A stretch of DNA of 64,000 bases, taken from contig NZ_JRMV01000281.1 of NCBI RefSeq assembly GCF_000758755.1, positions 109,981 to 173,980 on the forward strand, read 5' to 3'. Under the pieces are notes generated by a model. It was not told where the DNA came from. It searched no databases and saw only the letters and a list, made by a program, of their open reading frames with translations. Positions within the stretch are counted from its first letter, which is position 1; each line of letters opens with the position of its first letter. A program made the translations under genes and the position numbers. Below, in pieces: positions 1 through 64,000 of the stretch. The stretch is from Actinomyces sp. S6-Spd3. Its GTDB lineage: Bacteria; Actinomycetota; Actinomycetes; Actinomycetales; Actinomycetaceae.

Positions 1-2
1 AG

Positions 3-386
3 TATGAGCGCGGCGATATCGGGACACCGGTTTTTCGGTCGAGTAGTTTGCATGTGATGGAGCATTGCCTTGTGCAGAACTATGGGAACCCCATTCGCAA
101 AAAACTAGGTTATTTGCCACTGTCTTTGTATGGTTTTGTGTCCGCAAGAGAAGGGTGGATTTTAGCTAGGCGTGATCTACGTCTACGGCATGACTATTGG
201 GGTGTTCAGAAGAACGGCAGTGCATACTATCCCTGTCAAACCCACGATCAATATTTGCTAGCTGCCCTTTCTTATGTGGTTGAGTATTCGCCGCTTGAGG
301 TGTTGGAGTGCTACCTGCGTCCGGATGTGGGTCCGCTCCTGAGTCAGTGGGTTGATCTTGAGTGGACGCCTGAGGAGGATGAATAG
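3..386 (+). CDS. C-terminal part of an unidentified protein, 5' truncated by the window edge
   Basis: The frame is open from the first bases of the window to the TAG at 384-386, so the real start probably lies upstream. A TTG at 48 and an ATG at 57 are in frame but have no ribosome binding site. The visible 127 residues are rich in Trp, Tyr, Leu and charged residues and end in an acidic tail (WTPEEDE). No signal peptide, membrane segment or known motif is visible. I do not recognise the family. The gene is followed by about 225 bases without a gene before the permease at 613. Confidence 0.55.
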   Translation, partial: YERGDIGTPVFRSSSLHVMEHCLVQNYGNPIRKKLGYLPLSLYGFVSAREGWILARRDLRLRHDYWGVQKNGSAYYPCQTHDQYLLAALSYVVEYSPLEVLECYLRPDVGPLLSQWVDLEWTPEEDE

Positions 387-548
387 GGCTTCTTTATTGA
401 AGGGACAGTTTTCTCAGCGTGGAGGTGCCTGTTGGATTTTAGTGAGCGTTTCTCTCACGCCGACGCAGCATCTCTTCTTGTGAAGGTGTGGGCAATCCCT
501 CGAATCAGTTTCATGAGCATCTGCCCTTCGTCTGCTTGCATTCCCTAT

Positions 549-581
549 AGTTCATAGTGTGGATTGAAAGCCACATGAACT
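549..581 (+). promoter_or_regulatory. Bulged hairpin in the leader of the nucleobase permease gene
   Basis: AGTTCA (549-554) pairs with TGAACT (576-581), and TGTGG (558-562) pairs with CCACA (571-575). This gives an 11-bp stem with a 3-nt bulge and an 8-nt loop. A -10-like TATAGT overlaps the left arm at 546-551. The ribosome binding site lies 17 nt after the hairpin. It may be an operator or an RNA element; I cannot match it to a known riboswitch class. Confidence 0.35.
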
Positions 582-612
582 GCGGTAACACGAATGCAGA
601 GGAGCATTGTTC

Positions 613-2076
613 ATGACTGAGACCACTCAGGTTTCGTCTGGTCTAAACATCGAGATGGCCGGTCTTGATGTGATCCCCGAATCCGAACGAAAAGGCACAC
701 CATCGTCCTTATTCATGCCTTGGTTTGCCGCTAATATCTCTGTCCTCGGTATTTCCTGGGGTTCGTGGGTGCTGGGTTTTGGCCTTTCGCTCACGCAGGC
801 CATTCTTGTCAGCGTTGTTGGCGTTGCACTCTCATTCCTTCTGTGCGGACTGATCGCTATCGCTGGTAAGCGAGGTTCTGCACCGACCCTCGTGCTCTCT
901 CGCGCGGCATTCGGATATAACGGAAACCGTATCTCTGCAGCAATCTCGTGGATCCTCACTGTTGGGTGGGAGACCTTCCTGGCCATCATGGCGGTTCAGG
1001 CAACTGCGACCGTCATGGGGGCGCTTGGTTTCAGCAACCACCTGCTTGCGCAGATCATCGCCTTGGTCGTCGTGGTTGTCCTTGCAGCAGGAGCGGGCAT
1101 CCTCGGGTTTGAAGCGATCATGAAGGTCCAAACGTGGATCACCTGGGCGACGGCAATCCTTACGATCGTCTACCTTCTGCTCTCGGCCTCGACAATCAAC
1201 TTCGCGGTCCTTTCCGCACGTCCCGCAGCTCCCTTCGCAATGCTCCTAGGTGCGATGTGCATGCTTATGGTTGGTTTTGGTTTTGGATGGATTAACGCAG
1301 CAGCGGACTATTCGCGCTACCTTCCTCGCAAGGCCTCAACCGCCGGCGTCGTCGGCTGGACGACCGCAGGTGCCGCACTGCCCGTCATCATCTTGGTGAT
1401 CTTCGGCGTGCTGCTGGTTGGGTCCAACTATGACACCCTCTCTGAAGCCATCGGCAACGACCCGATCGGCGCGCTGACAACAATTCTTCCGACCTGGTTC
1501 CTCATCCCCTTCGCGATCGTTGCAATCCTTGGCCTTGTCGGTGGAATCGTTATGGATATCTATTCTTCTGGGCTCTCGTTGTTGGCAACTGGCGTCCCGG
1601 TTACCCGCCCCGTAGCCACCGCAATCGACGGCACCATCATGACCATCGGAACGATCGTCGTTGTTTTCTTCGCCGATTCTTTCCTCACTCCTTTCACCGC
1701 CTTCCTGACAACCCTTGGCGTTGTCATTGCGACCTGGGGTGGCGTCATGCTCGCTGATATTGCACTTCGTCACCAGGACTACGACGAGCCCTCACTCTTC
1801 ACATCAACGGGACGCTATGGTTCCGTTAACTGGGGAGCTATCGCCACGCTGGCTGTGGGTTCCTTCGTTGGCTGGGGCTTCGTCGTCAATGCGAACGCCA
1901 CGTGGCTTGCGTGGCAGGGCTATCTCCTTGGCCCACTCGGAGGCCGAGAGGGAGATTGGGCTGGTTCCAACATCGGAATTCTTCTTGCCCTTCTCGTGGG
2001 ATTCTTGGGATATTGGCTGACCAGTGCGCGCCGTGTTCGTGCGCAGGAAGCCACCCCTTCCCACACGCTCGGCTAA
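613..2076 (+). CDS. NCS1-family nucleobase:cation symporter (cytosine/purine permease)
   Basis: The 487-residue protein is almost entirely hydrophobic, with about 12 membrane segments after a short polar N-terminus. It matches the CodB/Transp_cyt_pur family in length and in features such as an early GISWGSW segment and SRAAFGYNGN near residue 100. Members import cytosine, purines, allantoin or hydantoins with H+ or Na+. ATG 613 was chosen because AGAGGAG at 598-604 sits 8 nt before it; the TTG at 607 is too close. The purine nucleoside phosphorylase gene follows after 19 nt, so the two probably form a nucleobase salvage operon. The exact substrate cannot be read from sequence. Confidence 0.85.
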   Translation: MTETTQVSSGLNIEMAGLDVIPESERKGTPSSLFMPWFAANISVLGISWGSWVLGFGLSLTQAILVSVVGVALSFLLCGLIAIAGKRGSAPTLVLSRAAFGYNGNRISAAISWILTVGWETFLAIMAVQATATVMGALGFSNHLLAQIIALVVVVVLAAGAGILGFEAIMKVQTWITWATAILTIVYLLLSASTINFAVLSARPAAPFAMLLGAMCMLMVGFGFGWINAAADYSRYLPRKASTAGVVGWTTAGAALPVIILVIFGVLLVGSNYDTLSEAIGNDPIGALTTILPTWFLIPFAIVAILGLVGGIVMDIYSSGLSLLATGVPVTRPVATAIDGTIMTIGTIVVVFFADSFLTPFTAFLTTLGVVIATWGGVMLADIALRHQDYDEPSLFTSTGRYGSVNWGAIATLAVGSFVGWGFVVNANATWLAWQGYLLGPLGGREGDWAGSNIGILLALLVGFLGYWLTSARRVRAQEATPSHTLG

Positions 2077-2095
2077 ACGTTGAGGAAGGTGTGCT

Positions 2096-2899
2096 TTGAC
2101 AGCTGATCCCCGTTTCTCTTCTGTTCTTTTCGATCCCGAGGCCACTGCCGCCGCGGAGCAGATTCGTTCCCTTTGCGGGGGAGTGCCCTTCGCATTGGTC
2201 GTCTTGGGGTCGGGCCTAGCAGACGCGCTTAACGAGCGGTGGGGAGTGCCATCGGCCTCGCAGCCTTTGGGCTCACTTCCTGGTGTGAGCACCCCGGTTG
2301 CGGATGGGCACCGCAATGAACTTCGTGTCTACATGCGCGAATGCGGCCCCGTTGTGGTCGCAACCGGACGAACTCATCTGTATGAGGGACACGGGCCTCT
2401 TGCTGTCACCGCACTGATCCGTGCGGCTGCGTGCGCGGGTATTGAACGCGCAATTGTGACCAATGCAAATGGCTGCCTGCGCGACTGGTCGCTGGGTGAT
2501 GTCATGGTTATTGCAGACCACATGAATCTCAGCGGTTCCTCGCCATTTGACGGGCCTCTGTTCGTCGATATCTCACAGGTTTGGGACCGTGAGATGAGCA
2601 AGAGGATGCGTGAGCACTGCGGTCGAGAGGGAACCTACGCCTTCCTTCGTGGGCCTGAGTACCAAACAGGTGCAGAAAGCCGAGCCTTAGCGCAATTAGG
2701 CGCTGACTGTGTTGGGATGTCGACCGTTCTTGAGGCAATAACCGCCCACGCACTTGGAGTCCGTGTCGCAGGTATGTCTGTTGTCTCAGACTTGTCTTTC
2801 GCTCAGGTGCAAACCGAGCCGCAGGACGTTGTGGATGCCGCGCGAAAGGCATCCACAACGGTCGTTGCCGGAATCGAGGCTGCGCTGGCTGCGGAGTGA
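2096..2899 (+). CDS. punA: Trimeric-type purine nucleoside phosphorylase with altered base-site residues
   Basis: PNP/MTAP family 2 enzyme, 267 residues, catalysing phosphorolysis of purine nucleosides to base plus (deoxy)ribose-1-phosphate. Phosphate and ribose residues are in place: S39 in GSGL, H72, R92 and H94 in GRTHLYEGH, and S209 in GMST. At the base site, the Glu of the usual GPxxET motif is Q190 (GPEYQT), and the Asn equivalent to human N243 is D232 (VVSDLS). Asp at that position is the residue found in MTAP, which acts on 6-amino purines, so specificity may be shifted; that is inference. The TTG start has GAGGAAGG 6-7 nt upstream. It lies 19 nt after the NCS1 permease gene and ends 4 nt from the convergent aminotransferase gene. 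Confidence 0.85.
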   Translation: MTADPRFSSVLFDPEATAAAEQIRSLCGGVPFALVVLGSGLADALNERWGVPSASQPLGSLPGVSTPVADGHRNELRVYMRECGPVVVATGRTHLYEGHGPLAVTALIRAAACAGIERAIVTNANGCLRDWSLGDVMVIADHMNLSGSSPFDGPLFVDISQVWDREMSKRMREHCGREGTYAFLRGPEYQTGAESRALAQLGADCVGMSTVLEAITAHALGVRVAGMSVVSDLSFAQVQTEPQDVVDAARKASTTVVAGIEAALAAE

Positions 2900-2903
2900 A
2901 GGA

Positions 2904-4067
2904 CTAAAGAACGTCCAAAACCCGCGAAAGCATCTCTTCGGCCACCTTCGGCGGGCACGCGAGGTTCATTCGTGCCCACTTCGAGTAATCCGCGCCCAGC
3001 GTGATCCCCGCATTAACCGCAATATGCGCGCGCTCAAGCAACACACTCGCGGGGGAGTCCCCAAACTGTGGATAGGCCTCGAATCCCCACCATGTCAGGT
3101 ACGTTGCCTGCGGAGGACGGAAGTCGATCTCGGTGGGTGCCAGCGCCTCAGTAACGGTGCGGATATTGCCTTCGATGACCTCGAAAATCTCACGCTGCCA
3201 CTCGTCGCCGTTCGTGTAGGCCTCGATCGAACCCAAGGCACCAATCGTCGACATTGAATGGGGGAGTTTCTCTTGACAGATGCTGTCCCAGCGCTCGCGA
3301 AGTCCCTCATCTGGAATGATGACCTGCGCATTGGGCAAACCCGCAATATTCCAGCCCTTCGTCGCCGCGGTTGCGGTAATTGTATGGGAAGCAAACTCTG
3401 CGCCCATCCGCGCATAAGAAACAAAATCGCGACCACCCAAAACCAAGGGGGAGTGGATCTCGTCAGAAAAGACCAGCGCGTCGTAGCGCGACACGAGCTC
3501 TTGCAAAGCTCGCATTTCCGCCTCGGTGAGGACGCGCCCCACCGGGTTCCACGGATTGCACAAGATGACCAAGCCAGCGCCGGCCTCGAGGCCCGCCTTA
3601 ATTCCATCAAGATCCAGCGTCCACCCGCCGGGGTAGGCATCGCCATGGAGGGAAGGAACTTCAATGACGGAGTGGCCCAGCGCAGGTGGGATCGTCAAGA
3701 AAGGCATGTAAGCGGGAGTCGGGACAATGACCGGGGATCCTGGGCGAACCAAGTACTGAATCATCGCCTCCAAGGCTGGAAGAACCGCAGGAGCGACCCT
3801 CACCGCTTTCGGATCCAGATCCCAACCAAAACGCTTCTTCTGGAAAGCGGCGGTCGCCTCGGAAACTTCGGGGGCGAGCCACGTAGGGTTGTAGCCCAAA
3901 AGTCCGTCCTGAATCGCGGAAACCATGACCTTCTCAACGCAAGGAGCGGTGCCGAAATCCATTTCAGCAACCCATGCGCCCAAAACATCGCTGCCATCGG
4001 CAGGCTTAATGCCCGTCCACTTCAATGAGCCGATGCGACATAGCTCTTCAGCGCTACGAAATTCCAT
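2904..4067 (-). CDS. PatB/MalY-type PLP-dependent C-S lyase (cystathionine beta-lyase family aminotransferase)
   Basis: The 387-residue protein has fold-type I aminotransferase class I/II features: an N-terminal WVAEMDF segment typical of PatB/MalY, the NPWNP motif near residues 171-175, the cofactor Asp D202 in FSDEIH, and the PLP lysine K237 in ATKGWNIAGLP. Family members cleave cystathionine or cysteine to pyruvate, ammonia and a thiol, in the cytosol. The ATG at 4067 was chosen because the homologous region begins there and AAAGAAG lies about 8 nt upstream; a longer frame reaches 4196 without conserved sequence. It is divergent from gltX. It could instead be an ordinary aminotransferase, but the N-terminal motif favours a lyase. 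Confidence 0.85.
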   Translation of the reverse strand: MEFRSAEELCRIGSLKWTGIKPADGSDVLGAWVAEMDFGTAPCVEKVMVSAIQDGLLGYNPTWLAPEVSEATAAFQKKRFGWDLDPKAVRVAPAVLPALEAMIQYLVRPGSPVIVPTPAYMPFLTIPPALGHSVIEVPSLHGDAYPGGWTLDLDGIKAGLEAGAGLVILCNPWNPVGRVLTEAEMRALQELVSRYDALVFSDEIHSPLVLGGRDFVSYARMGAEFASHTITATAATKGWNIAGLPNAQVIIPDEGLRERWDSICQEKLPHSMSTIGALGSIEAYTNGDEWQREIFEVIEGNIRTVTEALAPTEIDFRPPQATYLTWWGFEAYPQFGDSPASVLLERAHIAVNAGITLGADYSKWARMNLACPPKVAEEMLSRVLDVL

Positions 4068-4269
4068 GCGACAGCTTCTTTCACGATCGTTCGAGGGAGG
4101 CCTCCAGACGAGGCCGGGAATGTGAGCTGGCTCCCATTGTATGGCTTCAGATTCATATTCGGAATTCGCCTTGGCGCTCAAAGGAAAGTGATGCACCTAT
4201 CCCGCCACCAGCCTCGCCGGTCGGAAGAATGTGCACGGGGGCAAATTCTGGGAGCTAAACTTAGAAATT

Positions 4270-5778
4270 ATGAGTGTGACTACCGCAAGTGGCGCCGATG
4301 TTCGCGTCCGATTCTGCCCTTCGCCAACTGGAACCCCCCACGTGGGAATGGTCCGCACCTGCCTCTTCAACTGGGCATACGCGCGCCATACCGGCGGCAC
4401 CTTCGTCTTCCGTATTGAAGACACCGATGCTGCTCGCGATTCCCAAGAATCTTTCGATCAGATTCTTGATTCGCTGCGTTGGCTGGGCCTGGATTGGGAT
4501 GAAGGTGTCGGTAAGGGAGGCCCGCACCCGCCGTACCGCCAAAGCGAGCGCATGGACATCTACCGCGATGTTGCCGCAAAGCTCCTCGAAGCCGGCTATG
4601 CCTACGAATCCTACTCGACTCCAGAAGAGGTCGAAGCTCGCCACATCGCAAAGGGTGAGGATCCCAAGCTTGGCTACGACGGCTTTGATCGCGATCTGAC
4701 CGAAGAACAGATTGCCGCCTACCGCGCCGAGGGACGCAAGCCGGTTCTGCGCCTGCGTATGCCCGATGAAGACATTACCTTCACCGACCTGATTCGCGGC
4801 GAGATCACCTTCAAGCCCGGTTCGGTTCCGGACTACGTCATTGTCCGCGCCAATGGTCACCCGCTGTACACGCTGGTCAACCCTGTTGATGACGCGCTCA
4901 TGGAAATCACGCACGTTCTGCGTGGTGAAGACCTGCTCTCTTCGACGCCTCGTCAGATCGTCCTCTACCGAGCGCTGGAAGAGCTGGGTATTGCCAAGTT
5001 CATGCCTCGCTTCGGCCACCTGCCCTACGTGATGGGCGAAGGCAACAAGAAGCTCTCCAAGCGCGACCCCGAATCGAACCTGCTCCTGCATCGCGAAGCT
5101 GGAATGATCCCCGAGGGCCTGAACAACTACCTCGCACTGCTGGGATGGTCGATCAGCCCCGATAACGATGTCTTCTCGATGGAAGAGATGGCCGCGGCCT
5201 TCGATATTTCCGACGTGAACCCGAACCCCGCACGTTTCGACCCCAAGAAGTGCATTGCGATCAATGCTGAGCATATCCGCCTGCTTGAGCCGGATGATTT
5301 CCGAGGCCGCATCGTCCCCTTCCTTCACCGCGACGGTTTGGTGTCGGCTGATTCCTTCGACGAGCTGACCGCTGACGAACAGAAGATCATGCAGCACGCC
5401 TCTCCGCTCATCCAGACCCGCATTCAGTTGCTCGGTGAGGCTCCTGGAATGCTGGGCTTCCTCTTCACGGAGGATGACGCGCTTGAGCTGGATGAGAAGT
5501 CCGTATCGAAGCTCAAGGAAAACGCTCCTGAGGTTCTGGACGCGACGATCCACTTCATTGAAAACTACGACGGCCCCTTCACAACCGAGGCTCTTGAGCA
5601 CGCGTTGCGCGAGCTCATCGTTGAAGGCATGGATATCAAGCCGCGTATTGCTTTTGGTCCGATTCGCGTGGCAGTGACGGGACGCCAGGTGTCCCCGCCG
5701 CTGTTTGAATCCATGGAAATCTTGGGTCGTGAGAGTGTACTCAATCGTCTGCATTCATTGCGCAACCGACTGGGCTAA
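4270..5778 (+). CDS. gltX: Glutamyl-tRNA synthetase
   Basis: Class I aminoacyl-tRNA synthetase, 502 residues. The HIGH-type motif is SPTGTPHVG at residues 18-26 and the KMSKS-type motif is KLSKR at 261-265. It joins glutamate to tRNA-Glu using ATP. In most actinobacteria, which lack GlnRS, this enzyme also misacylates tRNA-Gln for GatCAB; that role is inferred here from the group. ATG 4270 is used because homology starts right there ([11 protein letters not shown] at residues 11-21); a longer frame from 4231 has no support. Its two likely substrate tRNA types lie immediately downstream. Confidence 0.95.
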
Positions 5779-5798
5779 ACTGGTCACCACCTGAGATG

Positions 5799-5889
5799 GC
5801 TGACGCCGAGCGTTAGCACCATAATCGGCCGCAGGAAGTGGGATGGAGCTGGAGCCTAAGGGCTCCGGTGGGGGACTCACTTCCTGCGG
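5799..5889 (+). other. Two strong hairpins between gltX and the tRNA genes
   Basis: The first hairpin is GCTGACGC (5799-5806), loop CGA, GCGTTAGC (5810-5817), with one G-U pair. The second has a perfect 12-bp outer stem, CCGCAGGAAGTG (5829-5840) with CACTTCCTGCGG (5878-5889), enclosing an inner GGAGCC (5851-5856)/GGCTCC (5861-5866) hairpin. No U-run follows, so a simple intrinsic terminator is not obvious. Possibilities are a terminator, an RNA processing signal or a small structured RNA. Confidence 0.5.
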
Positions 5890-6006
5890 TTCTTCATGTA
5901 TGCCGCACTATGATCAGTGCCACGTTCCTGCGATTTGGCAAGTAGAGCGCAGTTCGCTATTCTTTTCTCTTGTCGCCGCTTCGGTCTGACCGAACGGATT
6001 GCGCCA

Positions 6007-6078
6007 TGGGGTATGGTGTAATTGGCAGCACGAGTGATTCTGGTTCATTTAGTCTAGGTTCGAGTCCTGGTACCCCAG
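6007..6078 (+). tRNA. tRNA-Gln (anticodon CUG)
   Basis: The cloverleaf is complete: acceptor TGGGGTA/TACCCCA, anticodon stem AGTGA/TCATT around the loop TTCTGGT, giving anticodon CTG, and a T-arm with TTCGAGT. The discriminator is G6078 and the genome encodes CCA directly after it (6079-6081). Confidence 0.93.
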
Positions 6079-6103
6079 CCATCGCAAAGGAATTTGCGAG
6101 AAG

Positions 6104-6176
6104 GCCCCCATCGTCTAGCGGCCTAGGACGACGCCCTCTCACGGCGTTAACACCGGTTCAAATCCGGTTGGGGGTA
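6104..6176 (+). tRNA. tRNA-Glu (anticodon CUC), copy 1
   Basis: Acceptor GCCCCCA/TGGGGGT (first pair G-U), anticodon stem ACGCC/GGCGT with loop CTCTCAC giving CTC, T-stem ACCGG/CCGGT, discriminator A6176. It lies 25 nt after tRNA-Gln and CCA is not encoded. Confidence 0.95.
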
Positions 6177-6229
6177 CGATTCTTTTCCACGCTTTGTTGC
6201 GAAAAGAACAGCGCACGTTGTGGCGCGCC

Positions 6230-6302
6230 GCCCCCATCGTCTAGCGGCCTAGGACGACGCCCTCTCACGGCGTTAACACCGGTTCAAATCCGGTTGGGGG
6301 TA
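6230..6302 (+). tRNA. tRNA-Glu (anticodon CUC), copy 2
   Basis: Base-for-base identical to the tRNA-Glu at 6104-6176, starting 126 nt further on. Flanking bases differ, so only the tRNA gene itself is duplicated or kept identical. An intrinsic terminator follows 9 nt later. Confidence 0.95.
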
Positions 6303-6311
6303 CAACTCTTC

Positions 6312-6335
6312 GCAGGGCTTCGGCCCTGCTTTTTT
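6312..6335 (+). terminator. Intrinsic terminator of the Gln-Glu-Glu tRNA unit
   Basis: GCAGGGC, loop TTCG, GCCCTGC, followed by six T. A textbook terminator. Confidence 0.9.
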
Positions 6336-6390
6336 GTTATCCAAAGATTGCCACCCAAGTGCCGCCCGTCAAGCATGCAAGAATGACACC

Positions 6391-7524
6391 ATGCGCATTA
6401 TTTTGGTCTCCGATACTTTCCGTCCCACCATGGGCGGAATTGAAACGCAGGTGGGTGCCCTTGCCGACCACCTCCACGCCCGAGGCCATGAAATCGTTGT
6501 TCTCACCTGCACGCCTGAGGATACGCAGGTCGAGCCTTGCCCCTATACGGTTCTGCGCTCGACATGGTCGAATCCATTTGACGCACCCGTCGATCCGAAG
6601 GCGCCCCGGCGCTTCCGTGACTTCATTACGCGTTTCCACCCCGATGTCGTTCACTACCACATGGGTGAACTCACGCCGGTCGTCCAATCCCTTGTGCTGC
6701 GCCTCAAAAATTCTGGGATTCCCCAGGTCGTCACCGTGCACTCTCTGTGGGATCCACGCCTGACAATTCCGAGCTTCACTGCCATCGCACGCAGAACGGG
6801 CCTTAATAGGGCTCCGATCATCTGGACGGGTGTTTCACAGCTTGTCAATGATCAGATTCGAGCGGTCATGGGGGAGGGCGTTCAGATCGGTACTTTGCAC
6901 AACGGCGTTGATCTGGCTCCATGGCAGCGTCCACCCCTTGCTCACGAGGGAATCCTTGCTGTCACGGCAACCCGCTTTGCGCCTCGAAAGCGCGTGGATG
7001 CGCTCATCGATATCCTCGCAGAGACCTCTCGCCGCTGGAATTCCTACTATCGCCGAGGCGAAGCTTCCTCTTTCCCTCTGCGTGCGGTCATCGCGGGTGA
7101 GGGACCGCTTTTCAATGCCACTGTGCGCAAGGTTGACAAGTATGACCTGGGGGAGTGGGTTCTTCTTCCGGGACGTATGAGCGCCGGTCAGCTACAGGAC
7201 CTGTATTCGCGAGCGGATATTTTCCTTGCCCCCTCGATCAAAGAATCTGCCTCGATCGCGGGACGCGAAGCCTTGGCATCTGGACTCGCAGTGATGACGC
7301 GTTCACAATCTGGGCTTGCTGAAGTGGTTGAGAACGGCGTGAATGGGTGGAGTCTTGACAGCGACGAGGACATGATTGAAACGCTCGTGGGCGTACTTGA
7401 GCGTCCTGAGTGCCTCACTGACATTCGTGCGCACAATATGAGCGCTAGTTTTCCCTTCTCGTGGGAGAAGGTCATTGACTCAACGGAGGAGTATTACCGG
7501 CGCGCGATTGCTGCCGTGTCTTAG
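6391..7524 (+). CDS. GT4-family glycosyltransferase (GT-B fold)
   Basis: The 377-residue protein starts with the GT4 opening MRIILVSDTFRP followed by MGGIETQV, the acceptor-side loop of this family. The C-terminal half has PGRMSAGQLQDLYSRADIF and a KESASIAGREALASG segment, the nucleotide-sugar binding EX7E region. Such enzymes transfer a sugar from an NDP-sugar to a lipid or glycan at the inner membrane face. Relatives include mannosyltransferases of actinobacterial glycolipids, but acceptor and donor cannot be assigned. ATG 6391 is where homology begins; its ribosome binding site is weak. Its stop overlaps the stop of the convergent IclR-family gene by 4 nt. Confidence 0.85.
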   Translation: MRIILVSDTFRPTMGGIETQVGALADHLHARGHEIVVLTCTPEDTQVEPCPYTVLRSTWSNPFDAPVDPKAPRRFRDFITRFHPDVVHYHMGELTPVVQSLVLRLKNSGIPQVVTVHSLWDPRLTIPSFTAIARRTGLNRAPIIWTGVSQLVNDQIRAVMGEGVQIGTLHNGVDLAPWQRPPLAHEGILAVTATRFAPRKRVDALIDILAETSRRWNSYYRRGEASSFPLRAVIAGEGPLFNATVRKVDKYDLGEWVLLPGRMSAGQLQDLYSRADIFLAPSIKESASIAGREALASGLAVMTRSQSGLAEVVENGVNGWSLDSDEDMIETLVGVLERPECLTDIRAHNMSASFPFSWEKVIDSTEEYYRRAIAAVS

Positions 7525-8261
7525 TCTTCCATTCCCTCTGCGGAGCGGAGGAAATCAGAGAGCCTATTGGCTGCCGCAACCGCCGAGGGGCCGTGCTGGC
7601 GTCCCGGTTGGCGTCCCATGCGCTCGACGGGGCCAGAAATCGAGATCGCGGCCAGCACTCGGCCGGATGGGCCTCGAACGGGGGCGGACACCGACGCGAC
7701 GCCAGGCTCGCGTTCTGCAACCGACTGTGCCCAGCCTCGGCGACGAACTTGCGCGAGCATCGTCGCATTGAAAGTCGCGCCATACAGGCCGCGGTGCAAG
7801 CGGTCGGGTTCTTCCCACGCAAGAAGAACCTGCGCGGCAGAACCTGCCTTCATAGTGAGGGTCGCACCAACAGGAATTGAATCGCGAAGCCCCATTTCAC
7901 GTTCAGAGGCGGCAACGCACACGCGGAAGTCGCCTTGACGACGGAAAAGCTGGGTCGATTCCTTGGTGTGATTGCGCAATGCGATCAGAACGGGCATTGC
8001 GGCAGCAAGCAGACGGTCCTCGCCAGCAGAGGAGGCGAGTTCTTGGAGACGCGGCCCCAAAACGAAACGTCCCTGCATGTCGCGTGCAACGAAGCGGTGA
8101 TACTCCAATGCGACGGCCAGGCGGTGTGCTGTTGGGCGTGCAAGACCCGTCGTTGCGACCAACTGTGCAAGGGGGGCCGGACCTGCTTCGAGGGCGCTCA
8201 AAACCAACGCGGCTTTATCTAGAACGCCAACTCCACTTCCAAAGGCTTCTGAGTCCTCCAT
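7521..8261 (-). CDS. ltbR: IclR-family transcriptional regulator of leucine biosynthesis (LtbR/NdgR type)
   Basis: The 246-residue protein has an N-terminal winged helix (LDKAALVLSALEAGPAPLAQL, then RPTAHRLAVALE) and a C-terminal IclR effector domain containing LRDSIPVGA and VSAPVRGPSGRVLAAISISGP. Location decides the name: in Corynebacterium (LtbR) and Streptomyces (NdgR) an IclR protein is divergently placed next to leuCD and controls leucine genes. The ATG at 8261 fits the family start; a frame to 8321 has no conserved sequence. The leader is only weakly Shine-Dalgarno-like. A 17-bp palindrome lies between this gene and leuC. Confidence 0.85.
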   Translation of the reverse strand: MEDSEAFGSGVGVLDKAALVLSALEAGPAPLAQLVATTGLARPTAHRLAVALEYHRFVARDMQGRFVLGPRLQELASSAGEDRLLAAAMPVLIALRNHTKESTQLFRRQGDFRVCVAASEREMGLRDSIPVGATLTMKAGSAAQVLLAWEEPDRLHRGLYGATFNATMLAQVRRRGWAQSVAEREPGVASVSAPVRGPSGRVLAAISISGPVERMGRQPGRQHGPSAVAAANRLSDFLRSAEGMED

Positions 8262-8275
8262 GATGTTATTTTCAC

Positions 8276-8292
8276 ATCTCATTAAATGAGAT
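8276..8292. promoter_or_regulatory. Palindromic operator between the IclR-family gene and leuC
   Basis: ATCTCATT-A-AATGAGAT is a perfect inverted repeat with 8-bp arms and a one-base centre. It sits 15 nt before the regulator start codon (minus strand) and 64 nt before leuC, so one bound protein could control both. Assignment to the neighbouring regulator is inference. Confidence 0.6.
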
Positions 8293-8356
8293 ATCAAGTC
8301 CAACTCCACCGTAAGTGTCAATCATGGGAAGAAAGAAGTCGAAGAAGGAGCGGGAA

Positions 8357-9775
8357 ATGAGTGGAACGCTGGCCGAGAAGGTCTGGGCTGATCACGTAGT
8401 TGTACATGGGGAAGATGGCGCCCCGGACCTGCTCTACATCGACTTGCATCTGGTTCATGAAGTGACCAGCCCTCAGGCATTTGATGGTTTGCGCATGGCT
8501 GGACGCAAGGTGCGTCGCCCCGATCTCACGATCGCAACCGAAGATCACAACACCCCCACCGTGAACATTGATCTGCCGATCGCAGATATCACCAGCCGCA
8601 CCCAGATCGATACTCTGCGCAAGAACGCGAAGGAATTTGGTATCCGCCTGCACTCCCTAGGTGACGCCGATCAGGGAATCGTCCACGTCGTTGGTCCTCA
8701 GCTTGGACTGACTCAACCCGGCATGACTATCGTCTGCGGTGACTCTCACACCTCGACGCACGGTGCTTTTGGCGCTCTGGCAATGGGAATTGGAACCAGT
8801 CAGGTCGAGCACGTCCTTGCTACCCAGACACTTCCCATGGCTCCTTTCAAGACCATGGCTATTACCGTGAACGGCTCTCTGCCCAAGGGCGCGACCGCAA
8901 AAGACATCATCTTGGCCGTGATCTCGAAGATCGGAACCGGTGGAGGACAGGGATACGTCCTTGAGTATCGCGGTCAGGCAATTCGCGAGCTTTCGATGGA
9001 AGGCCGTATGACCGTGTGCAATATGTCCATCGAGGCCGGTGCTCGCGCTGGAATGGTCGCCCCCGATGAGACGACCTTCGCCTACCTCAAGGGACGTCCC
9101 CACGCTCCTCAAGGTGAAGACTGGGATCGCGCCGTCGAATACTGGAAGACACTCCACTCAGATGAAGATGCGGTTTTCGACGCCGAGGTCATCTTGAATG
9201 CCGAAGACCTCGAACCCTTCGTAACCTGGGGAACCAACCCCGGGCAGGGCGTTCCTCTGTCTGGTCAAGTTCCCAACCCCGAAGACTTCACCGATGAGAC
9301 CTTGCGTGCGGCCGCGAAGAAGGCTCTGGACTACATGGGCCTCGAGGCCGGCACTCCGATGCGCGATATCAAGGTCGACACCGTCTTCCTGGGCTCATGC
9401 ACGAACGGCCGCATTGAAGACCTGCGCGCGGCCGCCGAAATCATTCGTGGCCACGAAAAAGCCCCGGGACTGCGCATGCTGGTTGTTCCCGGTTCGGCGC
9501 GTGTTCGTCTTCAGGCCGAGGCCGAGGGCCTGGATAAGGTCTTCACGAATTTCGGCGCGGAGTGGCGCAATGCCGGTTGTTCAATGTGCCTGGGGATGAA
9601 TCCCGACCAACTGGCACCTCAAGAACGCTCCGCCTCGACCTCGAATCGTAACTTTGAAGGCCGCCAAGGAAAGCTTTCGCGCACACACTTGGTTTCCCCA
9701 CTGGTCGCAGCAGCAACCGCAATTCGTGGAACACTGTCCTCGCCCGCCGACCTGGATGAACCGGCTCAGCGCTGA
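8357..9775 (+). CDS. leuC: 3-isopropylmalate dehydratase, large subunit
   Basis: Aconitase-family protein, 472 residues, that with LeuD isomerises 2- to 3-isopropylmalate in leucine synthesis. The three [4Fe-4S] cysteines are C348 (SCTNGR), C408 and C411 (CSMCLGMN). The N-terminal [11 protein letters not shown] and [16 protein letters not shown] segments are typical. ATG 8357 has AAGGAG (8345-8350) 6 nt upstream; the in-frame ATG at 8315 adds a Lys/Arg-rich stretch unlike the family. leuD starts 20 nt after the stop, so the two form an operon. Confidence 0.96.
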
Positions 9776-9795
9776 TACACACCGAAGGAAAACTC

Positions 9796-10440
9796 ATGGA
9801 AAAGTTCATTTCGCACACGGGTATTGGCGTCCCGCTCCGCCGCTCAAATGTCGACACCGACCAGATCATTCCGGCCGTCTTCTTGAAGCGCGTTACAAAG
9901 ACCGGCTTCGATGACGCGCTGTTTTACGCATGGCGCCGCGAGCCTGACTTCATTTTGAATCGTGAACCCTACAACCAAGGATCGGTCTTGGTTGCTGGGC
10001 CAGATTTCGGAACCGGTTCATCGCGCGAGCATGCGGTGTGGGCACTTCGTGACTACGGCTTTAAGGTCGTCCTCGCCCCCAAGTTCGCCGATATTTTCCG
10101 CGGAAACGCGGGTAAGCAGGGCCTCGTTACTGGGATCATCAGCCAGGACGACTGCGAAAAGCTCTGGGAACTGCTCGAAGCTGATCCCGGCGCACAAATC
10201 ACGGTTTCTCTGGAAGATAAGACCGCGCGCCTCGGTGATTTCACCTGCACTTTTGAGATCGATGACTACGTGCGCTGGACGCTGATGGAAGGTTTGGACG
10301 ATATCGCCTTGACCTTGCGTCACGAGGCAGAAATTACCGCCTACGAAGAGCGCAGGCCGTCCTTCAAACCGAAGACACTTCCTGCAAAGACTCTTCCCCT
10401 GCAACTGGTTGTTTCTGCACGTCCCGTTGACTCTGAGTAG
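9796..10440 (+). CDS. leuD: 3-isopropylmalate dehydratase, small subunit
   Basis: The 214-residue swivel-domain partner of LeuC. It has the family's opening ([21 protein letters not shown], seen at residues 10-30), then [14 protein letters not shown] and [14 protein letters not shown], which line the substrate pocket. AAGGAAAA lies just before the ATG. leuB is not in the window, and the IclR-type regulator is divergent upstream. Confidence 0.96.
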
Positions 10441-10534
10441 TTCGCCACCCGCAAAAGCTGCCCGAAGCGCACGCAGATGAGGGCGAGCTGCTCTAAAGTG
10501 GTCACAGAAAGTCGACAGCTAGGAGACCAGCAAG

Positions 10535-11860
10535 ATGTCCTCGATTCTGCGAGTTGAAGGTGGCCACCCGCTTCAGGGCACCATTACCGTGCGCGGAGCA
10601 AAGAACTTTGTTCCCAAAGCGATGGTTGCATCGCTGCTGGCCGACACGCCCTCAGAGCTCTACAACGTCCCTCTGATTCGTGACGTTGACGTGGTCTCTG
10701 ACCTCTTGTCCCTGCATGGGGTCAAGGTTGATTACGATCAGGAGCGCGGCGAATTGCGTATGGATCCCGCGAATGTTCGCGTGGCCTCGCGCTCTGATAT
10801 TGACACTCTTGCGGGAGCTTCGCGCATTCCGATCCTCTTCTGCGGGCCTCTTCTCCACCAACTTGGTGAAGCATTCATTCCGGAACTGGGTGGCTGCGCT
10901 ATCGGTGGCCGTCCCATCGACTTCCACTTGGAGACCTTGCGTAAGTTCGGCGCGATCGTTGAAAAACAGCCCGATGGTGTTCACATCAAGCGCCCGTCCT
11001 CCGGGTTACACGGCGCAATCATTGAGCTTCCCTTCCCCTCCGTTGGCGCGACAGAACAAACACTGCTCACGGCAGTGCGCAACGACGGCATCACGACCTT
11101 GAAGGGCGCGGCAATCGAGCCCGAAATTATGGACCTCATCAATGTTCTTCAGAAGATGGGCGCCATCATTTCCGTCGATACTGACCGCACCATCCGCATC
11201 GAAGGCGTGCAAACCCTCAGCGGATACCGCCACACCGCTCTTCCTGACCGCATCGAGGCCGCTTCCTGGGGAGCGGCGGCCCTGGCCACTCACGGTGACA
11301 TTTACGTCCGAGGCGCACACCAGCCGGATATGACGACTTTCCTCAATACCTTCCGTAAGGTTGGCGGCGCTTTCGATATCGATTCAGAAGGTATTCGCTT
11401 CTATCATCCCGGCGGTGAATTGCATTCCATCGCTTTGGAAACCGCCGTTCACCCCGGTTTCATGACGGACTGGCAGCAGCCCCTCGTCGTTGCTCTCACT
11501 CAGGCCGAAGGCTTGTCCATCGTCCACGAAACCGTGTACGAAAACCGCTTCGGTTTTACCTCTGCGCTGCGCCAAATGGGTGCAAATATTCAGGTTTACC
11601 GTGAGTGCTTGGGTGGAACACCGTGTCGTTTTGGCCAGAAGAACTACTATCACTCAGCTGTTATCTCGGGGCCGACTCCTCTTCACGCTGCAGACATCGT
11701 TGTTCCTGACCTTCGCGGTGGCTTCTCGCACCTGATTGCCGCACTGGCCGCCTCGGGAACCTCAACCGTTTCGGGAATCGATGTGATTTCGCGCGGATAC
11801 GAGCATTTCATCCGTAAACTGCGCGAGCTGGACGCGCGCGTCGAATACGCCGACCGCTGA
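10535..11860 (+). CDS. murA: UDP-N-acetylglucosamine 1-carboxyvinyltransferase
   Basis: The 441-residue enzyme transfers enolpyruvate from PEP to UDP-GlcNAc, the first committed step of peptidoglycan synthesis. The N-terminal RGAKN motif binds substrate. The catalytic, fosfomycin-reactive cysteine is present as C121 in GGCAIGGRPIDFH. The C-terminal DLRGGFSHLIAAL segment is typical. AGGAG lies 9 nt before the ATG. The lipid kinase gene starts 12 nt after the stop. Confidence 0.95.
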   Translation: MSSILRVEGGHPLQGTITVRGAKNFVPKAMVASLLADTPSELYNVPLIRDVDVVSDLLSLHGVKVDYDQERGELRMDPANVRVASRSDIDTLAGASRIPILFCGPLLHQLGEAFIPELGGCAIGGRPIDFHLETLRKFGAIVEKQPDGVHIKRPSSGLHGAIIELPFPSVGATEQTLLTAVRNDGITTLKGAAIEPEIMDLINVLQKMGAIISVDTDRTIRIEGVQTLSGYRHTALPDRIEAASWGAAALATHGDIYVRGAHQPDMTTFLNTFRKVGGAFDIDSEGIRFYHPGGELHSIALETAVHPGFMTDWQQPLVVALTQAEGLSIVHETVYENRFGFTSALRQMGANIQVYRECLGGTPCRFGQKNYYHSAVISGPTPLHAADIVVPDLRGGFSHLIAALAASGTSTVSGIDVISRGYEHFIRKLRELDARVEYADR

Positions 11861-11871
11861 GCTTTCCCCAA

Positions 11872-12849
11872 GTGCCTTTCGTGGACCCTTCAGCGCCCTC
11901 CTTACAGCTCTTCGTCTCTGCTCTTTCTGGCCGAGGCCGAGCGCTGCGCCTCGCACCCCAAGCTGCTGCGCTCCTGCGTGAACGCGGATGGGAAGTTGAG
12001 GTGGTTGTTACTCATCGTGAGGACAATCCAGGCCAGCTTGCTGCCGCGTCGACGCACCAGTGGGTCGGAGTCTTTGGTGGCGATGGGTATATCGCTCACA
12101 TCGCCTCTGAGGTTGGGAAACGAGGCGGGACAGTGATCCCTCTTCCCGGTGGGCGGGGCAATGACCTGTGCCGCTGTCTAGGGATTGGGACGGATGCGTT
12201 GGCGCATATCCGTAAGCTTCCCCAGGCCTCGGAGATCGTTTCGTCGCAGGCGGGCACCATTGGGCGTTTTCGCGATGTGGATGCTATGAGGGTCGCGCCG
12301 CTTGCTCATGCAGGCGAAGCGCAGAATTTAGACGCACAGGGTGCGCGCTCCAGTGAGGCGTCGCAGGTTCTTGGCTTAGTTTCTTTTGGTCTTGATGCAC
12401 TTGCCAATCAGATTGCCAACGAGTCGCCTTTTAGCTCCGGGACGCTTGCATACGCGTGGGGAGCGGTATGCGCGCTGGCCAGGTTCAAGCCTCGGACCAT
12501 GGAAATCGAGGTCGATGGCCAGGTGCGGCGTATCCGCGGGTGGTTGGTTTCCGTCTCAAACTCGGGATGGTTTGGCGGTGGGATCAACATCGTTCCCACG
12601 TCCAATCCCAGTGACGGCAAGCTTGAGCTTCTCACCGTTGACCCGGTGCCGAAACACCAAGCGATCCGCGTTTTGGCGCGGGTACTTACTACTCGGCGCG
12701 TCGATGACCCGATTGTGCATGTGGAGACCGTAAGCCGAGTCAAAATCCTTGATAGCGCCGGACTGATCGCGATGGGAGACGGCGATCAGGTTGCTCGCGG
12801 GTCCGTTGAGATTTCGGTTCAACCTGGGGTTTTTCGGGTTTTCGCATAG
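11872..12849 (+). CDS. Diacylglycerol/lipid kinase family protein
   Basis: The 325-residue protein has the catalytic-domain signature GGDG at residues 69-72 followed by PLPGGRGNDLCRCLGI, matching the nucleotide-binding pattern of bacterial DgkB/YegS-type kinases. The C-terminal half is the beta-sandwich with SNSGWFGGGINIVPTSNPSDG. Members phosphorylate diacylglycerol or related lipids at the membrane. The GTG start follows murA by 11 nt with no clear ribosome binding site; another GTG at 11881 is possible. Neighbouring plsC and gpsA also serve phospholipid synthesis, which supports a lipid substrate. Confidence 0.82.
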   Translation: MPFVDPSAPSLQLFVSALSGRGRALRLAPQAAALLRERGWEVEVVVTHREDNPGQLAAASTHQWVGVFGGDGYIAHIASEVGKRGGTVIPLPGGRGNDLCRCLGIGTDALAHIRKLPQASEIVSSQAGTIGRFRDVDAMRVAPLAHAGEAQNLDAQGARSSEASQVLGLVSFGLDALANQIANESPFSSGTLAYAWGAVCALARFKPRTMEIEVDGQVRRIRGWLVSVSNSGWFGGGINIVPTSNPSDGKLELLTVDPVPKHQAIRVLARVLTTRRVDDPIVHVETVSRVKILDSAGLIAMGDGDQVARGSVEISVQPGVFRVFA

Positions 12850-12913
12850 AAAAACACGTGCCGGGTGGGGAGCAGCGTTTTTACCCGCGTGCCCGCTTCG
12901 TTAGACTACACGC

Positions 12914-13636
12914 ATGACTCACCGGCTCACAGGTTTCTACCGTTTCGCGCGAGGCGTCTTCCGTACCTTCATGGTTCCGTGGACAAAAATCGACGTGGAA
13001 GGCCTCGATAAGCTTCCGCGCGAGGGCGGTTTTCTACTGGTGTGCAACCACCTGTCAAACATCGATCCGGTTTGCCTGCTGTGGGTAATGATGAAAGCCG
13101 ATATTCCCGTTCGAATCATGGCGAAGTCTGAGCTTTTCAAAGTGCCACTCCTAGGCGGAGCGATGCGCCAGATGAAGCTTCTGCCGGTAAACCGACGCGC
13201 CAAGGACCCGGGTGCCATTCTTGCTTCGGCAGCTCAGGCCCTTCGCGAGGGCGAATGCGTGGCCATTTATCCGGAAGGCACGCTGACTTTGGACCCCGAT
13301 TTGTGGCCGATGCGGATCAAGACCGGTGCTGCACGACTTGCTTTGGACACGGGCGCGCCGGTGATTCCCTTTATTCACTGGGGAGAACAGAAGATCATGC
13401 GCTCGGGTTCTGCACTCATTGACTTCCGTCCTCGCAGGCGAGTCTCGGTGCGTATCGGTGATCCGATTCCCCTTGAGGACCTGTGCCGCGAATCTGGCTC
13501 AGCCGACCACGAGGCCGTCGAAGAAGCAACCAAACGGATTCAGCGCGTGATGATCGAGGAAGTCGCCGCCCTTCGCGGGGAAGAAGCTCCCACAGGCGTG
13601 TGGGATCGCAAGCTCAAGGAACGCGTCGACTACTAG
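12914..13636 (+). CDS. plsC: 1-acyl-sn-glycerol-3-phosphate acyltransferase (PlsC family)
   Basis: 240 residues. The HX4D motif is H46 to D51 in NHLSNID, and the second substrate motif is YPEGTLT near residue 120. It acylates lysophosphatidic acid to phosphatidic acid at the membrane. A -10-like TAGACT at 12903-12908 lies only a few bases from the ATG, so the message may be nearly leaderless. The gene ends 14 nt from the convergent lipoprotein gene. Close relatives can use other acceptors, so substrate is known only at family level. Confidence 0.88.
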   Translation: MTHRLTGFYRFARGVFRTFMVPWTKIDVEGLDKLPREGGFLLVCNHLSNIDPVCLLWVMMKADIPVRIMAKSELFKVPLLGGAMRQMKLLPVNRRAKDPGAILASAAQALREGECVAIYPEGTLTLDPDLWPMRIKTGAARLALDTGAPVIPFIHWGEQKIMRSGSALIDFRPRRRVSVRIGDPIPLEDLCRESGSADHEAVEEATKRIQRVMIEEVAALRGEEAPTGVWDRKLKERVDY

Positions 13637-13650
13637 CGCCGAAGCCCTTG

Positions 13651-14271
13651 TTACTTCGCGATGTCGATGACGACTCGCGAGGGACTGCTGAGCGCACTCA
13701 AGGTGACCTCACGCTTTCGGTCCATTCCGATGACAATGTGAGTATCGGCCTCAAAAGTTCCGTTCTCGAGTACGCGTATCGGCCCGATATCAAGGGTTTT
13801 GGGTCCCTTATAGTAGTTGGCTGCTAGTTCCTCGCTCACGGGCATAGCCCCGCCTTGAAGATTGAGATCAAGATAGACAGGCGTTCCCAAATCGATGGGA
13901 TCTCCCTTGCCCTGGGTGAGCGGGGAGGTCGTCCACCCTCCGATCCATCCCACGTCATCACTTCCAGTGAACTCAACGACAACGCGGTAAAAACCGTCGT
14001 GGTCTCCCACGCGCATATCGTGGAAGACCGGTGCGTGGTTGGCGTCTTCTTTGCCAAGGGATTGCTGTGGGAAGCGGGGTTCAATGCTCTCCCACGTACT
14101 GGGAGTCGCCGATGTACTTGCGCTGGCACTAGGGGCAAGCGACGGGGATTGGCTGCTTGCCGAGGCCGTGGGCGCGCTTGAAGCGTCGCTTTGCGATGGG
14201 GTGGGGGAGCACCCGCACAATACAGCTGTCGTCACAAGAACGAGGGCAGATAGGGCTGTGCGTTTAGACAT
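13651..14271 (-). CDS. Lipoprotein with an AMIN-like beta-domain
   Basis: 206 residues, preceded by a strong AAGGAGGAGCTC ribosome binding site directly before ATG 14271. The signal peptide ends in a lipobox (LCGC, lipidated C21), followed by a Ser/Ala/Pro linker to about residue 75. The C-terminal ~125 residues (FHDMRVGDHDGFYRVVVEF near the start, SRVVIDI at the end) look like the AMIN-like domain of actinobacterial lipoproteins, probably a cell-wall-binding beta-sandwich on the outer membrane face. No enzyme motif is visible. It is divergent from gpsA. Confidence 0.75.
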   Translation of the reverse strand: MSKRTALSALVLVTTAVLCGCSPTPSQSDASSAPTASASSQSPSLAPSASASTSATPSTWESIEPRFPQQSLGKEDANHAPVFHDMRVGDHDGFYRVVVEFTGSDDVGWIGGWTTSPLTQGKGDPIDLGTPVYLDLNLQGGAMPVSEELAANYYKGPKTLDIGPIRVLENGTFEADTHIVIGMDRKREVTLSALSSPSRVVIDIAK

Positions 14272-14340
14272 GAGCTCCTCCTTGGGCACGTCGCGTGTCT
14301 TTATCCTAGTAGGGTTGAGGCGGATGGGAGAGGAATGACA

Positions 14341-15357
14341 ATGATGACACGAATGAGCGTGCTGGGCACGGGCGCGTGGGGAACCACTTTTGCCCAGGTT
14401 CTTGCAGATGCTGGACACGCTGTCACTATGTGGGGACGCAATCCAGAGATCGTCTCCGCGATCAACTCGCATGAAAATCCTCGCTATGTTCCCGACCTGG
14501 TTCTCTCCGAGTCGATTAGCGCGACCTGTGATCTGCGCCAGGCCGTTGATGGCGCAGATCTTCTCATGGTTGCAATCCCCGTCAAAGCGGTACGCGCGAC
14601 TCTCGAGGCAGCGCGCCCCAGCCTCGGAAATGAAACTGCGCTACTCTCACTGGCCAAGGGCCTTGAGCTGGGCTCGCTCAAGCGCGTGGATGAGGTGTTG
14701 AGTGAAGCTTCTGGTGTGGGACACGATCGGATCGCGGTTCTTTCCGGGCCTAACCTCTCGCGTGAAATTGCGGTGCACCAACCGACAGCAACCGTTGTCG
14801 CCTCGAGCAACCTTGAATTAGCCAAGGAAATTGCGGGAGTCTGCCACAACTCTTATTTCCGCCCCTATCTGTCCTCGGATGTGATTGGCACTGAAATTGC
14901 CGGCGCGACGAAGAACGTTATCGCCGTCGCGATTGGTGCGGCGGAGGGGCTTGGTTTAGGAATTAACACCCGCTCGACCTTGATGACGCGTGGCCTCGCA
15001 GAAATGACGCGTCTGGGCACTGCCTTGGGCGCAGATCCGGCAACCTTTGCGGGGCTCGCAGGAATTGGCGACTTAATCGCAACCTGTTCGACCACGCTGT
15101 CCAGAAATTTTTCTTTCGGACATCGAGTTGGGACGGGCATGAGCGTTGAGGATGCTCTTGCTGCTTCTGCTGGCGTCGTGGAAGGCGTGGCCTCGGCGAT
15201 TCCAATTCTGCAGCTTGCCCAATCGATTGGCGTAGACATGCCGATTACGACAGCAGTTGTTGAAGTTGTTGAGGGGCGCGCGGGAATTAACGACATGGGG
15301 AACATGTTGCTCTCGCGTCCACGAAAGATGGATGGGTGGAAAATTGAGCTGGTCTGA
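14341..15357 (+). CDS. gpsA: Glycerol-3-phosphate dehydrogenase [NAD(P)+]
   Basis: 338 residues with the N-terminal Rossmann motif GTGAWGTTFA, the substrate loop LSGPNLSREI, and the catalytic lysine region GATKNVIAVAIG. It reduces dihydroxyacetone phosphate to sn-glycerol-3-phosphate for phospholipids. ATG 14341 is favoured because GGGAGAGG (14326-14333) is 7 nt upstream; the ATG at 14335 is too close. It is followed after 49 nt by ddl. Confidence 0.94.
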   Translation: MMTRMSVLGTGAWGTTFAQVLADAGHAVTMWGRNPEIVSAINSHENPRYVPDLVLSESISATCDLRQAVDGADLLMVAIPVKAVRATLEAARPSLGNETALLSLAKGLELGSLKRVDEVLSEASGVGHDRIAVLSGPNLSREIAVHQPTATVVASSNLELAKEIAGVCHNSYFRPYLSSDVIGTEIAGATKNVIAVAIGAAEGLGLGINTRSTLMTRGLAEMTRLGTALGADPATFAGLAGIGDLIATCSTTLSRNFSFGHRVGTGMSVEDALAASAGVVEGVASAIPILQLAQSIGVDMPITTAVVEVVEGRAGINDMGNMLLSRPRKMDGWKIELV

Positions 15358-15406
15358 AGGCGCGCACAGTGCGGGCAAGGTCGATTCTCGCGGTAATCTT
15401 GACCCC

Positions 15407-16543
15407 ATGAGTGAAGTCAAACGTCCTCGCGTCCTCGTTGTTTTTGGTGGACGCTCCAGCGAACACTTGGTCTCTTGTGCGACGGCTGCCGGTGTTCTTC
15501 ATGCTCTTGACCGTGAGCGCTTTGATGTCCTTGCCGTTGGAATTACGCGCGATGGGCAGTGGGTGCGAGTGGATGATAAGCCGGAGTTGGTGGATCTTCG
15601 CACGGCCTCGGATACGACGATTGTGCCGGGATTGAGCCGCGTGAGCCTGCTTCCCGGCCTTGCCCGCCTTGTTGAAACGACCTACGACCGCTCTCCTGAA
15701 GATCACAATGCCCAAATTGTCGGAGTTGAAGATTTGGGCGTGATCGATGTGGTCCTGCCTCTCTTGCACGGTCCTTACGGCGAAGACGGAACAATTCAGG
15801 GCCTCTTCGAGATGTCCGATGTGCGCTACGTCGGTTGCGGCGTAACTTCAAGTTCGGCCTCGATGGATAAGCACTTGACGAAGACGGTCCTTGCCGAGGC
15901 TGGAATTTCGGTTGGTCGTTGGGAATTGGTCACCGAGAAACAGTGGTCGAAGGACCCGCAGGACGTGCGTTCGCGCATTGATGCTTTGGGATACCCTGTC
16001 TTTGTTAAGCCCACGCGTGCAGGCTCCTCAGTGGGTATTTCTCGCGTTGATTCGCCCGACCAGCTGGACCTTGCAATTAAGGAAGCCGCCGCGAACGATC
16101 CGCGCATCATTGTCGAGGCCATGGCCCATGGTCGCGAGATTGAGTGCGGTGTGCGCGTGCCTGCCGGTGGCGAGGCAATGGCCGCACCGCTGGGGGAGAT
16201 CGGTGTTCCCGAAGGCGAGTTCTACGACTACGCCCTCAAGTACGTTGACACTGATGCGATTTCCTTGATGTGTCCGGCTGACATTCCCGCCGAGGACGCG
16301 CAGAGGATCCAGAGCATTGCCCTGAAGGCTTTCGAGGCCTTGGAGTGTGAGGGGCTGGCGCGCGTCGACTTCTTCTACAACGATTCAACTCACGAAATCA
16401 TCGTCAACGAAGTGAATACCATGCCCGGATTCACTCGCCTGTCCCTCTACCCGCGAGTGTGGGCCGAGGCCGGGATGAGCTACACGGAACTGGTGACCTC
16501 GCTGCTAGAAGAGGCTCTCAGTCGCCCACTGGGACTAAGGTAG
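15407..16543 (+). CDS. ddl: D-alanine--D-alanine ligase
   Basis: ATP-grasp ligase, 378 residues, joining two D-Ala for peptidoglycan. It has FGGRSSEH at residues 11-18, the lid region LLHGPYGEDGTIQGL, KPTRAGSSVGI for ATP binding, and the metal site EIIVNEVNTMPGFT. ATG 15407 matches the family start; an upstream frame runs through the end of gpsA without homology. The specificity loop does not show the D-Lac-type change that I could recognise, so the normal D-Ala-D-Ala product is assumed. A second ATP-grasp gene follows after 9 nt. Confidence 0.94.
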   Translation: MSEVKRPRVLVVFGGRSSEHLVSCATAAGVLHALDRERFDVLAVGITRDGQWVRVDDKPELVDLRTASDTTIVPGLSRVSLLPGLARLVETTYDRSPEDHNAQIVGVEDLGVIDVVLPLLHGPYGEDGTIQGLFEMSDVRYVGCGVTSSSASMDKHLTKTVLAEAGISVGRWELVTEKQWSKDPQDVRSRIDALGYPVFVKPTRAGSSVGISRVDSPDQLDLAIKEAAANDPRIIVEAMAHGREIECGVRVPAGGEAMAAPLGEIGVPEGEFYDYALKYVDTDAISLMCPADIPAEDAQRIQSIALKAFEALECEGLARVDFFYNDSTHEIIVNEVNTMPGFTRLSLYPRVWAEAGMSYTELVTSLLEEALSRPLGLR

Positions 16544-16552
16544 GATATCTTC

Positions 16553-17470
16553 ATGACGAAAACACCCAAGGTCACCCTTGTTACTTCCGCGAATATGCCG
16601 GGACTCTTCTCCGATGAAGGCGGGCTTCCCGATGCGCTAGCTGAGCGCGGAATGGATCCCCAGATCGCGGTGTGGAATGACCCTTCCGTTGACTGGGATA
16701 AAGCTGGACTGTGCGTCCTTCGTTCGGTTTCCGACTATGCGACGCAGCGCCAGGAGTTTGTTACGTGGGCGCAGTCGGTTCCACGCTTGCTCAACAACGC
16801 CGATATTGTCGAGTGGAACACCGATAAGCACTACTTGAAGGACATGGAAGAACTCGGCCTCCCCGTCATTCCGACGACGTGGCTTGAGCCTTCGCATGGA
16901 TTCTCCAAGCATCAGGTGCACTCGCGTTTCCCTGCTCTTGGTGACTTCGTTGTCAAGCCTGCTGTGTCTTCTGGTGTCCGCGATATCGGTCGCTACACGG
17001 CAATTGACACTCTCCAGCGTCAGGCCGCTTTGGCGCAGACGATCGACCTCTTGAACGAGGGGCGTTCCGTCATGCTGCAGCGTTACTTGGAGGACATCGA
17101 CGTGCACGGCGAAATTTCCCTGGTGTTCTTCAACGGCTTGCTTTCGCACGCAGTCGAAAAGCGTGCGGTACTCCATCCTTCCTCCGTCACGGATCCTTCT
17201 ATGCACGAGGCCGTGGTTACCGCGCGTCCCGCAGATGCTGAGTCGTGGCAATGGGGCGAGCAGATTCGTCAAGTTCTACACAAGTACATGCGTGCACGCT
17301 TGGGACGCGACGAGCTTTTGCTCTACAACCGCGTGGACCTGGTCCCGGACGGTGAAGGTTCCTTCCGAGTTATGGAAGTTTCAGCGACCGATGCTGATCT
17401 GTACCTTTCTGCTACACCTGAGGCTTTGAACAACTTCGCCGATGCGATTTCGACTCGCGCTTTCTGGTGA
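16553..17470 (+). CDS. Stand-alone ATP-grasp ligase-like protein next to ddl
   Basis: The 305-residue protein has an ATP-grasp core: FVVKPAVSSGVRDIGRY (first ATP lysine near residue 127), VMLQRYLEDIDVHGEISLVF, and the C-terminal metal strand region YNRVDLVPDGEG followed by VMEVS. The arrangement resembles the RimK/DcsG-like group, which includes the O-ureido-D-serine cyclo-ligase of cycloserine synthesis and many unassigned actinobacterial proteins. It begins 9 nt after ddl with AAGGTAGGAT as ribosome binding site, so co-expression is likely. A ligase acting on an amino acid or small peptide is plausible; the substrate is unknown. Confidence 0.75.
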   Translation: MTKTPKVTLVTSANMPGLFSDEGGLPDALAERGMDPQIAVWNDPSVDWDKAGLCVLRSVSDYATQRQEFVTWAQSVPRLLNNADIVEWNTDKHYLKDMEELGLPVIPTTWLEPSHGFSKHQVHSRFPALGDFVVKPAVSSGVRDIGRYTAIDTLQRQAALAQTIDLLNEGRSVMLQRYLEDIDVHGEISLVFFNGLLSHAVEKRAVLHPSSVTDPSMHEAVVTARPADAESWQWGEQIRQVLHKYMRARLGRDELLLYNRVDLVPDGEGSFRVMEVSATDADLYLSATPEALNNFADAISTRAFW

Positions 17471-17505
17471 GTGAGAGCGCGGTAAGGACGCGTTCAACAT
17501 GAATT

Positions 17506-17542
17506 CCGGCTCTCCTACCTGTGCGGTGGGGGAGCCGGTTTT
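17506..17542 (+). terminator. Intrinsic terminator after the ddl/ATP-grasp operon
   Basis: CCGGCTCTCC (17506-17515) pairs with GGGGAGCCGG (17529-17538), one G-U pair, followed by TTTTA. Confidence 0.8.
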
Positions 17543-17655
17543 ACGTATCGAGGGGAGTGAACTTCGTGGTAAGTGCCACGCTTATCGTTTCTGATTTCTC
17601 ACTTTGCCTGCACTGATGTTAGAGTTTCCCCGTTGCGTTTTTTGCGGCGCTCAAT

Positions 17656-17729
17656 GGTGGCTGTAGTTCAGTTGGTAGAGCACCTGGTTGTGGTCCAGGA
17701 CGTCGCGGGTTCGAGTCCCGTCAGCCACC
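17656..17729 (+). tRNA. tRNA-His (anticodon GUG)
   Basis: Acceptor GTGGCTG/CAGCCAC, anticodon loop TTGTGGT giving GTG, and T-arm TTCGAGT. The extra G(-1) typical of tRNA-His is encoded at 17656 and faces C73 at 17729. Confidence 0.95.
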
Positions 17730-17736
17730 CGGATAG

Positions 17737-17769
17737 AAAAGTCCCGAAGCCTTTGGTTTCGGGACTTTT
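17737..17769 (+). terminator. Terminator after tRNA-His
   Basis: GTCCCGAA (17741-17748) pairs with TTCGGGAC (17758-17765), flanked by AAAA on the left and TTTT on the right, so it could work in both directions. Confidence 0.85.
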
Positions 17770-17846
17770 CTCATGTTGCGGTGCTAAAGTTTCGGCAATG
17801 CGTTGATGCGCAGTCGGCACACGTAGCGTTGACGAAGGAGTTCACG

Positions 17847-18890
17847 ATGCCCAAGGTTCGCGCATATGCCTGCGATGACCCTCGTTCGATTTATCACCCA
17901 ACCGTCATTGATATTCGCGAGCCGGGTCCCGGAGAAGTGCTCTTTGACATTAAATATGCCGGAATCTGCCACTCGGATATTCACACTGCACGCAGTGAAT
18001 GGGGACCGATCCCGTATCCCTTCGTTGGTGGACATGAGATCGCTGGCGTGGTGACCAAGGTCGGCGAAGGAGTTACGAATTTCAAGGTAGGGGACAGGAT
18101 CGGCGTCGGTTGTTTGCAGGGCTCGTGCAGGCAGTGCGAGTACTGCGCCGACGGGCACGAGCAGTTCTGTAATAATCCTCATGCCTACTGGACTTTCCGT
18201 GCAGGTCCTGACGGGAAGCCGACCGCTGGAGGCTATGCCCAGGCGATGACGGTACGTGCAGATTTTGGCTGCCATGTTCCTGATGAAATGGAGCTCAGCG
18301 ATGCCGCGCCTTTGATGTGTGCGGGAATCACCATGTACTCGCCGCTGCGCCGCTGGGGCGCGGGACCGGGCAAGAAGGTCGCCATCGTTGGCATGGGCGG
18401 CCTGGGACATATGGGTGTCCAGATCGCAGCCGCGATGGGCGCGGAAGTTTCGGTGATCTCTCATGGGCGTTCCAAGGAAGAAGATGCACGTCGTTTTGGC
18501 GCCACTGCCTTCTACGCAACCTCGGAAGAGGGCACCATCGAATCTTTGGCCTCGTCCTTCGACATCATTATCTGCACGGTGAGCGCGGACGATTTGGATT
18601 ACCCGGGACTTGTCCGTGCACTCAAGCCCTTCGGTGTCTTCGTTGACGTGGGCCTGCCGGAGAATCCGATGGTGATCCCCATGCGCGCCGTTGTTAACGG
18701 AAACAAGGTTGTTGCGGGATCCCAGATCGGCGGCATTGCTGAAACTCAGGAAATGCTGGAGTTCTGCGCCCAGCACGGCGTGCGTCCCGTGATTGAGATC
18801 ATCGACGGTGATTCCATTACCGAGGCCTACGACAAAGTGGTGGCCTCGAAAGTGCGCTACCGCTTTGTGATTGATACTTCGACGTTCTAG
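17847..18890 (+). CDS. Zinc-dependent NAD(P)-alcohol dehydrogenase (cinnamyl/YahK-type MDR)
   Basis: Medium-chain dehydrogenase, 347 residues. Catalytic zinc ligands are C41, H63/E64 and C158. The structural zinc site is C94, C97, C100 and C108. The cofactor motif is GMGGLGHMG at 182-190. It interconverts alcohols and aldehydes in the cytosol; the substrate is unknown. ATG 17847 has AAGGAG 6 nt upstream; earlier in-frame codons run into tRNA-His. Its last 111 bases occur again at 21068-21178 as a gene-less remnant, marking the edge of an inserted segment. Confidence 0.92.
   Translation: MPKVRAYACDDPRSIYHPTVIDIREPGPGEVLFDIKYAGICHSDIHTARSEWGPIPYPFVGGHEIAGVVTKVGEGVTNFKVGDRIGVGCLQGSCRQCEYCADGHEQFCNNPHAYWTFRAGPDGKPTAGGYAQAMTVRADFGCHVPDEMELSDAAPLMCAGITMYSPLRRWGAGPGKKVAIVGMGGLGHMGVQIAAAMGAEVSVISHGRSKEEDARRFGATAFYATSEEGTIESLASSFDIIICTVSADDLDYPGLVRALKPFGVFVDVGLPENPMVIPMRAVVNGNKVVAGSQIGGIAETQEMLEFCAQHGVRPVIEIIDGDSITEAYDKVVASKVRYRFVIDTSTF
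18780..18890 (+). repeat. Direct repeat, left copy (3' end of adh)
   Basis: These 111 bases match 21068-21178 at 108 positions without gaps. The mismatches are near the DGD codons (C/T), at GTG/GTC, and at ACT/ACC. Both copies are followed by a near-identical terminator. The copies bracket the protease/lipoprotein genes. Confidence 0.95.
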
Positions 18891-18929
18891 GCCAGTTGCG
18901 CTGAGGAGTGTTCTAGTAAGTATGCGAAA

Positions 18930-18958
18930 GGAGCCCCGGAAAACCGGGGCTCCTTTTT
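18930..18958 (+). terminator. Terminator after adh (left copy)
   Basis: GGAGCCCCGG, loop AAAA, CCGGGGCTCC, then five T. The same hairpin with flanking bases CGAAA and TTTTTC recurs at 21231-21259. Confidence 0.92.
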
Positions 18959-18980
18959 CGGAGCGAAGGTGATCGCGGTG

Positions 18981-19003
18981 AAAACACGCGCCCCCTCGGG
19001 GCG
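18981..19003 (-). terminator. Probable terminator of the protease operon
   Basis: CGCCCC (18989-18994) and GGGGCG (18998-19003) form a short GC stem. On the minus strand it is followed by GTGTTTT (plus-strand AAAA at 18981-18984). It lies 77 nt past the protease stop codon. Confidence 0.5.
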
Positions 19004-19079
19004 GCCTGTAGTGTCACAGATCCAATCCACAGCAAAAGACGCGTGACTCATACGGGAACACCCTGTCATCCACGTGTGC

Positions 19080-20324
19080 CTACTTCCGGTGGTAGCGGGG
19101 GCTGGTTCCCAGGTGGACGGTTTGGGCCCCGCGGAGGTGGATGGCTGCTTCGTTAGTTCCGCGGTAGACGTAGGTGTCGGGGAAGGAGGCTATCTGTAGG
19201 GATCCTGCGACTCCGTCGATGTAATCCTGGACGTCCTGCGCGGTGGGTTCAGAGCCCCCCGGCTTTTGGATGATGGGGTTCTCGTCGGGGTACTGCGAGG
19301 GATCTGTGTTGACCAGTGCGCCACCATCGATGGCGCCGTAGCCCGTGTACTTGTTCCAGTCGTGATTGGGGTTCAGGCCGGTGTGGACCAGGAGTTGGAG
19401 GATCTGGTTGGCGGTGGCGTCGGGCCACTTCTGGCGCGCGAGGGCCAACATGCCAGCCACGAGCGGGGCAGAAATGGAGGTGCCGTGAACGGTGACCGGC
19501 TCCCCTGTGTTCACGTCGTAGGTGTTGTACGGTCCGCCGAAGGCGGCGGTGACCATGCCATTGGCCGAGTTGGAATAGGAGGCGAAGGTACCGTCACTGT
19601 TGATGGCGGACACGCCGACGACACCGGAGTACCTGCCCAGCGCTGTTATGTCGTCTTGGAGTGCCTCGTTTCCGGCCGAGGCGACGATGATGACGCCCTT
19701 GGTCATCGCGTTGGTGATGGCCCATTTGAGCTCGAAGGAAACTTCGGAGACGCTTTGGGAGATCGAGATGAATTGGGCGCCGTCTTCGACGGCCTGGTTA
19801 ATGAGAGCGGCAGTGGTGTTGAGCTCTCCCTTCTTGGAGTCGCACGAGCCGTTCGATATTGTCCCAGCGGTGGAGGACTGGTAGGTGTACAGGGTTGCGT
19901 CGGGTGCCACGCCCGAGATGGGGGAGACCAGGATGATCGCCATGTCAGTACCATGGCGGATCCCCTCAGGTGAGTCTTGGATGGTGCAGCGGCTCTTATC
20001 GGTGATGTTCGCCCCCTTGAGGGCCGGGTTACTCGTATCGACCGGACCGTCGATGAGGGCAATCGTGACACCCTTACCGGTGTATCCTTTCGCGCGTGCG
20101 GTGTCGAAGTGGTAGTAGGAGAAGTACTCCTGTGAGGGCACCGCGCCATCCGCGTGGGCCGGGGCCGGCACCAAGGCGAGGACGCCAGCGGCTAGGGCCA
20201 GGGCGGAGGCGACGGTGGTCAGGGCGCGCGCGGCGCGCCTCGCCCTCCCTACGAAAGAGAAGTGAGAACGGGGCGCGGCTTTGTGCTGCTGGTCGTCGTA
20301 TCGAACTCCGGAGTAACCGGTCAT
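19080..20324 (-). CDS. Secreted S8 (subtilisin-like) serine protease
   Basis: 414 residues with a complete triad: D92 (ALIDGPVD), H124 (RHGTDMA) and S283 (GTSISAP), plus the oxyanion asparagine N219 (ASAGNE). The N-terminus has a twin-arginine-like RRAARA stretch, a hydrophobic core and an AHA cleavage site near residue 58, so export is expected. C113 and C161 could form a disulfide. No C-terminal membrane anchor is present, unlike mycosins. AGGAG precedes the ATG. It follows a lipoprotein gene by 58 nt on the same strand, and both lie inside the segment flanked by the adh-tail repeats. Substrate unknown. Confidence 0.88.
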   Translation of the reverse strand: MTGYSGVRYDDQQHKAAPRSHFSFVGRARRAARALTTVASALALAAGVLALVPAPAHADGAVPSQEYFSYYHFDTARAKGYTGKGVTIALIDGPVDTSNPALKGANITDKSRCTIQDSPEGIRHGTDMAIILVSPISGVAPDATLYTYQSSTAGTISNGSCDSKKGELNTTAALINQAVEDGAQFISISQSVSEVSFELKWAITNAMTKGVIIVASAGNEALQDDITALGRYSGVVGVSAINSDGTFASYSNSANGMVTAAFGGPYNTYDVNTGEPVTVHGTSISAPLVAGMLALARQKWPDATANQILQLLVHTGLNPNHDWNKYTGYGAIDGGALVNTDPSQYPDENPIIQKPGGSEPTAQDVQDYIDGVAGSLQIASFPDTYVYRGTNEAAIHLRGAQTVHLGTSPRYHRK

Positions 20325-20382
20325 TGCTAGCTCCTAATAAGTGAATGAGGAAAATGAAGAGCGTGTCGATGCGCCGGGACGC

Positions 20383-20922
20383 TTACTTACCGGCCTTGAA
20401 GCGGCGGACCAGCGGCTCCTTAGGCTGATCGTCACCATCGACCTTCAGGGTCCATACGTACGTCAGGTCAGCACCTGACCCCTCCACGTCTACCGTCCAC
20501 GACGAGTAGTACTCGCAGTCCTGCTCCACGCACAGGTCGTAGGTGTCCTGGCCCAGACGCCAGTAATCGGTGGCCGACATCCTCTGGTAGATCTTGTCGT
20601 CCTTGTTCACCACGGTCTGGCCATTCGGATCCAACTTGAAGGTCTCGTCAATGATCGGCGGGGGATCCACCCCTACCAGCTCCGTTCCCACCATCTTGCT
20701 CAGGGCTTTTGCCTTTGCGGCAATCTCTTGCTTCTCCGAACCTGACGCAGACTGCATCTGGCTGATTAACTGTTGCTTTTGTCCCTCGGGAATGTTGGGC
20801 AACTTGGAAATATCGACGGAACCTTGCAGGCCACCCAGGATACTGCAACCGGACAGCGCGACAGTGGCGAGCAGAACGGATGCGGTAGTCGCATGCATGC
20901 GGGGAAACGTGACAGGGGACAT
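20383..20922 (-). CDS. Lipoprotein of unknown function upstream of the protease
   Basis: 179 residues, with AGGAGAAGG before the ATG. The signal peptide ends in lipobox LSGC (lipidated C26). The next ~50 residues are polar and helix-prone (KQQLISQMQSASGSEKQEIA), followed by a beta-rich domain with a Cys pair, CVEQDC, and YYSSWTVDVEG. I do not recognise the family. It is the first gene of a likely two-gene operon with the protease, so it could be a protease partner, inhibitor or substrate; that is a guess from position only. Confidence 0.72.
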   Translation of the reverse strand: MSPVTFPRMHATTASVLLATVALSGCSILGGLQGSVDISKLPNIPEGQKQQLISQMQSASGSEKQEIAAKAKALSKMVGTELVGVDPPPIIDETFKLDPNGQTVVNKDDKIYQRMSATDYWRLGQDTYDLCVEQDCEYYSSWTVDVEGSGADLTYVWTLKVDGDDQPKEPLVRRFKAGK

Positions 20923-21067
20923 AGCCTTCTCCTATTTTTAGACGGATATTAATATGTCACGAATAAGTCGCCGCTTCAAATAATGCTGATACTGGTGGGG
21001 AGGCTCGATACGAGTGACGTGGTAACGGTACTCGGTTTACTGTGAACGCTCATGTCCGCGCAATTGT
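20923..21067. other. Non-coding stretch at the right end of the inserted segment
   Basis: No gene is visible. The AT-rich part (about 20935-20965) contains TATTAATAT, a possible minus-strand -10 region for the lipoprotein/protease operon. The remainder up to 21067 has no repeat or tRNA-like sequence that I can identify. The adh-tail copy begins right after it. Confidence 0.4.
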
Positions 21068-21178
21068 GTGCGTCCCGTGATTGAGATCATCGATGGTGAT
21101 TCCATTACCGAGGCCTACGACAAAGTGGTGGCCTCGAAAGTGCGCTACCGCTTTGTCATTGATACCTCGACGTTCTAG
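21068..21178 (+). pseudogene. Remnant of the adh 3' end (right direct repeat)
   Basis: The sequence encodes only the last ~36 residues of the dehydrogenase (VRPVIEIIDGDSITEAYDK and onward) through the same TAG stop, with no start or ribosome binding site. It is 108/111 identical to 18780-18890, and the changes are mostly synonymous. Upstream of it the similarity to adh ends abruptly. It marks the right border of the inserted segment. Confidence 0.92.
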
Positions 21179-21230
21179 CGCGCATCTTGGCCTAGCGATC
21201 CTCTGGTCAAGAATGCGCGGCAAAACGAAA

Positions 21231-21259
21231 GGAGCCCCGGAAAACCGGGGCTCCTTTTT
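21231..21259. terminator. Terminator shared by the adh remnant and tRNA-Gly
   Basis: Same GGAGCCCCGG-AAAA-CCGGGGCTCC-TTTTT hairpin as at 18930. On the minus strand it lies just after tRNA-Gly and is followed by TTT, so it probably now ends tRNA-Gly transcription. Confidence 0.88.
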
Positions 21260-21262
21260 CAG

Positions 21263-21333
<71 letters not shown>

Positions 21334-21420
21334 GTGCGGATCGATACTACCTGATTGTTTGTGCGATTGCGAAATTTAGGGTGAAGTCCCGTATTATGGG
21401 ATCCGCAGACGACAGTCTCA

Positions 21421-21494
21421 CGGGGTGTAGCGCAGCTTGGTAGCGCATCTGCTTTGGGAGCAGAGGGTCGCAGGTTCAAATCCTGTCACCCCGA
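21421..21494 (+). tRNA. tRNA-Pro (anticodon UGG)
   Basis: Acceptor CGGGGTG/CACCCCG, anticodon stem TCTGC/GCAGA around TTTGGGA giving TGG, T-arm TTCAAAT, discriminator A. It is followed by CTTTTT. Upstream TTGCGA (21367) and TATTAT (21392) may be its promoter, though the 19-nt spacing is long. Confidence 0.95.
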
Positions 21495-21658
21495 CTTTTT
21501 ATTGCCAGCCCGGCCACGGCCTCGTCAATTGGCCAGCTTCTCGCAGGCGAAAAATGTGAAGCCCACAGCCAGCTAGCAGCTTTGGCGGGTGCTGTCGTAG
21601 ACTAGTTCAGTTGAAATACGCCGTTTTGGCGTCCCAAGAAAAGACCTGGAGAATCCAC

Positions 21659-23005
21659 GTGAAGAGCACTGTAGAGACCCTCGAGCCCACCAAGGTTCGT
21701 CTGACTGTTGAAATCCCCGTTGAGGAACTGAAGTCAGAAATGGACAAGGCGTACAAGAGCATCGCCAATCAGGTGTCCATCCCCGGCTTCCGTAAGGGTC
21801 ACGTTCCCGCTCGCATCATCGACCAGCGTTTCGGCCGTGCCGCCGTCATCGAGCAGGTCGTCAATGAGGTTCTTCCCGGCCAGTACTCCGCTGCCGTGTC
21901 CGAGCACGAACTGCGCCCCATGTCCCAGCCCGATGTCGAGGTCACCGAGATCCCCTCGACCAGCGGCGAACTGACCGGCCAGGTCGTTTTCACCGCAGAG
22001 GTCGACGTCGTTCCTTCCTTCGAACTACCCGAGTACGGCAAGGACACCGTCATCGAGGTTGACTCCGTTGAGGTCACCGATGAAGACGTTCAGGCTGAGC
22101 TGGATGCCCTGCGTGGTCGTTTCGCTTCCCTCAAGCCCATCAAGCGTCAGGCAAAGACCGGCGACTTCACCACCATTGACCTGGTTGCCACCATCAACGG
22201 TGAAGAGGTCGACTCCGTTTCCGACGTCTCCTACGAAATCGGTTCGGGCACCATGCTCGACGGCCAGGACACTGCGCTTCGTAAGACCCACGCGGGCGAC
22301 GTTGTCACCTTCACCTCCACCCTCAAGGGCGGCGAGCACGAAGGTGAAGAGGCCGAGGTGACCATCACCGTCAAGTCCGTCAAGGAGCGCGAGCTTCCCG
22401 AGGCCGACGACGATTTCGCGCAGATGGTTTCCGAATTCGACACCATCGATGAGCTCATGGAAGACCTCAAGAAGCAGGCCGCACAGACCAAGACTTCGCA
22501 GCAGGCACTTCAGGCGCGTGATCGCCTCGTTGATGAGCTGCTCTCCCACACCGAGATCCTCCTCCCCGAGTCCGTGATCGAGCTCGAGCTCAACCACCGA
22601 CTGGGCGCTGACGCTTCCGCGAAGGAAAAGAAGGAAGCTCGCGCGGCGATCGAGAAGGAATACCGCACCGAGATTCTCGCCGAAGAGCTCGCCAAGAAGA
22701 ACGAGGTTCAGGTTGGCCAGCAGGAGCTTTTCGACTACGCCATCCAGATGTCCCAGAACTACGGCATGGACATCAACCGCCTGTTCTCTGATCCCCAGCA
22801 GATCTCCGCAGTGGTCGCCGATCTGGGCCGCGCAAAGGCCCTCATCGAGGTTCTGCGTGAGGTGACCGTGAAGGACACCGAGGGCAACCCCGTCGACCTG
22901 AGCGAATTCCTTGGCCTTGAGGATGAAGCTGCTGCTGAAGAAGCCGCAGCCGAGACTGTCGCCGAGGTCGAGAAGGCCGGCGAAGAACTCGCAGACGAAA
23001 AGTGA
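21659..23005 (+). CDS. tig: Trigger factor (ribosome-associated chaperone/prolyl isomerase)
   Basis: 448 residues. The ribosome-binding loop motif GFRKGHVPARIID is near residue 43. A central FKBP-type domain spans about 150-235 and a long helical C-terminal domain follows, ending in an Ala/Glu-rich tail. It shields nascent chains at the ribosome exit. The GTG at 21659 with GGAGA 7 nt upstream gives the normal N-terminus; an earlier TTG at 21611 adds unrelated residues. tig followed by clpP-clpP-clpX is the standard bacterial order. Confidence 0.95.
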   Translation: MKSTVETLEPTKVRLTVEIPVEELKSEMDKAYKSIANQVSIPGFRKGHVPARIIDQRFGRAAVIEQVVNEVLPGQYSAAVSEHELRPMSQPDVEVTEIPSTSGELTGQVVFTAEVDVVPSFELPEYGKDTVIEVDSVEVTDEDVQAELDALRGRFASLKPIKRQAKTGDFTTIDLVATINGEEVDSVSDVSYEIGSGTMLDGQDTALRKTHAGDVVTFTSTLKGGEHEGEEAEVTITVKSVKERELPEADDDFAQMVSEFDTIDELMEDLKKQAAQTKTSQQALQARDRLVDELLSHTEILLPESVIELELNHRLGADASAKEKKEARAAIEKEYRTEILAEELAKKNEVQVGQQELFDYAIQMSQNYGMDINRLFSDPQQISAVVADLGRAKALIEVLREVTVKDTEGNPVDLSEFLGLEDEAAAEEAAAETVAEVEKAGEELADEK

Positions 23006-23057
23006 GTCGCTGATTTAAGCGCAACTGAGTTCTTCGCAATGCGAAGCTCATGACTTG

Positions 23058-23091
23058 GTGTGGGTCGGAACCTGAGGGTTTCGGCCCACAC
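23058..23091 (+). terminator. Hairpin after tig
   Basis: A stem of about 15 bp (GTGTGGG...CCCACAC outer, GGAACC/GGGTTTC inner, G-U pairs allowed) closes on TGAG. There is no strong T-run, so efficiency is uncertain. Confidence 0.55.
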
Positions 23092-23241
23092 GTCATATCT
23101 GTATGAGATCGCCGTGGTCTTTCCATGCGCCGTGAGCGAAAAGCGCTAGTTTAGAGCGCCAACTGGTGTCAGAACCGATAAGTTTGGATTCAGTGAGGTT
23201 CCATTACGGGAACCGGACCCTGAAATTGAAGGAGAGCGTGA

Positions 23242-23850
23242 ATGGCTATTCAAGCCTCGGGCGGAAATGAAACGCCCATGGGACTGGGAGATTCGGTCTA
23301 CCAGCGCCTGCTCAAAGAGCGCATCATTTGGCTTGGCGGCGAAGTGCGAGATGATAACGCAAACGCGATCTGCGCACAGCTCCTCTTGCTGGCTGCTGAA
23401 GACCCCGATCGTGATATCTACCTGTACATCAACTCTCCGGGTGGATCGGTGACCGCGGGCATGGCCATCTATGACACCATGCAGTACGTCAAGCCCGACG
23501 TCGTGACCGTCGGTATGGGTCTTGCCGCATCGATGGGTCAATTCCTGCTCACCGCAGGCGCTCCCGGAAAGCGTTACATCACTCCTCACACCCGCGTTCT
23601 GCTGCACCAGCCCCTGGGTGGTGCCGGAGGCAGCGCGACGGATATTCGCATTAATGCGGATCTGATCTTGGGCATGAAGAAGGAACTGGCACAGATCACC
23701 GCATCGCGTACCGGTAAGTCGGTCGAGCAGGTCGAGGCGGATGGTGATCGCGATCACTGGTTCACCGCGCAAGAGGCTTTGGAATACGGCTTCGTGGACC
23801 GTGTGATTGATAGCCCGCAGGAAATTGGCAACCGTGGAGGAGAAAACTGA
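23242..23850 (+). CDS. clpP1: ATP-dependent Clp protease proteolytic subunit 1
   Basis: S14 peptidase, 202 residues, with catalytic S97 (AASMGQ), H122 (VLLHQPLGG) and D171 (RDHWF). Together with the second ClpP it forms the barrel that degrades proteins fed by ClpX or ClpC. AAGGAGAG precedes the ATG. Its TGA overlaps the next gene's ATG by one base, indicating coupled translation. Two different ClpP subunits per particle is the actinobacterial pattern. Confidence 0.95.
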
Positions 23851-24497
23851 TGAGCACTCAGCCCTATTTCGACGCAGTTGCCCGTCAAATGCCCCAGGCT
23901 CGCTACGTTCTTCCGAACTTTGAAGAGCGCACTGCCTATGGCTTCAAGCGTCAAGATCCCTACGCAAAGCTCTTTGAAGACCGCATTGTCTTCTTGGGCG
24001 TGCAAGTTGACGACGCAAGCGCCGACGACATCATGGCTCAGCTCCTCGTCCTTGAGTCGCAGGATCCGGATTCGCTGATCACTATGTACATCAACTCGCC
24101 CGGTGGTTCCTTTACCGCAATGACGGCGATCTACGACACCATGCAGTACATCAAGCCCCAGGTCCAGACTGTCTGCTTGGGACAGGCTGCTTCAGCTGCC
24201 GCCGTTCTACTGGCTGCGGGCTCTCCTGGAAAGCGTTTGGCACTGCCGAACGCTCGAGTCCTCATTCACCAGCCCGCAATGGAAGGAATGCAAGGTCAGG
24301 CCTCGGATATCCAGATTATTGCCGACGAGATCGATCGCATGCGTCTGTGGCTCGAGGAGACGCTTGCTGCTCACTCGGGCAAGCCGGTCGAAGAGGTTCG
24401 TCGCGATATCGAGCGCGATAAGATCCTCACCGCCGCTCAGGCTGAAGAATACGGTCTGATTGACCAGGTTTTGGCTTCTCGTAAGGCTCACAGCTAG
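23850..24497 (+). CDS. clpP2: ATP-dependent Clp protease proteolytic subunit 2
   Basis: 215 residues, with catalytic S115 ([11 protein letters not shown]), H140 ([10 protein letters not shown]) and D190 (IERDKILTA). The N-terminus is longer than in ClpP1, as in actinobacterial ClpP2, where it supports ATPase docking. The one-base overlap with clpP1 and the nearby GTGGAGGAG give strong coupling. A hairpin terminator separates it from clpX. Confidence 0.95.
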
Positions 24498-24540
24498 TGA
24501 ACAACTGCGTGACTTTACTGAGTCGCTGTTAAGGAAGTGC

Positions 24541-24568
24541 GGGGGAGAGCGTTTTGGCGCTCTCTCCC
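24541..24568 (+). terminator. Hairpin terminator after clpP2
   Basis: GGGGGAGAGCG pairs with CGCTCTCTCCC (11 bp, one G-U) around TTTTGG. Only a weak T-run follows. Confidence 0.6.
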
Positions 24569-24693
24569 GTTCCTATTGAATGACCGGTCTTACACTGTGC
24601 ATCCCGCGCGTCAATTCGCTGTATACCACCGGGTGAATTAGGCTAGATTTCAGTAAAAGACCCGATTTGGGTGAAGTTTTTCAGGAGGCATAC

Positions 24694-25947
24694 GTGAGTC
24701 GATTGACCGACGGAGCTGAGGCCCTCAAGTGCTCCTTCTGCGGAAAGAGCCAGAAGCAGGTCCGCAAGCTCATTGGGGGATCCGGCGTTTACATTTGCAA
24801 CGAGTGTGTCGACCTGTGCAATGAAATTATCGCCGAAGACGCTGAACCTCAGAGCGCACCCTCGGGTCTTCCTCTCCCAAAGCCTCGTGAAATATTCGAA
24901 TTCCTCGATTCCTGGGTGATCGGTCAGGACCGCGCCAAGCGTGCACTTTCTGTCGCCGTCTACAACCACTACAAGCGCGTGCGTTCGCGCGAAGCGGGCA
25001 ATGAGGAAGATATGTACGGCACTAAGTCGAATATCTTGCTCTTAGGGCCCACGGGAACCGGTAAAACTCACTTGGCGCGCTGCTTGGCTCGACTTTTGGA
25101 TGTTCCCTTCGCCATCGTGGATGCGACAGCCTTGACCGAGGCCGGCTACGTGGGTGAAGACGTTGAGAACATCTTGCTCCGCTTGATCCAAGAAGCCGGC
25201 GGAGATATCAAGAAGGCCGAGCGCGGAATCATCTACGTTGACGAAATCGACAAGATTGGCCGCAAGGGTGAAAACGCGTCGATTACTCGTGATGTTTCAG
25301 GTGAAGGCGTGCAGCAGGCTCTTCTGAAGATTATCGAAGGAACGGTGGCCTCGGTGCCTCCGCAGGGCGGCCGCAAGCACCCGCATCAGCAATTCCTTGA
25401 GATCGATACCTCGGGAATCCTCTTCATTGCTGCCGGCGCATTCGCAGGAATTGAAGAAATCGTCAAGGCTCGTCTGGGCCAGCGTTCCACCGGTTTCGGT
25501 TCGGAATTGAAGTCTTCCGCTGAGATGGGCGACCTCTACGAGTCCGTTACCGCTGAAGACCTTCACAAATTCGGTATGATTCCGGAATTTATTGGTCGTC
25601 TTCCCGTGCTGACCTCGACTAAGGAACTTTCTGAGGAAGATCTGGTTCGAGTGCTGACCGAGCCCACGAATTGCTTGGTTGCTCAGTACCAGCACCTCTT
25701 TGAGCTTGATGGCATTACCTTGGAGTTCACTCACGAGGCCTTGCTTGCCATTGCGGAGCTGGCGAACAAGCGTAAGACAGGGGCACGAGGCCTTTCTTCC
25801 GTTATGGAAGCAACTTTGTCAGATTTGATGTTTGACCTTCCCTCGCGTGATGACGTCTCCCGTGTCGTTGTCACTCGTGAGGCTGTGCTTGGGCAAGGGA
25901 GCGCCGAGTTGTACGAGGTCGATCCTGCAAGCGTCCAGAGCGCCTAG
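24694..25947 (+). CDS. clpX: ATP-dependent Clp protease ATP-binding subunit ClpX
   Basis: AAA+ unfoldase, 417 residues. An N-terminal zinc-binding domain (CSFCGK and CNECVDLC) is followed by Walker [12 protein letters not shown], Walker [11 protein letters not shown], the pore loop GYVGED and the sensor region IPEFIGRLP. It recognises tagged proteins and threads them into ClpP. The GTG at 24694 has AGGAGG 5 nt upstream; the TTG at 24667 is not supported. The chorismate mutase gene follows after 8 nt. Confidence 0.96.
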
Positions 25948-25955
25948 GGGGAGTC

Positions 25956-26282
25956 ATGTCGGACACGTCTTTGCCTCAAGAACTGATCGAAGCGCGCAAA
26001 ACAATCGACAACATTGATGCTGCCCTGATTCACATCCTTGCCGAGCGTTTTCGCTGCACTCAAAAGGTCGGGCTCATCAAGGCTGTCCATGAACTTCCCC
26101 CTGCGGATCCTGCTCGCGAGAGCGTGCAGATTGCGCGCCTTCGCTCACTAGCTACAGAGTCTGGTTTGGATCCTGATTTTGCCGAGAAATTCTTGAACTT
26201 CATGGTGCGCGAAGTGATTCGTCACCACGAGGATATTAAGGCCGCCTATGATCAGGCGGAAGGTGTGCCTGAATCATATTAA
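25956..26282 (+). CDS. AroQ-type chorismate mutase
   Basis: All-helical protein of 108 residues with the chorismate mutase pattern: IDNIDAALIHILAERF, then QKVGLIKA, and a C-terminal VREVIRHHEDIK. It converts chorismate to prephenate for phenylalanine and tyrosine. The length fits stand-alone AroQ enzymes of actinobacteria, which often need DAHP synthase for full activity. It lies 8 nt after clpX with AGGGGGAG as ribosome binding site, so it is probably co-transcribed with it. Confidence 0.85.
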   Translation: MSDTSLPQELIEARKTIDNIDAALIHILAERFRCTQKVGLIKAVHELPPADPARESVQIARLRSLATESGLDPDFAEKFLNFMVREVIRHHEDIKAAYDQAEGVPESY

Positions 26283-26296
26283 TGGAATTGATTCTC

Positions 26297-26355
26297 GATA
26301 ACTTCTGGGTATAGAATGTTATCAAGTCGTTATCAAAAGATATCGAATTGTTATA
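26297..26355. promoter_or_regulatory. Helically phased GTTATC boxes upstream of the export operon
   Basis: GATAAC at 26297 (inverted), GTTATC at 26318 and at 26329 (both within GTTATCAA), and GTTATA at 26350 start at intervals of 21, 11 and 21 bases. Repeats on one face of the helix at this spacing are typical of OmpR-family response regulators. The boxes end 19 nt before the lipoprotein start. No regulator gene is nearby. Confidence 0.5.
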
Positions 26356-26374
26356 AATTCTCCCAGGAGATTCG

Positions 26375-26860
26375 ATGAAGAATCGCTCGTCACGCACCCT
26401 CGTAGTCGGCGCACTCACGCTGGTCTTTGCGCTTAGCGCTTGCTCGCAGGGAACGTCATCCTCATCGTCAGCATCGGCACGGTCAAAAGCCACCACTTCG
26501 AAGAGCGCAGCCCAGGCCTCGGGATCAAAAGACCCCAACATCGCCTTCGGACAGTGCATGCGAAACAAGGGCTTCGACGTGCCCGATACGGGTCTGACTC
26601 CCGATCAATTCGCCAACGCCACCGACGCCTTCAATTCCGCTGTCAATGCGTGTATGGAAGAGGTTTCCTCACTCGTTGGAGAAGAGAACGACCTGACAAA
26701 CGATCCGCACGCACGTGAGCTTTTAACAAAGGGGACTCAATGCCTGCGCGACCTGGGCTATGACGTTCCTGATCCGGGACAAAATGGCGTCGTCGACGTT
26801 CGGAATGTCCCCTCTGAAGCAGTCAATAAATGCTTCGGAAGCGTCGGAGGCAACAAGTGA
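26375..26860 (+). CDS. Lipoprotein with two QC-R-xxG-DVPD-G repeats
   Basis: 161 residues, AGGAG before the ATG. The signal peptide ends in LSAC (lipidated C23), followed by a Ser/Ala/Lys linker. The mature part contains an internal duplication: QCMRNKGFDVPDTG (60-73) with NAC at 91-93, and QCLRDLGYDVPDPG (122-135) with NKC at 151-153. Each unit thus has two cysteines about 30 residues apart. Function is unknown; it lies on the outer membrane face. The next gene starts inside its stop codon (GTGA), so it belongs to the export operon. Confidence 0.75.
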   Translation: MKNRSSRTLVVGALTLVFALSACSQGTSSSSSASARSKATTSKSAAQASGSKDPNIAFGQCMRNKGFDVPDTGLTPDQFANATDAFNSAVNACMEEVSSLVGEENDLTNDPHARELLTKGTQCLRDLGYDVPDPGQNGVVDVRNVPSEAVNKCFGSVGGNK

Positions 26861-27945
26861 CCACTCGTGAACGCAGCACATACCGTCGTATAGGTGCGCT
26901 GGCTGCATCAATGGGGATGATCGTCTGCTCTCTTGCAGCGTGCTCAAGCAACAGCGCAGAATCAAATGACGCCAAGGAATTTAGCGGTGCAAGCGCGGAG
27001 ATTACTCGCGGAGACCTTGTCGGTGAGACAACCGTCCAAGGAACCTTGCACTACGCCGACTCCTACACTCAGAAATCGAGCTTCGATGGTGTCATCACAG
27101 CTCTTCCAACTCCCGGTTCTACCCTCAAACAGGGGGAGAAGATCTACACGGTGGGCGGCGAAAGCAGCTATCTTCTCCACGGTTCTACCCCCGCATGGCG
27201 CAGCTTCGAAGCGGGGATGAGCAACGGAGAAGACATCCACCAACTCGAAGAGGCACTGTCTCAACTTGGCTATTTTGACGGGCAAGCGGATACCCATTTT
27301 GACTGGCGCACCCAGGCTGCCATCAACAAATGGCAAAAAGAACGGGGGCTGAGCCAAGACGGTACGCTTCCGCTTGGGCGTGTGCTTTTTGCTCCCGAAG
27401 ACTTGCGTATCGGTAGTCTCAAAGCCCGCGTCGGCGACGCTGTTTCCCAAGGGGGCGATCTCTTCTCGGCCTCGTCCTCCAGGCAGATCATTTCCGCAAA
27501 CCTCAAGCTCTCCGACCAATCTCTGGGAGTCGTCGGTACCAAGGTGACCATCCGGCTCCCCGGTGCTCAAACAACGAAGGGCACGATCTCGTCCGTTGAG
27601 CCTCCCAAGGAAAAAGCAGGTGCTGAAGGCTCAAGCGACTCACAGGCAACCAAGGATCGCATCATCCCCATCACCGTCACCCCTGATGACGCTGCCGCAA
27701 CAGAGAAACTTCAAGAGGCATCTGTTTCGCTGGGTATTACCTCCCAGACGAAAACGAATGTTCTTTCAGTGCCTCTGGGGGCCCTCGTGGCGATCACTCC
27801 CGACCAATTCGGTGTGGAGCTCGTTGGTGAAGATGGGAAAGTTACGCGAGTCCCGGTGCAAACCGGCCTCTTTGCTGGAGACAGGGTGGAGATCTCCTCC
27901 GATGAACTCCACGAGGGACAACTTGTGGCGGTGCCGAACCGATGA
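26857..27945 (+). CDS. Membrane-fusion/adaptor protein with a peptidoglycan-binding domain (MacA-like)
   Basis: 362 residues. A lipobox-like LAAC (C29) ends the signal sequence. A barrel-sandwich half-domain follows, then a peptidoglycan-binding domain type 1 at about 121-175 (IHQLEEALSQLGYFDG, then WRTQAAINKWQKERGL), then the second half-domain and a beta-barrel. Such adaptors link a MacB-type ABC exporter to the cell wall in Gram-positive bacteria. The GTG overlaps the upstream stop and CGGAGG lies 6 nt before it. It overlaps the ATPase gene by 4 nt. Confidence 0.82.
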   Translation: MTTRERSTYRRIGALAASMGMIVCSLAACSSNSAESNDAKEFSGASAEITRGDLVGETTVQGTLHYADSYTQKSSFDGVITALPTPGSTLKQGEKIYTVGGESSYLLHGSTPAWRSFEAGMSNGEDIHQLEEALSQLGYFDGQADTHFDWRTQAAINKWQKERGLSQDGTLPLGRVLFAPEDLRIGSLKARVGDAVSQGGDLFSASSSRQIISANLKLSDQSLGVVGTKVTIRLPGAQTTKGTISSVEPPKEKAGAEGSSDSQATKDRIIPITVTPDDAAATEKLQEASVSLGITSQTKTNVLSVPLGALVAITPDQFGVELVGEDGKVTRVPVQTGLFAGDRVEISSDELHEGQLVAVPNR

Positions 27946-28631
27946 GCCCACTACTTGAACTTCGCGAGGTTCGTCGCAGCTACGGTTCTCCGCCCGTCAC
28001 TGCCTGCGATGGAGTGAGTTTGAGTGTTGAACAAGGAGAATTCGTCGCCATCGTCGGCCCATCAGGATCGGGGAAGTCAACCCTCCTTAACCTGATTGGT
28101 ACCCTGGATCGTCCGGACTCGGGAGCGGTCATCATTGAAGGAATGGACGTCAGTGCTCTAGGTGACGCAGAACTGTCCGGGGTGCGTGCGTCCCTCATTG
28201 GCTTTGTCTTCCAGCAATTCCACCTCTCGCCGGGAGTTACCGCCTTGGACAATGTCGCCGACGGACTGCTCTACCGGGGTGTCCCGCGCGCGAAACGGCG
28301 CGAGAAAGCGCGAGAAGCTCTTGAAAAGGTCGGGCTTGGACACCGAATCGAGCACCGTCCGCACCAAATGTCCGGCGGTGAACGCCAACGCGTGGCTATT
28401 GCTCGTGCGTTGGTCGGTTCGCCGGCGCTGCTCCTCGCTGACGAACCCACTGGTAACCTCGACTCGCGCTCAGGAGAAGCGATCGTATCCCTGTTACGCG
28501 AACTCAATGATTCGGGGACGACGATCATCGTCATCACGCACGACAATGATCTCGCGGCCTCGCTTCCGCGCCAAGTCATGATTCGTGATGGGAAAGTGGT
28601 TTCTGACTCTGCAAGCGAGGTGAGCCAATGA
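27942..28631 (+). CDS. ABC transporter ATP-binding protein (MacB/LolD type)
   Basis: 229 residues with Walker A GPSGSGKST (39-47), signature MSGGERQRVAIARAL, Walker B LLLADEPTGNLD and the H-loop VITHD. This is the FtsE/LolD/MacB ATPase subfamily, which works with a four-TM FtsX-like permease. It is coupled to both neighbours through ATGA overlaps. It should power extrusion of a peptide, lipoprotein or antibiotic from the membrane outer leaflet. Confidence 0.92.
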   Translation: MSPLLELREVRRSYGSPPVTACDGVSLSVEQGEFVAIVGPSGSGKSTLLNLIGTLDRPDSGAVIIEGMDVSALGDAELSGVRASLIGFVFQQFHLSPGVTALDNVADGLLYRGVPRAKRREKAREALEKVGLGHRIEHRPHQMSGGERQRVAIARALVGSPALLLADEPTGNLDSRSGEAIVSLLRELNDSGTTIIVITHDNDLAASLPRQVMIRDGKVVSDSASEVSQ

Positions 28632-29836
28632 GCCTCGATAGGGAAACAATTACCCACGCCTCGTGCCTGCGTGGCAGTGACGTCGCGCGCTTGGGGGTAA
28701 GTGGCCTTCGCGCGAGGCCAATGCGCGCAATCCTTTCGGCCTTGGGAATCGCGATTGGTATCGCCGCCATGGTCGGCGTTGTCGGGGTGTCGGCCTCGTC
28801 CCAGGCACGTCTTCATGAACAGCTCCAAGCGCTGGGAACCAACATGCTCACGGCTCGCTCAGGTGCTGATCTTTCCGGTGCAAACCTGATCCTTCCCGAA
28901 GATTCAGTGGGACGCATGCGGATGATCCCGGGAGTAACCGATGCTTCCTCGACGTCCACTTTGTCAGGAGTTTCGGTGTACCGCTCGCGTTTGATTGATC
29001 CAAATGCAACGGGTGGCATTTTGACGATGGCTGCGCCAACGAATCTGTTGGATGTTGTTTCGGCGAAAGTTGCGCGTGGAACCTGGCTGAACGAGGCGAC
29101 ATCACGGTATCCGGGTGTCGTATTGGGATCGAAAGCTGCGGATCTTTTGGGGATTACCACTCCGGGAACCCAAGTATGGCTGGGGAATACCTCCTTCACC
29201 GTGCTCGGGATCCTTGAACCCTCACCCCTTGCCGAAGAACTCGATAACTCCGCTTTGATCGGAATCCCGGTGGCTTCTCAGCTTTTCGGGGCAGGACAAG
29301 CACCAACGACGATTTATGAACGATCTTTGGATTCTGAGGTCGAAAACGTTCGAGAACTCATTGGTCCAACCCTGGCTCCTCAGGGAGCAACCGGTCTGAA
29401 AGTTTCACGTCCATCGGATGCGCTGGCTGCAAAGAACGCGGCCGATCAGACTCTGACAACCCTTCTGGCAGGCGTTGGCTCTATCGCCCTGCTGGTCGGT
29501 GGGATCGGAGTCGCAAATACGATGATCATCTCCGTCCTTGAACGTCGCCGTGAAATCGGACTGAGGCGTTCCCTGGGAGCCAAACGGGGACATATCTGCA
29601 TGCAATTCCTTGCCGAGGCTCTGCTCCTCTCCTTCCTTGGCGGATGCGTGGGATGTGTTATTGGCGCGGCGGTCACATGGGGAATGTGCCTTGCATACGG
29701 ATGGCCCGTCACTATCGCGTGGTACGTCATCGCCGCTGGCCTCGGGGCTCCCTTGGTCATTGGAGCAATTGCAGGTCTTTACCCGGCCCTGCGGGCGGCA
29801 CATACGCCGCCAACTGCTGCTTTGGCCTCGCAATAA
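28628..29836 (+). CDS. ABC transporter permease, MacB/FtsX family
   Basis: 402 residues. One membrane segment near residues 30-55 is followed by a large extracytoplasmic domain (about 55-270, MacB-PCD-like) and three C-terminal segments. FtsX-family signature sequences are visible: VGGIGVANTMIISVLERRREIGLRRSLGAKRG is spread over residues ~285-320. It starts within the ATPase stop codon. With the adaptor it forms a complete MacAB-like exporter. Substrate unknown. Confidence 0.88.
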   Translation: MSLDRETITHASCLRGSDVARLGVSGLRARPMRAILSALGIAIGIAAMVGVVGVSASSQARLHEQLQALGTNMLTARSGADLSGANLILPEDSVGRMRMIPGVTDASSTSTLSGVSVYRSRLIDPNATGGILTMAAPTNLLDVVSAKVARGTWLNEATSRYPGVVLGSKAADLLGITTPGTQVWLGNTSFTVLGILEPSPLAEELDNSALIGIPVASQLFGAGQAPTTIYERSLDSEVENVRELIGPTLAPQGATGLKVSRPSDALAAKNAADQTLTTLLAGVGSIALLVGGIGVANTMIISVLERRREIGLRRSLGAKRGHICMQFLAEALLLSFLGGCVGCVIGAAVTWGMCLAYGWPVTIAWYVIAAGLGAPLVIGAIAGLYPALRAAHTPPTAALASQ

Positions 29837-29837
29837 A

Positions 29838-29883
29838 AGAAAACCCGGTGCATCGTCGTGGTGAGCGATGTACCGGGTTTTCT
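29838..29883. terminator. Bidirectional terminator between the exporter and acyl-CoA synthetase genes
   Basis: AGAAAACCCGGTGCATCG pairs with CGATGTACCGGGTTTTCT almost without mismatch. A-runs on one side and T-runs on the other serve both convergent operons. Confidence 0.88.
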
Positions 29884-29899
29884 TTGCAATTAGTCTTGC

Positions 29900-31828
29900 T
29901 TAGCCGTTTTGAACCGGACCTCCGTAGATGTCATCGATAACGTCGGCGTAGCGCTCAAGCACAGCCTTTCGCTTGACCTTGAGTGAAGGCGTTAACAAAC
30001 CATTGGCTTCCGTGAAGTCGGTGGTTAACACGCGAATCTTTCGGATCGATTCTGCGCGCGAAACATGCTCATTTGCGCGATCGACCGCACGCTCCAAAGC
30101 TGAGAGAACCTCGATATTAGTCGCGGCCTCGCCAATCGACATCGGCGGTAGACCGTGGTTCTTCAGCCACAGTTGCAGCATCTCTGCATCCAAAGTGATC
30201 AGCGCGGAGATGAAGGGACGCTTATCACCAACGACGACGACCTGCGAGATCAGGGGATGGCCACGCAAGGGGTCTTCCAAGGAAGCGGGCGCAACATTCT
30301 TTCCGCCCGCGGTGACAATAATGTCCTTTGCGCGACCAGTAATGCGGACGTATCCGTCGCGGTCAAGAGAACCCAAGTCTCCGGTCTTGAACCAGCCGTC
30401 TTCAGTGAAGGAGGCGGCAGTGGCCTCGGGATTGTTGTGATAACCGCGGAAAACCGAGGGGCCTTGAATGAGAATTTCACCTTCGTCGGAGATCCTCACC
30501 GACAGAGGAGGAAGAGGCGGACCAACGGTTCCAATCTTGGACAGCCGGGGAGTGTTAACCGAAAGTGGGCCAACCGTTTCGGTCAAGCCATAACCTTCGA
30601 GAAGGGGGAGTCCAAGTCCCGTGTAGAAATGTGCCAGCCTGGTCGAAAGGGGCGCACCACCTGAAATGATGAAGCGCGCGTTTCCGCCAACCAACTGAAT
30701 GATCTTCGAGTAAACCAAGTGCGACGCTGCAGCGTGCTGCATCTTCAAACGCCTTGAGGGGCCTTCAGGGGTTTCAAGTGCCTGAGAATACTGAACCGCC
30801 ACATTGGCTGCCCAACGGAAGATCTTCTGTTTACCGCCACGTCCGGCCTTCGCGTCGGCTGAATTGTAGATCTTCTCAAGAACTCGAGGAACCACCAGGA
30901 GGTATGAGGGCCTGAAAGTCGCAAGATCAGGAAGGAGATTCTTGGTGTCGGGAGTGTGTCCCAAAATCCCTTCGCCGCTGAGCTGGAAAACCTGGAGGAA
31001 GCGCGCGAATACGTGGGCAAGGGGGAGGAAAAGCAAGAGACGTGAGTCTTTGCCCATCGCGACCTCAGGCATCCACGCGTGGGCGTTGAGCGCGAGCTCG
31101 GTGAAATTCCCATGCGTGATTTCTGTGCCCTTGGGGCGTCCGGTTGTTCCCGATGTGTAGACGATTGTCGCCAGATCATCGGTTGTCAGTGCTTGAGTGC
31201 GCTGGGCAACCATTGTGCGCGGGATCGTGACCCCCGCATCACGGATGGTTTGCATCGCCTCGGCATCAAGGGAAAGCAGTGTGATGTCGCTGCGTCCGAG
31301 GCGGCGGCACGCTGATTCTGCGAGCTCGCGTTGAGTCACGGTTTCGGTGATCACTGCCCGGACGTTTGCGTCTTGAATGATGTATTCAATCTGCTCGCCT
31401 GAGGAAGTTTCGTAGATCGGGACTGGAAGGAGCCCCGCGCACCACGAGGCGTAATCCAGAAGCGTCCATTCGTAGCGGGTGCGCGACATGATCGCGAGCG
31501 CATCGCCTTGTTCGAGGCCTAGCCCGATTAATCCCGCTGCCGTTGCCTGAACGTCTTCGTAGAACTCCGCGGCGGTCATGTTCTGCCAGGTATCGCCCAT
31601 TTCGAGTTTGCGGGCAATCAAAGGGCGGCGCGCCGAACGCTGGACGCGGCGTGCAAGAAGATGGGGGATTGTTGTGTTTTCGTCGATTCGCACCAAAATG
31701 GGTGCGTGCCACTCAAGTGCCTGAGTTTCGCCATCAATTTCAAGCGATTCTCCGGACTCGGGGGAGGAAATGGAAACCGAGGTTTCGTCAGCGGGCAAGG
31801 CCAGCAGCTCAGGATCTTCGTCGGACAT
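29900..31828 (-). CDS. Long-chain acyl-CoA synthetase (AMP-binding, FadD15-like)
   Basis: 642 residues. The adenylate-forming P-loop is YTSGTTGRPKG, followed by the GYGLTET motif, then TGDLGSLDRDGY and the hinge GRAKDIIV. It activates fatty acids to acyl-AMP and then acyl-CoA. The C-terminal part (LTTDFTEANGLLTPSLKVKR region) is the long-chain type. It begins 4 nt after the stop of the ClC gene with little ribosome binding site, so translation is probably coupled. Chain-length preference cannot be read. Confidence 0.9.
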   Translation of the reverse strand: MSDEDPELLALPADETSVSISSPESGESLEIDGETQALEWHAPILVRIDENTTIPHLLARRVQRSARRPLIARKLEMGDTWQNMTAAEFYEDVQATAAGLIGLGLEQGDALAIMSRTRYEWTLLDYASWCAGLLPVPIYETSSGEQIEYIIQDANVRAVITETVTQRELAESACRRLGRSDITLLSLDAEAMQTIRDAGVTIPRTMVAQRTQALTTDDLATIVYTSGTTGRPKGTEITHGNFTELALNAHAWMPEVAMGKDSRLLLFLPLAHVFARFLQVFQLSGEGILGHTPDTKNLLPDLATFRPSYLLVVPRVLEKIYNSADAKAGRGGKQKIFRWAANVAVQYSQALETPEGPSRRLKMQHAAASHLVYSKIIQLVGGNARFIISGGAPLSTRLAHFYTGLGLPLLEGYGLTETVGPLSVNTPRLSKIGTVGPPLPPLSVRISDEGEILIQGPSVFRGYHNNPEATAASFTEDGWFKTGDLGSLDRDGYVRITGRAKDIIVTAGGKNVAPASLEDPLRGHPLISQVVVVGDKRPFISALITLDAEMLQLWLKNHGLPPMSIGEAATNIEVLSALERAVDRANEHVSRAESIRKIRVLTTDFTEANGLLTPSLKVKRKAVLERYADVIDDIYGGPVQNG

Positions 31829-31832
31829 GGTT

Positions 31833-33707
31833 TTAGTTTACGTGTCGAGAGGCGCGAGGGTGGCGATCTTGCCAGCGAGATCCCCAAGACGAGAGGTGCC
31901 CGGCGGCAATCGCGCGCCCCTGCTGCGCGGCAATTTCCTTCACGAGGCCCTGCTGGGTCACCCATCCCAGGAAGTGCGGCGTGGGGGAGTCCTCGTCGAT
32001 GACCGCGAGTGCCCAGGGATTATCAGGAGCACTCAGGCGAGCAAGGACTTGAGATGGACGAGCTGACTGGGAGATCGAGGAGGACTCATCCAAAGCAAGA
32101 GAACTGATCTGAGTATGTGGGGGAAGACCTCGAGAAAGATAGGAAGTGAGTTCGCTCAAGGTGAGCATTCCGAGATATCGAGGCAGTTCTTGGTAACGGT
32201 CCTTTGCTGCGATTACAGGAAGGCAGGGGACGGGACTTGACTGGAAATACTCCTGTGCCTGCATCAATGTCATGTCCTCGGTCAAGATGCGGCTGGGCGC
32301 GGTCATGAGCTGGCGAGCACTTCGGCGTCCGAGCAAGGTGTCGTCGACGGGTTCGTGGAGGACATCGCCTCGGCGGCGAAGCTTTTCCGTGTAAATCGTT
32401 GAGCGAGTGAAGAACCGCGAAACAAATGTTGCGATGATGACGGCCAACATCATGGGCATGATCAGGGAGTATTGTCCGGTCATTTCAACGATGATGAGGA
32501 CCGCTGTCATGGGGGCGCGTGCGGCACCGGCAAAGGCAGCTCCCATTCCGATGACGCCGAAGATCGCGCTTTGTGAGGCGGCCCAAGGATCGACAAGCTG
32601 CCCAAAGATCATTCCGGTCATTGCGCCCATGAACAAGGTTGGAGCAAAGACTCCGCCCGATCCGCCAATGCCGATGGTGTAGGAGGTGTAGAGGATCCGA
32701 CCGAGAAGCAAAAGAGCGAGGAAGGGAATCGAGTAAGAGCCAAAGATCGCTGAAATTTCGATTGGATAGCCCGAGCCGTACATGTATGGGAAACAGATGA
32801 GAGCTCCGCCAAGGGCAATGCTCAAAACCGCTGGTCGAGACCAATTGGGAAGCGGAATTCGAGCCCAGAAGGCATCGATCCAGTCTTCGCTGAGGTAGAG
32901 GAACTTCGAGAAGGCAAGGCCAACGAGGCCCGCAATAATTCCGAGGATCGCAACCCATCCGATATCGGGGAGGGACTGCAAGGGGAAAGTTCCGCCCAAA
33001 TCAATGAGGGGATGATCTCCACTTGCTGCGCGTGCAACTAGGGAAGAGAGGACAGAAGAAACGACGACGTAGCCAAAGGCCTCGGCAGTGAAACGCGTCA
33101 AGATCACTTCAAGAGCGAAGAAAGCGCCGGCAAGGGGAGCATGGAAAGTCGCCGCGATTCCCGCAGCGCTCCCGCAGGCAGCCAGCATGATCACGCGCTC
33201 TTTGGGTAGACGGAGCGAAGCGGCGAATGAAGAGCCTAATGATGCGCCAACTTGAACGATTGGGCCTTCGCGCCCCGCTGAACCTCCGCCGCCGATGGTG
33301 AGAGCAGAAGAAATCAGTTTGACGACCGCGACTTTGGAAGGGATATAACCGCCCTTTTGCTGGACCGCGAGCATGACTTCGGGGATCCCGTGTCCCTTCG
33401 CAGAAGGTGCGAAGCGGGAGATGAGAGGCCCGTAGATCAGCGCCGAGATCACTGGGGCGAAGAGAAGGAAGATCCACGCTGGGATGGGGAGATGGCCATG
33501 AGGGCTGCCAATGTGCTGTGTGTAGTCCCAATAGCCTGTCGTTACCCAGGTCCATGCGCCAATCATGGTGTTAAAAAGGACGGCTGCGGCGCCGACGATT
33601 GCTCCCACAATGGCTGCGACAACGGCGAGCAGTGATCGGTGGGCTGCGCAGACGCGTCCGATGCGTGTCATGAGTCCGGGTTGAGGAGAGGCCTTCTTTT
33701 CACTCAC
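31833..33707 (-). CDS. ClC-family chloride channel/antiporter with C-terminal CBS pair
   Basis: 624 residues. The ClC selectivity motifs are GHGIPEV (usually GSGIP), GREGPIVQ with the gating glutamate, and the GGGGSAGREGP context. A glutamate in FFALEVIL fits the proton-pathway position of H+/Cl- exchangers. About 440 membrane residues are followed by two CBS-like units (APSRILTEDMTLMQAQEYF and the region after). It exchanges or conducts chloride across the membrane. It is upstream of and nearly overlaps the acyl-CoA synthetase gene. Confidence 0.9.
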   Translation of the reverse strand: MSEKKASPQPGLMTRIGRVCAAHRSLLAVVAAIVGAIVGAAAVLFNTMIGAWTWVTTGYWDYTQHIGSPHGHLPIPAWIFLLFAPVISALIYGPLISRFAPSAKGHGIPEVMLAVQQKGGYIPSKVAVVKLISSALTIGGGGSAGREGPIVQVGASLGSSFAASLRLPKERVIMLAACGSAAGIAATFHAPLAGAFFALEVILTRFTAEAFGYVVVSSVLSSLVARAASGDHPLIDLGGTFPLQSLPDIGWVAILGIIAGLVGLAFSKFLYLSEDWIDAFWARIPLPNWSRPAVLSIALGGALICFPYMYGSGYPIEISAIFGSYSIPFLALLLLGRILYTSYTIGIGGSGGVFAPTLFMGAMTGMIFGQLVDPWAASQSAIFGVIGMGAAFAGAARAPMTAVLIIVEMTGQYSLIMPMMLAVIIATFVSRFFTRSTIYTEKLRRRGDVLHEPVDDTLLGRRSARQLMTAPSRILTEDMTLMQAQEYFQSSPVPCLPVIAAKDRYQELPRYLGMLTLSELTSYLSRGLPPHTQISSLALDESSSISQSARPSQVLARLSAPDNPWALAVIDEDSPTPHFLGWVTQQGLVKEIAAQQGRAIAAGHLSSWGSRWQDRHPRASRHVN

Positions 33708-33763
33708 CCAAACATGGTAGTCCCGGTGGCTTGCACTTCAGCGGGACTTAAAAGACCCGCACT

Positions 33764-33779
33764 CGTGATGGACATCACA
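33764..33779. promoter_or_regulatory. CRP/GlxR-like operator between the ClC gene and mdh
   Basis: CGTGA-TGGACA-TCACA differs from the CRP-family consensus TGTGA-N6-TCACA at one base. It lies 57 nt upstream of the ClC start (minus strand) and 143 nt upstream of mdh. Confidence 0.55.
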
Positions 33780-33903
33780 AGCAAAAATGGGGTATTCGAG
33801 TCCCACTTGGGACTGCTGACACCGCGAAGATCAGGGGAGAGGCAATAGGCTTAAGGGGTAACGATCATCAGATCGTCGCGGCGCTGTGCGTCGCACGAAA
33901 TAA

Positions 33904-34911
<1,008 letters not shown>

Positions 34912-34977
34912 ATCTCGCCGAAACTTACGGTTTGACTAAGAGTCGGTTCGCCTGACTTTCTTGGTCTAACGGCTTGA

Positions 34978-35004
34978 GGGGCGCCGCATTGCGGCGCCCC
35001 TTTT
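34978..35004 (+). terminator. Intrinsic terminator after mdh
   Basis: GGGGCGCCGC, loop ATT, GCGGCGCCCC, then TTTT. Confidence 0.9.
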
Positions 35005-35024
35005 GTCTACTCACGTGCTGCTTT

Positions 35025-35918
35025 CTATGCCTCACTTCTCTGGCGGATAACGCGCTGCCGCGCTGGGGTTGAGCCGGCTTTTGGCCTCGAGGCCAGAGCC
35101 TCCCAAGCCACGCACCCGCAGAAGAAAAGTCCGGAAGCTAAGGCAATGCATCCACCCGAGGACAGCTCAGTCAGAAGAGAAAACCCAAAACCGAAGGCGC
35201 ACACTGCAAGGGCTGCGCATGCTGAGGCTGCCATTAAGACTCCGGGGCGGGAAATGAATCGCATCAAACCGGCGCTCGGTGCAATCAGTAAGGCCAAAGG
35301 GAGCAATGTTCCCACCGCGGGAATCATGACAATGACACAAACCGTGATAAGAGCGGAGATAAGCGCGTCGGTTAACGCAAAGGCGCTGGGGGAAGAGCGG
35401 AAAGCTGCTCGGTATCCCTGTTCATCGAAAGACAAGAGGAGAATGTGGCGTCCGCGTAGCGCGAGAAGAGCGAGTGCGCCAAGCGTTGCTGCAGCGGCCA
35501 AGGCAATATCCATTGGAGTAACAGTCATGATTGACCCCGTGAGGAAGCTCGAAATCTGCAAGGGCAAGGGGGCAAACCATTTCGAGAGGAAATAGCCTAA
35601 GGCAAAACTGAAGGTCAAGACGACCCCGGCAGCGGCCCCGCCTGAGACTCCGGGGATTCGTGCCAGAGCGCTCATCAACGCGGAAAGAGGCAAGCACAAA
35701 CCCAGTGCGCCCAAGAATACACAGAGGGCAAGAATGCTGTGATCCCTGGTGAAAGCGGATGCACACACGACACCGATCACTGCGCCCGGAAAGGCTCCGT
35801 GCGTGATTGACTCAGCAAAGAACACGCGCCCGCGCAGGACAGTCATCGTCCCAACGATCCCGGAGAGAATTCCTAGCAGCGCCAGTTCTAACAGAGGAAG
35901 GATAAGGATCGCTAACAT
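35025..35918 (-). CDS. Metal ABC transporter permease (ABC-3 family), second permease
   Basis: 297 residues with about eight or nine hydrophobic segments. The ABC-3 family features are GRVFFAESITHGAFPGAVIG early in the chain and GTLLPLALLIAPSA later. The ATG at 35918 overlaps the end of the preceding permease gene by 7 nt. The ~17 residues at the C-terminus are polar. With the other permease it forms the membrane channel of a TroABCD/MntABCD-type importer of manganese or zinc. It is the last gene of the operon. Confidence 0.87.
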   Translation of the reverse strand: MLAILILPLLELALLGILSGIVGTMTVLRGRVFFAESITHGAFPGAVIGVVCASAFTRDHSILALCVFLGALGLCLPLSALMSALARIPGVSGGAAAGVVLTFSFALGYFLSKWFAPLPLQISSFLTGSIMTVTPMDIALAAAATLGALALLALRGRHILLLSFDEQGYRAAFRSSPSAFALTDALISALITVCVIVMIPAVGTLLPLALLIAPSAGLMRFISRPGVLMAASACAALAVCAFGFGFSLLTELSSGGCIALASGLFFCGCVAWEALASRPKAGSTPARQRVIRQRSEA

Positions 35919-36784
35919 GTCGTCACTCGCTTTCGTGCGCCGTGTATTCCGACGATGAGTGCGCATAGAGCCACTTGGGTCAGAGCAACCGAGGCTTGGG
36001 GTGAAGTAGGCCGGGAAAGAGGAATCAAAAGAGTCACCATCCCCAGCGCACCACCCGCGCAGGAAAGAAGTACCGAATAGGCCAGCATCTGCCTCGGCGA
36101 TGAGGAAAGAAGTCGGGCGGCGAGTGCGGGGACAATGAGGTACCCGACGACCAAAAGAACACCAATTGCCGAGGCCCCCGCAACGACGATTGCGCACATC
36201 GAGGCGTTGAGGCAGACATCGCACAGCGTTGTGGGTACTCGCGCGGCACCAGCTCCCGCACTGTCAAATGCGCACATGAGCTGAGCACGCCACGAAAGAA
36301 CGACTAGGACGCAAGCGAAAAGACAAAACACGAGGGAAATCACCATGCGCTGGGGAGTAACCTCCAGAAGTCGGCCAAACATCAACGCCTCCATTTGTCC
36401 TGACATATCGCCTTTTTTCAGCGAAATAATGACGCCGAGCGCGAAGAAGGAGGTCAGGACAACTGCCGCAGCGGCCTCGTGCGCGCGGTGTCGCATCGCC
36501 CAGGTCAATGCGGCGGCAACGAATATCGCGCAGATTCCTCCGCCCGCGGGGATCCAATCGATACCGCCGAAAACCGCGCCGACGACGATCCCGGGGAAGA
36601 TCGAGTGGACCGAGGCCTCGGCGCCGAATTGCCAGTTGCGCAGATTGACCAGGGTTCCAACCACGCCTGCTGCAATTCCGAAGAAAAGAAGGAAGAGCAG
36701 GGGGCGGAGGAAAAATGGAGACTGCCACAGGGGGAGAGCATGTGCGATCGCGTTAAACACTGTGGATCCCGCCGAAAGCTTCAT
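35912..36784 (-). CDS. Metal ABC transporter permease (ABC-3 family), first permease
   Basis: About 290 residues, strongly hydrophobic, with FFGIAAGVVGTLVNLR, EASVHSIFPGIVVGAVFGG and ASAIGVLLVVGYLIVPALAA, typical of TroC/MntB-like permeases. The ATG at 36784 lies inside the 3' end of the ATPase gene (32-nt overlap); a start further upstream is possible. Two consecutive permease genes after one ATPase point to a TroABCD/MntABCD arrangement rather than ZnuABC. Confidence 0.85.
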   Translation of the reverse strand: MKLSAGSTVFNAIAHALPLWQSPFFLRPLLFLLFFGIAAGVVGTLVNLRNWQFGAEASVHSIFPGIVVGAVFGGIDWIPAGGGICAIFVAAALTWAMRHRAHEAAAAVVLTSFFALGVIISLKKGDMSGQMEALMFGRLLEVTPQRMVISLVFCLFACVLVVLSWRAQLMCAFDSAGAGAARVPTTLCDVCLNASMCAIVVAGASAIGVLLVVGYLIVPALAARLLSSSPRQMLAYSVLLSCAGGALGMVTLLIPLSRPTSPQASVALTQVALCALIVGIHGARKRVTTC

Positions 36785-37505
36785 TGATGATCTCTGGACG
36801 GAAAACCTGGGAGGTTGGCCCATAGGCAACCTGGCGCCCGGCCACAATCAGGCTCTCATCGCACACTTCGGTTGCGACCCGATAGTCATGGGTTGAAATC
36901 ATGAACGCAGTTCCCTGAGCTTTTGCTTGGCTGATGAGCGAGAGAAGAGCTTCGCGGTTGGGCTCATCCAAACCGTTGAAGGGTTCGTCAAGCAATACCA
37001 GACGAGGCTTGGCAACCAAGGCGCGCGCGACCAGAACGCGTTGGCGTTGGCCGCCGGAGAGGGTCCCAAAGCGCTCGCGGGCGCGTTCGGCTAAGCCAAT
37101 CTGTTCTAATGCTGCGCTGACCTCTTCTTTCTGTTCACGGCTGAGTGGACGCAGAGGCTTTGTCTTGGGGTACATTCCCATTTCGACGACCTGACGAAGG
37201 TTGATTGGGAAACTCAGGTCGATATCACTGTTTTGTGGGACGTAGCCGAGGAAATCCAGCGGGCAGCTCAGTTCTCCGGAGATGAGTTGGGCGCTTCCCA
37301 AGAGCGCTCGCATGAGCGTTGTCTTTCCCGATCCATTTGGGCCGATCAAAGCGAGGGCATGTCCTGGGCTGAGCGAGAGGGTGATTCCCGTCAGGACCGG
37401 TGTCTGGGAGTAGCCGATGCTGGCATTTTTGGCTGAGAAGACAGTGACGCCAGCATCGCGGCCCTCGTCAGGCTCCGAAAACATATGAGCGTCTGCGTTC
37501 ATCAT
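36753..37505 (-). CDS. Metal ABC transporter ATP-binding protein
   Basis: 250 residues. Walker A is GPNGSGKTT (55-63), with Q-loop GYVPQNSDID, signature LSGGQRQRVLVARAL, Walker B LVLLDEPFNGLD and H-loop STHD. The GYVPQ followed by hydrophobic/Asp residues is common to Mn/Zn importer ATPases. A polar extension of about 20 residues precedes the core. The start lies 6 nt after the binding-protein stop. Confidence 0.92.
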   Translation of the reverse strand: MMNADAHMFSEPDEGRDAGVTVFSAKNASIGYSQTPVLTGITLSLSPGHALALIGPNGSGKTTLMRALLGSAQLISGELSCPLDFLGYVPQNSDIDLSFPINLRQVVEMGMYPKTKPLRPLSREQKEEVSAALEQIGLAERARERFGTLSGGQRQRVLVARALVAKPRLVLLDEPFNGLDEPNREALLSLISQAKAQGTAFMISTHDYRVATEVCDESLIVAGRQVAYGPTSQVFRPEIINEAFGGIHSV

Positions 37506-37511
37506 GCTCGC

Positions 37512-38681
37512 CTAACGCGTGAGTTGCTCGGGCAGGGGAGCAAGCGTTCCGTCCCAGGCTTTTGTCATGGTTGTGACGTTATGGATGATCGAGCCGATGT
37601 AGGTTTCTCCTTCGCTTCCCACGGGGCCAAGTGAATCCCCGTAGAGTGCGTCGTCGCCGATGATGGCCTTGACTCCAGCGGCGCGCGCAATCGTTTCAAT
37701 CGACTTTGAGTTATTGGAGTTCTCAGCGAAAATCGCGCTCGCTCCGGATTTCTTCACTTCCTCGGTTGCCTTTGCGATGTGCTCAGCGGTTGCATCCTGC
37801 TGTTCGTTGAAATCAGACAGTGCAGCACCGATAAAACGAATGTCGTAGCGTTTCGACAAGTATCCGAAGGCATCGTGGGAGCTAAAGAGGACGCGCTTAT
37901 CAGCGGGAACGCTGTCAAAGCTGGCCTTCGCCCACGCATCGAGGGAATCGATACGCTTTGCGTATTCTTCGGTTGCCGTGCTGTATGCCTCGGCGTGATC
38001 GGGGTCCGCCGCTGAGAGGAATTCACCGATGTTGCGGACCTGCAGGGCTGCGTTCGCTGGAGAGGTCCAGACGTGAGGATCGTAGGCGAACTCCGGCTCG
38101 CTCTCTCCTTCTTCCGGTGGGAAAGGCCAAGGTGCGGCCTCGACAGTGTGCGTGCCACGGGAAACGGAATAGGGGAGTTGCTTGTCGCGCTGTTCCTGGC
38201 CCTGGGGATCCTTGAGATCTGCGGCAGTGAGAATTCCCGAGGTCACTCCCATCGTTCCCTTGAAACCAGAGGCGCTCACGGCCTGATCCAGGAAGTGCTC
38301 GAGGTCGACGCCCGAGACAAGCAAGACTTTCGCCTGAGAGAGTGCTTGCAATTGCTGGGGAGTCATTTCGTGCTCGTGTGCCGAGGCGTTGGGGGCAAGC
38401 AGGCACGTGAGCTGCACTTTTGCGCTGGCTTTCTCAGCGGGTGCCCCGATATGGGATTGCGCTCCCGAGGCATCAGTTTTATCGAGCGATATGGAGTTTT
38501 GAGCCGAGGGCTGCTGCGCAATTTGGGTGACGTAGTCACAGATCTGGGTGGTGCTTGCAACCAAGGTGAGTGAGGGGGTGCCTGACTGTGAAGACGCAGT
38601 TGAGCACGAGGCGAGAGAAGTTGCGCCCAGTAGGCAGACCGCTGCGGCGGCTAGAAATGAACGCGAGTAAGCGACGGACAT
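37512..38681 (-). CDS. Metal ABC transporter substrate-binding lipoprotein (TroA/ZnuA family)
   Basis: 389 residues. Lipobox LASC gives lipidated C26. Expected metal ligands of cluster A-I proteins can be read: H102 in the AHEHEMTP segment, H203 in DPHVW, H269 in SSHDAFGYL and E320 in FAENSNNSK. Three His plus one acidic residue fits zinc and also TroA-like Mn/Zn proteins. Compared with short relatives it has an extra stretch at about 62-95 (KTDASGAQSHIG) and a loop at 170-200. It is first in the operon, behind a large inverted-repeat operator. Confidence 0.9.
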   Translation of the reverse strand: MSVAYSRSFLAAAAVCLLGATSLASCSTASSQSGTPSLTLVASTTQICDYVTQIAQQPSAQNSISLDKTDASGAQSHIGAPAEKASAKVQLTCLLAPNASAHEHEMTPQQLQALSQAKVLLVSGVDLEHFLDQAVSASGFKGTMGVTSGILTAADLKDPQGQEQRDKQLPYSVSRGTHTVEAAPWPFPPEEGESEPEFAYDPHVWTSPANAALQVRNIGEFLSAADPDHAEAYSTATEEYAKRIDSLDAWAKASFDSVPADKRVLFSSHDAFGYLSKRYDIRFIGAALSDFNEQQDATAEHIAKATEEVKKSGASAIFAENSNNSKSIETIARAAGVKAIIGDDALYGDSLGPVGSEGETYIGSIIHNVTTMTKAWDGTLAPLPEQLTR

Positions 38682-38718
38682 TGAAGTTCCTCTTCATTGG
38701 GGTGATGTTTACTTATAT

Positions 38719-38754
38719 CTTTATCGAAGTTCGTACGACCGAACTTTGATAAAG
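38719..38754. promoter_or_regulatory. Large inverted-repeat operator upstream of the metal importer
   Basis: CTTTATCGAAGTTCG (38719-38733) and CGAACTTTGATAAAG (38740-38754) match at 14 of 15 positions with a 6-nt spacer; TCGTACGA at 38731-38738 is a smaller palindrome at the centre. It lies 37 nt upstream of the binding-protein gene. A metal-responsive repressor such as an MntR/DtxR or Fur/Zur protein is the likely ligand, but it does not match a consensus I know. Confidence 0.6.
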
Positions 38755-38945
38755 GTTATCGCAATTCGTGGAAGTTAGGTAGGCCTTTGTTCCCTGAGGT
38801 GGGAAAGTACATCACCCCTCAAGGCGCTCAGCGCCCGCTATGCACGTCATTTTTGGGCGTGATCTTGCCAAATTGGCGCTGTGGGGTAAGGTTGATCCAA
38901 ATTCGCCGGGCACGCGTGGCCCCCGGACTTGCAGAAGGACTGAAG

Positions 38946-40235
38946 ATGGATACGCTCAACGATTTGCCACTGCGCCAACTCGACCCTGAAATTCAAGCGG
39001 TTCTGGATCAAGAGCTGGAACGCCAGCAGAGCACGCTCGAAATGATCGCCTCGGAAAACTTTGTTCCGCGTGCGGTTCTTGAAGCGCAGGGATCTGTCCT
39101 GACCAACAAGTACGCCGAGGGCTACCCCGGTCGTCGCTACTATGGTGGATGCGAGTTCGTCGATGTTGCGGAATCCCTTGCGATTACGCGCGCGAAGGAA
39201 GTTTTTACCGGCGCGGACTACGTCAACGTCCAGCCTCACTCGGGTGCGCAGGCGAACGCGGCGGCTCTCATGGCAATGGCGAACGTCGGTGATACTCTCC
39301 TCGGTCTCTCCCTTGCCCATGGCGGCCACCTCACTCACGGCATGCGCATCAACTTCTCGGGTAAGAACTACCACGCTGTTGGTTACGAGGTTGATCCGCA
39401 AACCATGCGCATTGAGCCTGAGCAGGTTCGCGAGGCCGCGCTTCGTGAGCGTCCCCGCGTGCTGATCGCGGGATGGTCGGCCTACCCTCGTCACCTTGAC
39501 TTCGCTGCGTTCCGCGAAATTGCGGACGAGGTCGGTGCGGCGCTGTGGGTCGACATGGCGCACTTTGCTGGCTTGGTTGCTGCAGGCTTGCATCCCTCCC
39601 CGGTTCCTCACGCCGATATCGTCACCACGACCGTCCACAAGACTTTGGGCGGGCCTCGTTCGGGAATGATTCTGTCCTCGCGCGGTGAACAGTGGGGTAA
39701 GAAGCTTGACAGTGCGGTCTTCCCTGGTCAGCAGGGTGGTCCGCTGATGCACGTCGTTGCGGCGAAGGCGATTTCCATGAAGGTCGCTCAGACCGAGGAA
39801 TTCAAGGATCGTCAGCAGCGAACCCTTGATGGTGCGCGAGCGATTGCTGAGCGCCTCTTGGCGCCCGATGCACAGGCAGCGGGAATTCGCCTTGTCACGG
39901 GTGGTACCGATGTCCACCTCGTCTTGGTGGACTTGGTGAACTCCTCCCTGGATGGCCAGCAAGCCGAAGATCTACTCCACGAGGTTGGTATCACGGTCAA
40001 TCGTAATGCGGTGCCTTTCGACCCGCGTCCCCCAAGGGTGACCTCGGGGCTGCGCATTGGAACTCCCGCGCTGGCAACGCGCGGTTTCAGCATTGCTGAT
40101 TTCGAAGAAGTCGGCGACATTATTGCGACTGCTCTCATTCAGGGCACAAGCGGGAGTGTTGATGTCGATGGATTGCGTGCACGCGTGCGCGCTCTCACCG
40201 ATGCTCACCCCCTGTACGCGGGGCTCAACCAATGA
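38946..40235 (+). CDS. glyA: Serine hydroxymethyltransferase
   Basis: 429 residues. The PLP lysine is K232 in [14 protein letters not shown], and the N-terminal [11 protein letters not shown] and [15 protein letters not shown] segments are diagnostic. It converts serine and tetrahydrofolate to glycine and 5,10-methylene-THF. ATG 38946 starts at the homology boundary; an in-frame extension to 38787 has none. folD starts within its stop codon (ATGA), so the two one-carbon genes are coupled. No riboswitch is evident in the 190-nt leader. Confidence 0.96.
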
Positions 40236-41134
40236 GAGCTCCGTGGGAAGGCGATGCTCGCGTTCTGGATGGTACGGCGTGTGCGGCTCAGATCAAAGAT
40301 GAGCTTCGAGGCCGAGTCCAGGCCTTGCGTGAAAAGGGAGTAGTCCCGGGCCTTGGTACCGTCTTGGTGGGGGAGGATCCCGGTTCGGTCGCTTACGTAG
40401 CGGGTAAACACCGTGACTGCGCAGAAGTAGGTATTGAATCGATTCGCGTCGATTTGCCTGCCGAGGCTTCGCAGGAGGAAATCCTTGCGGCAGTCGAAAA
40501 GCTGAACGCTGATCCCGCTTGTACGGGTTTCATTGTTCAGCTGCCACTTCCACGTGGCGTTGATACCAATCGAATTCTCGAGGCGATCGATCCGGATAAG
40601 GACGCCGATGGGCTGCACCCGACAAATCTCGGGCGACTCGTGTTGCGGGGGAGTGAAGCTATTACCTCTCCTCTGCCATGCACCCCGCGCGCTGTCATCG
40701 AGTTGATCGAGCGCAATGGGATCGATCTCAATGGCGCGGACGTATGCGTTGTCGGGCGTGGCGTGACGGTTGGGCGATCAATCGGGCTTTTGCTCACGCG
40801 CAAGGATGTCAATGCCACAGTGACTATCTGCCATACGGGGACCCGTGATTTGGCGATGCATACCCGAGCTGCGGATGTTGTTGTCGCAGCAACAGGCTAT
40901 GCGGGGCTTGTTACTCCTGATATGGTGCGACCTGGCGCGGTGGTTCTTGATGTCGGTGTCTCTCGCGTGGTGGACCCAAACACTGGGAAAGCGCGTTTGA
41001 TGGGAGATGTGGCTGATGGTGTTGATTGCGTCGCTGCTTGGCTCTCCCCTAATCCTGGGGGAGTGGGGCCGATGACGCGCGCCCTCCTTCTGATGAATGT
41101 TGTCGAGGCCGCGGAGCGCTGCGTGAAACGCTGA
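40232..41134 (+). CDS. folD: Methylene-THF dehydrogenase / methenyl-THF cyclohydrolase
   Basis: 300 residues. The catalytic lysine is K59 in [36 protein letters not shown] and [13 protein letters not shown] (NADP site) follow, with [14 protein letters not shown] at the C-terminus. It converts methylene-THF to formyl-THF. An N-terminal ~10 residues precede the usual start, but the ATGA overlap with glyA supports it. Confidence 0.96.
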
Positions 41135-41157
41135 GCATTCGCCTCGTCGATGTCTTC

Positions 41158-41195
41158 ACACTGAAAGCCTGGGTTGTCCCCCAGGCTTTCAGTGT
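41158..41195 (+). terminator. Terminator after glyA-folD
   Basis: ACACTGAAAGCCTGGG pairs perfectly with CCCAGGCTTTCAGTGT. The tail is only GTTCT, so the signal is stem-driven. Confidence 0.7.
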
Positions 41196-41202
41196 GTTCT
41201 GT

Positions 41203-41214
41203 GTCACATGTGAC
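41203..41214. promoter_or_regulatory. GTCACATGTGAC palindrome in the arc control region
   Basis: A perfect 12-bp palindrome near the far end of the 306-nt gap between folD and arcA. It resembles CRP/FNR-type half sites facing the other way, so the binding protein is unclear. Confidence 0.4.
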
Positions 41215-41225
41215 GAATATTTCAG

Positions 41226-41235
41226 GAATATATTC
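41226..41235. promoter_or_regulatory. GAATATATTC palindrome in the arc control region
   Basis: A perfect 10-bp palindrome, preceded by another GAATAT at 41215. The region is distinctly AT-rich compared with the genes on either side. Confidence 0.3.
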
Positions 41236-41310
41236 TTTTGTTTACTTATCGGACAAATTCGGCCGCTCTACTCTGGTCGATATATTTCGCGGCAATAAGG
41301 GATTTTCTTC

Positions 41311-41324
41311 TGCATATTTATGCA
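41311..41324. promoter_or_regulatory. ARG-box-like operator upstream of arcA
   Basis: TGCAT-ATTT-ATGCA has the form of an ArgR/AhrC ARG box (TGAAT-WWWW-ATTCA) with one substitution in each arm. It lies 117 nt before the arcA start. Arginine-responsive control is a reasonable inference; no argR is in the window. Confidence 0.5.
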
Positions 41325-41440
41325 ATCTGAGAATTTTCACAGCTTTGGATAAGTGATTTTTCTGAAACGAAGTGGTACGCTTGTTCCATCTCCAGGTGAT
41401 CTAACTCATGATGCGATGAAGCAGAAGAGGACCACAAGAA

Positions 41441-42664
41441 ATGCAACCAAGTGTAACTTCCGAGATTGGGCGCTTGCGCCAGGTGATTATCCATCGCCCC
41501 GGACGCGAAATGCTGCGCCTGACCCCGTCGAATATGGAACATCTCCTTTTCGATGACATGCTTTGGCTTGAGCACGCTCAAGCAGAGCACGATGACTTCG
41601 CGAACTCTCTGCGTACTCAGGGAACGGAGGTCCTCTACTTCCAGGATCTGCTGGCCGAAGCAATGGATATTCCTGCTGCTCGTCAGCATGTGCTGACCTC
41701 GGTATTCACCGAAGAGAGCCACGGCGTTGCGATCGCTGAAGCGATGCGCGCTTACGGCGAATCCCTTACGGGAGCTCAGCTTGCAGAACTCATGGTCGCA
41801 GGCCTGACCAAGGAAGAATTCGCCGAACTCAAGCTCGGCCCCATCTCTTCCGTGATCTACGACGCAATGGGTCCGACCTCTTTCATCGTCGCACCTCTGC
41901 CGAACCACCTCTTCACTCGCGACACCTCCTGCTGGGTTTACGACGGTGTTGCAATCAACTCGATGCGCAAGGAAGCACGTCGCCGCGAGACCATTAACTA
42001 CGAGGCAATCTACAACTACCTCCCTCGTTTCCAGGACCCCTCGATCAAGAAGTGGTGCAATGGCAACGAGGCAGGCCCGGCAACCGTCGAAGGCGGAGAC
42101 GTCCTGGTTATCGGAAACGGCTCTGTGCTGGTCGGCATGAGCGAACGCACCACCCCCGCCGGTGTTGAGCGCATGGCTCGCCGTCTCTTCGGCAACAGCG
42201 AGGTCAAGCAGGTTATCGCCTTGGATATGGCCAAGGAACGTGCACAGATGCACCTCGATACAGTCATGACCCAGGCTGACTACGGAGTCTTCACGAAGTA
42301 CGCAGGCATGGGAATGGTTGAATCCATGACTCTGACCTCCGACGGTGAAGGCGGCATTAAGGTCGCAGCCCACGATCCTCAGGACATGCACAAGGTCATC
42401 GCACACGCACTTGGCCTCGACGATATCAAGGTCCTGACTCCTCCGATGGACGCCCTCGCAGCAGAACGCGAACAGTGGAACGACGGTTCCAACGTCCTCG
42501 CTGGCGCCCCCGGCGTTGTCTACGCCTACGAGCGCAACATCACCACCAACGACTTCTTGACCGAAAACGGCATCACAGTGATCACTGTCCCAGGCGATGA
42601 GCTTGGCCGAGGCCGTGGTGGCCCGCGCTGCATGTCGTGCCCGGTCGTGCGTGAAGCGGTCTGA
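41441..42664 (+). CDS. arcA: Arginine deiminase
   Basis: 407 residues with the guanidino-group-modifying fold. The catalytic cysteine is C400 in CMSCP, and other ADI motifs are visible: LPNHLFTRDTSCW, VEGGDVLVIG and an HLDTV segment (catalytic His). It hydrolyses arginine to citrulline and ammonia, the first step of the ADI pathway that yields ATP and raises pH. AGAGGA lies upstream of the ATG. arcB and arcC follow on the same strand, with 54 nt and then 1 nt between genes. Confidence 0.96.
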   Translation: MQPSVTSEIGRLRQVIIHRPGREMLRLTPSNMEHLLFDDMLWLEHAQAEHDDFANSLRTQGTEVLYFQDLLAEAMDIPAARQHVLTSVFTEESHGVAIAEAMRAYGESLTGAQLAELMVAGLTKEEFAELKLGPISSVIYDAMGPTSFIVAPLPNHLFTRDTSCWVYDGVAINSMRKEARRRETINYEAIYNYLPRFQDPSIKKWCNGNEAGPATVEGGDVLVIGNGSVLVGMSERTTPAGVERMARRLFGNSEVKQVIALDMAKERAQMHLDTVMTQADYGVFTKYAGMGMVESMTLTSDGEGGIKVAAHDPQDMHKVIAHALGLDDIKVLTPPMDALAAEREQWNDGSNVLAGAPGVVYAYERNITTNDFLTENGITVITVPGDELGRGRGGPRCMSCPVVREAV

Positions 42665-42718
42665 GCGGCCTGCCCTCCACGCGGAAGAAACAACAAAACT
42701 CTCTGAAAGGAAACAACA

Positions 42719-43729
42719 ATGGAGTTCCCCCTGCACGGACGTCACTTCTTGAAGGAAACCGACTTCACCGTTGAAGAGTGGCTCTACCTTCTGGATCTGG
42801 CAGCCGAACTGAAGGCCGCAAAGAAGGCCGGCCGCGAGGTTAAATACCTCGTTGACAAGAACATTGCGCTGATCTTCGAAAAGACCTCGACCCGTACCCG
42901 CTGCTCCTTCGAGGTTGCAGCATACGACCAGGGCGCACACGTCACCTACCTCGATCCCACCGGCTCCCAGATGGGCCACAAGGAATCCGTCGCCGACACT
43001 GCTCGCGTCCTCGGCCGCTTCTACGACGGCATCGAGTTCCGTGGCAAGAAGCAGGCACACGTTGACGAGCTCGCCGCTCTGTCCGGTGTGCCGGTGTGGA
43101 ACGGCCTCACCGATGACTGGCACCCCACCCAGATGCTCGCTGACCAGCTGACCATGCTCGAAGCCTCCGGCAAGAAGCCGAACGAAATCAGCATCGCTTA
43201 CGTGGGCGACGCCCGCAACAACGTCGGCAACTCGATCCTCATCTCCTGCGCCATGATCGGCATGGATGTCCGCATGGTTGCCCCCAAGGAACTCTTCAAC
43301 TCTCCCGAGGTCGTTGCAGCTGCTGAAGAGCTCGCAGCAAAGTCCGGTGGCAAGGTTCTCGTCACCGACAACATCGAAGAGGGCGTCAAGGGCGCAGACT
43401 TCATCTACACCGACATCTGGTTGTCGATGGGTGAAAGCAAGGAAAAGTGGGATGAGCGCATCGCTCTGCTCCGTCCCTTCCAGGTCAACGCAGAGCTCAT
43501 GGCAGCAACCGGCAACCCGGATGTCAAGTTCCTGCACTGCCTGCCTTCCTTCCACGACATCAACACCACCGTTGGCCAGGACATCTTCGAGAAGACCGGC
43601 ATGGGCAACGGCCTGGAAGTGACCAACGACGTGTTCGAGTCGCCCGCTTCGATCGTCTTCGATCAGGCTGAGAACCGCATGCACACCATTAAGGCCGTCA
43701 TGGTCGCCACCCTCGGAGAAGAAAAGTAA
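42719..43729 (+). CDS. arcB: Ornithine carbamoyltransferase (catabolic)
   Basis: 336 residues. The carbamoyl-phosphate motif STRTR is at 57-61, followed by [20 protein letters not shown], and the ornithine-binding HCLPSFHD (usually HCLPAFHD). In this operon it runs as phosphorolysis of citrulline to ornithine and carbamoyl phosphate. GAAAGGAAAC precedes the ATG. arcC starts one base after its stop. Confidence 0.95.
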
Positions 43730-43730
43730 C

Positions 43731-44654
43731 ATGCGCATCGTAGTTGCACTGGGCGGTAACGCCCTCCTCAAGCGCGGCGAAAAGCCGGACGCTCGCAACC
43801 AGATTGAAAACGTCAACCTGGCAGCAGAGCAGCTCGCTAAGCTCGCAAAGGACCACGAACTGGTCATCACCCACGGCAATGGCCCGCAGGTTGGTGTCCT
43901 GGCACTGGAATCCGCATCCGATGCTCGTCTGTCCGAGCCCTACCCCTTCGATACGCTGGGTGCAGAAACCCAGGGCATGATCGGCTACTGGCTCCAGCAG
44001 GGTGTTAAGAATGCTCTCCCCAGCGCCAATGTCATGGCTTTGATCAACCAGACTCTGGTTCTGGCCGACGATCCCGCCTTCGCGAACCCCACCAAGTTCA
44101 TTGGCGAGGTTTACTCGAAGGAAGAAGCTGAGAAGCTTGCCGCAGAGCGCGGCTGGGTTGTCAAGGCAGACGGCGAATACTTCCGCCGCGTCGTGGGTTC
44201 GCCCAAGCCGCAGCGCGTGATTGAAACCCCGCTCATCAAGGTCCTCCTTGATGCCGGTGCCACGGTGATCTGTGGCGGTGGCGGCGGCGTTCCGGTCGTG
44301 CGCAATGGCGAAGGCAAGCTCGAAGGCGTCGAGGCTGTTATCGACAAGGACCTCACGGCAGCTGTCATGGCAGACTCCCTCGAAGCGGACATGCTGATCA
44401 TCCTGACCGACGTTGATGGTGCACAGCTTGACTACGGCACCCCCAACGCCCGTCGCATTGATCGTGCAACCCCGGCCGAGATGCGTGGATACGGATTCCC
44501 CGCTGGCTCAATGGGCCCGAAGGTCGAGGCCGTGTGCCGTTTCGTCGAGCTGACCGGCGGCGTCGCTGCAATCGGTCGCCTCGAGGATGCCACGAAGATC
44601 ATCGCCGGTGAAGCCGGCACGATCGTGACGCCCGACGGAACCTACAACGCCTGA
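43731..44654 (+). CDS. arcC: Carbamate kinase
   Basis: 307 residues of the amino-acid-kinase fold: VVALGGNALLKRGEKP at the start, THGNGPQVG, CGGGGGVPV, IDKDLTAAVMA and ILTDVDGA. It makes ATP from carbamoyl phosphate and ADP, closing the ADI pathway. It is directly attached to arcB. An unusually structured 246-nt spacer separates it from the amidinotransferase gene. Confidence 0.95.
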   Translation: MRIVVALGGNALLKRGEKPDARNQIENVNLAAEQLAKLAKDHELVITHGNGPQVGVLALESASDARLSEPYPFDTLGAETQGMIGYWLQQGVKNALPSANVMALINQTLVLADDPAFANPTKFIGEVYSKEEAEKLAAERGWVVKADGEYFRRVVGSPKPQRVIETPLIKVLLDAGATVICGGGGGVPVVRNGEGKLEGVEAVIDKDLTAAVMADSLEADMLIILTDVDGAQLDYGTPNARRIDRATPAEMRGYGFPAGSMGPKVEAVCRFVELTGGVAAIGRLEDATKIIAGEAGTIVTPDGTYNA

Positions 44655-44672
44655 TAAGGCTCAATAGCACTT

Positions 44673-44716
44673 CCGCTTCCCCCTCACGCTCCACACACCT
44701 CCCGAGGGGGAAGCGG
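44673..44716 (+). terminator. Strong hairpin after arcC
   Basis: CCGCTTCCCCCTC (44673-44685) pairs perfectly with GAGGGGGAAGCGG (44704-44716). It could end arcABC transcription or protect its 3' end, but no T-run follows. Confidence 0.55.
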
Positions 44717-44722
44717 ACCCAA

Positions 44723-44834
44723 GGGCCACAGCGCCCTCGGGAACCAAGCTTCTTCGGGGAACCGAAGAAGGGCGGGAAAACCCGCCCACTTGGAGATCGT
44801 CAACTTCGGTTGGCAACTGTTTCGAGAGCGGTTT
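44723..44834 (+). ncRNA. Candidate structured RNA upstream of the amidinotransferase gene
   Basis: A series of stems can be drawn by eye. GGGC/GCCC (44723-44736) comes first. A three-way junction follows, closed by CCAAG (44744-44748)/CTTGG (44789-44793) and holding CTTCTTCGG-GGAA-CCGAAGAAG (44749-44770) and GGCGGG-AAAA-CCCGCC (44771-44786). Then come CAAC-TTCG-GTTG (44801-44812) and a GCGG/CCGC hairpin (44828-44841 region). The leader ends with AAGGGAG before the gene. The junction is continuous and almost gap-free, as in riboswitches. It does not match guanidine-I, -II or -III elements as I know them. Confidence 0.5.
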
Positions 44835-44900
44835 TCTCCGCCATCCCTCAAAGAAATTTGGGGATAAATTAACAACACACTCACAAGGGAGTGAAACAAA

Positions 44901-46028
44901 ATGACGAAGATCGTCAATTCGTGGAACGATTTCGATCCGCTGAAGCATGTTATCGTTGGTCGCGCGGACTTCTCCGTAATTCCGCCCGAAGAGCCCGCAA
45001 CCTCCGAAAAGGTTCCGGTTGACTCCGAGATGCGCGGCATGTGGGGACCCCGTCCCACCGCCACCGTTGAAGCAGCTAACGAGCAGCTCGACAACTACGT
45101 CAAGATCCTCGAAGGCCTCGGCGTCAAGGTTGACCGCCCGACTCCTCTGCAGTGGAACCAGGAGATCAAGACTCCCGACTTCCGCACCGAGTCCGGCATG
45201 ACCCAGATGCCTCCTCGTGACATCCTGCTCACGATGGGCAACGAGATCCTTTCTTCAGCAAACTCCTTCCGCTGCCGCTACTTCGAGTACCTGGCCTACT
45301 GGCCGCTCATGAACGAGTACTTCGAGCAGGACCCCGAGTTCCTCTGGACCCAGGCTCCCCGTCCTCGTCTGACCGACAAGTCCTACAAGCACAACTACTA
45401 CGATGAGCGGATCTCCCTCGAGGAGCGCCTCGAGCGCACCGCAGCCAAGGACTTCGTGACCACTGAAGTTGAGCCCATGTGGGACGCAGCTGACGTCATG
45501 CGCGTCGGCAAGGACCTCTTCATCCAGCACGGCCTCACCACCAACCGTAAGGCCATGGAGTGGTTCAAGCGCTACTACCCCGATTTCCGCGTTCACGCTG
45601 TGAACTTCCCCGGTGATCCCTACCCGATCCACATCGACGCGACCTTCGTGCCGCTGCGTCCGGGCCTGATCATCAACAACCCCCACCGTCGTCTGCCCGA
45701 AGAGCAGCGCAAGATCTTCGAAGCCAACGATTGGCAGATCGTTGACGCCGCAGATCCGGCACACACCACCCCGCCGCCGCTGTGCTACTCCTCGGTGTGG
45801 TTGTCCATGAACTGCTTGGTCATCGACCACAAGACCGTCTGTGTTGAGGCCTCTGAGGTCCACCAGCTGGAGCAGATGGACAAGCTGGGCATGAACGTCA
45901 TCCCCGTCCCCTTCCGCGATGCTTACGCATTCGGCGGCGGCCTGCACTGCGCGACCGCTGACGTTTACCGTGAAGGCGGCTGCGAGGATTACTTCCCCAA
46001 CCAGGTCGACGATCCCACGCTGGTCTGA
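44901..46028 (+). CDS. Amidinotransferase of the glycine amidinotransferase (AGAT) family
   Basis: 375 residues, collinear with vertebrate AGAT: TPDFRTESG, PPRDILLTMGNEI, DFVTTEVEP, then the catalytic triad D195 (WDAADV), H244 (IHIDATF, with D246) and C350 (GGGLHCATADV). Family enzymes move the amidino group of arginine to an amine: glycine (giving guanidinoacetate), lysine, or an inosamine in streptomycin synthesis, releasing ornithine. Which acceptor is used here is unknown. ACAAGGGAGTG precedes the ATG. Its position just after arcABC links it to arginine use, and its ornithine product could enter the same pool. Confidence 0.9.
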   Translation: MTKIVNSWNDFDPLKHVIVGRADFSVIPPEEPATSEKVPVDSEMRGMWGPRPTATVEAANEQLDNYVKILEGLGVKVDRPTPLQWNQEIKTPDFRTESGMTQMPPRDILLTMGNEILSSANSFRCRYFEYLAYWPLMNEYFEQDPEFLWTQAPRPRLTDKSYKHNYYDERISLEERLERTAAKDFVTTEVEPMWDAADVMRVGKDLFIQHGLTTNRKAMEWFKRYYPDFRVHAVNFPGDPYPIHIDATFVPLRPGLIINNPHRRLPEEQRKIFEANDWQIVDAADPAHTTPPPLCYSSVWLSMNCLVIDHKTVCVEASEVHQLEQMDKLGMNVIPVPFRDAYAFGGGLHCATADVYREGGCEDYFPNQVDDPTLV

Positions 46029-46040
46029 CGATCTAAAGGC

Positions 46041-46082
46041 TAGGCCCCCCCGATTCCTCCAATTCTGTATCGGGGGGGCCTA
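46041..46082 (+). terminator. Hairpin after the amidinotransferase gene
   Basis: TAGGCCCCCCCGAT and ATCGGGGGGGCCTA form a perfect 14-bp stem with a 14-nt loop. There is no T-run after it. Confidence 0.6.
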
Positions 46083-46103
46083 ACCCCTATCTGCACAAGA
46101 ATT

Positions 46104-46235
46104 CCCCGGTGGTGAAATGTCGTGACTATCCGGGGGAGTAACGGGGACGTGGTTGCCCAATCGGGAACGCTAATCGAGCTTGTTGTTCCCCTTAGCCCGC
46201 GGACCTGGTTCTGCTGAAGCATTAACACTTCCAGG
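46104..46235 (+). other. Leader region with short stems before the DMT transporter gene
   Basis: Visible stems are CCCCGG (46104-46109)/CCGGGG (46130-46135), GGGAAC (46163-46168)/GTTCCC (46185-46190) and CCTGG (46204-46208)/CCAGG (46231-46235). Each is short, so this may be ordinary leader sequence. The ribosome binding site GAAAGGACG follows directly. Confidence 0.3.
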
Positions 46236-46252
46236 TTTTAGAAAGGACGAAG

Positions 46253-47269
46253 ATGTCCACACAATCTAGCTACAAAATGAACGACAAGCTCGGTGTCATC
46301 GCGATCCTCATTGCTGCTACCGGTATGGCAATGGTTGGTACCTTCTCTCGCGGTGCCACCAAGGGGCTCCTTCCCGAAGACAAGGCAGTTATTGGTTCGT
46401 TCCTCTCATGTGGTCGTATGACCACCGCGATGTTCGGCTTCCTGATCATCGCGATTATCCAAGGAAAGTTCCACGATCTGTGGAAGGCTAAGGTTTCCTT
46501 CTCGGTCATCATGGGTGGCGTGAGTATTGGCCTGTCCCTTGGCTTCTACATTTCGTCGACGCTGATGACGTCGATTGCAAACGCAGTCTTCTTAATCTAC
46601 ACCGGCCCGCTCTTCTGTACGATCTTGGCTCGAATCTTCCGTAAAGAGCACATCAGCCTTATGGCCGGCGCATTCCTGGCGATGGTCTTCATCGGCATGC
46701 TCTTGACGATTGGCGTCATCGATTGGACTGACGGCCACCTGAAGTTTGGTCTTGACCTTTCGGGTGCAACTGCTGAATACCCGCAAAAGCCTCTTGGTGA
46801 CCTCTTCGGCTTCTTGTCCGGTGTCTTCTACGGTCTGTCGATGTTCTTCTACGGCTACCGCCGCGATATGGACTCCACCGTTCGTGGATTCTGGAACTTT
46901 GTCTTCGCAGCCAGCGCTGCACTCGTCATGAGCATCATTCTGCGCCCCTGGCACGGCGTTGCCTCCTTCACCGCTTCGAACTGGAGGTGGGCCGTTGTTC
47001 TCTTCATCGTCTGTGGTTTGATCGCCCTTGGTTCACTTGTTATCGCTGGCCGTAACCTTGTCGCTGTGAAGATCTCGACGATCTCCTACTGGGAATGCCC
47101 GGTTGCAATTGCCCTTGGCATCTTCGTTTGGGGCGAAAGCATGACCGTTACGGGTGCAATCGGTGGTCTGCTGATCATCATCGGCGGCATCGGCCCGATC
47201 TTGTTCAAGGATAAGACCGCGGCTCCCGTAGAGGAGGGGGATGCACTTCAGGAGGTCGAGGCACGATGA
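46253..47269 (+). CDS. EamA/DMT-superfamily transporter
   Basis: 338 residues with about ten membrane segments in two halves, the drug/metabolite transporter pattern. Examples are GVIAILIAATGMAMVGTFSRG at the start and TISYWECPVAIALGIFVWGES near the end. Members mostly export small metabolites or amino acids. A longer loop than usual (about residues 160-195) separates the halves. It overlaps the next transporter gene by 4 nt (ATGA), so the two are made together. Given the amidinotransferase upstream, export of a guanidino compound or ornithine is a possible role; this is inference. Confidence 0.82.
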   Translation: MSTQSSYKMNDKLGVIAILIAATGMAMVGTFSRGATKGLLPEDKAVIGSFLSCGRMTTAMFGFLIIAIIQGKFHDLWKAKVSFSVIMGGVSIGLSLGFYISSTLMTSIANAVFLIYTGPLFCTILARIFRKEHISLMAGAFLAMVFIGMLLTIGVIDWTDGHLKFGLDLSGATAEYPQKPLGDLFGFLSGVFYGLSMFFYGYRRDMDSTVRGFWNFVFAASAALVMSIILRPWHGVASFTASNWRWAVVLFIVCGLIALGSLVIAGRNLVAVKISTISYWECPVAIALGIFVWGESMTVTGAIGGLLIIIGGIGPILFKDKTAAPVEEGDALQEVEAR

Positions 47270-48654
47270 GTGGTCAAGCACAGTCTGATAGTGGTAGCGA
47301 ACACCACACACTCCTCCATCACGAGATGAGCGCCGAAGAACACGAGAAGCTTAAGACTCTCAGACGCGCTGCCGGCGCTTCGTTCATCGGTAATTTTATT
47401 GAGTGGTTTGACTACGCCTCGTATGGCTACCTGGCAGCTGTCATCGGCATCGTCTTTATCCCATCCGAGGATAAGAACATCCAGCTGATTTCAGCATTCG
47501 CAATCTTCGCAATGTCCTTCATCCTGCGTCCCGTTGGTGGTCTCATCTGGGGAATTTGGGGTGACAAATATGGTCGTCGATCGGCCCTTTCCTGGTCGAT
47601 CCTCATCATGTCGGGCTCGACATTCCTGATTGCGTTCCTGCCAGGACATAAGACAATCGGTCTGGCTTCGGCCATCTGCCTCCTCGTCCTGCGTATGATC
47701 CAGGGCTTCTCGGCCTCGGGCGAATACGCTGGAGCGGGAACATTCCTCGCAGAATATGCGCCGCCGAAGAAGCGCGGTATGTACACTGCACTGGTTCCCG
47801 CATCGACTGCAGTTGGTTTGCTGGCCGCGTCGTTCTTGACCGCTTGCCTCTTCCACTTCCTCTCGGATGCACAGATCGAATCGTGGGGATGGAGAATTCC
47901 GTTCCTGCTCGCAGGTCCCCTTGGAATGATCGGTCGCTACATCCGTCTCCACTTGGAAGACTCGCCAACCTACATCGCGATGAAGGAAGCGATCAGTGGT
48001 GGACAGAAGCAGAGCGTTCCAATGTCGAAGGTCCTCAGGGACCACACCCGTACGATTTGCGTCTCCTTCGGCGTAGCATCGCTGAATGCAGTCGCCTTCT
48101 ACCTGTTGCTGAGCTACATGCCGACCTATGTTGAGCAGGAACTTGGCTTCTCGTCAGATTTGGCGACGGCACTGTCGACCGCACCGCTGATTGTCTACAT
48201 CGGCTCGATCATGGTGATGGGACACCTGTCAGATACTCATGGACGGCGCAAGATGCTACTAATTGCATCAGTTGCCTTCATCGTCCTGACAGTTCCGATC
48301 TTCATGCTCATGGGAACTCGTAACGTCTGGGTCGTCCTGCTGTGTGAAATTGCATTTGCAATCATGCTGACGATCAACGACGGTACACTGGCGACCTTCC
48401 TCGCTGAGTCCTTCCCGACCGAGGTCCGCTACACCGGATTCGCGTTGTCCTTCAATACGGCTAATGCGCTTCTTGGCGGAACCGCTCCGACAATCGCCAC
48501 GGCACTGATCCAGTACACGGGTTCGTCCCTGGCACCGGCCTACTACCTGGCGTTCATTGCGTTCCTGGCGCTCACTGCCATGCTTGCGATTCCACAGCAC
48601 GCGACAAGTGCTCTCGATCGCGAGCAAGCGGAAAGCGCCCAGTCTCAGGGGTAA
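47266..48654 (+). CDS. MFS transporter, metabolite:H+ symporter (MHS/ProP-like) family
   Basis: 462 residues. The MHS signature features are present: SFIGNFIEWFDYASYGYLA near residue 39, GDKYGRRSALSWSI (loop 2-3 motif), RMIQGFSASGEYAGAG and GHLSDTHGRRKMLL. About 12 membrane segments. Relatives take up proline, betaine, ectoine, citrate or other zwitterions with protons. The N-terminus has a His/Glu-rich polar tail of ~35 residues. It is translationally coupled to the DMT gene. A terminator follows. Confidence 0.88.
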   Translation: MSGQAQSDSGSEHHTLLHHEMSAEEHEKLKTLRRAAGASFIGNFIEWFDYASYGYLAAVIGIVFIPSEDKNIQLISAFAIFAMSFILRPVGGLIWGIWGDKYGRRSALSWSILIMSGSTFLIAFLPGHKTIGLASAICLLVLRMIQGFSASGEYAGAGTFLAEYAPPKKRGMYTALVPASTAVGLLAASFLTACLFHFLSDAQIESWGWRIPFLLAGPLGMIGRYIRLHLEDSPTYIAMKEAISGGQKQSVPMSKVLRDHTRTICVSFGVASLNAVAFYLLLSYMPTYVEQELGFSSDLATALSTAPLIVYIGSIMVMGHLSDTHGRRKMLLIASVAFIVLTVPIFMLMGTRNVWVVLLCEIAFAIMLTINDGTLATFLAESFPTEVRYTGFALSFNTANALLGGTAPTIATALIQYTGSSLAPAYYLAFIAFLALTAMLAIPQHATSALDREQAESAQSQG

Positions 48655-48664
48655 CAGGAAAATA

Positions 48665-48717
48665 GAACTCGGAACCTTTGCACGGTGTTGCGACGGCTAA
48701 GGTTCCGAGTTCTTTTT
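48665..48717 (+). terminator. Intrinsic terminator after the MHS transporter
   Basis: GAACTCGGAACCTT (48665-48678) pairs with AAGGTTCCGAGTTC (48699-48712), followed by TTTTT. Confidence 0.9.
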
Positions 48718-48829
48718 CTCACCTATTTCAATCAGCAAAAGACATAGGTGGGGGATAGTATGACCGTTAAGCGCATAACCCTGAATAAATGAGATTTTTT
48801 AGGACGCTCGTACTAGAAAGGGGACCCAG

Positions 48830-49432
48830 ATGTCTGCTGGCGCAATCTCGCACACTGCAAGTACGCGAAAAGGCTTCGATAAGCGCCAGCTGATCATTGA
48901 CGCTGCTGCCACCTTGCTCCGTGAAGGTGGACCCGAAGCGGTTTCACACCGTTCCGTTGCGCGGCTTGCCGGGTGCTCTTTATCCGCAACAACATACTAT
49001 TTTGACGGCCTTGAGGATCTTCTTCACCAAGCGGGCCTGGCTAACATGAGCCGTTGGTCTGAGCGTGCCGAACGCGCTGCTTTCAGAGCTCGCAAGCTCA
49101 AGAGTGACGCTTCGGTAAAAGAAAGGATTGATTTGATCCTTTCTGCGACACTTCCTGATGATGAAAATCTTAAGGGGCACTATGAGCAGCTTGTCTCCGC
49201 GGGTGGGGCGGCGCTTGTGGCCAGTGCATATCAATTCGGTCGTGTTCGACTCAATATTGCGGTAACAACTGTTTTGTCGGCGGTCGGGGTTGACCTTCCG
49301 GCTGAAGTCGTTATTGCGCTTGTTGATGGTGCGGCCGTATCTGCGCTTTCTGAAGGTCGTGATGTTCGCGCCACCGCCTTTGAGCTTCTTGATAGCGCAC
49401 TACATAAATATTGGAAAATAGGCATAGTTTAA
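48830..49432 (+). CDS. TetR-family transcriptional regulator
   Basis: 200 residues with an N-terminal helix-turn-helix: LIIDAAATLLREGGPEAVS, then SVARLAGCSLSATTYYFDG, the TetR recognition helix with its closing YYF. The C-terminal ligand domain is not recognisable. AAAGGGGA lies before the ATG. It sits between the transporter pair and the LysP-like permease gene, whose control region holds a partial match to sequence upstream of this gene (CTCGTACTA versus CTCGTACCA), so it may control the permease and itself. Confidence 0.85.
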   Translation: MSAGAISHTASTRKGFDKRQLIIDAAATLLREGGPEAVSHRSVARLAGCSLSATTYYFDGLEDLLHQAGLANMSRWSERAERAAFRARKLKSDASVKERIDLILSATLPDDENLKGHYEQLVSAGGAALVASAYQFGRVRLNIAVTTVLSAVGVDLPAEVVIALVDGAAVSALSEGRDVRATAFELLDSALHKYWKIGIV

Positions 49433-49588
49433 GCGCGTGAATCTGCCCAAGCGGTGAGTGCTTCCCGCAAACTTTGCCCGCTTGTCCAATTAATGGGATC
49501 GTAAAAAGAAAGAAAAGTCCGCAATCTTGCCATTTCTGCTGCAAAATTTCTGCGATTGCGCTGGGAATGAATAGTATTGGCGATGCAT

Positions 49589-49608
49589 AGTAGTACACTC
49601 GTACCACT
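49589..49608. promoter_or_regulatory. Inverted repeat upstream of the LysP-like gene
   Basis: AGTAGTAC-ACTC-GTACCACT has 8-bp arms with one mismatch, 47 nt before the start codon. The right half with its flank (CTCGTACCA) is nearly repeated as CTCGTACTA upstream of the TetR gene. A TetR operator is the simplest reading. Confidence 0.45.
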
Positions 49609-49612
49609 AACT

Positions 49613-49626
49613 TGAGCCTTGGCTCA
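49613..49626. promoter_or_regulatory. TGAGCC-TT-GGCTCA palindrome
   Basis: Six-base arms and a two-base centre, directly after the preceding inverted repeat. It could be a second operator or a small 5' leader hairpin. Confidence 0.35.
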
Positions 49627-49655
49627 GGTCACAAAAGATTCGTAGGAGAATCATT

Positions 49656-51215
49656 ATGTTCTGGTCGCAACCTCAAATAAAAGAAGATTCTGCAGGCCTC
49701 GATGCGCAGCAATGCGGCGGTTGCGGGAAGGTCGCTGAGCGCACAGATCTCAAGCGTGGTCTGAGCGGTCGACACATGCAGATGATCGCCATCGGCGGTG
49801 CGATCGGAACCGGTCTCTTCGTCGCCTCGGGCGCTACGGTTTCAACGGCCGGTCCGGGGGGTGCGCTCGTCGCCTACACGGCGATCGGCCTCATGGTACT
49901 TCTCCTGATGCAGTCGCTCGGTGAAATGAGCGCACACATGCCGGTTGTTGGCAACTTCCAAACCTATGCCGCGCGCTTCATTAGCCCTTCCTTTGGCTTC
50001 GCGATGGGGTGGAACTACTGGTTTAACTGGGCCGTAACGGTCTCAGCTGACCTTGTCGCCTCGGGAATCGTCATGTCCTACTGGTTCCCGGACGTTCCGG
50101 GGTGGATGTGGGCAGCGGGATTCCTTGTCCTTCTCACCGTTTTGAACGCGCTCAGTGCGCGGGTTTATGGCGAAGCCGAGTTCTGGCTGGCAACCATTAA
50201 GGTCGTGACCATCATCGTCTTCCTGGTCTCCGGTGTTGCCATGATCTTCGGCATTCTGGGCAACGGCTCGCCTGGCTTTGCGAACTGGCGCATTGAAGAC
50301 GCGCCCTTCCACGGCGGATTCTTGCCGATCGTCACGATCTTCATGATCGCCGGCTTCTCATTCCAAGGAACCGAGCTTGTCGGCGTCGCTGCAGCAGAAT
50401 CGGGCAATCCTCACCGTGATGTGCCTCGCGCCATTAAGTCGGTCTTCTGGCGCATCATGTTCTTCTACATTGGTGCTATCGCCATCATCGGCACGCTGAT
50501 TCCGTTCACTGACCCGAATCTGTTGCGCAGCAGTGAATCAGATATCGCGTACTCGCCTTTCACCTTGGTCTTCGATCGTTTGGGCATTGCAGCGGCTGCG
50601 GCCGTGATGAACGCGGTTATTTTGACGTCGATTCTTTCGGCGGGTAACTCGGGGCTCTATGCTTCTTCGCGAATGCTGCACTCGATGGCTCTCATTGGCC
50701 AGGCTCCCCGCGTTTTTTGTCACGTGACGAAGAGGGGAGTCCCGCTCAATGCGATGCTCGCTACTGCCGCTGTTTCGGCTCTTGGTTTCTGCACGGCGCT
50801 GGTTGGCGAGGGAACGGCATACACCTGGTTGGTGAGTATCGTCGGTGTCTCGGGAATCTTTATGTGGCTAGGTATTGCGGCGTGCCATATTCGTTTCCGT
50901 CGTGCCTACCTGCTCCAGGGGTACAAGCTTGAGGACCTGCCGTATCGCGCGCCATTCTTCCCCTTCGGACCGATTTTGGCTTTCGGTATGTGCCTAATCG
51001 TTTTGCTTGGCCAGAACTATGAGGCGATCTTCCTTGGCCAGCTGTGGGAGATTATCTCGGCATACATTGGTGTTCCGCTCTTCTTGGGAGTCTGGCTGGG
51101 ATATCACCTCATCAAGAAGGACCGCATGACTCCGCTTGCTGAACTTGATGTTCGCGGAGTAACTCGCGAGCAGATCGAAGAGGATATCGAGCGCACCAAG
51201 CACTACGATGACTGA
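49656..51215 (+). CDS. Amino acid permease, APC superfamily (LysP-like)
   Basis: 519 residues, about 12 membrane segments. The AAT-family opening is LKRGLSGRHMQMIAIGGAIGTG in residues ~32-53, followed by GEMSAHMPVVGNF, SFQGTELVGVAAAES and NPHRDVPRAIKSVFWRI. These match lysine-specific and other basic amino acid permeases most closely, so lysine or arginine uptake is likely. TAGGAG lies upstream of the ATG. The N-terminal tail has a CGGCG Cys pair, unusual for the family. It is a single gene after the TetR regulator. Confidence 0.88.
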   Translation: MFWSQPQIKEDSAGLDAQQCGGCGKVAERTDLKRGLSGRHMQMIAIGGAIGTGLFVASGATVSTAGPGGALVAYTAIGLMVLLLMQSLGEMSAHMPVVGNFQTYAARFISPSFGFAMGWNYWFNWAVTVSADLVASGIVMSYWFPDVPGWMWAAGFLVLLTVLNALSARVYGEAEFWLATIKVVTIIVFLVSGVAMIFGILGNGSPGFANWRIEDAPFHGGFLPIVTIFMIAGFSFQGTELVGVAAAESGNPHRDVPRAIKSVFWRIMFFYIGAIAIIGTLIPFTDPNLLRSSESDIAYSPFTLVFDRLGIAAAAAVMNAVILTSILSAGNSGLYASSRMLHSMALIGQAPRVFCHVTKRGVPLNAMLATAAVSALGFCTALVGEGTAYTWLVSIVGVSGIFMWLGIAACHIRFRRAYLLQGYKLEDLPYRAPFFPFGPILAFGMCLIVLLGQNYEAIFLGQLWEIISAYIGVPLFLGVWLGYHLIKKDRMTPLAELDVRGVTREQIEEDIERTKHYDD

Positions 51216-51228
51216 TTCGATACAAACT

Positions 51229-51274
51229 AGCGCCGAGGTCTGAAATCCATGTGGGGTTTCGAGGCCTCGGCGCT
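51229..51274 (+). terminator. Hairpin after the LysP-like gene
   Basis: AGCGCCGAGG (51229-51238) pairs with CCTCGGCGCT (51265-51274). Weak T content follows. Confidence 0.55.
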
Positions 51275-51346
51275 CGCGTTTATTCAGTATTCCGCGGCCG
51301 CTAGCTTCTGTGCGTGAATTGATTGCCGAGGCCGGGGTGCGTGAGG

Positions 51347-52444
51347 TCAGCGGCCACCTTCACTCCAGCGTCCGTTCGGGTTGCCGTTAGACCACTGACC
51401 GTCCTTATAGATTTCCTTGCCGCTATTGTCGTGGCAGGTGGTAGAACCGTTGGTTTTGAGAGTGCAGTTGTAGCCGAGGCTGGGGTCTGATTCTTCGGTG
51501 TATGTCCAATACGATTCTCCGGTGGAGCCGCCCTGAGAACCACCAGCGGAACCGGCTGACTGTGAGGCGGAGCCGCCACCGTTAGAACGTGAATGGGAAG
51601 AGGAAGCGCCGGTCGAGCGAGAAGCCCCAACGCTGGACGAAGCAGCAGAGGACTGCTCGGCTTCCCATTGGCCTCGTGAATCACGAACCTGATTCGACTT
51701 CTCGTTCAAAGCGCTCACAGCATCGGTGAGCTTCTTTTCCTCATCGACGTTCCACTTGCGGTCATCGCCCACGTGCGAGCGATTCTTTACCGCTTCGCGT
51801 GCTTCGTCAATAGTTTTAGCGGTGTCGTCGATGGTGGACTGTAAGCCGTCGCGGGTCGCATTGTCCTTGACTTTCCCATCGGTTTCACCCATAAGATTCT
51901 TCGCGTCATTCACGGCTTGATCTGCCTTGTTGGCAGCCTCATCAAGCTTCTTAACGGTCAGATCGTCGAGCTCACCCGCAATGGGGGCTAGAGCAGCGTT
52001 GAGCTTGTTGGTCGAGGTCTTAGCCTGATCGAGGACCTTCTTCAGCGACTCAATCTTCCCCTTGCTGGCCTTCGTATTGTTGGGAGCCTCAGTCAGAGCG
52101 GTAACAGTCGCGTCCGAATCAGCGTAAGTAGCTTTAAGTGCGGTTACGTTCTCGGAAGCGAGACCGTATTCGTCAGCCAAAGCGATGGAAGCCTGTGCAG
52201 AGGCGCGGGCAGTGGTGAAGTCGTTTTCTGCATCGACCAATTGAGCTTGAACATTCTTCACAGCCGCGGCAGTTGAATGCGCGGTAAAGGCATAAGCTCC
52301 GCTCGCCACAATCGCGATGACAATCACCCCGGAGAGTGCAAAGAATCCACGTCTCCGGTTGGGTGAGGTCGTTGCTTGCTGGTCAGGCGAGGGGGTGGGA
52401 ATGGAATCTGTTGAATCAAGTTCAGTGGAAGAAGTTGAGCGCAC
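51347..52444 (-). CDS. Membrane-anchored coiled-coil protein with a Ser/Gly linker
   Basis: 365 residues, GTG start. A cytoplasmic tail of ~33 residues precedes one membrane segment (FFALSGVIVIAIVASGAYAF, ~34-53). The next ~210 residues are Ala/Asp/Lys/Glu-rich and helix-prone with heptad-like spacing. A low-complexity Ser/Gly linker spans about 265-310, followed by a short C-terminal domain with two Cys (YNCTL and TTCHD) and repeated Gly/Asn/Trp. This suggests a stalk holding a small disulfide-linked head outside the cell. No family recognised. Confidence 0.65.
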   Translation of the reverse strand: MRSTSSTELDSTDSIPTPSPDQQATTSPNRRRGFFALSGVIVIAIVASGAYAFTAHSTAAAVKNVQAQLVDAENDFTTARASAQASIALADEYGLASENVTALKATYADSDATVTALTEAPNNTKASKGKIESLKKVLDQAKTSTNKLNAALAPIAGELDDLTVKKLDEAANKADQAVNDAKNLMGETDGKVKDNATRDGLQSTIDDTAKTIDEAREAVKNRSHVGDDRKWNVDEEKKLTDAVSALNEKSNQVRDSRGQWEAEQSSAASSSVGASRSTGASSSHSRSNGGGSASQSAGSAGGSQGGSTGESYWTYTEESDPSLGYNCTLKTNGSTTCHDNSGKEIYKDGQWSNGNPNGRWSEGGR

Positions 52445-52576
52445 GGGAGGGCATCCTTCAAATTGAAAACTGTATGTGTTGGGATATTTTCAGTGTATGC
52501 TCAGCAGTTTTTGATGTGGTGAACTTGTTGTGTGATTTCTTCCCCTTCTTGGAGTTCGAGGACTGAGGCGTCCACT

Positions 52577-52999
52577 CTATTTGTGATGGCGCGGCTTTGT
52601 GTGCTTTTGAGTTCTTCGTCCAGGAATGAATTTATCGAGAATCCAGATGATGCCGCTTTGGACGAAAGAAACCTCTGTCACGATGTAGGCAATGGTCGCA
52701 AGCGTGGGGAGAAAGAAGAATACGATAGCGACATTAGATACGCGAAAGGTGCACTCTGAGGCACAAAACAAGAGTGCTTTCGCGTGCGCTAACGAGTAGA
52801 TACTCAGTGCAGTGTAGGGGAGGAGTCCCCACTTATTGACAAGGTTCTGTTTCTTTTGATCGGAATAGTCTGTCTCTTTGAGAGCCCAAAAAATAAAGCG
52901 CTTGAATGCTGCAATGCCCAGAAAACCAATGAAAATCACCACGAGTACGATGCTTGAATCGTGGGATAAGGATGATGGCGAGAGAGCAAACGAATTCAT
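52577..52999 (-). CDS. Small integral membrane protein, unknown function
   Basis: 140 residues with three likely membrane segments (around 17-38, 62-80 and 88-115) and a basic C-terminal tail (GRRTQKHTKPRHHK). The DNA is more AT-rich than its neighbours. No ribosome binding site of note and no recognised family, so the coding call rests on length and hydrophobic pattern. Confidence 0.5.
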   Translation of the reverse strand: MNSFALSPSSLSHDSSIVLVVIFIGFLGIAAFKRFIFWALKETDYSDQKKQNLVNKWGLLPYTALSIYSLAHAKALLFCASECTFRVSNVAIVFFFLPTLATIAYIVTEVSFVQSGIIWILDKFIPGRRTQKHTKPRHHK

Positions 53000-53037
53000 G
53001 ATTCAAGCATAAGTCGCTGTCGCAGTATGGGGTTTTC

Positions 53038-53502
53038 CTAGTTCTCGTCTTGGGATGGGAGTGTTTGGCCGGGCGGTAGGTGTTTTTTGGCGTTGTCGAG
53101 CAGATTGGGGTCGGGGGTGAAGCAGAAAGTGATTGTTTCTGGTGAGTTGCCCCAGCGTGAAAGAGTGATGCCAATGAGCTCGAAGGTCCCAGTGCCGGGG
53201 ATTGTGACAGGCTCTCCTTCAATGAGGTCACCGTTATAACCAGGTAGTGGAGGATCGTATGCCCACCCGCCATCTAGAGTTGTTTTCATTCTGCCGTTTT
53301 CAATCCAGGCTCCTGAAAAGACAAAACTCGGATCGATGCTTCCTCGGACTGGGTGGAAGACGGCGTTGGAATGTACTGCTGCGGCTCGGCAGGGTTGTGA
53401 CATGGGTTCCTTCACTTCGTAATGCTGTGTGCATCCGCCAAGTAAAAGTGGAATTGTGAGAGTGCTGCTCAGAAGCAGGGCTGTTGGGTGTCTCTTGACC
53501 AT
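53038..53502 (-). CDS. Small lipoprotein, unknown function
   Basis: 154 residues from ATG 53502, with GGAG upstream. The signal peptide ends in LLLGGC (lipidated C24). The mature part has Cys at SQPCRA and FCFTPD, aromatic-rich strands and a GEPVTIPGTGTFEL segment. This looks like a beta-rich extracellular domain. Not recognised. It ends 38 nt before the next minus-strand gene. Confidence 0.65.
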   Translation of the reverse strand: MVKRHPTALLLSSTLTIPLLLGGCTQHYEVKEPMSQPCRAAAVHSNAVFHPVRGSIDPSFVFSGAWIENGRMKTTLDGGWAYDPPLPGYNGDLIEGEPVTIPGTGTFELIGITLSRWGNSPETITFCFTPDPNLLDNAKKHLPPGQTLPSQDEN

Positions 53503-53830
53503 TACGGAATTTCTCCGATCGTGACATTGAGAACTCTCATGGCAGTCATCCTCCAAGCGGTCTTCGTCGACTAGTTCGCACACTACCTATCTATGCGCCG
53601 CTTCGAAGACGTTTTTCATCAATCGTCATCGAACTGCGATCAAGCCGTAACTGAGGTGCAAGAAGAGCGATTCTGTGTCGCTCGACACAAAAAGCGCCCA
53701 AAAAACTCCAAAAAATTAAGACACGCCCCGAAAAGTCGCGGAAAAGCTGACAAAACTGGGATTCATTCCCTAATCTGTTCCCTGAAGCCACCAAAGTGGC
53801 ATCCATAACCGACAAGAATGAGGTTTTTCT
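53503..53830. other. 328-nt intergenic region upstream of hup
   Basis: No convincing gene. It holds the CRP-like palindrome at 53674-53689, A-rich tracts near 53690-53720 that may bend DNA, and a possible hup promoter (CTGACA at 53747, TAATCT at 53771, 18-nt spacing). A 71-codon open frame from 53593 has no ribosome binding site and crosses these sites. Confidence 0.45.
53674..53689. promoter_or_regulatory. TGTG-N8-CACA palindrome upstream of hup
   Basis: TGTGTCG-CT-CGACACA is a perfect inverted repeat with 7-bp arms and fits the spacing of CRP/GlxR sites (TGTGA-N6-TCACA) with one changed base per half. It lies 58 nt upstream of the putative -35. Confidence 0.45.
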
Positions 53831-54112
53831 ATGTCCGTCAACCGCACTGAACTTGTTGCCAAGATCGCCGAGCGCGCCAACATCTCGAAGGTCCACGCTG
53901 ACGCCGCCCTTGCTGCGTTCCAGGATGTCCTCGTTGAGTCCCTCGCCAAGGGCGAGACCGTCAAGGTGACCGGCCTGCTCTCCGTCGAGCGCGTTGAGCG
54001 TGCAGCCCGCACCGGCCGTAACCCCCGTACCGGCGAAGAAATCAAGATCCCCGCAGGCTTCGGCGTCAAGCTCTCCGCTGGCTCCACCCTGAAGAAGGCT
54101 GTCGCCAAGTGA
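53831..54112 (+). CDS. hup: HU-type DNA-binding protein
   Basis: 93 residues with the HU pattern: NRTELVAKIAERANISK helix start, GFGVK and the DNA-binding arm RTGRNPRTGEEIKIPA. It is a nucleoid protein that bends and compacts DNA. This is the short form; the Lys/Ala-rich tail found in mycobacterial HU is absent. ATGAGG lies 11 nt upstream of the start. Confidence 0.96.
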   Translation: MSVNRTELVAKIAERANISKVHADAALAAFQDVLVESLAKGETVKVTGLLSVERVERAARTGRNPRTGEEIKIPAGFGVKLSAGSTLKKAVAK

Positions 54113-54175
54113 CCTCAGCTCTGCGCTGAAATGCGTTGACGCAATCTTTTGCGTCCCAACGCACGCGTGAATAGT

Positions 54176-54202
54176 GTGCCCCGGTCTTCGTGATCGGGGC
54201 AC
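54176..54202 (+). terminator. Hairpin after hup
   Basis: GTGCCCCG and CGGGGCAC form an 8-bp stem extended by GTC/GAT, with a TTCGT-type loop. Only scattered T residues follow. The remaining bases up to nagB (54203-54379) show no other clear element. Confidence 0.6.
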
Positions 54203-54379
54203 AACTGTATCTTGCACAGATCACACCCGCCTATTTCTCCTCGCTCCAAAGCTGGGTGTAAGCTGAAGGTGCACAAACTGTACACACAGGCGTGTTCGTT
54301 GCTTGGCCTCGTAACCCCATACTGAAGCGGCCACAGCCTCTCCCACGCCTTGCGATCCCAACATCAATGAGGAGTTTCA

Positions 54380-55153
54380 ATGCGGATTGCCATCCTGCCC
54401 ACCCCCGAAGATATTGCCGTCGTCGCAGCCGACCGCATCCAACAGCTCCTCGCGCGCAAGCCCGCCGCTGTTCTCGGCCTCGCAACGGGATCGACACCTC
54501 TTCCTCTCTACGACGAACTGACCAAGCGCTGTGAAGCGGGCCAAATCTCCTTCGCCCAGACCCAGTCCTTCAACCTCGACGAATACGTCGGCCTGCCCGA
54601 AGACCATCCCGAAGGCTACGCGAACTTCATCCACCGTTTCCTTGTTGACCGCGTAGATTTCCCCAAGGGAGCCGCGCACGGCCCCAACGTCTGGACCGGT
54701 GACAACGATCAGGCCGCCGCAGACTACGACAAGGCAATCCGCGACGCTGGCGGTATTGACCTCCAGATCCTCGGAATCGGCGCAGACGGACACATCGGCT
54801 TCAACGAACCCGGTGGCTCCTTCGCCTCGCGCACCCACGTCGATGTGCTCACCGAGCAGACCCGCCGCGACAACGCGCGCTTCTTCGACGGAGACATCAC
54901 CAAGGTTCCGACCCACTGCATCACCCAGGGCCTGGGAACCATCATGGAATCCGGCGAAGCACTCTTGATCGCCACCGGTGCCGGTAAGGCCGAGGCCGTT
55001 CGTCAGCTGGTCGAAGGCGCGATTTCTGCACGCTGGCCTGCGACGATCCTCCAGATGCACCCCAACGCGGTCGTCCTCCTGGACGAAGACGCAGCAGTCG
55101 GCCTGGAACTGGCCGATTTCTACCGTGAAGTCTGGGCTAAGCACCAAGCGTAA
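54380..55153 (+). CDS. nagB: Glucosamine-6-phosphate deaminase
   Basis: 257 residues. Active-site residues match the E. coli enzyme with an offset of five: D67 (NLDEYVG), D136 and H138 (GADGHIGFNEP) and E143. It converts glucosamine-6-phosphate to fructose-6-phosphate and ammonia, feeding amino sugars into glycolysis. GAGGAG-like GAGGAGTTTC lies upstream of the ATG. No nagA or sugar transporter is adjacent. Confidence 0.95.
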   Translation: MRIAILPTPEDIAVVAADRIQQLLARKPAAVLGLATGSTPLPLYDELTKRCEAGQISFAQTQSFNLDEYVGLPEDHPEGYANFIHRFLVDRVDFPKGAAHGPNVWTGDNDQAAADYDKAIRDAGGIDLQILGIGADGHIGFNEPGGSFASRTHVDVLTEQTRRDNARFFDGDITKVPTHCITQGLGTIMESGEALLIATGAGKAEAVRQLVEGAISARWPATILQMHPNAVVLLDEDAAVGLELADFYREVWAKHQA

Positions 55154-55215
55154 TTCCAGTATTCGCGGCCGTTTCTGATCCACATCGGGAGCGGCCGCGT
55201 CATACAATAGGGCAC

Positions 55216-55551
55216 ATGTCTTTTCTCGATGAACCCCAAGGACCTTCCGCGCCGCAGGGCCCGCAAACCCAGTCTTCGACAGGTCTGCTTGAGCGCACCG
55301 AGGTTGAACAAGAGAAAAGCCCCGGCGACGGCGATCGTTTCGCTCACTTCGTACGCCGCGACAAGGCTGATTCCTCAATGATCACGGGGCAACCCGTTGT
55401 TGCCCTCTGTGGCAAGGTCTGGATTCCCACCCGGGATGCCTCCAAGTACCCCGTGTGCCCCACATGCAAGGAACTTCGCGATTCCATGGGCAAGAATGGG
55501 CGCAATTGGCCATTCTCTGATGGGGGAGATCAGGGAGGCAGTGCGCAGTGA
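55216..55551 (+). CDS. DUF3039-family protein
   Basis: 111 residues. A polar N-terminus is followed by HFVRRDKADSS, LCGKVWIP and CPTCKELRD, giving three cysteines plus a His that could bind zinc. This is the conserved pattern of actinobacterial DUF3039 proteins. Function unknown. Its stop overlaps the GTG of the helicase gene, and the pair is conserved together, so a shared role is likely. Confidence 0.82.
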   Translation: MSFLDEPQGPSAPQGPQTQSSTGLLERTEVEQEKSPGDGDRFAHFVRRDKADSSMITGQPVVALCGKVWIPTRDASKYPVCPTCKELRDSMGKNGRNWPFSDGGDQGGSAQ

Positions 55552-57347
55552 CTCCCGCCGCGCAAGGCCCCTCGCACGCTTCTTCTTCCGCAGTCAGTTC
55601 TCTTCCTCCCGCTTTTCCCCGGCGAGCCCCCTGGGGGACCGCGGGTAGCCTTCGAGCGTGGCAGGCTGCAGCCTTAGAACAGTACATGGCTGCCTCTCCC
55701 AAGGATTTCCTTGCCGTTGCAACGCCGGGAGCGGGTAAAACGACCTTCGCTCTGCGCATTGCGGTCGAGCTGATGGGCGCCGGAGTCGTTGAGAAAGTGA
55801 CGATCGTTTGCCCGACCGAACACCTCAAGAGCCAGTGGGCCGAGGCCGCTGGCCGCGTGGGAATCCACATCGACCCCGCATTTTCGAACTCTCAGGGAAT
55901 GGCGGGCTCGCACTTTGACGGTGTGGCGGTCACCTACGCGCAGGTTGCCTCTAATCCCATGGTTCATGCCGCGCGCACGCGCCTGCACCGAACGCTGGTG
56001 ATCCTCGACGAGATTCACCACGCGGGAGATTCCCTGTCGTGGGGCGATGGCGTTCGCGATGCTTTTGACGAGGCCACGCGCCGACTTGCCCTCACCGGCA
56101 CTCCTTTCCGCTCTGACACTTCCGCTATCCCATTCGTTCGCTACGAAGAAGACGAGGAAGGGATCAAGCGCTCTAAAGCCGATTTCACCTACGGGTACGG
56201 CGATGCTCTGCGTGACTTCGTTGTGCGTCCGGTGCTCTTCATGTCCTACTCGGGACAGATGTCGTGGCGAACGAATGCGGGAGATATCTACACCGCGCGC
56301 CTTGGAGAACCTCTCACGAAGGACCTCATGAAACAGGCGTGGCGAACCGCTTTGGATCCCAAGGGAGAATGGATGAGCGCCGTTCTCCAAGCGGCTGATC
56401 AGCGCCTGGAAGAAGTGCGTCGCCAAGTCCCTGACGCCGGTGGTCTGGTGATTGCCTCCGATCAAGAGAAAGCTCGCGCGTACGCTCGCCAGCTGCGTGC
56501 GATCACCGGGCATCGGCCAACCGTTGTCCTCTCTGATGACGCCGATGCCTCCGAGCGCATCGATGAGTTCCGTCAATCGACCGATAAGTGGATGGTTGCG
56601 GTGCGTATGGTCTCCGAGGGCGTGGACGTTCCCCGACTGAGCGTGGGGGTGTACGCAACCAACGCCTCGACCTCCTTGTTCTTTGCGCAGGCGGTTGGGC
56701 GTTTTGTGCGCGCCAGGCGCCGAGGCGAAACCGCGACGGTTTTCATTCCTTCGGTTCTTCCTCTACTCAGTTTGGCTGGGGAAATGGAAGTTCAGCGCGA
56801 TCACGCGTTGAATCGTCCGCCCTCGAAAGAGGGGGACTTGTGGAACCCCGAAGACGCCATGGTTGCTCAGGCGAACAAGACCGAGAGCGCCTCGAGCGAT
56901 CTTCTCAACCAATTCGAGGCCTTGGGCGCGGACGCACAATTTGATTCCGTCCTCTTTGACGGCGCGGCTTGGGGGACCGAGGCCGATGTGGGCTCTGTGG
57001 AAGAGCAGGAATACTTGGGGATCCCGGGTCTCTTGGAACCCGAACAGGTAACGACTTTGCTTCGAGCGCGCCAAGAAGAACAGCTTGCCACCCAGCGCCG
57101 TGAGGCCAGTGCGAGGCGTGCGCGCGAGGACAACGCGAATATCCCCGCTCACCGCGTGCGCGCGGCAAAACGCAAGGAGCTCTCTCGCCTGGTTTCTTCA
57201 TGGTCGAGGCGTTCAGGGCAAGCTCACGCGACGATTCACGCGGAACTGCGCAGGCGAGCCGGCGGCCCCGAGGTCGCTCAGGCCACAACCGAGCAGATTG
57301 AAGCCCGTATCGCGCTCTTGCGTGAGTGGTTTGTCGGGCGCGGGTAG
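55548..57347 (+). CDS. DEAD/DEAH-type superfamily 2 helicase
   Basis: 599 residues. Motif I ATPGAGKTT (~58-66), motif II DEIHH, motif III ALTGTPFRSD and the C-terminal SEGVDVPRLSVGVY and QAVGRFVRARR (motif VI) are all present, so the ATPase is complete. The last ~120 residues are charged and helix-rich without a known domain. It resembles XPB/RadD-like SF2 proteins found next to DUF3039 in actinobacteria. Role in DNA or RNA metabolism is not established. The GTG start lies inside the DUF3039 stop codon. Confidence 0.87.
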   Translation: MTPAAQGPSHASSSAVSSLPPAFPRRAPWGTAGSLRAWQAAALEQYMAASPKDFLAVATPGAGKTTFALRIAVELMGAGVVEKVTIVCPTEHLKSQWAEAAGRVGIHIDPAFSNSQGMAGSHFDGVAVTYAQVASNPMVHAARTRLHRTLVILDEIHHAGDSLSWGDGVRDAFDEATRRLALTGTPFRSDTSAIPFVRYEEDEEGIKRSKADFTYGYGDALRDFVVRPVLFMSYSGQMSWRTNAGDIYTARLGEPLTKDLMKQAWRTALDPKGEWMSAVLQAADQRLEEVRRQVPDAGGLVIASDQEKARAYARQLRAITGHRPTVVLSDDADASERIDEFRQSTDKWMVAVRMVSEGVDVPRLSVGVYATNASTSLFFAQAVGRFVRARRRGETATVFIPSVLPLLSLAGEMEVQRDHALNRPPSKEGDLWNPEDAMVAQANKTESASSDLLNQFEALGADAQFDSVLFDGAAWGTEADVGSVEEQEYLGIPGLLEPEQVTTLLRARQEEQLATQRREASARRAREDNANIPAHRVRAAKRKELSRLVSSWSRRSGQAHATIHAELRRRAGGPEVAQATTEQIEARIALLREWFVGRG

Positions 57348-57384
57348 GCGCTTTATCCGAGGCTAGCGGACTTTGAGACGATAG

Positions 57385-57430
57385 GCGGCTGTGGGGTGCG
57401 GTGAAAGGATTCACCGCACCCCACAGCCGC
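57385..57430. terminator. 21-bp hairpin terminator between convergent helicase and pncB genes
   Basis: A perfect 21-bp stem (57385-57405 with 57410-57430) closed by AGGA. It has A/T-poor flanks but lies exactly between two convergent stop codons. Confidence 0.8.
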
Positions 57431-57446
57431 AAAGAGCGCCGATTCC

Positions 57447-58778
57447 TTAGACGTAACGCGTTGGAATAGCAGGTTCGCCTTCGGAGAGGCGCCATGCTTG
57501 GTAAGGCAATTCATTGCGCGAGCGCAAGTGACGAGCCTGTGCCTGAGCCAGAGCCTCAGAGCTCCATCCTTCCTCCAAGATCTCACCGTCAACAATGAGC
57601 GGAACCTGCAGGGGACGCGCGCCGTTTTCTTCAAAGAAGGCTGCAGCTTCTTCAGCGCTTCCCGTCACCAAGACTTCCTCGCTGGCGTATCCGTCTTCGT
57701 CGTAAAGACGACCGGCATACTTCTTACCAGCAACGGTGTTCTTCGAAGCAGACTTCTTCGCAACACCAACCATTGTGCCCTCGTGGTTCTCACGAGAGAC
57801 GAGCTTGTAGACCAAAGCAGCGGTCGGGACACCTGAACCTGTGATCAGTCGCGTACCCACGCCGTAGGAGTCGACGGGCGCAGCTCCCAGAGCTGCAATA
57901 GCGTACTCATCCAAATCGGAAGTCACAGTGATCTTCGTCGAAGTTGCACCCAAGGAATCCAGTTGGCCTCGAACGGTGAAAGCCTGGGCAACCAAGTCGC
58001 CACTGTCCAAGCGCACGGCTCCGAGCTCTCCACCTGCTGCGCGTGCGGCCTCGACAGCGGTCTTCACGCCCTCGGTGACGTTGTAGGTATCGACCAAGAG
58101 AGTTGTCGAGGGACCAAGAGAAGCGATTTGTGCGTCAAAGGCCTGGCGTTCGCTGTCGTGAAGGAGCGTGAAAGCATGTGCTGCAGTACCGATCGCGGGG
58201 ATTCCATAACGCTTAGCGGACTCGAGATCCGAGGTTCCCGCGAAACCTCCGATGACGGCGGCGCGTGCCGCTGAGACCGCCGCGCGCTCGTGGCCTCGGC
58301 GTGCCCCCATATCGAGGCAGGGACGCCCGTGAGCGGCAATCGTCATGCGCGAGGCCGCAGAAGCAACCGCACAATCGTAGTTGTAGATCGACAGGAGGAG
58401 GGTCTCGAGGAGGGTGCATTCCGCGAAAGTGCCCTCAACTGTGAGTAGGGGGGAGCCGGGGAAATAGCATTCGCCTTCCGCGTAGCCCGAAATCCTACCC
58501 TTAAAGCGGAAATCGGAAAGATATTCCAGCGCGGTGTCTGAGACGATTTTCTTCTCAGCCAGCCACTGGATCTGTTCGGGGGAGAACTCGAAGCGCGCCA
58601 TGGCCTCGAGAACGCGACCGGTCCCCGCAACGACGCCGTAGCGGCGGGTGGTGGGAAGGCGGCGCCCGAATAATTCGAAGACGCAATGTCGGTTGGCAGT
58701 TCCCGACTTCATCGCGGCATCGAGCATGGTGAATTCGTACATATCCGTCAGAAGCGACGTTTCAAATGATGCGGGCAT
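57447..58778 (-). CDS. pncB: Nicotinate phosphoribosyltransferase
   Basis: 443 residues: LLTDMYEFTMLDAA at the start, FELFGRRLP, DMGARRGHE, GGFAGTSDLESAKRYGIPAIGTAAHAF and VRLDSGDL, all typical. It makes nicotinate mononucleotide from nicotinate and PRPP in NAD salvage. It is divergent from clpS, as pncB1 is in Mycobacterium. No clear ribosome binding site directly precedes the ATG. Confidence 0.94.
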   Translation of the reverse strand: MPASFETSLLTDMYEFTMLDAAMKSGTANRHCVFELFGRRLPTTRRYGVVAGTGRVLEAMARFEFSPEQIQWLAEKKIVSDTALEYLSDFRFKGRISGYAEGECYFPGSPLLTVEGTFAECTLLETLLLSIYNYDCAVASAASRMTIAAHGRPCLDMGARRGHERAAVSAARAAVIGGFAGTSDLESAKRYGIPAIGTAAHAFTLLHDSERQAFDAQIASLGPSTTLLVDTYNVTEGVKTAVEAARAAGGELGAVRLDSGDLVAQAFTVRGQLDSLGATSTKITVTSDLDEYAIAALGAAPVDSYGVGTRLITGSGVPTAALVYKLVSRENHEGTMVGVAKKSASKNTVAGKKYAGRLYDEDGYASEEVLVTGSAEEAAAFFEENGARPLQVPLIVDGEILEEGWSSEALAQAQARHLRSRNELPYQAWRLSEGEPAIPTRYV

Positions 58779-58865
58779 ACCTTAAATCTAATCGCCTTCG
58801 TGGAAATATGTGCAAGAAATGCCAAAAATGCAGACAGGAGGGCATTTCATGCGTAGGCTTAAGGT

Positions 58866-59156
58866 ATGTCGGGCGTTCCTGTGACGGCGAAAAATCCCAA
58901 TGTCGGGACCGTAAAAGCGTCGGTGCCGAGGTGGAACCTCATTGTCTGGGATGACCCGATTAACTCATTGGACTACATCGCCGAAGTCCTTCACCGGCAC
59001 TTCGGTTACCCGCGTCCTACGTGCGAAGCACTGACTTTGCAAGTGCACAGTGATGGAAAGGCCATCATCGCCACTGGGCTACGTGAACGCGTCGAAGCAG
59101 ACCTACAAACACTTCATGACTACGGAGTGCAATCAACATTGGAGCGTGTCACGTGA
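58866..59156 (+). CDS. clpS: Clp protease adaptor protein ClpS
   Basis: 96 residues with the ClpS core: WNLIVWDDPINSLDYIAEVL, then THQ-like region CEALTLQVHSDGKAII. It delivers N-degron substrates to ClpC/ClpA-ClpP. AAGGT lies only a few bases before the ATG. Its stop overlaps the GTG start of the DUF2017 gene. Confidence 0.93.
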   Translation: MSGVPVTAKNPNVGTVKASVPRWNLIVWDDPINSLDYIAEVLHRHFGYPRPTCEALTLQVHSDGKAIIATGLRERVEADLQTLHDYGVQSTLERVT

Positions 59157-59728
59157 TCGGCCCGTTTACCGTCTCACGACGGGGAATCAGCGCACCGATT
59201 GGAAGGGACTACAACCTTCTGATCCAGCAGCTGATTCACGAAATACTCGTGGTCTTAGACGACCCGGGGGATTTCCCTATGTTCTTATCCGCTGCAACTG
59301 GACTCGAAAGCGAACGCGCAGCGGCTATCGATCCTGCCCTCGACTTCCTTCTTCCCCCCATGAGCGCAGATCCTCAGGAGGCTGCGCGGCTGCGCGCACT
59401 GACCGAAGACACCCTGCGTTCACAAAAGTCTGCGCGCCTGCGCACCGTGTGTAACCAACTCAACGAAGTGCTGGTCGATGGGACGAACTACCTTGTTCTC
59501 GATGAAGAATCGACGTGGAATTGGCTGGGTGCTCTGACCGACATGCGCCTTGCTTTGGCCGGAGAACTCGGGATTCACGACGATTCAGACTTGATCCGGA
59601 TTGAGACAATTGCTCAGGAAACACCTGAGGGAACACGCGAGCAAAGTGCAGCAGCCATCTACCTTTTGGTGACATGGTGGCAAGAGTCACTGCTCAAATC
59701 AGTGCATCTCCAGGGTGAAGCGAGTTAG
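59153..59728 (+). CDS. DUF2017-family protein
   Basis: 191 residues, mainly helical, with the conserved LIHEILVVLDDP region and a C-terminal WNWLGALTDMRLALAGELGI motif typical of this actinobacterial family. It is found after clpS in many actinobacteria, including Mycobacterium (Rv1332), so a link to ClpS-dependent proteolysis is likely but unproven. GTG start within the clpS stop. murI starts 9 nt later. Confidence 0.85.
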   Translation: MIGPFTVSRRGISAPIGRDYNLLIQQLIHEILVVLDDPGDFPMFLSAATGLESERAAAIDPALDFLLPPMSADPQEAARLRALTEDTLRSQKSARLRTVCNQLNEVLVDGTNYLVLDEESTWNWLGALTDMRLALAGELGIHDDSDLIRIETIAQETPEGTREQSAAAIYLLVTWWQESLLKSVHLQGEAS

Positions 59729-59737
59729 TTTCATTGT

Positions 59738-60580
59738 ATGGATAACGCGCCGATTGGTATTTTCGACTCTGGCCTGGGTGGGCTGACGGTTGCGCGTGCC
59801 ATCATCGATCAACTTCCAGATGAAGACATCGTCTACCTGGGGGATACGGCTCACGCTCCCTATGGCCCGCGTCCGATCGCTGAAGTTCGCCAATTGACGC
59901 TGTGGGGCCTTGATCGCCTCGTCGAGGCCGGGGCGAAGGCTCTGGTTATTGCCTGCAATACTGCGACCGCTGCTGCGCTTTCTGATGCCCGCGAACGCTA
60001 CTGGGTAGGCCAGCGCATTCCCGTCATCGAAGTTGTGACCCCCGCCGCGCGCGCTGCTGTCGTTGCAACACACAATCGCAAAATCGGCGTCATTGGAACT
60101 CAAGCAACTATCCAGTCGGAAGCCTATGTCAATGCTCTTGCTGCAGTTCCGGGTCTTCGAGTCTTCCAGCAGGCCTGCCCGCTTTTCGTCCAGTACGTCG
60201 AGGCCGGACAAACAGCAGGTCCCGAATTGGAAGGAATCGCCCGCGAATATCTTGCTCCCCTGAAAGAAGAAGGCGTCGATACCCTGATTCTGGGATGCAC
60301 CCACTACCCGCTTCTTACCGGAGTTATCGGTCGAGTGATGGGGGATAACGTTCGTCTGGTAACCTCCTCGGCCACAACGGCGAATGTTACCTACAACGAG
60401 TTGGTTGATCGCGATTTGCTCCATGCGCCGCGCCGCGGTGCAGGCGATGAACCGCAGCACCAGTTCCTCACCACCGACGCCTCGTCACGCTTCCCGATCC
60501 TTGCCCGTCGTTTCTTAGGCCCCGAGGTCCAAAGCGTGAGTGAAGTTCCCGCCCTCCCCCTAGAAGGAGGCGCTCAATGA
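59738..60580 (+). CDS. murI: Glutamate racemase
   Basis: 280 residues. The two catalytic cysteines are C73 (ACNTATA) and C187 (GCTHYPLL); D10-S11 (IFDSGLGG) and H189 complete the site. It supplies D-glutamate for peptidoglycan. Its stop overlaps the ATG of the MBL-fold gene. Confidence 0.95.
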   Translation: MDNAPIGIFDSGLGGLTVARAIIDQLPDEDIVYLGDTAHAPYGPRPIAEVRQLTLWGLDRLVEAGAKALVIACNTATAAALSDARERYWVGQRIPVIEVVTPAARAAVVATHNRKIGVIGTQATIQSEAYVNALAAVPGLRVFQQACPLFVQYVEAGQTAGPELEGIAREYLAPLKEEGVDTLILGCTHYPLLTGVIGRVMGDNVRLVTSSATTANVTYNELVDRDLLHAPRRGAGDEPQHQFLTTDASSRFPILARRFLGPEVQSVSEVPALPLEGGAQ

Positions 60581-61386
60581 GGCTTCGTATCATTGGCTGC
60601 ACGGGTTCAATGTCAGGTCCAGATTCGCCGGCATCGTGCTACCTGCTTCAAGCTCACGGTCCCGATGAAAGAACTGGGAGGCAGCGAACCTGGAACCTTG
60701 TCTTGGACATGGGGCCGGGGTCTTTCGGTGAATTGTGGCGCTACATCGAGCCAACCAATATCGATGCAGCGATCTTCTCGCACTGTCACGCGGACCACAT
60801 GGGGGATGTCATTTCCCTGCACGTCTACCGGCGCTGGGGTCCTGGTGCGTATTGCGACCCCATGGTTCTTGCGGGGCCGGCATGTTTGCCTGGCCGTGTT
60901 CGCCAGATCGACGGTGCTGACGAAGATGAAACCTATTCGACAGAGTTTATTTTCAAGGAACTCGAAGACGCAAAGAGTTGGTCTTTTGGTCCCTTCACCG
61001 TGAGTGCAGCGCAGGCATGGCACTCTGTACCAGCCTTCGGTGTTCGCATCAGCGGCCCTTCTGGTTTTTCAAAAGACGATACCTCTGGATCGCGCAGCGC
61101 TTTCTTCTACACCGGCGATACTGATCTGTGTGACAGCATCGTTGAAGGCGCTCGCGGGGTAGATCTTCTTCTCAGTGAAGCAGGTTTTACTGAGGAAGAC
61201 ACCGTCGAGGGCATTCACATGGATGGCACCCGTGCAGGTACCCTTGCCGCGCGTGCCGAAGTTGGCCGTGTCATTCTTACGCATATCCAACCGTGGAATA
61301 ATCCCGAGGGCGCGCGATTCCAAGCGAAGCAGGTCTACAGCGGGAACGTGGAGCTTGCGACGACCGGTATGTCTGTCGATTTCTAG
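60577..61386 (+). CDS. MBL-fold metallohydrolase (Rv1339-like cAMP phosphodiesterase/RNase Z-like)
   Basis: 269 residues with the two-metal motif HCHADH at 69-74, further His in HSVPAFGV and THIQPW, and FYTGDTDLCDS. The position between murI and rph matches Mycobacterium Rv1339, which has been shown to hydrolyse cyclic AMP. The same activity here is inferred from family and synteny, which is of interest because CRP-like sites occur in the window. Coupled to murI by ATGA. Confidence 0.85.
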   Translation: MRLRIIGCTGSMSGPDSPASCYLLQAHGPDERTGRQRTWNLVLDMGPGSFGELWRYIEPTNIDAAIFSHCHADHMGDVISLHVYRRWGPGAYCDPMVLAGPACLPGRVRQIDGADEDETYSTEFIFKELEDAKSWSFGPFTVSAAQAWHSVPAFGVRISGPSGFSKDDTSGSRSAFFYTGDTDLCDSIVEGARGVDLLLSEAGFTEEDTVEGIHMDGTRAGTLAARAEVGRVILTHIQPWNNPEGARFQAKQVYSGNVELATTGMSVDF

Positions 61387-61417
61387 AACGCGTAGGTACA
61401 CCGATTCCGGGAAAAAG

Positions 61418-61456
61418 AAACGCGTAGCCGGAATCTCATCATCCGACTACGCGTTT
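61418..61456. terminator. Hairpin between the MBL gene and rdgB (convergent)
   Basis: AAACGCGTAGCCGGA and TCCGACTACGCGTTT pair with one mismatch, followed by TT and preceded by an A-run, so it may serve both strands. Confidence 0.75.
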
Positions 61457-61469
61457 TCCTGTGCGTTGC

Positions 61470-62105
61470 TTAGTTGCCTGCTAGAACCTCAATAATTCGC
61501 GGCGCAAGCGCGCGAAAAGCAATCCCGCGGTGGCTGATTGCATTCTTTTCCTCTGCAGTGAGCTGTGCTGCAGTGCGATCCATACCCGAGGGAATAAAAA
61601 TTGGATCGTAACCAAATCCCCGCTCGCCTTGCGGAGCGGTCGTCAGGTGTCCTTCGACGCGTCCGAGCTCAACGAACTCAGTGCCATCGGGCAATACTAA
61701 TGCTGCTGCGGAAACAAATGCAGCGCCTCGTAAGTGAAGCGGGACGTCGCTGAGCTGAGCAAGGAGCAACTCAAGGTTCGCGTGGTCGTTCCCGTGAGCC
61801 CCACTCCAACGGGCAGAGAAGATGCCCGGTGCGCCGCCCATGATGTCAACGCACAGACCGGAATCATCGGCGAGCGCAGCGATTCCGGTTGCTGCGCACA
61901 AAGAGCGAGCCTTGATCAAAGAGTTTTCGGCAAAAGTAGCGCCGTCTTCAACGGGCTCGGCGGCATCGAAGTCGCTCATCCGTGCGATTCGACCGGCTCC
62001 CTCGGGGAGGAGGGGAGCGATGATCGCCTCGAGCTCTGCAACCTTGTGTGCATTTCCGGTAGCAAAAACCAGGCGAGGCGCATCTGCGCTGCGTACGGAG
62101 CTCAC
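61470..62105 (-). CDS. rdgB: XTP/dITP pyrophosphatase (non-canonical purine NTPase)
   Basis: 211 residues: [16 protein letters not shown] at the start, [39 protein letters not shown] and [11 protein letters not shown]. It removes deaminated purine nucleotides. The GTG start lies inside the rph stop codon, giving tight coupling; the rph-rdgB order is widely conserved. Confidence 0.94.
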
Positions 62106-62881
62106 AGTGCGGCCTCGGAAGAAACGGTGACTCCTGGATCCGCTGCCAACGCGCGTGCCTGGAGGTCGCGAATCTGAGCATTTCCTGCAGTCGCCAAGTC
62201 GAGGAGCTCGCCGAGCTCGGTGCGGGAGAAGAGCGCGTGTTCAGCGGTTCCCTGAACCTCAACGAAAGAACCCGAACCAGTCTGGACGACGTTCATATCC
62301 GTCTGCGCGCGCACATCTTCAACGTAGGGAAGATCGAGCATGGGGGTGCCATCGATGATGCCGACGGAAATTGCGCTTACCGAATCAGAGAGGACCTTCT
62401 CAGGAGAAGAAGCGGCGATGATCCCCTTTGAGATCCCCCAAGAAATCGCCTCGTAAAGCGCAACATAGGCGCCGGAAATTGACGCGGTTCGGGTACCACC
62501 ATCGGCTCGCAAAACATCGCAGTCAAGGACCAGAGTGTTCTCTCCGAGGGCTTTGATATCAACGATCGCGCGAAGCGAACGGCCGATGAGACGTGAAATT
62601 TCGTGGGTGCGGCCGCCGATCTTTCCCTTGACGGCTTCGCGCTGGGAGCGTTCGGAGGTAGCGCGCGGAAGCATCGAATACTCTGCGGTCACCCAGCCTT
62701 CTCCGCTGTCGCGCTTCCATCGCGGCACGCCCTCGGTGAGCGAAGCAACGCACAGAACGCGCGTGTTCCCGCATTCAATCAGTGCAGATCCTTCGCCGGT
62801 TCCTGCCCAGGAACGGGTAATGGACATGGGGCGAAGCTGAGAAGGGGTGCGCCCATCGGCGCGAAGCTGAGAAGTAGTCAT
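62102..62881 (-). CDS. rph: Ribonuclease PH
   Basis: 259 residues: [44 protein letters not shown] and [19 protein letters not shown], all diagnostic. It trims tRNA 3' ends by phosphorolysis. The C-terminal tail after the core is slightly extended. It is upstream of and coupled to rdgB, and divergent from nudC. Confidence 0.96.
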
Positions 62882-62941
62882 GGCTCCAGCCTAACGCGCA
62901 TTTGCGTTGTGACTGAAGCGAAGGACAGCTACGGTTACATC

Positions 62942-63922
62942 ATGCCCCTTTTCGACACGATCAATGGTCTTCCCTTCGCCGACGAACAACTGTTTTTTCC
63001 GCGTGAACTTAGTGCGTGGACCCGACGCTTGAGCGCGCCCGGAGGCTATAGCGCGCTGCGCGATGAACTCGACGAACATGCACAAGAGCTTCACATTCTC
63101 GCGATGACGCCTGAGGGTAAGGTCGCGGTGCTGCCCGCGGACAGTGGGCATTATGAAGCATGGGACATGGGTGCAGCAGTTGAAGACTGTGATCGCGTGT
63201 TCTTTGCCGGGGTAGATTCGTGCGGCGTTGTGCGTTTTGTTGCGATCACATCCGAAGAAAGCCTGACCTCCATGCACGGAAAGTGGGAGGTGCCGGTGGA
63301 GGAACTCTCCTGGCTCTCCTTGCGTCACGAGGCCGCGCAATTGGATAGCGCAGATTGCACCAGTGCGGGACGGGCGCTGGCATTGTTGCGCTGGCAAGAA
63401 AAAACCCAGTATTGCTCATGCTGTGGCGGGCAGATGCACAGCGAAAACGGGGGAGAGACCCAGCGATGCGTGCAGTGTGATCGTTTGGAATACCCGCGCC
63501 AAGATCCTGCGGTGATTGTTTTGATTACCGATGAAGAAGACCGGATTCTTCTTGGGCACAACCGGTCGTGGACACCTGCATTCATGTCGCTCATCGCGGG
63601 ATTCGTGGAAGCAGGAGAAACCCCCGAGCACGCTGTCGTTCGCGAAGCAAAAGAAGAAGCAAATCTCGACGTCGAAGACGTCCGCTATTTCGCGACTCAA
63701 CCCTGGCCATTCCCGCGCTCGGTCATGATGGGCTTTACCGCCTCGGTGAAAGGCACTCCAACTCCTCAACCCGATATGGACGAAGTCGATGCCATGCGTT
63801 GGGTGACTCGCGATGAACTAATGGCCCTTGTCGAGTCGGGAGAACTCGAAATTCCCACTCACACCGCGATCGCGCGAAAGATGATCGACATGTGGCTCCA
63901 TCACCTTGGACGTGCTTCGTGA
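62942..63922 (+). CDS. nudC: NAD+ diphosphatase / NAD-capped RNA hydrolase (NudC)
   Basis: 326 residues. A four-Cys zinc ribbon (CSCCGG and RCVQCDR) precedes the Nudix domain. The Nudix box is GFVEAGETPEHAVVREAKEE, with Asn where the final conserved Gly normally is. The NudC hallmark TQPWPFPRS follows, which separates it from other Nudix enzymes. It cleaves NADH/NAD and removes NAD caps from RNA. The start is uncertain: ATG 62942 lacks a close ribosome binding site and a GTG at 62909 is also in frame. Confidence 0.9.
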   Translation: MPLFDTINGLPFADEQLFFPRELSAWTRRLSAPGGYSALRDELDEHAQELHILAMTPEGKVAVLPADSGHYEAWDMGAAVEDCDRVFFAGVDSCGVVRFVAITSEESLTSMHGKWEVPVEELSWLSLRHEAAQLDSADCTSAGRALALLRWQEKTQYCSCCGGQMHSENGGETQRCVQCDRLEYPRQDPAVIVLITDEEDRILLGHNRSWTPAFMSLIAGFVEAGETPEHAVVREAKEEANLDVEDVRYFATQPWPFPRSVMMGFTASVKGTPTPQPDMDEVDAMRWVTRDELMALVESGELEIPTHTAIARKMIDMWLHHLGRAS

Positions 63923-64000
63923 GCGCCCGCGACGAATCCGCAGCCGAGAAACTTCTGGAGGCTCTCGACCCGGATCAACGTGCGGTCGCCCAGTATGCGG
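63919..64000 (+). CDS. uvrD2: Start of a UvrD2-like DNA helicase (truncated by the window end)
   Basis: The GTG at 63919 overlaps the nudC stop. The 27 visible residues end in LLEALDPDQRAVAQYA, the N-terminal Q-motif region of UvrD/PcrA-type helicases. In Mycobacterium nudC is followed by uvrD2, which supports the name. Nothing beyond the first codons can be checked. Confidence 0.7.
   Translation, partial: MSARDESAAEKLLEALDPDQRAVAQYA

Follow-up and report, generated by a model that had tools for sequence, protein, structure and literature searches.

Organization of the locus

The region examined belongs to a window of 64,000 nucleotides from Actinomyces sp. S6-Spd3, the window being the whole stretch of DNA analysed, and comprises eight genes, all on the + strand, in the order arcABC, an amidinotransferase gene (AMT), a DMT permease, an MHS symporter, a TetR regulator and a LysP-like permease. 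This is the order given in a preliminary description of the sequence; the positions are as described there and the names are backed by family searches. The features are the following:

41157..41196, hairpin 3' of folD
41441..42664, + strand, arcA, arginine deiminase, 407 aa; PF02274 378.8 bits, NF002381 503 bits (over cut-off)
42719..43729, + strand, arcB, ornithine carbamoyltransferase, 336 aa; PF00185/PF02729, TIGR00658 416 bits (over cut-off)
43731..44654, + strand, arcC, carbamate kinase, 307 aa; TIGR00746 374.8 bits (over cut-off)
44901..46028, + strand, AMT, amidinotransferase, 375 aa, proposed creatine:ornithine amidinotransferase; human AGAT 272 bits
46038..46085, + strand, hairpin 3' of AMT, terminator candidate; 17-nt arms, 94%
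46253..47269, + strand, DMT/EamA permease, proposed exporter (possibly of sarcosine); PF00892, role inferred
47266..48654, + strand, MHS symporter, proposed creatine importer; PF07690/PF00083, TIGR00883 366 bits (below the model's cut-off), role inferred
48660..48717, + strand, hairpin 3' of MHS followed by a T run, terminator candidate; 22-nt arms, 91%
48830..49432, + strand, TetR-family regulator; PF00440, targets putative
49656..51215, + strand, LysP-like APC permease, adjacent to the conserved module and outside it; NF008094 642 bits (below cut-off)

The three arc genes are intact and adjacent and form an arginine deiminase (ADI) operon, arcA being the sole PF02274 match of the genome. The set is complete as in the known ADI pathway, where ATP is made by carbamate kinase. 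The DMT and MHS genes overlap by 4 bases. The hairpins after folD, AMT and MHS suggest more than one transcript across the locus; terminator-like sites overall were no more frequent than shuffling predicts (8 against 9.4 expected) and a promoter scan was uninformative (1 site, 4.4 expected).

Conservation of the module

The locus was compared with 79 named loci whose AMT is 81-98% identical, the best 80 of 140 being kept, and neighbours were counted on the same strand in those loci with enough flank. Downstream of AMT, the DMT permease was identified in 62 of 73 loci, MHS in 59 of 67 and TetR in 46 of 66. The linkage to arcABC, on which the preliminary description depended, is retained in relatives, with arcC directly upstream of AMT in 40 of 71 loci, but of 32 Eggerthellaceae loci only 4 have arc genes next to AMT. 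The first seven genes, from arcA to TetR, are a recurring module. The preliminary description had presented all eight genes as a single unit; this holds for the ADI genes, the amidinotransferase, DMT, MHS and TetR, which are conserved together, and fails for the LysP-like permease, whose position is kept solely in the nearest relative (L002). Other loci presented weak APC permease matches on the opposite strand (24-38%, in L043, L078 and L080) or a 32% match upstream (L025), and this permease was rejected as a part of the module. The arrangement had been suggested to be new, and no description of it was found in the literature searched; the best matches in open-licence PubMed Central literature contained no recognisable report of creatine breakdown by an amidinotransferase together with ADI.

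The amidinotransferase

No Pfam or NCBIfam model matched AMT at E 0.001. Its closest solved relative is human AGAT (GATM; 1jdx), with 272 bits over residues 5-365 of 375 and 42% identity over 351 aligned residues. The full-length homology and the catalytic Cys, His and Asp place AMT in the AGAT superfamily, to which SxtG, HsvA and inosamine-phosphate amidinotransferase, also matches of the AMT search, belong. The equivalents of AGAT D170, D254, H303, D305, R322, S355 and C407 are kept in 85/85 members of the AMT clade; among them, C407, H303, D254, D170 and D305 are the catalytic residues. Five other positions differ from AGAT in all 85: N300 is Y, M302 is I, W352 is C, M353 is Y, and W408 is A, S or C. 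Characterised relatives, among them AGAT, CyrA, StrB1 and AmtA, are known from biosynthesis, and the genes of CyrA, AmtA, SxtG, HsvA and StrB belong to natural-product synthesis.

One study (PMC4887976) describes N300 and M302 of the AGAT 300-flap as important for substrate binding. Unlike in AGAT proper, these are Y and I throughout the AMT clade, and the flap residues of CyrA and AmtA, of the same superfamily, also differ from those of AMT (same study). As CyrA, a glycine enzyme, carries F and S at these two positions, according to the same source, the mismatch is weak evidence on glycine use. As the pocket of AMT differs from that of human AGAT, the label "AGAT-type" of the preliminary description should not be taken as "uses glycine". 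Human AGAT acts in creatine synthesis, whereas the AMT clade would act, judging by its context, in creatine breakdown.

Creatininase, creatinase and AMT in related genomes

Creatininase was searched with the protein of L003, itself scoring 291 bits to the Pseudomonas putida creatininase, at a threshold of at least 50% identity. AMT was identified in 73 of the 213 genomes of the family (G083, at 26% identity, dropped from an initial 74) and P. putida-type creatininase in 26 (four dropped from 30, G095, G105, G108 and G189, at 27-36% identity and none with AMT). Twenty-four of the 26 creatininase genomes, from seven genera, carry AMT (Fisher p 7e-11, ignoring shared ancestry). The creatininase start lies at most 4 kb from AMT and on the same strand in 23 of these 24, with one place per genome for each gene taken from tables. 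The exceptions are G103 and G104, which have no AMT and contain creatinase alongside creatininase. Creatinase was identified at E 1e-20 in only 3 of the 213 genomes, these two and G109, which has both AMT and creatinase. The order in G104 (L173) is creatininase-BCCT-creatinase-MHS, where the creatinase scores 565 bits to creatinase 1chm and the MHS is 51% identical to that of Actinomyces sp. S6-Spd3; G103 (L172) presents creatininase, a BCCT remnant of 78 residues and creatinase, with no MHS within the stretch read. Since AMT is present in 24 of the 26 creatininase genomes and creatinase in the other two, AMT seems to replace creatinase in these clusters.

Hydrolysis of creatine by creatinase gives urea and sarcosine and yields no ATP. 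The classical bacterial route releases the amidino group as urea. The AMT clusters of relatives share with this pathway the substrates, the type of creatininase and some types of importer (MHS, BCCT); the cleavage itself differs, AMT being proposed in the place of creatinase and passing the amidino group to ADI. A possible counterpart of the MHS symporter is CreT of Corynebacterium glutamicum, an MFS creatine transporter which adjoins creatininase and is required for growth on creatine (PMC8864220).

A similar association was identified in Eggerthellaceae: among 138 genomes, 28 have creatininase, 67 have AMT (including those with AMT fragments only) and 24 have both (p 7e-6, ignoring shared ancestry). 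The two genes are adjacent in 16 of the 24, as judged by eye from tables and with AMT fragments at contig ends included. Exceptions are G611 and G614, with DMT-creatininase-MHS and AMT not found, and G278 and G703, with creatininase and no AMT on contigs that end about where AMT is expected.

Actinomyces sp. S6-Spd3 has no creatininase match in its genome and is not among the three genomes with creatinase. Its link to creatine therefore rests on its relatives.

Association with arginine deiminase

Arginine deiminase was identified in 72 of the 73 AMT genomes and in 70 of the 140 genomes lacking AMT (p 1.6e-15, Fisher, ignoring shared ancestry); ten genomes with best E values of 2e-6 to 9e-4 were dropped, leaving 142 rather than 152. 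In the one AMT genome with no ADI match (G088), the contig ends at the place where arcA would be expected. The ADI pathway is known with an ArcD antiporter, but none was identified above the cut-off in Actinomyces sp. S6-Spd3 (genome 96.5% complete): four permeases match TIGR00905, all below its cut-off, and a PF03606 search of the genome returned no match. A diverged antiporter is possible among these four.

Proposed fermentation of creatine

From the observed gene content, linkage, co-occurrence, conserved catalytic residues and the creatinase at the place of AMT in two genomes, we infer a substrate, a direction, transporter roles, a mode of regulation and a recycling of ornithine. Because creatininase adjoins AMT, creatinase takes the place of AMT in two relatives and AMT occurs almost only together with ADI, AMT would consume a guanidino compound, of which creatine is the most likely, and yield arginine. 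The module probably ferments creatine, with AMT feeding arginine to ArcABC. Creatine would be imported by the MHS symporter and converted with ornithine to sarcosine and arginine by AMT; ArcA, ArcB and ArcC would then convert arginine to ornithine, CO2, 2 NH3 and one ATP, and ornithine would go back to AMT as a catalytic carrier. The arginine for ADI would thus come from creatine and recycled ornithine, and an arginine/ornithine antiporter would be unnecessary. The DMT permease probably exports sarcosine, and TetR probably derepresses the module genes upon substrate. Some relatives also have creatininase, frequently accompanied by a BCCT or NCS1 importer, which would allow entry from creatinine. 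On the fate of sarcosine the searches say little: sarcosine reductase GRDB (PF07355) gave no match, in a search that lacked a positive control and is uninformative, and the 11 matches of the DAO family are not diagnostic.

The same catabolic cycle could have guanidinoacetate or another guanidino acid as its main donor, with glycine as the product and creatine in a minor role. AMT is homologous to AGAT, which makes guanidinoacetate, amidino transfer by AmtA is reversible according to PMC4887976, and 49 of the 73 AMT genomes have no creatininase. Nevertheless, the creatininase neighbours and the creatinase at the place of AMT indicate creatine, and AGAT positions 300 and 302 are changed in the whole clade, so this donor is regarded as unlikely.

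The preliminary description had proposed the opposite direction, in which imported arginine is partly burnt by ADI and the rest used by AMT for an exported guanidino product (guanidinoacetate, homoarginine or similar). Such a role would agree with the biosynthetic character of the characterised relatives (for AmtA, PMC4887976), with the APC permease nearby and with a DMT permease able to carry the product out. It leaves the creatininase beside AMT and the creatinase substitution unexplained, however, the APC permease is not conserved, and AMT would compete for arginine with ADI, yet is found almost exclusively where ADI is present. The direction is thus probably the reverse, and export of a guanidino product is improbable.

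Creatine synthesis from arginine and sarcosine, followed by creatinine formation as an osmolyte or waste route, would profit from the reversibility of AmtA (PMC4887976) and of creatininase (as described in PMC11149096), but is very hard to reconcile with a hydrolase at the place of AMT in G103 and G104 and with the lowering of creatine by Eggerthella lenta in mice (PMC11149096). Equally implausible is a role in polyketide synthesis, suggested for Actinobaculum massiliense from CyrA similarity in PMC6314084, as AMT is repeatedly accompanied by arc genes, creatininase and importers, the 300-flap of CyrA differs, and no polyketide synthase was recognised among the clustered frames, few of which were compared with family models.

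Published data on E. lenta and A. massiliense fit the creatine reading. Genome G558, taken to be E. lenta DSM 2243, presents AMT-DMT-C19-creatininase-BCCT-MHS, C19 being an Eggerthellaceae protein, and E. lenta thus appears to carry AMT beside creatininase. In the mouse work of PMC11149096, colonic creatine decreased with this strain, sarcosine also fell and creatinase was not found. In catheter biofilm, A. massiliense made AMT and ArcABC at levels more than 8-fold above those in vitro, a comparison in which urine and biofilm effects are not separated (PMC6314084). A. massiliense FC3 (L034, G001) has no creatininase match.

Significance of the repertoire

A gut transcript survey (PMC8745165) gives creatininase in 26% of patients and creatinase in 1%, a difference that would accommodate a further enzyme cleaving creatine; an enzyme such as AMT had been interpreted as one of creatine synthesis (PMC6314084). 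Judging from these gene repertoires, host creatine, or creatinine by way of creatininase, is likely to be fermented by many Actinomycetota of the gut, mouth and urinary tract, and by some other bacteria, through a creatine:ornithine amidinotransferase, with ornithine as catalytic carrier and one ATP per creatine. The same enzyme is likely to provide the cleavage of creatine for which E. lenta has lacked a candidate. If so, it would account for the decrease of creatine that E. lenta causes in mice in the absence of a creatinase (PMC11149096), and a single marker gene would score metagenomes for creatine breakdown. Animals contain both creatine and creatinine in abundance, and in the clinic creatinine serves as the standard measure of kidney function. 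If the proposal is correct, gut, oral and urinary bacteria would gain ATP from creatine, by substrate-level phosphorylation, through an enzyme annotated as glycine amidinotransferase.

Composition of the module

The region comprises eight genes, all on the + strand, which lie where the preliminary description placed them and whose names were backed by family searches. With arcA, arcB and arcC as the first three, the arginine deiminase (ADI) gene set is complete; the genome has no PF02274 match other than arcA. These three genes are followed by:

44901-46028, + strand: amidinotransferase (AMT), AGAT superfamily
3' of AMT, + strand, in this order: DMT/EamA permease, MHS symporter, TetR regulator, LysP-like APC permease

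AMT had no Pfam or NCBIfam match at E 0.001 and matched human AGAT at 272 bits. The DMT/EamA and MHS genes overlap by 4 bases. Hairpins were found 3' of AMT and 3' of MHS, which suggests more than one transcript across the module; the terminator scan of the window as a whole gave a count not above chance. Third-position G+C of AMT (44901-46025) is 0.81, the highest of the eight genes (arcB 0.80, TetR 0.45), and high expression could be the cause.

Conservation and active site

The comparison comprises 79 named AMT loci, from the best 80 of 140 candidate stretches encoding a relative, with proteins 81-98% identical to the window's. They were identified in Actinomycetaceae, Georgenia, Austwickia, Dermatophilus, Humibacillus, Cutibacterium namnetense, two deltaproteobacteria and Eggerthellaceae such as Gordonibacter, Adlercreutzia and Slackia. 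Neighbours were counted only in loci with enough flank and on the same strand as AMT: arcC (40/71), arcB (38/68) and arcA (32/63) upstream; DMT (62/73), MHS (59/67), TetR (46/66) and creatininase (13/72) downstream. The APC permease keeps its position in one locus only (L002), and in Eggerthellaceae arc genes adjoin AMT in just 4 of 32 loci. A second arcB was identified 3' of TetR in four loci (L010, L011, L032 and, as arcA-arcB, L038).

Conservation of AMT is far above that of its neighbours. Median identities to the window are 89% for AMT, 75% for ArcB, 72% for ArcC, 62% for MHS and 57% for ArcA and DMT in 44 loci (leaving out Eggerthellaceae, the two deltaproteobacteria and L002), and 84% for AMT, 52% for MHS and 44% for DMT in 32 Eggerthellaceae loci. 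Between locus L011 and the window, third codon positions of AMT are 54% identical at 95% protein identity, and because they have diverged, constraint is favoured over recent transfer. In the phylum sample AMT was matched in 21 of 396 genomes; matches from genomes other than the window's and those of family f27 (Eggerthellaceae, since it contains Gordonibacter) were 26-43% identical.

AMT copies within one genome share 96.7-100% DNA identity, dropping directly outside the gene, in 7/7 pairs (loci L022, L025, L045/L053, L056, L059/L062, L061 and L068), neighbouring paralogues in L045/L053 and L061 being just 77-90% identical. The pattern resembles that of gene conversion or of a gene-exact duplication, and such copies may cause assembly breaks at AMT.

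The alignment comprises 85 sequences, 84 from the 79 loci plus the window. Equivalents of AGAT D170, D254, H303, D305, R322, S355 and C407 are kept in 85/85, while W352 (to C), M353 (to Y) and W408 (to A, S or C) are changed in 85/85, all these residues having roles in AGAT. Also changed in 85/85 are N300 (to Y) and M302 (to I), with a role in substrate binding according to PMC4887976. In a Photobacterium homologue (60%), I, C, Y and A are retained and position 300 is H. Its plasmid locus (L135:3764-9143) also encodes a DMT permease (38-43%) and proteins that on visual inspection resemble a sodium-solute symporter and an AraC regulator, a similar logic of module in a gammaproteobacterium.

Association with creatininase and creatinase

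Open-frame clustering around AMT identified one protein family in 15 of the 79 loci, two tested members of which match PF02633 creatininase; that of locus L003 matched Pseudomonas putida creatininase at 291 bits. Among 213 Actinomycetaceae genomes, AMT was identified in 73 (74 matches minus one at 26% identity) and creatininase at >=50% identity in 26 (from 30 with a match). AMT is present in 24 of these 26, from seven genera (Fisher p 7e-11, ignoring shared ancestry), and the two genes start <4 kb apart on the same strand in 23 of the 24, the exception being G200, where AMT is in pieces, two at a contig end. No creatininase match was found in the window's genome.

Creatinase (E 1e-20) was identified in three of the 213 genomes. 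Two, G103 and G104, are the creatininase genomes lacking AMT; the third, G109, contains both AMT and a creatinase that adjoins a second creatininase. The order in G104 (L173) is creatininase, BCCT transporter, creatinase (565 bits to 1chm) and an MHS symporter 51% identical to the window's. In G103 (L172) a short BCCT-like stretch separates creatininase from creatinase, and no MHS was found in the stretch examined. From these neighbourhoods, AMT would therefore occupy the place of creatinase in the classical pathway.

The 138 Eggerthellaceae genomes contain creatininase in 28, AMT in 67 (some fragments) and both in 24 (p 7e-6, ignoring shared ancestry), adjoining in 16 of the 24. For the four creatininase genomes without AMT, two contigs (L176, L177) end about where AMT is expected and two loci (L174, L175) read DMT-creatininase-MHS. 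In 16 Eggerthellaceae loci the module also includes a protein of 186 residues (C19), encoded between DMT and either MHS or creatininase; two members tested had no Pfam match, and 14 copies are 65-91% identical to that of genome G558. Copies include:

L045:12574-13131: C19
L170:8815-9372, - strand: C19

In Desulfosarcina widdelii (L071:1227-11125) arcB-arcC-AMT, with arcA not beside them, is preceded upstream by genes for an M24 peptidase (25% to creatinase) and for an ABC transporter resembling the one in a Paracoccus creatininase locus (ATPase 45%). ABC transporters of the spermidine/putrescine type occur in creatininase loci of both Paracoccus and Shinella.

Direction of the pathway

Since creatinase degrades creatine, its substitute AMT is most simply catabolic too. 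Amidino transfer requires an acceptor. Ornithine in this role would give arginine, which arcABC just upstream would use, regenerating ornithine and yielding ATP. AMT is therefore predicted to need ADI, which was identified in 142 of the 213 Actinomycetaceae genomes after dropping ten weak matches: 72/73 with AMT vs 70/140 without (p 1.6e-15, ignoring shared ancestry). In the sole AMT genome without a match (G088), the AMT locus (L074) is at a contig end with arcB as its first gene. With ornithine regenerated, no ArcD antiporter is predicted to be needed; the window's genome had no ArcD-type match by PF03606 and none to TIGR00905 over cut-off, with four weaker matches, one being the window's APC permease. 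For the characterised relative AmtA, PMC4887976 describes the reverse reaction, in which ornithine accepts the amidino group. The direction first proposed, with arginine imported and a guanidino product exported, should probably be reversed, given creatinase in the place of AMT and the near-restriction of AMT to genomes with ADI. As donor, the neighbours in relatives most likely name creatine; guanidinoacetate in its place is the main alternative.

Genome G558, which we take to be E. lenta DSM 2243, contains AMT-DMT-C19-creatininase-BCCT-MHS and a second locus, AMT-DMT-C19-MHS-TetR. A study in gnotobiotic mice associated E. lenta DSM 2243 with reduced colonic creatine, sarcosine being lower too; its authors identified creatininase, whereas the enzymes of the following steps were not found (PMC11149096). 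The Actinobaculum massiliense locus (L034) is arcABC-AMT-DMT-MHS-TetR, and in urinary catheter biofilms AMT, ArcA, ArcB and ArcC exceeded their levels in culture >8-fold; a polyketide role for AMT was proposed in that work (PMC6314084). Growth of C. glutamicum on creatine depends on an MFS transporter encoded next to creatininase (PMC8864220). The module most likely carries out a creatine-fed variant of ADI fermentation; it combines known enzyme families, with no description in the literature searched.
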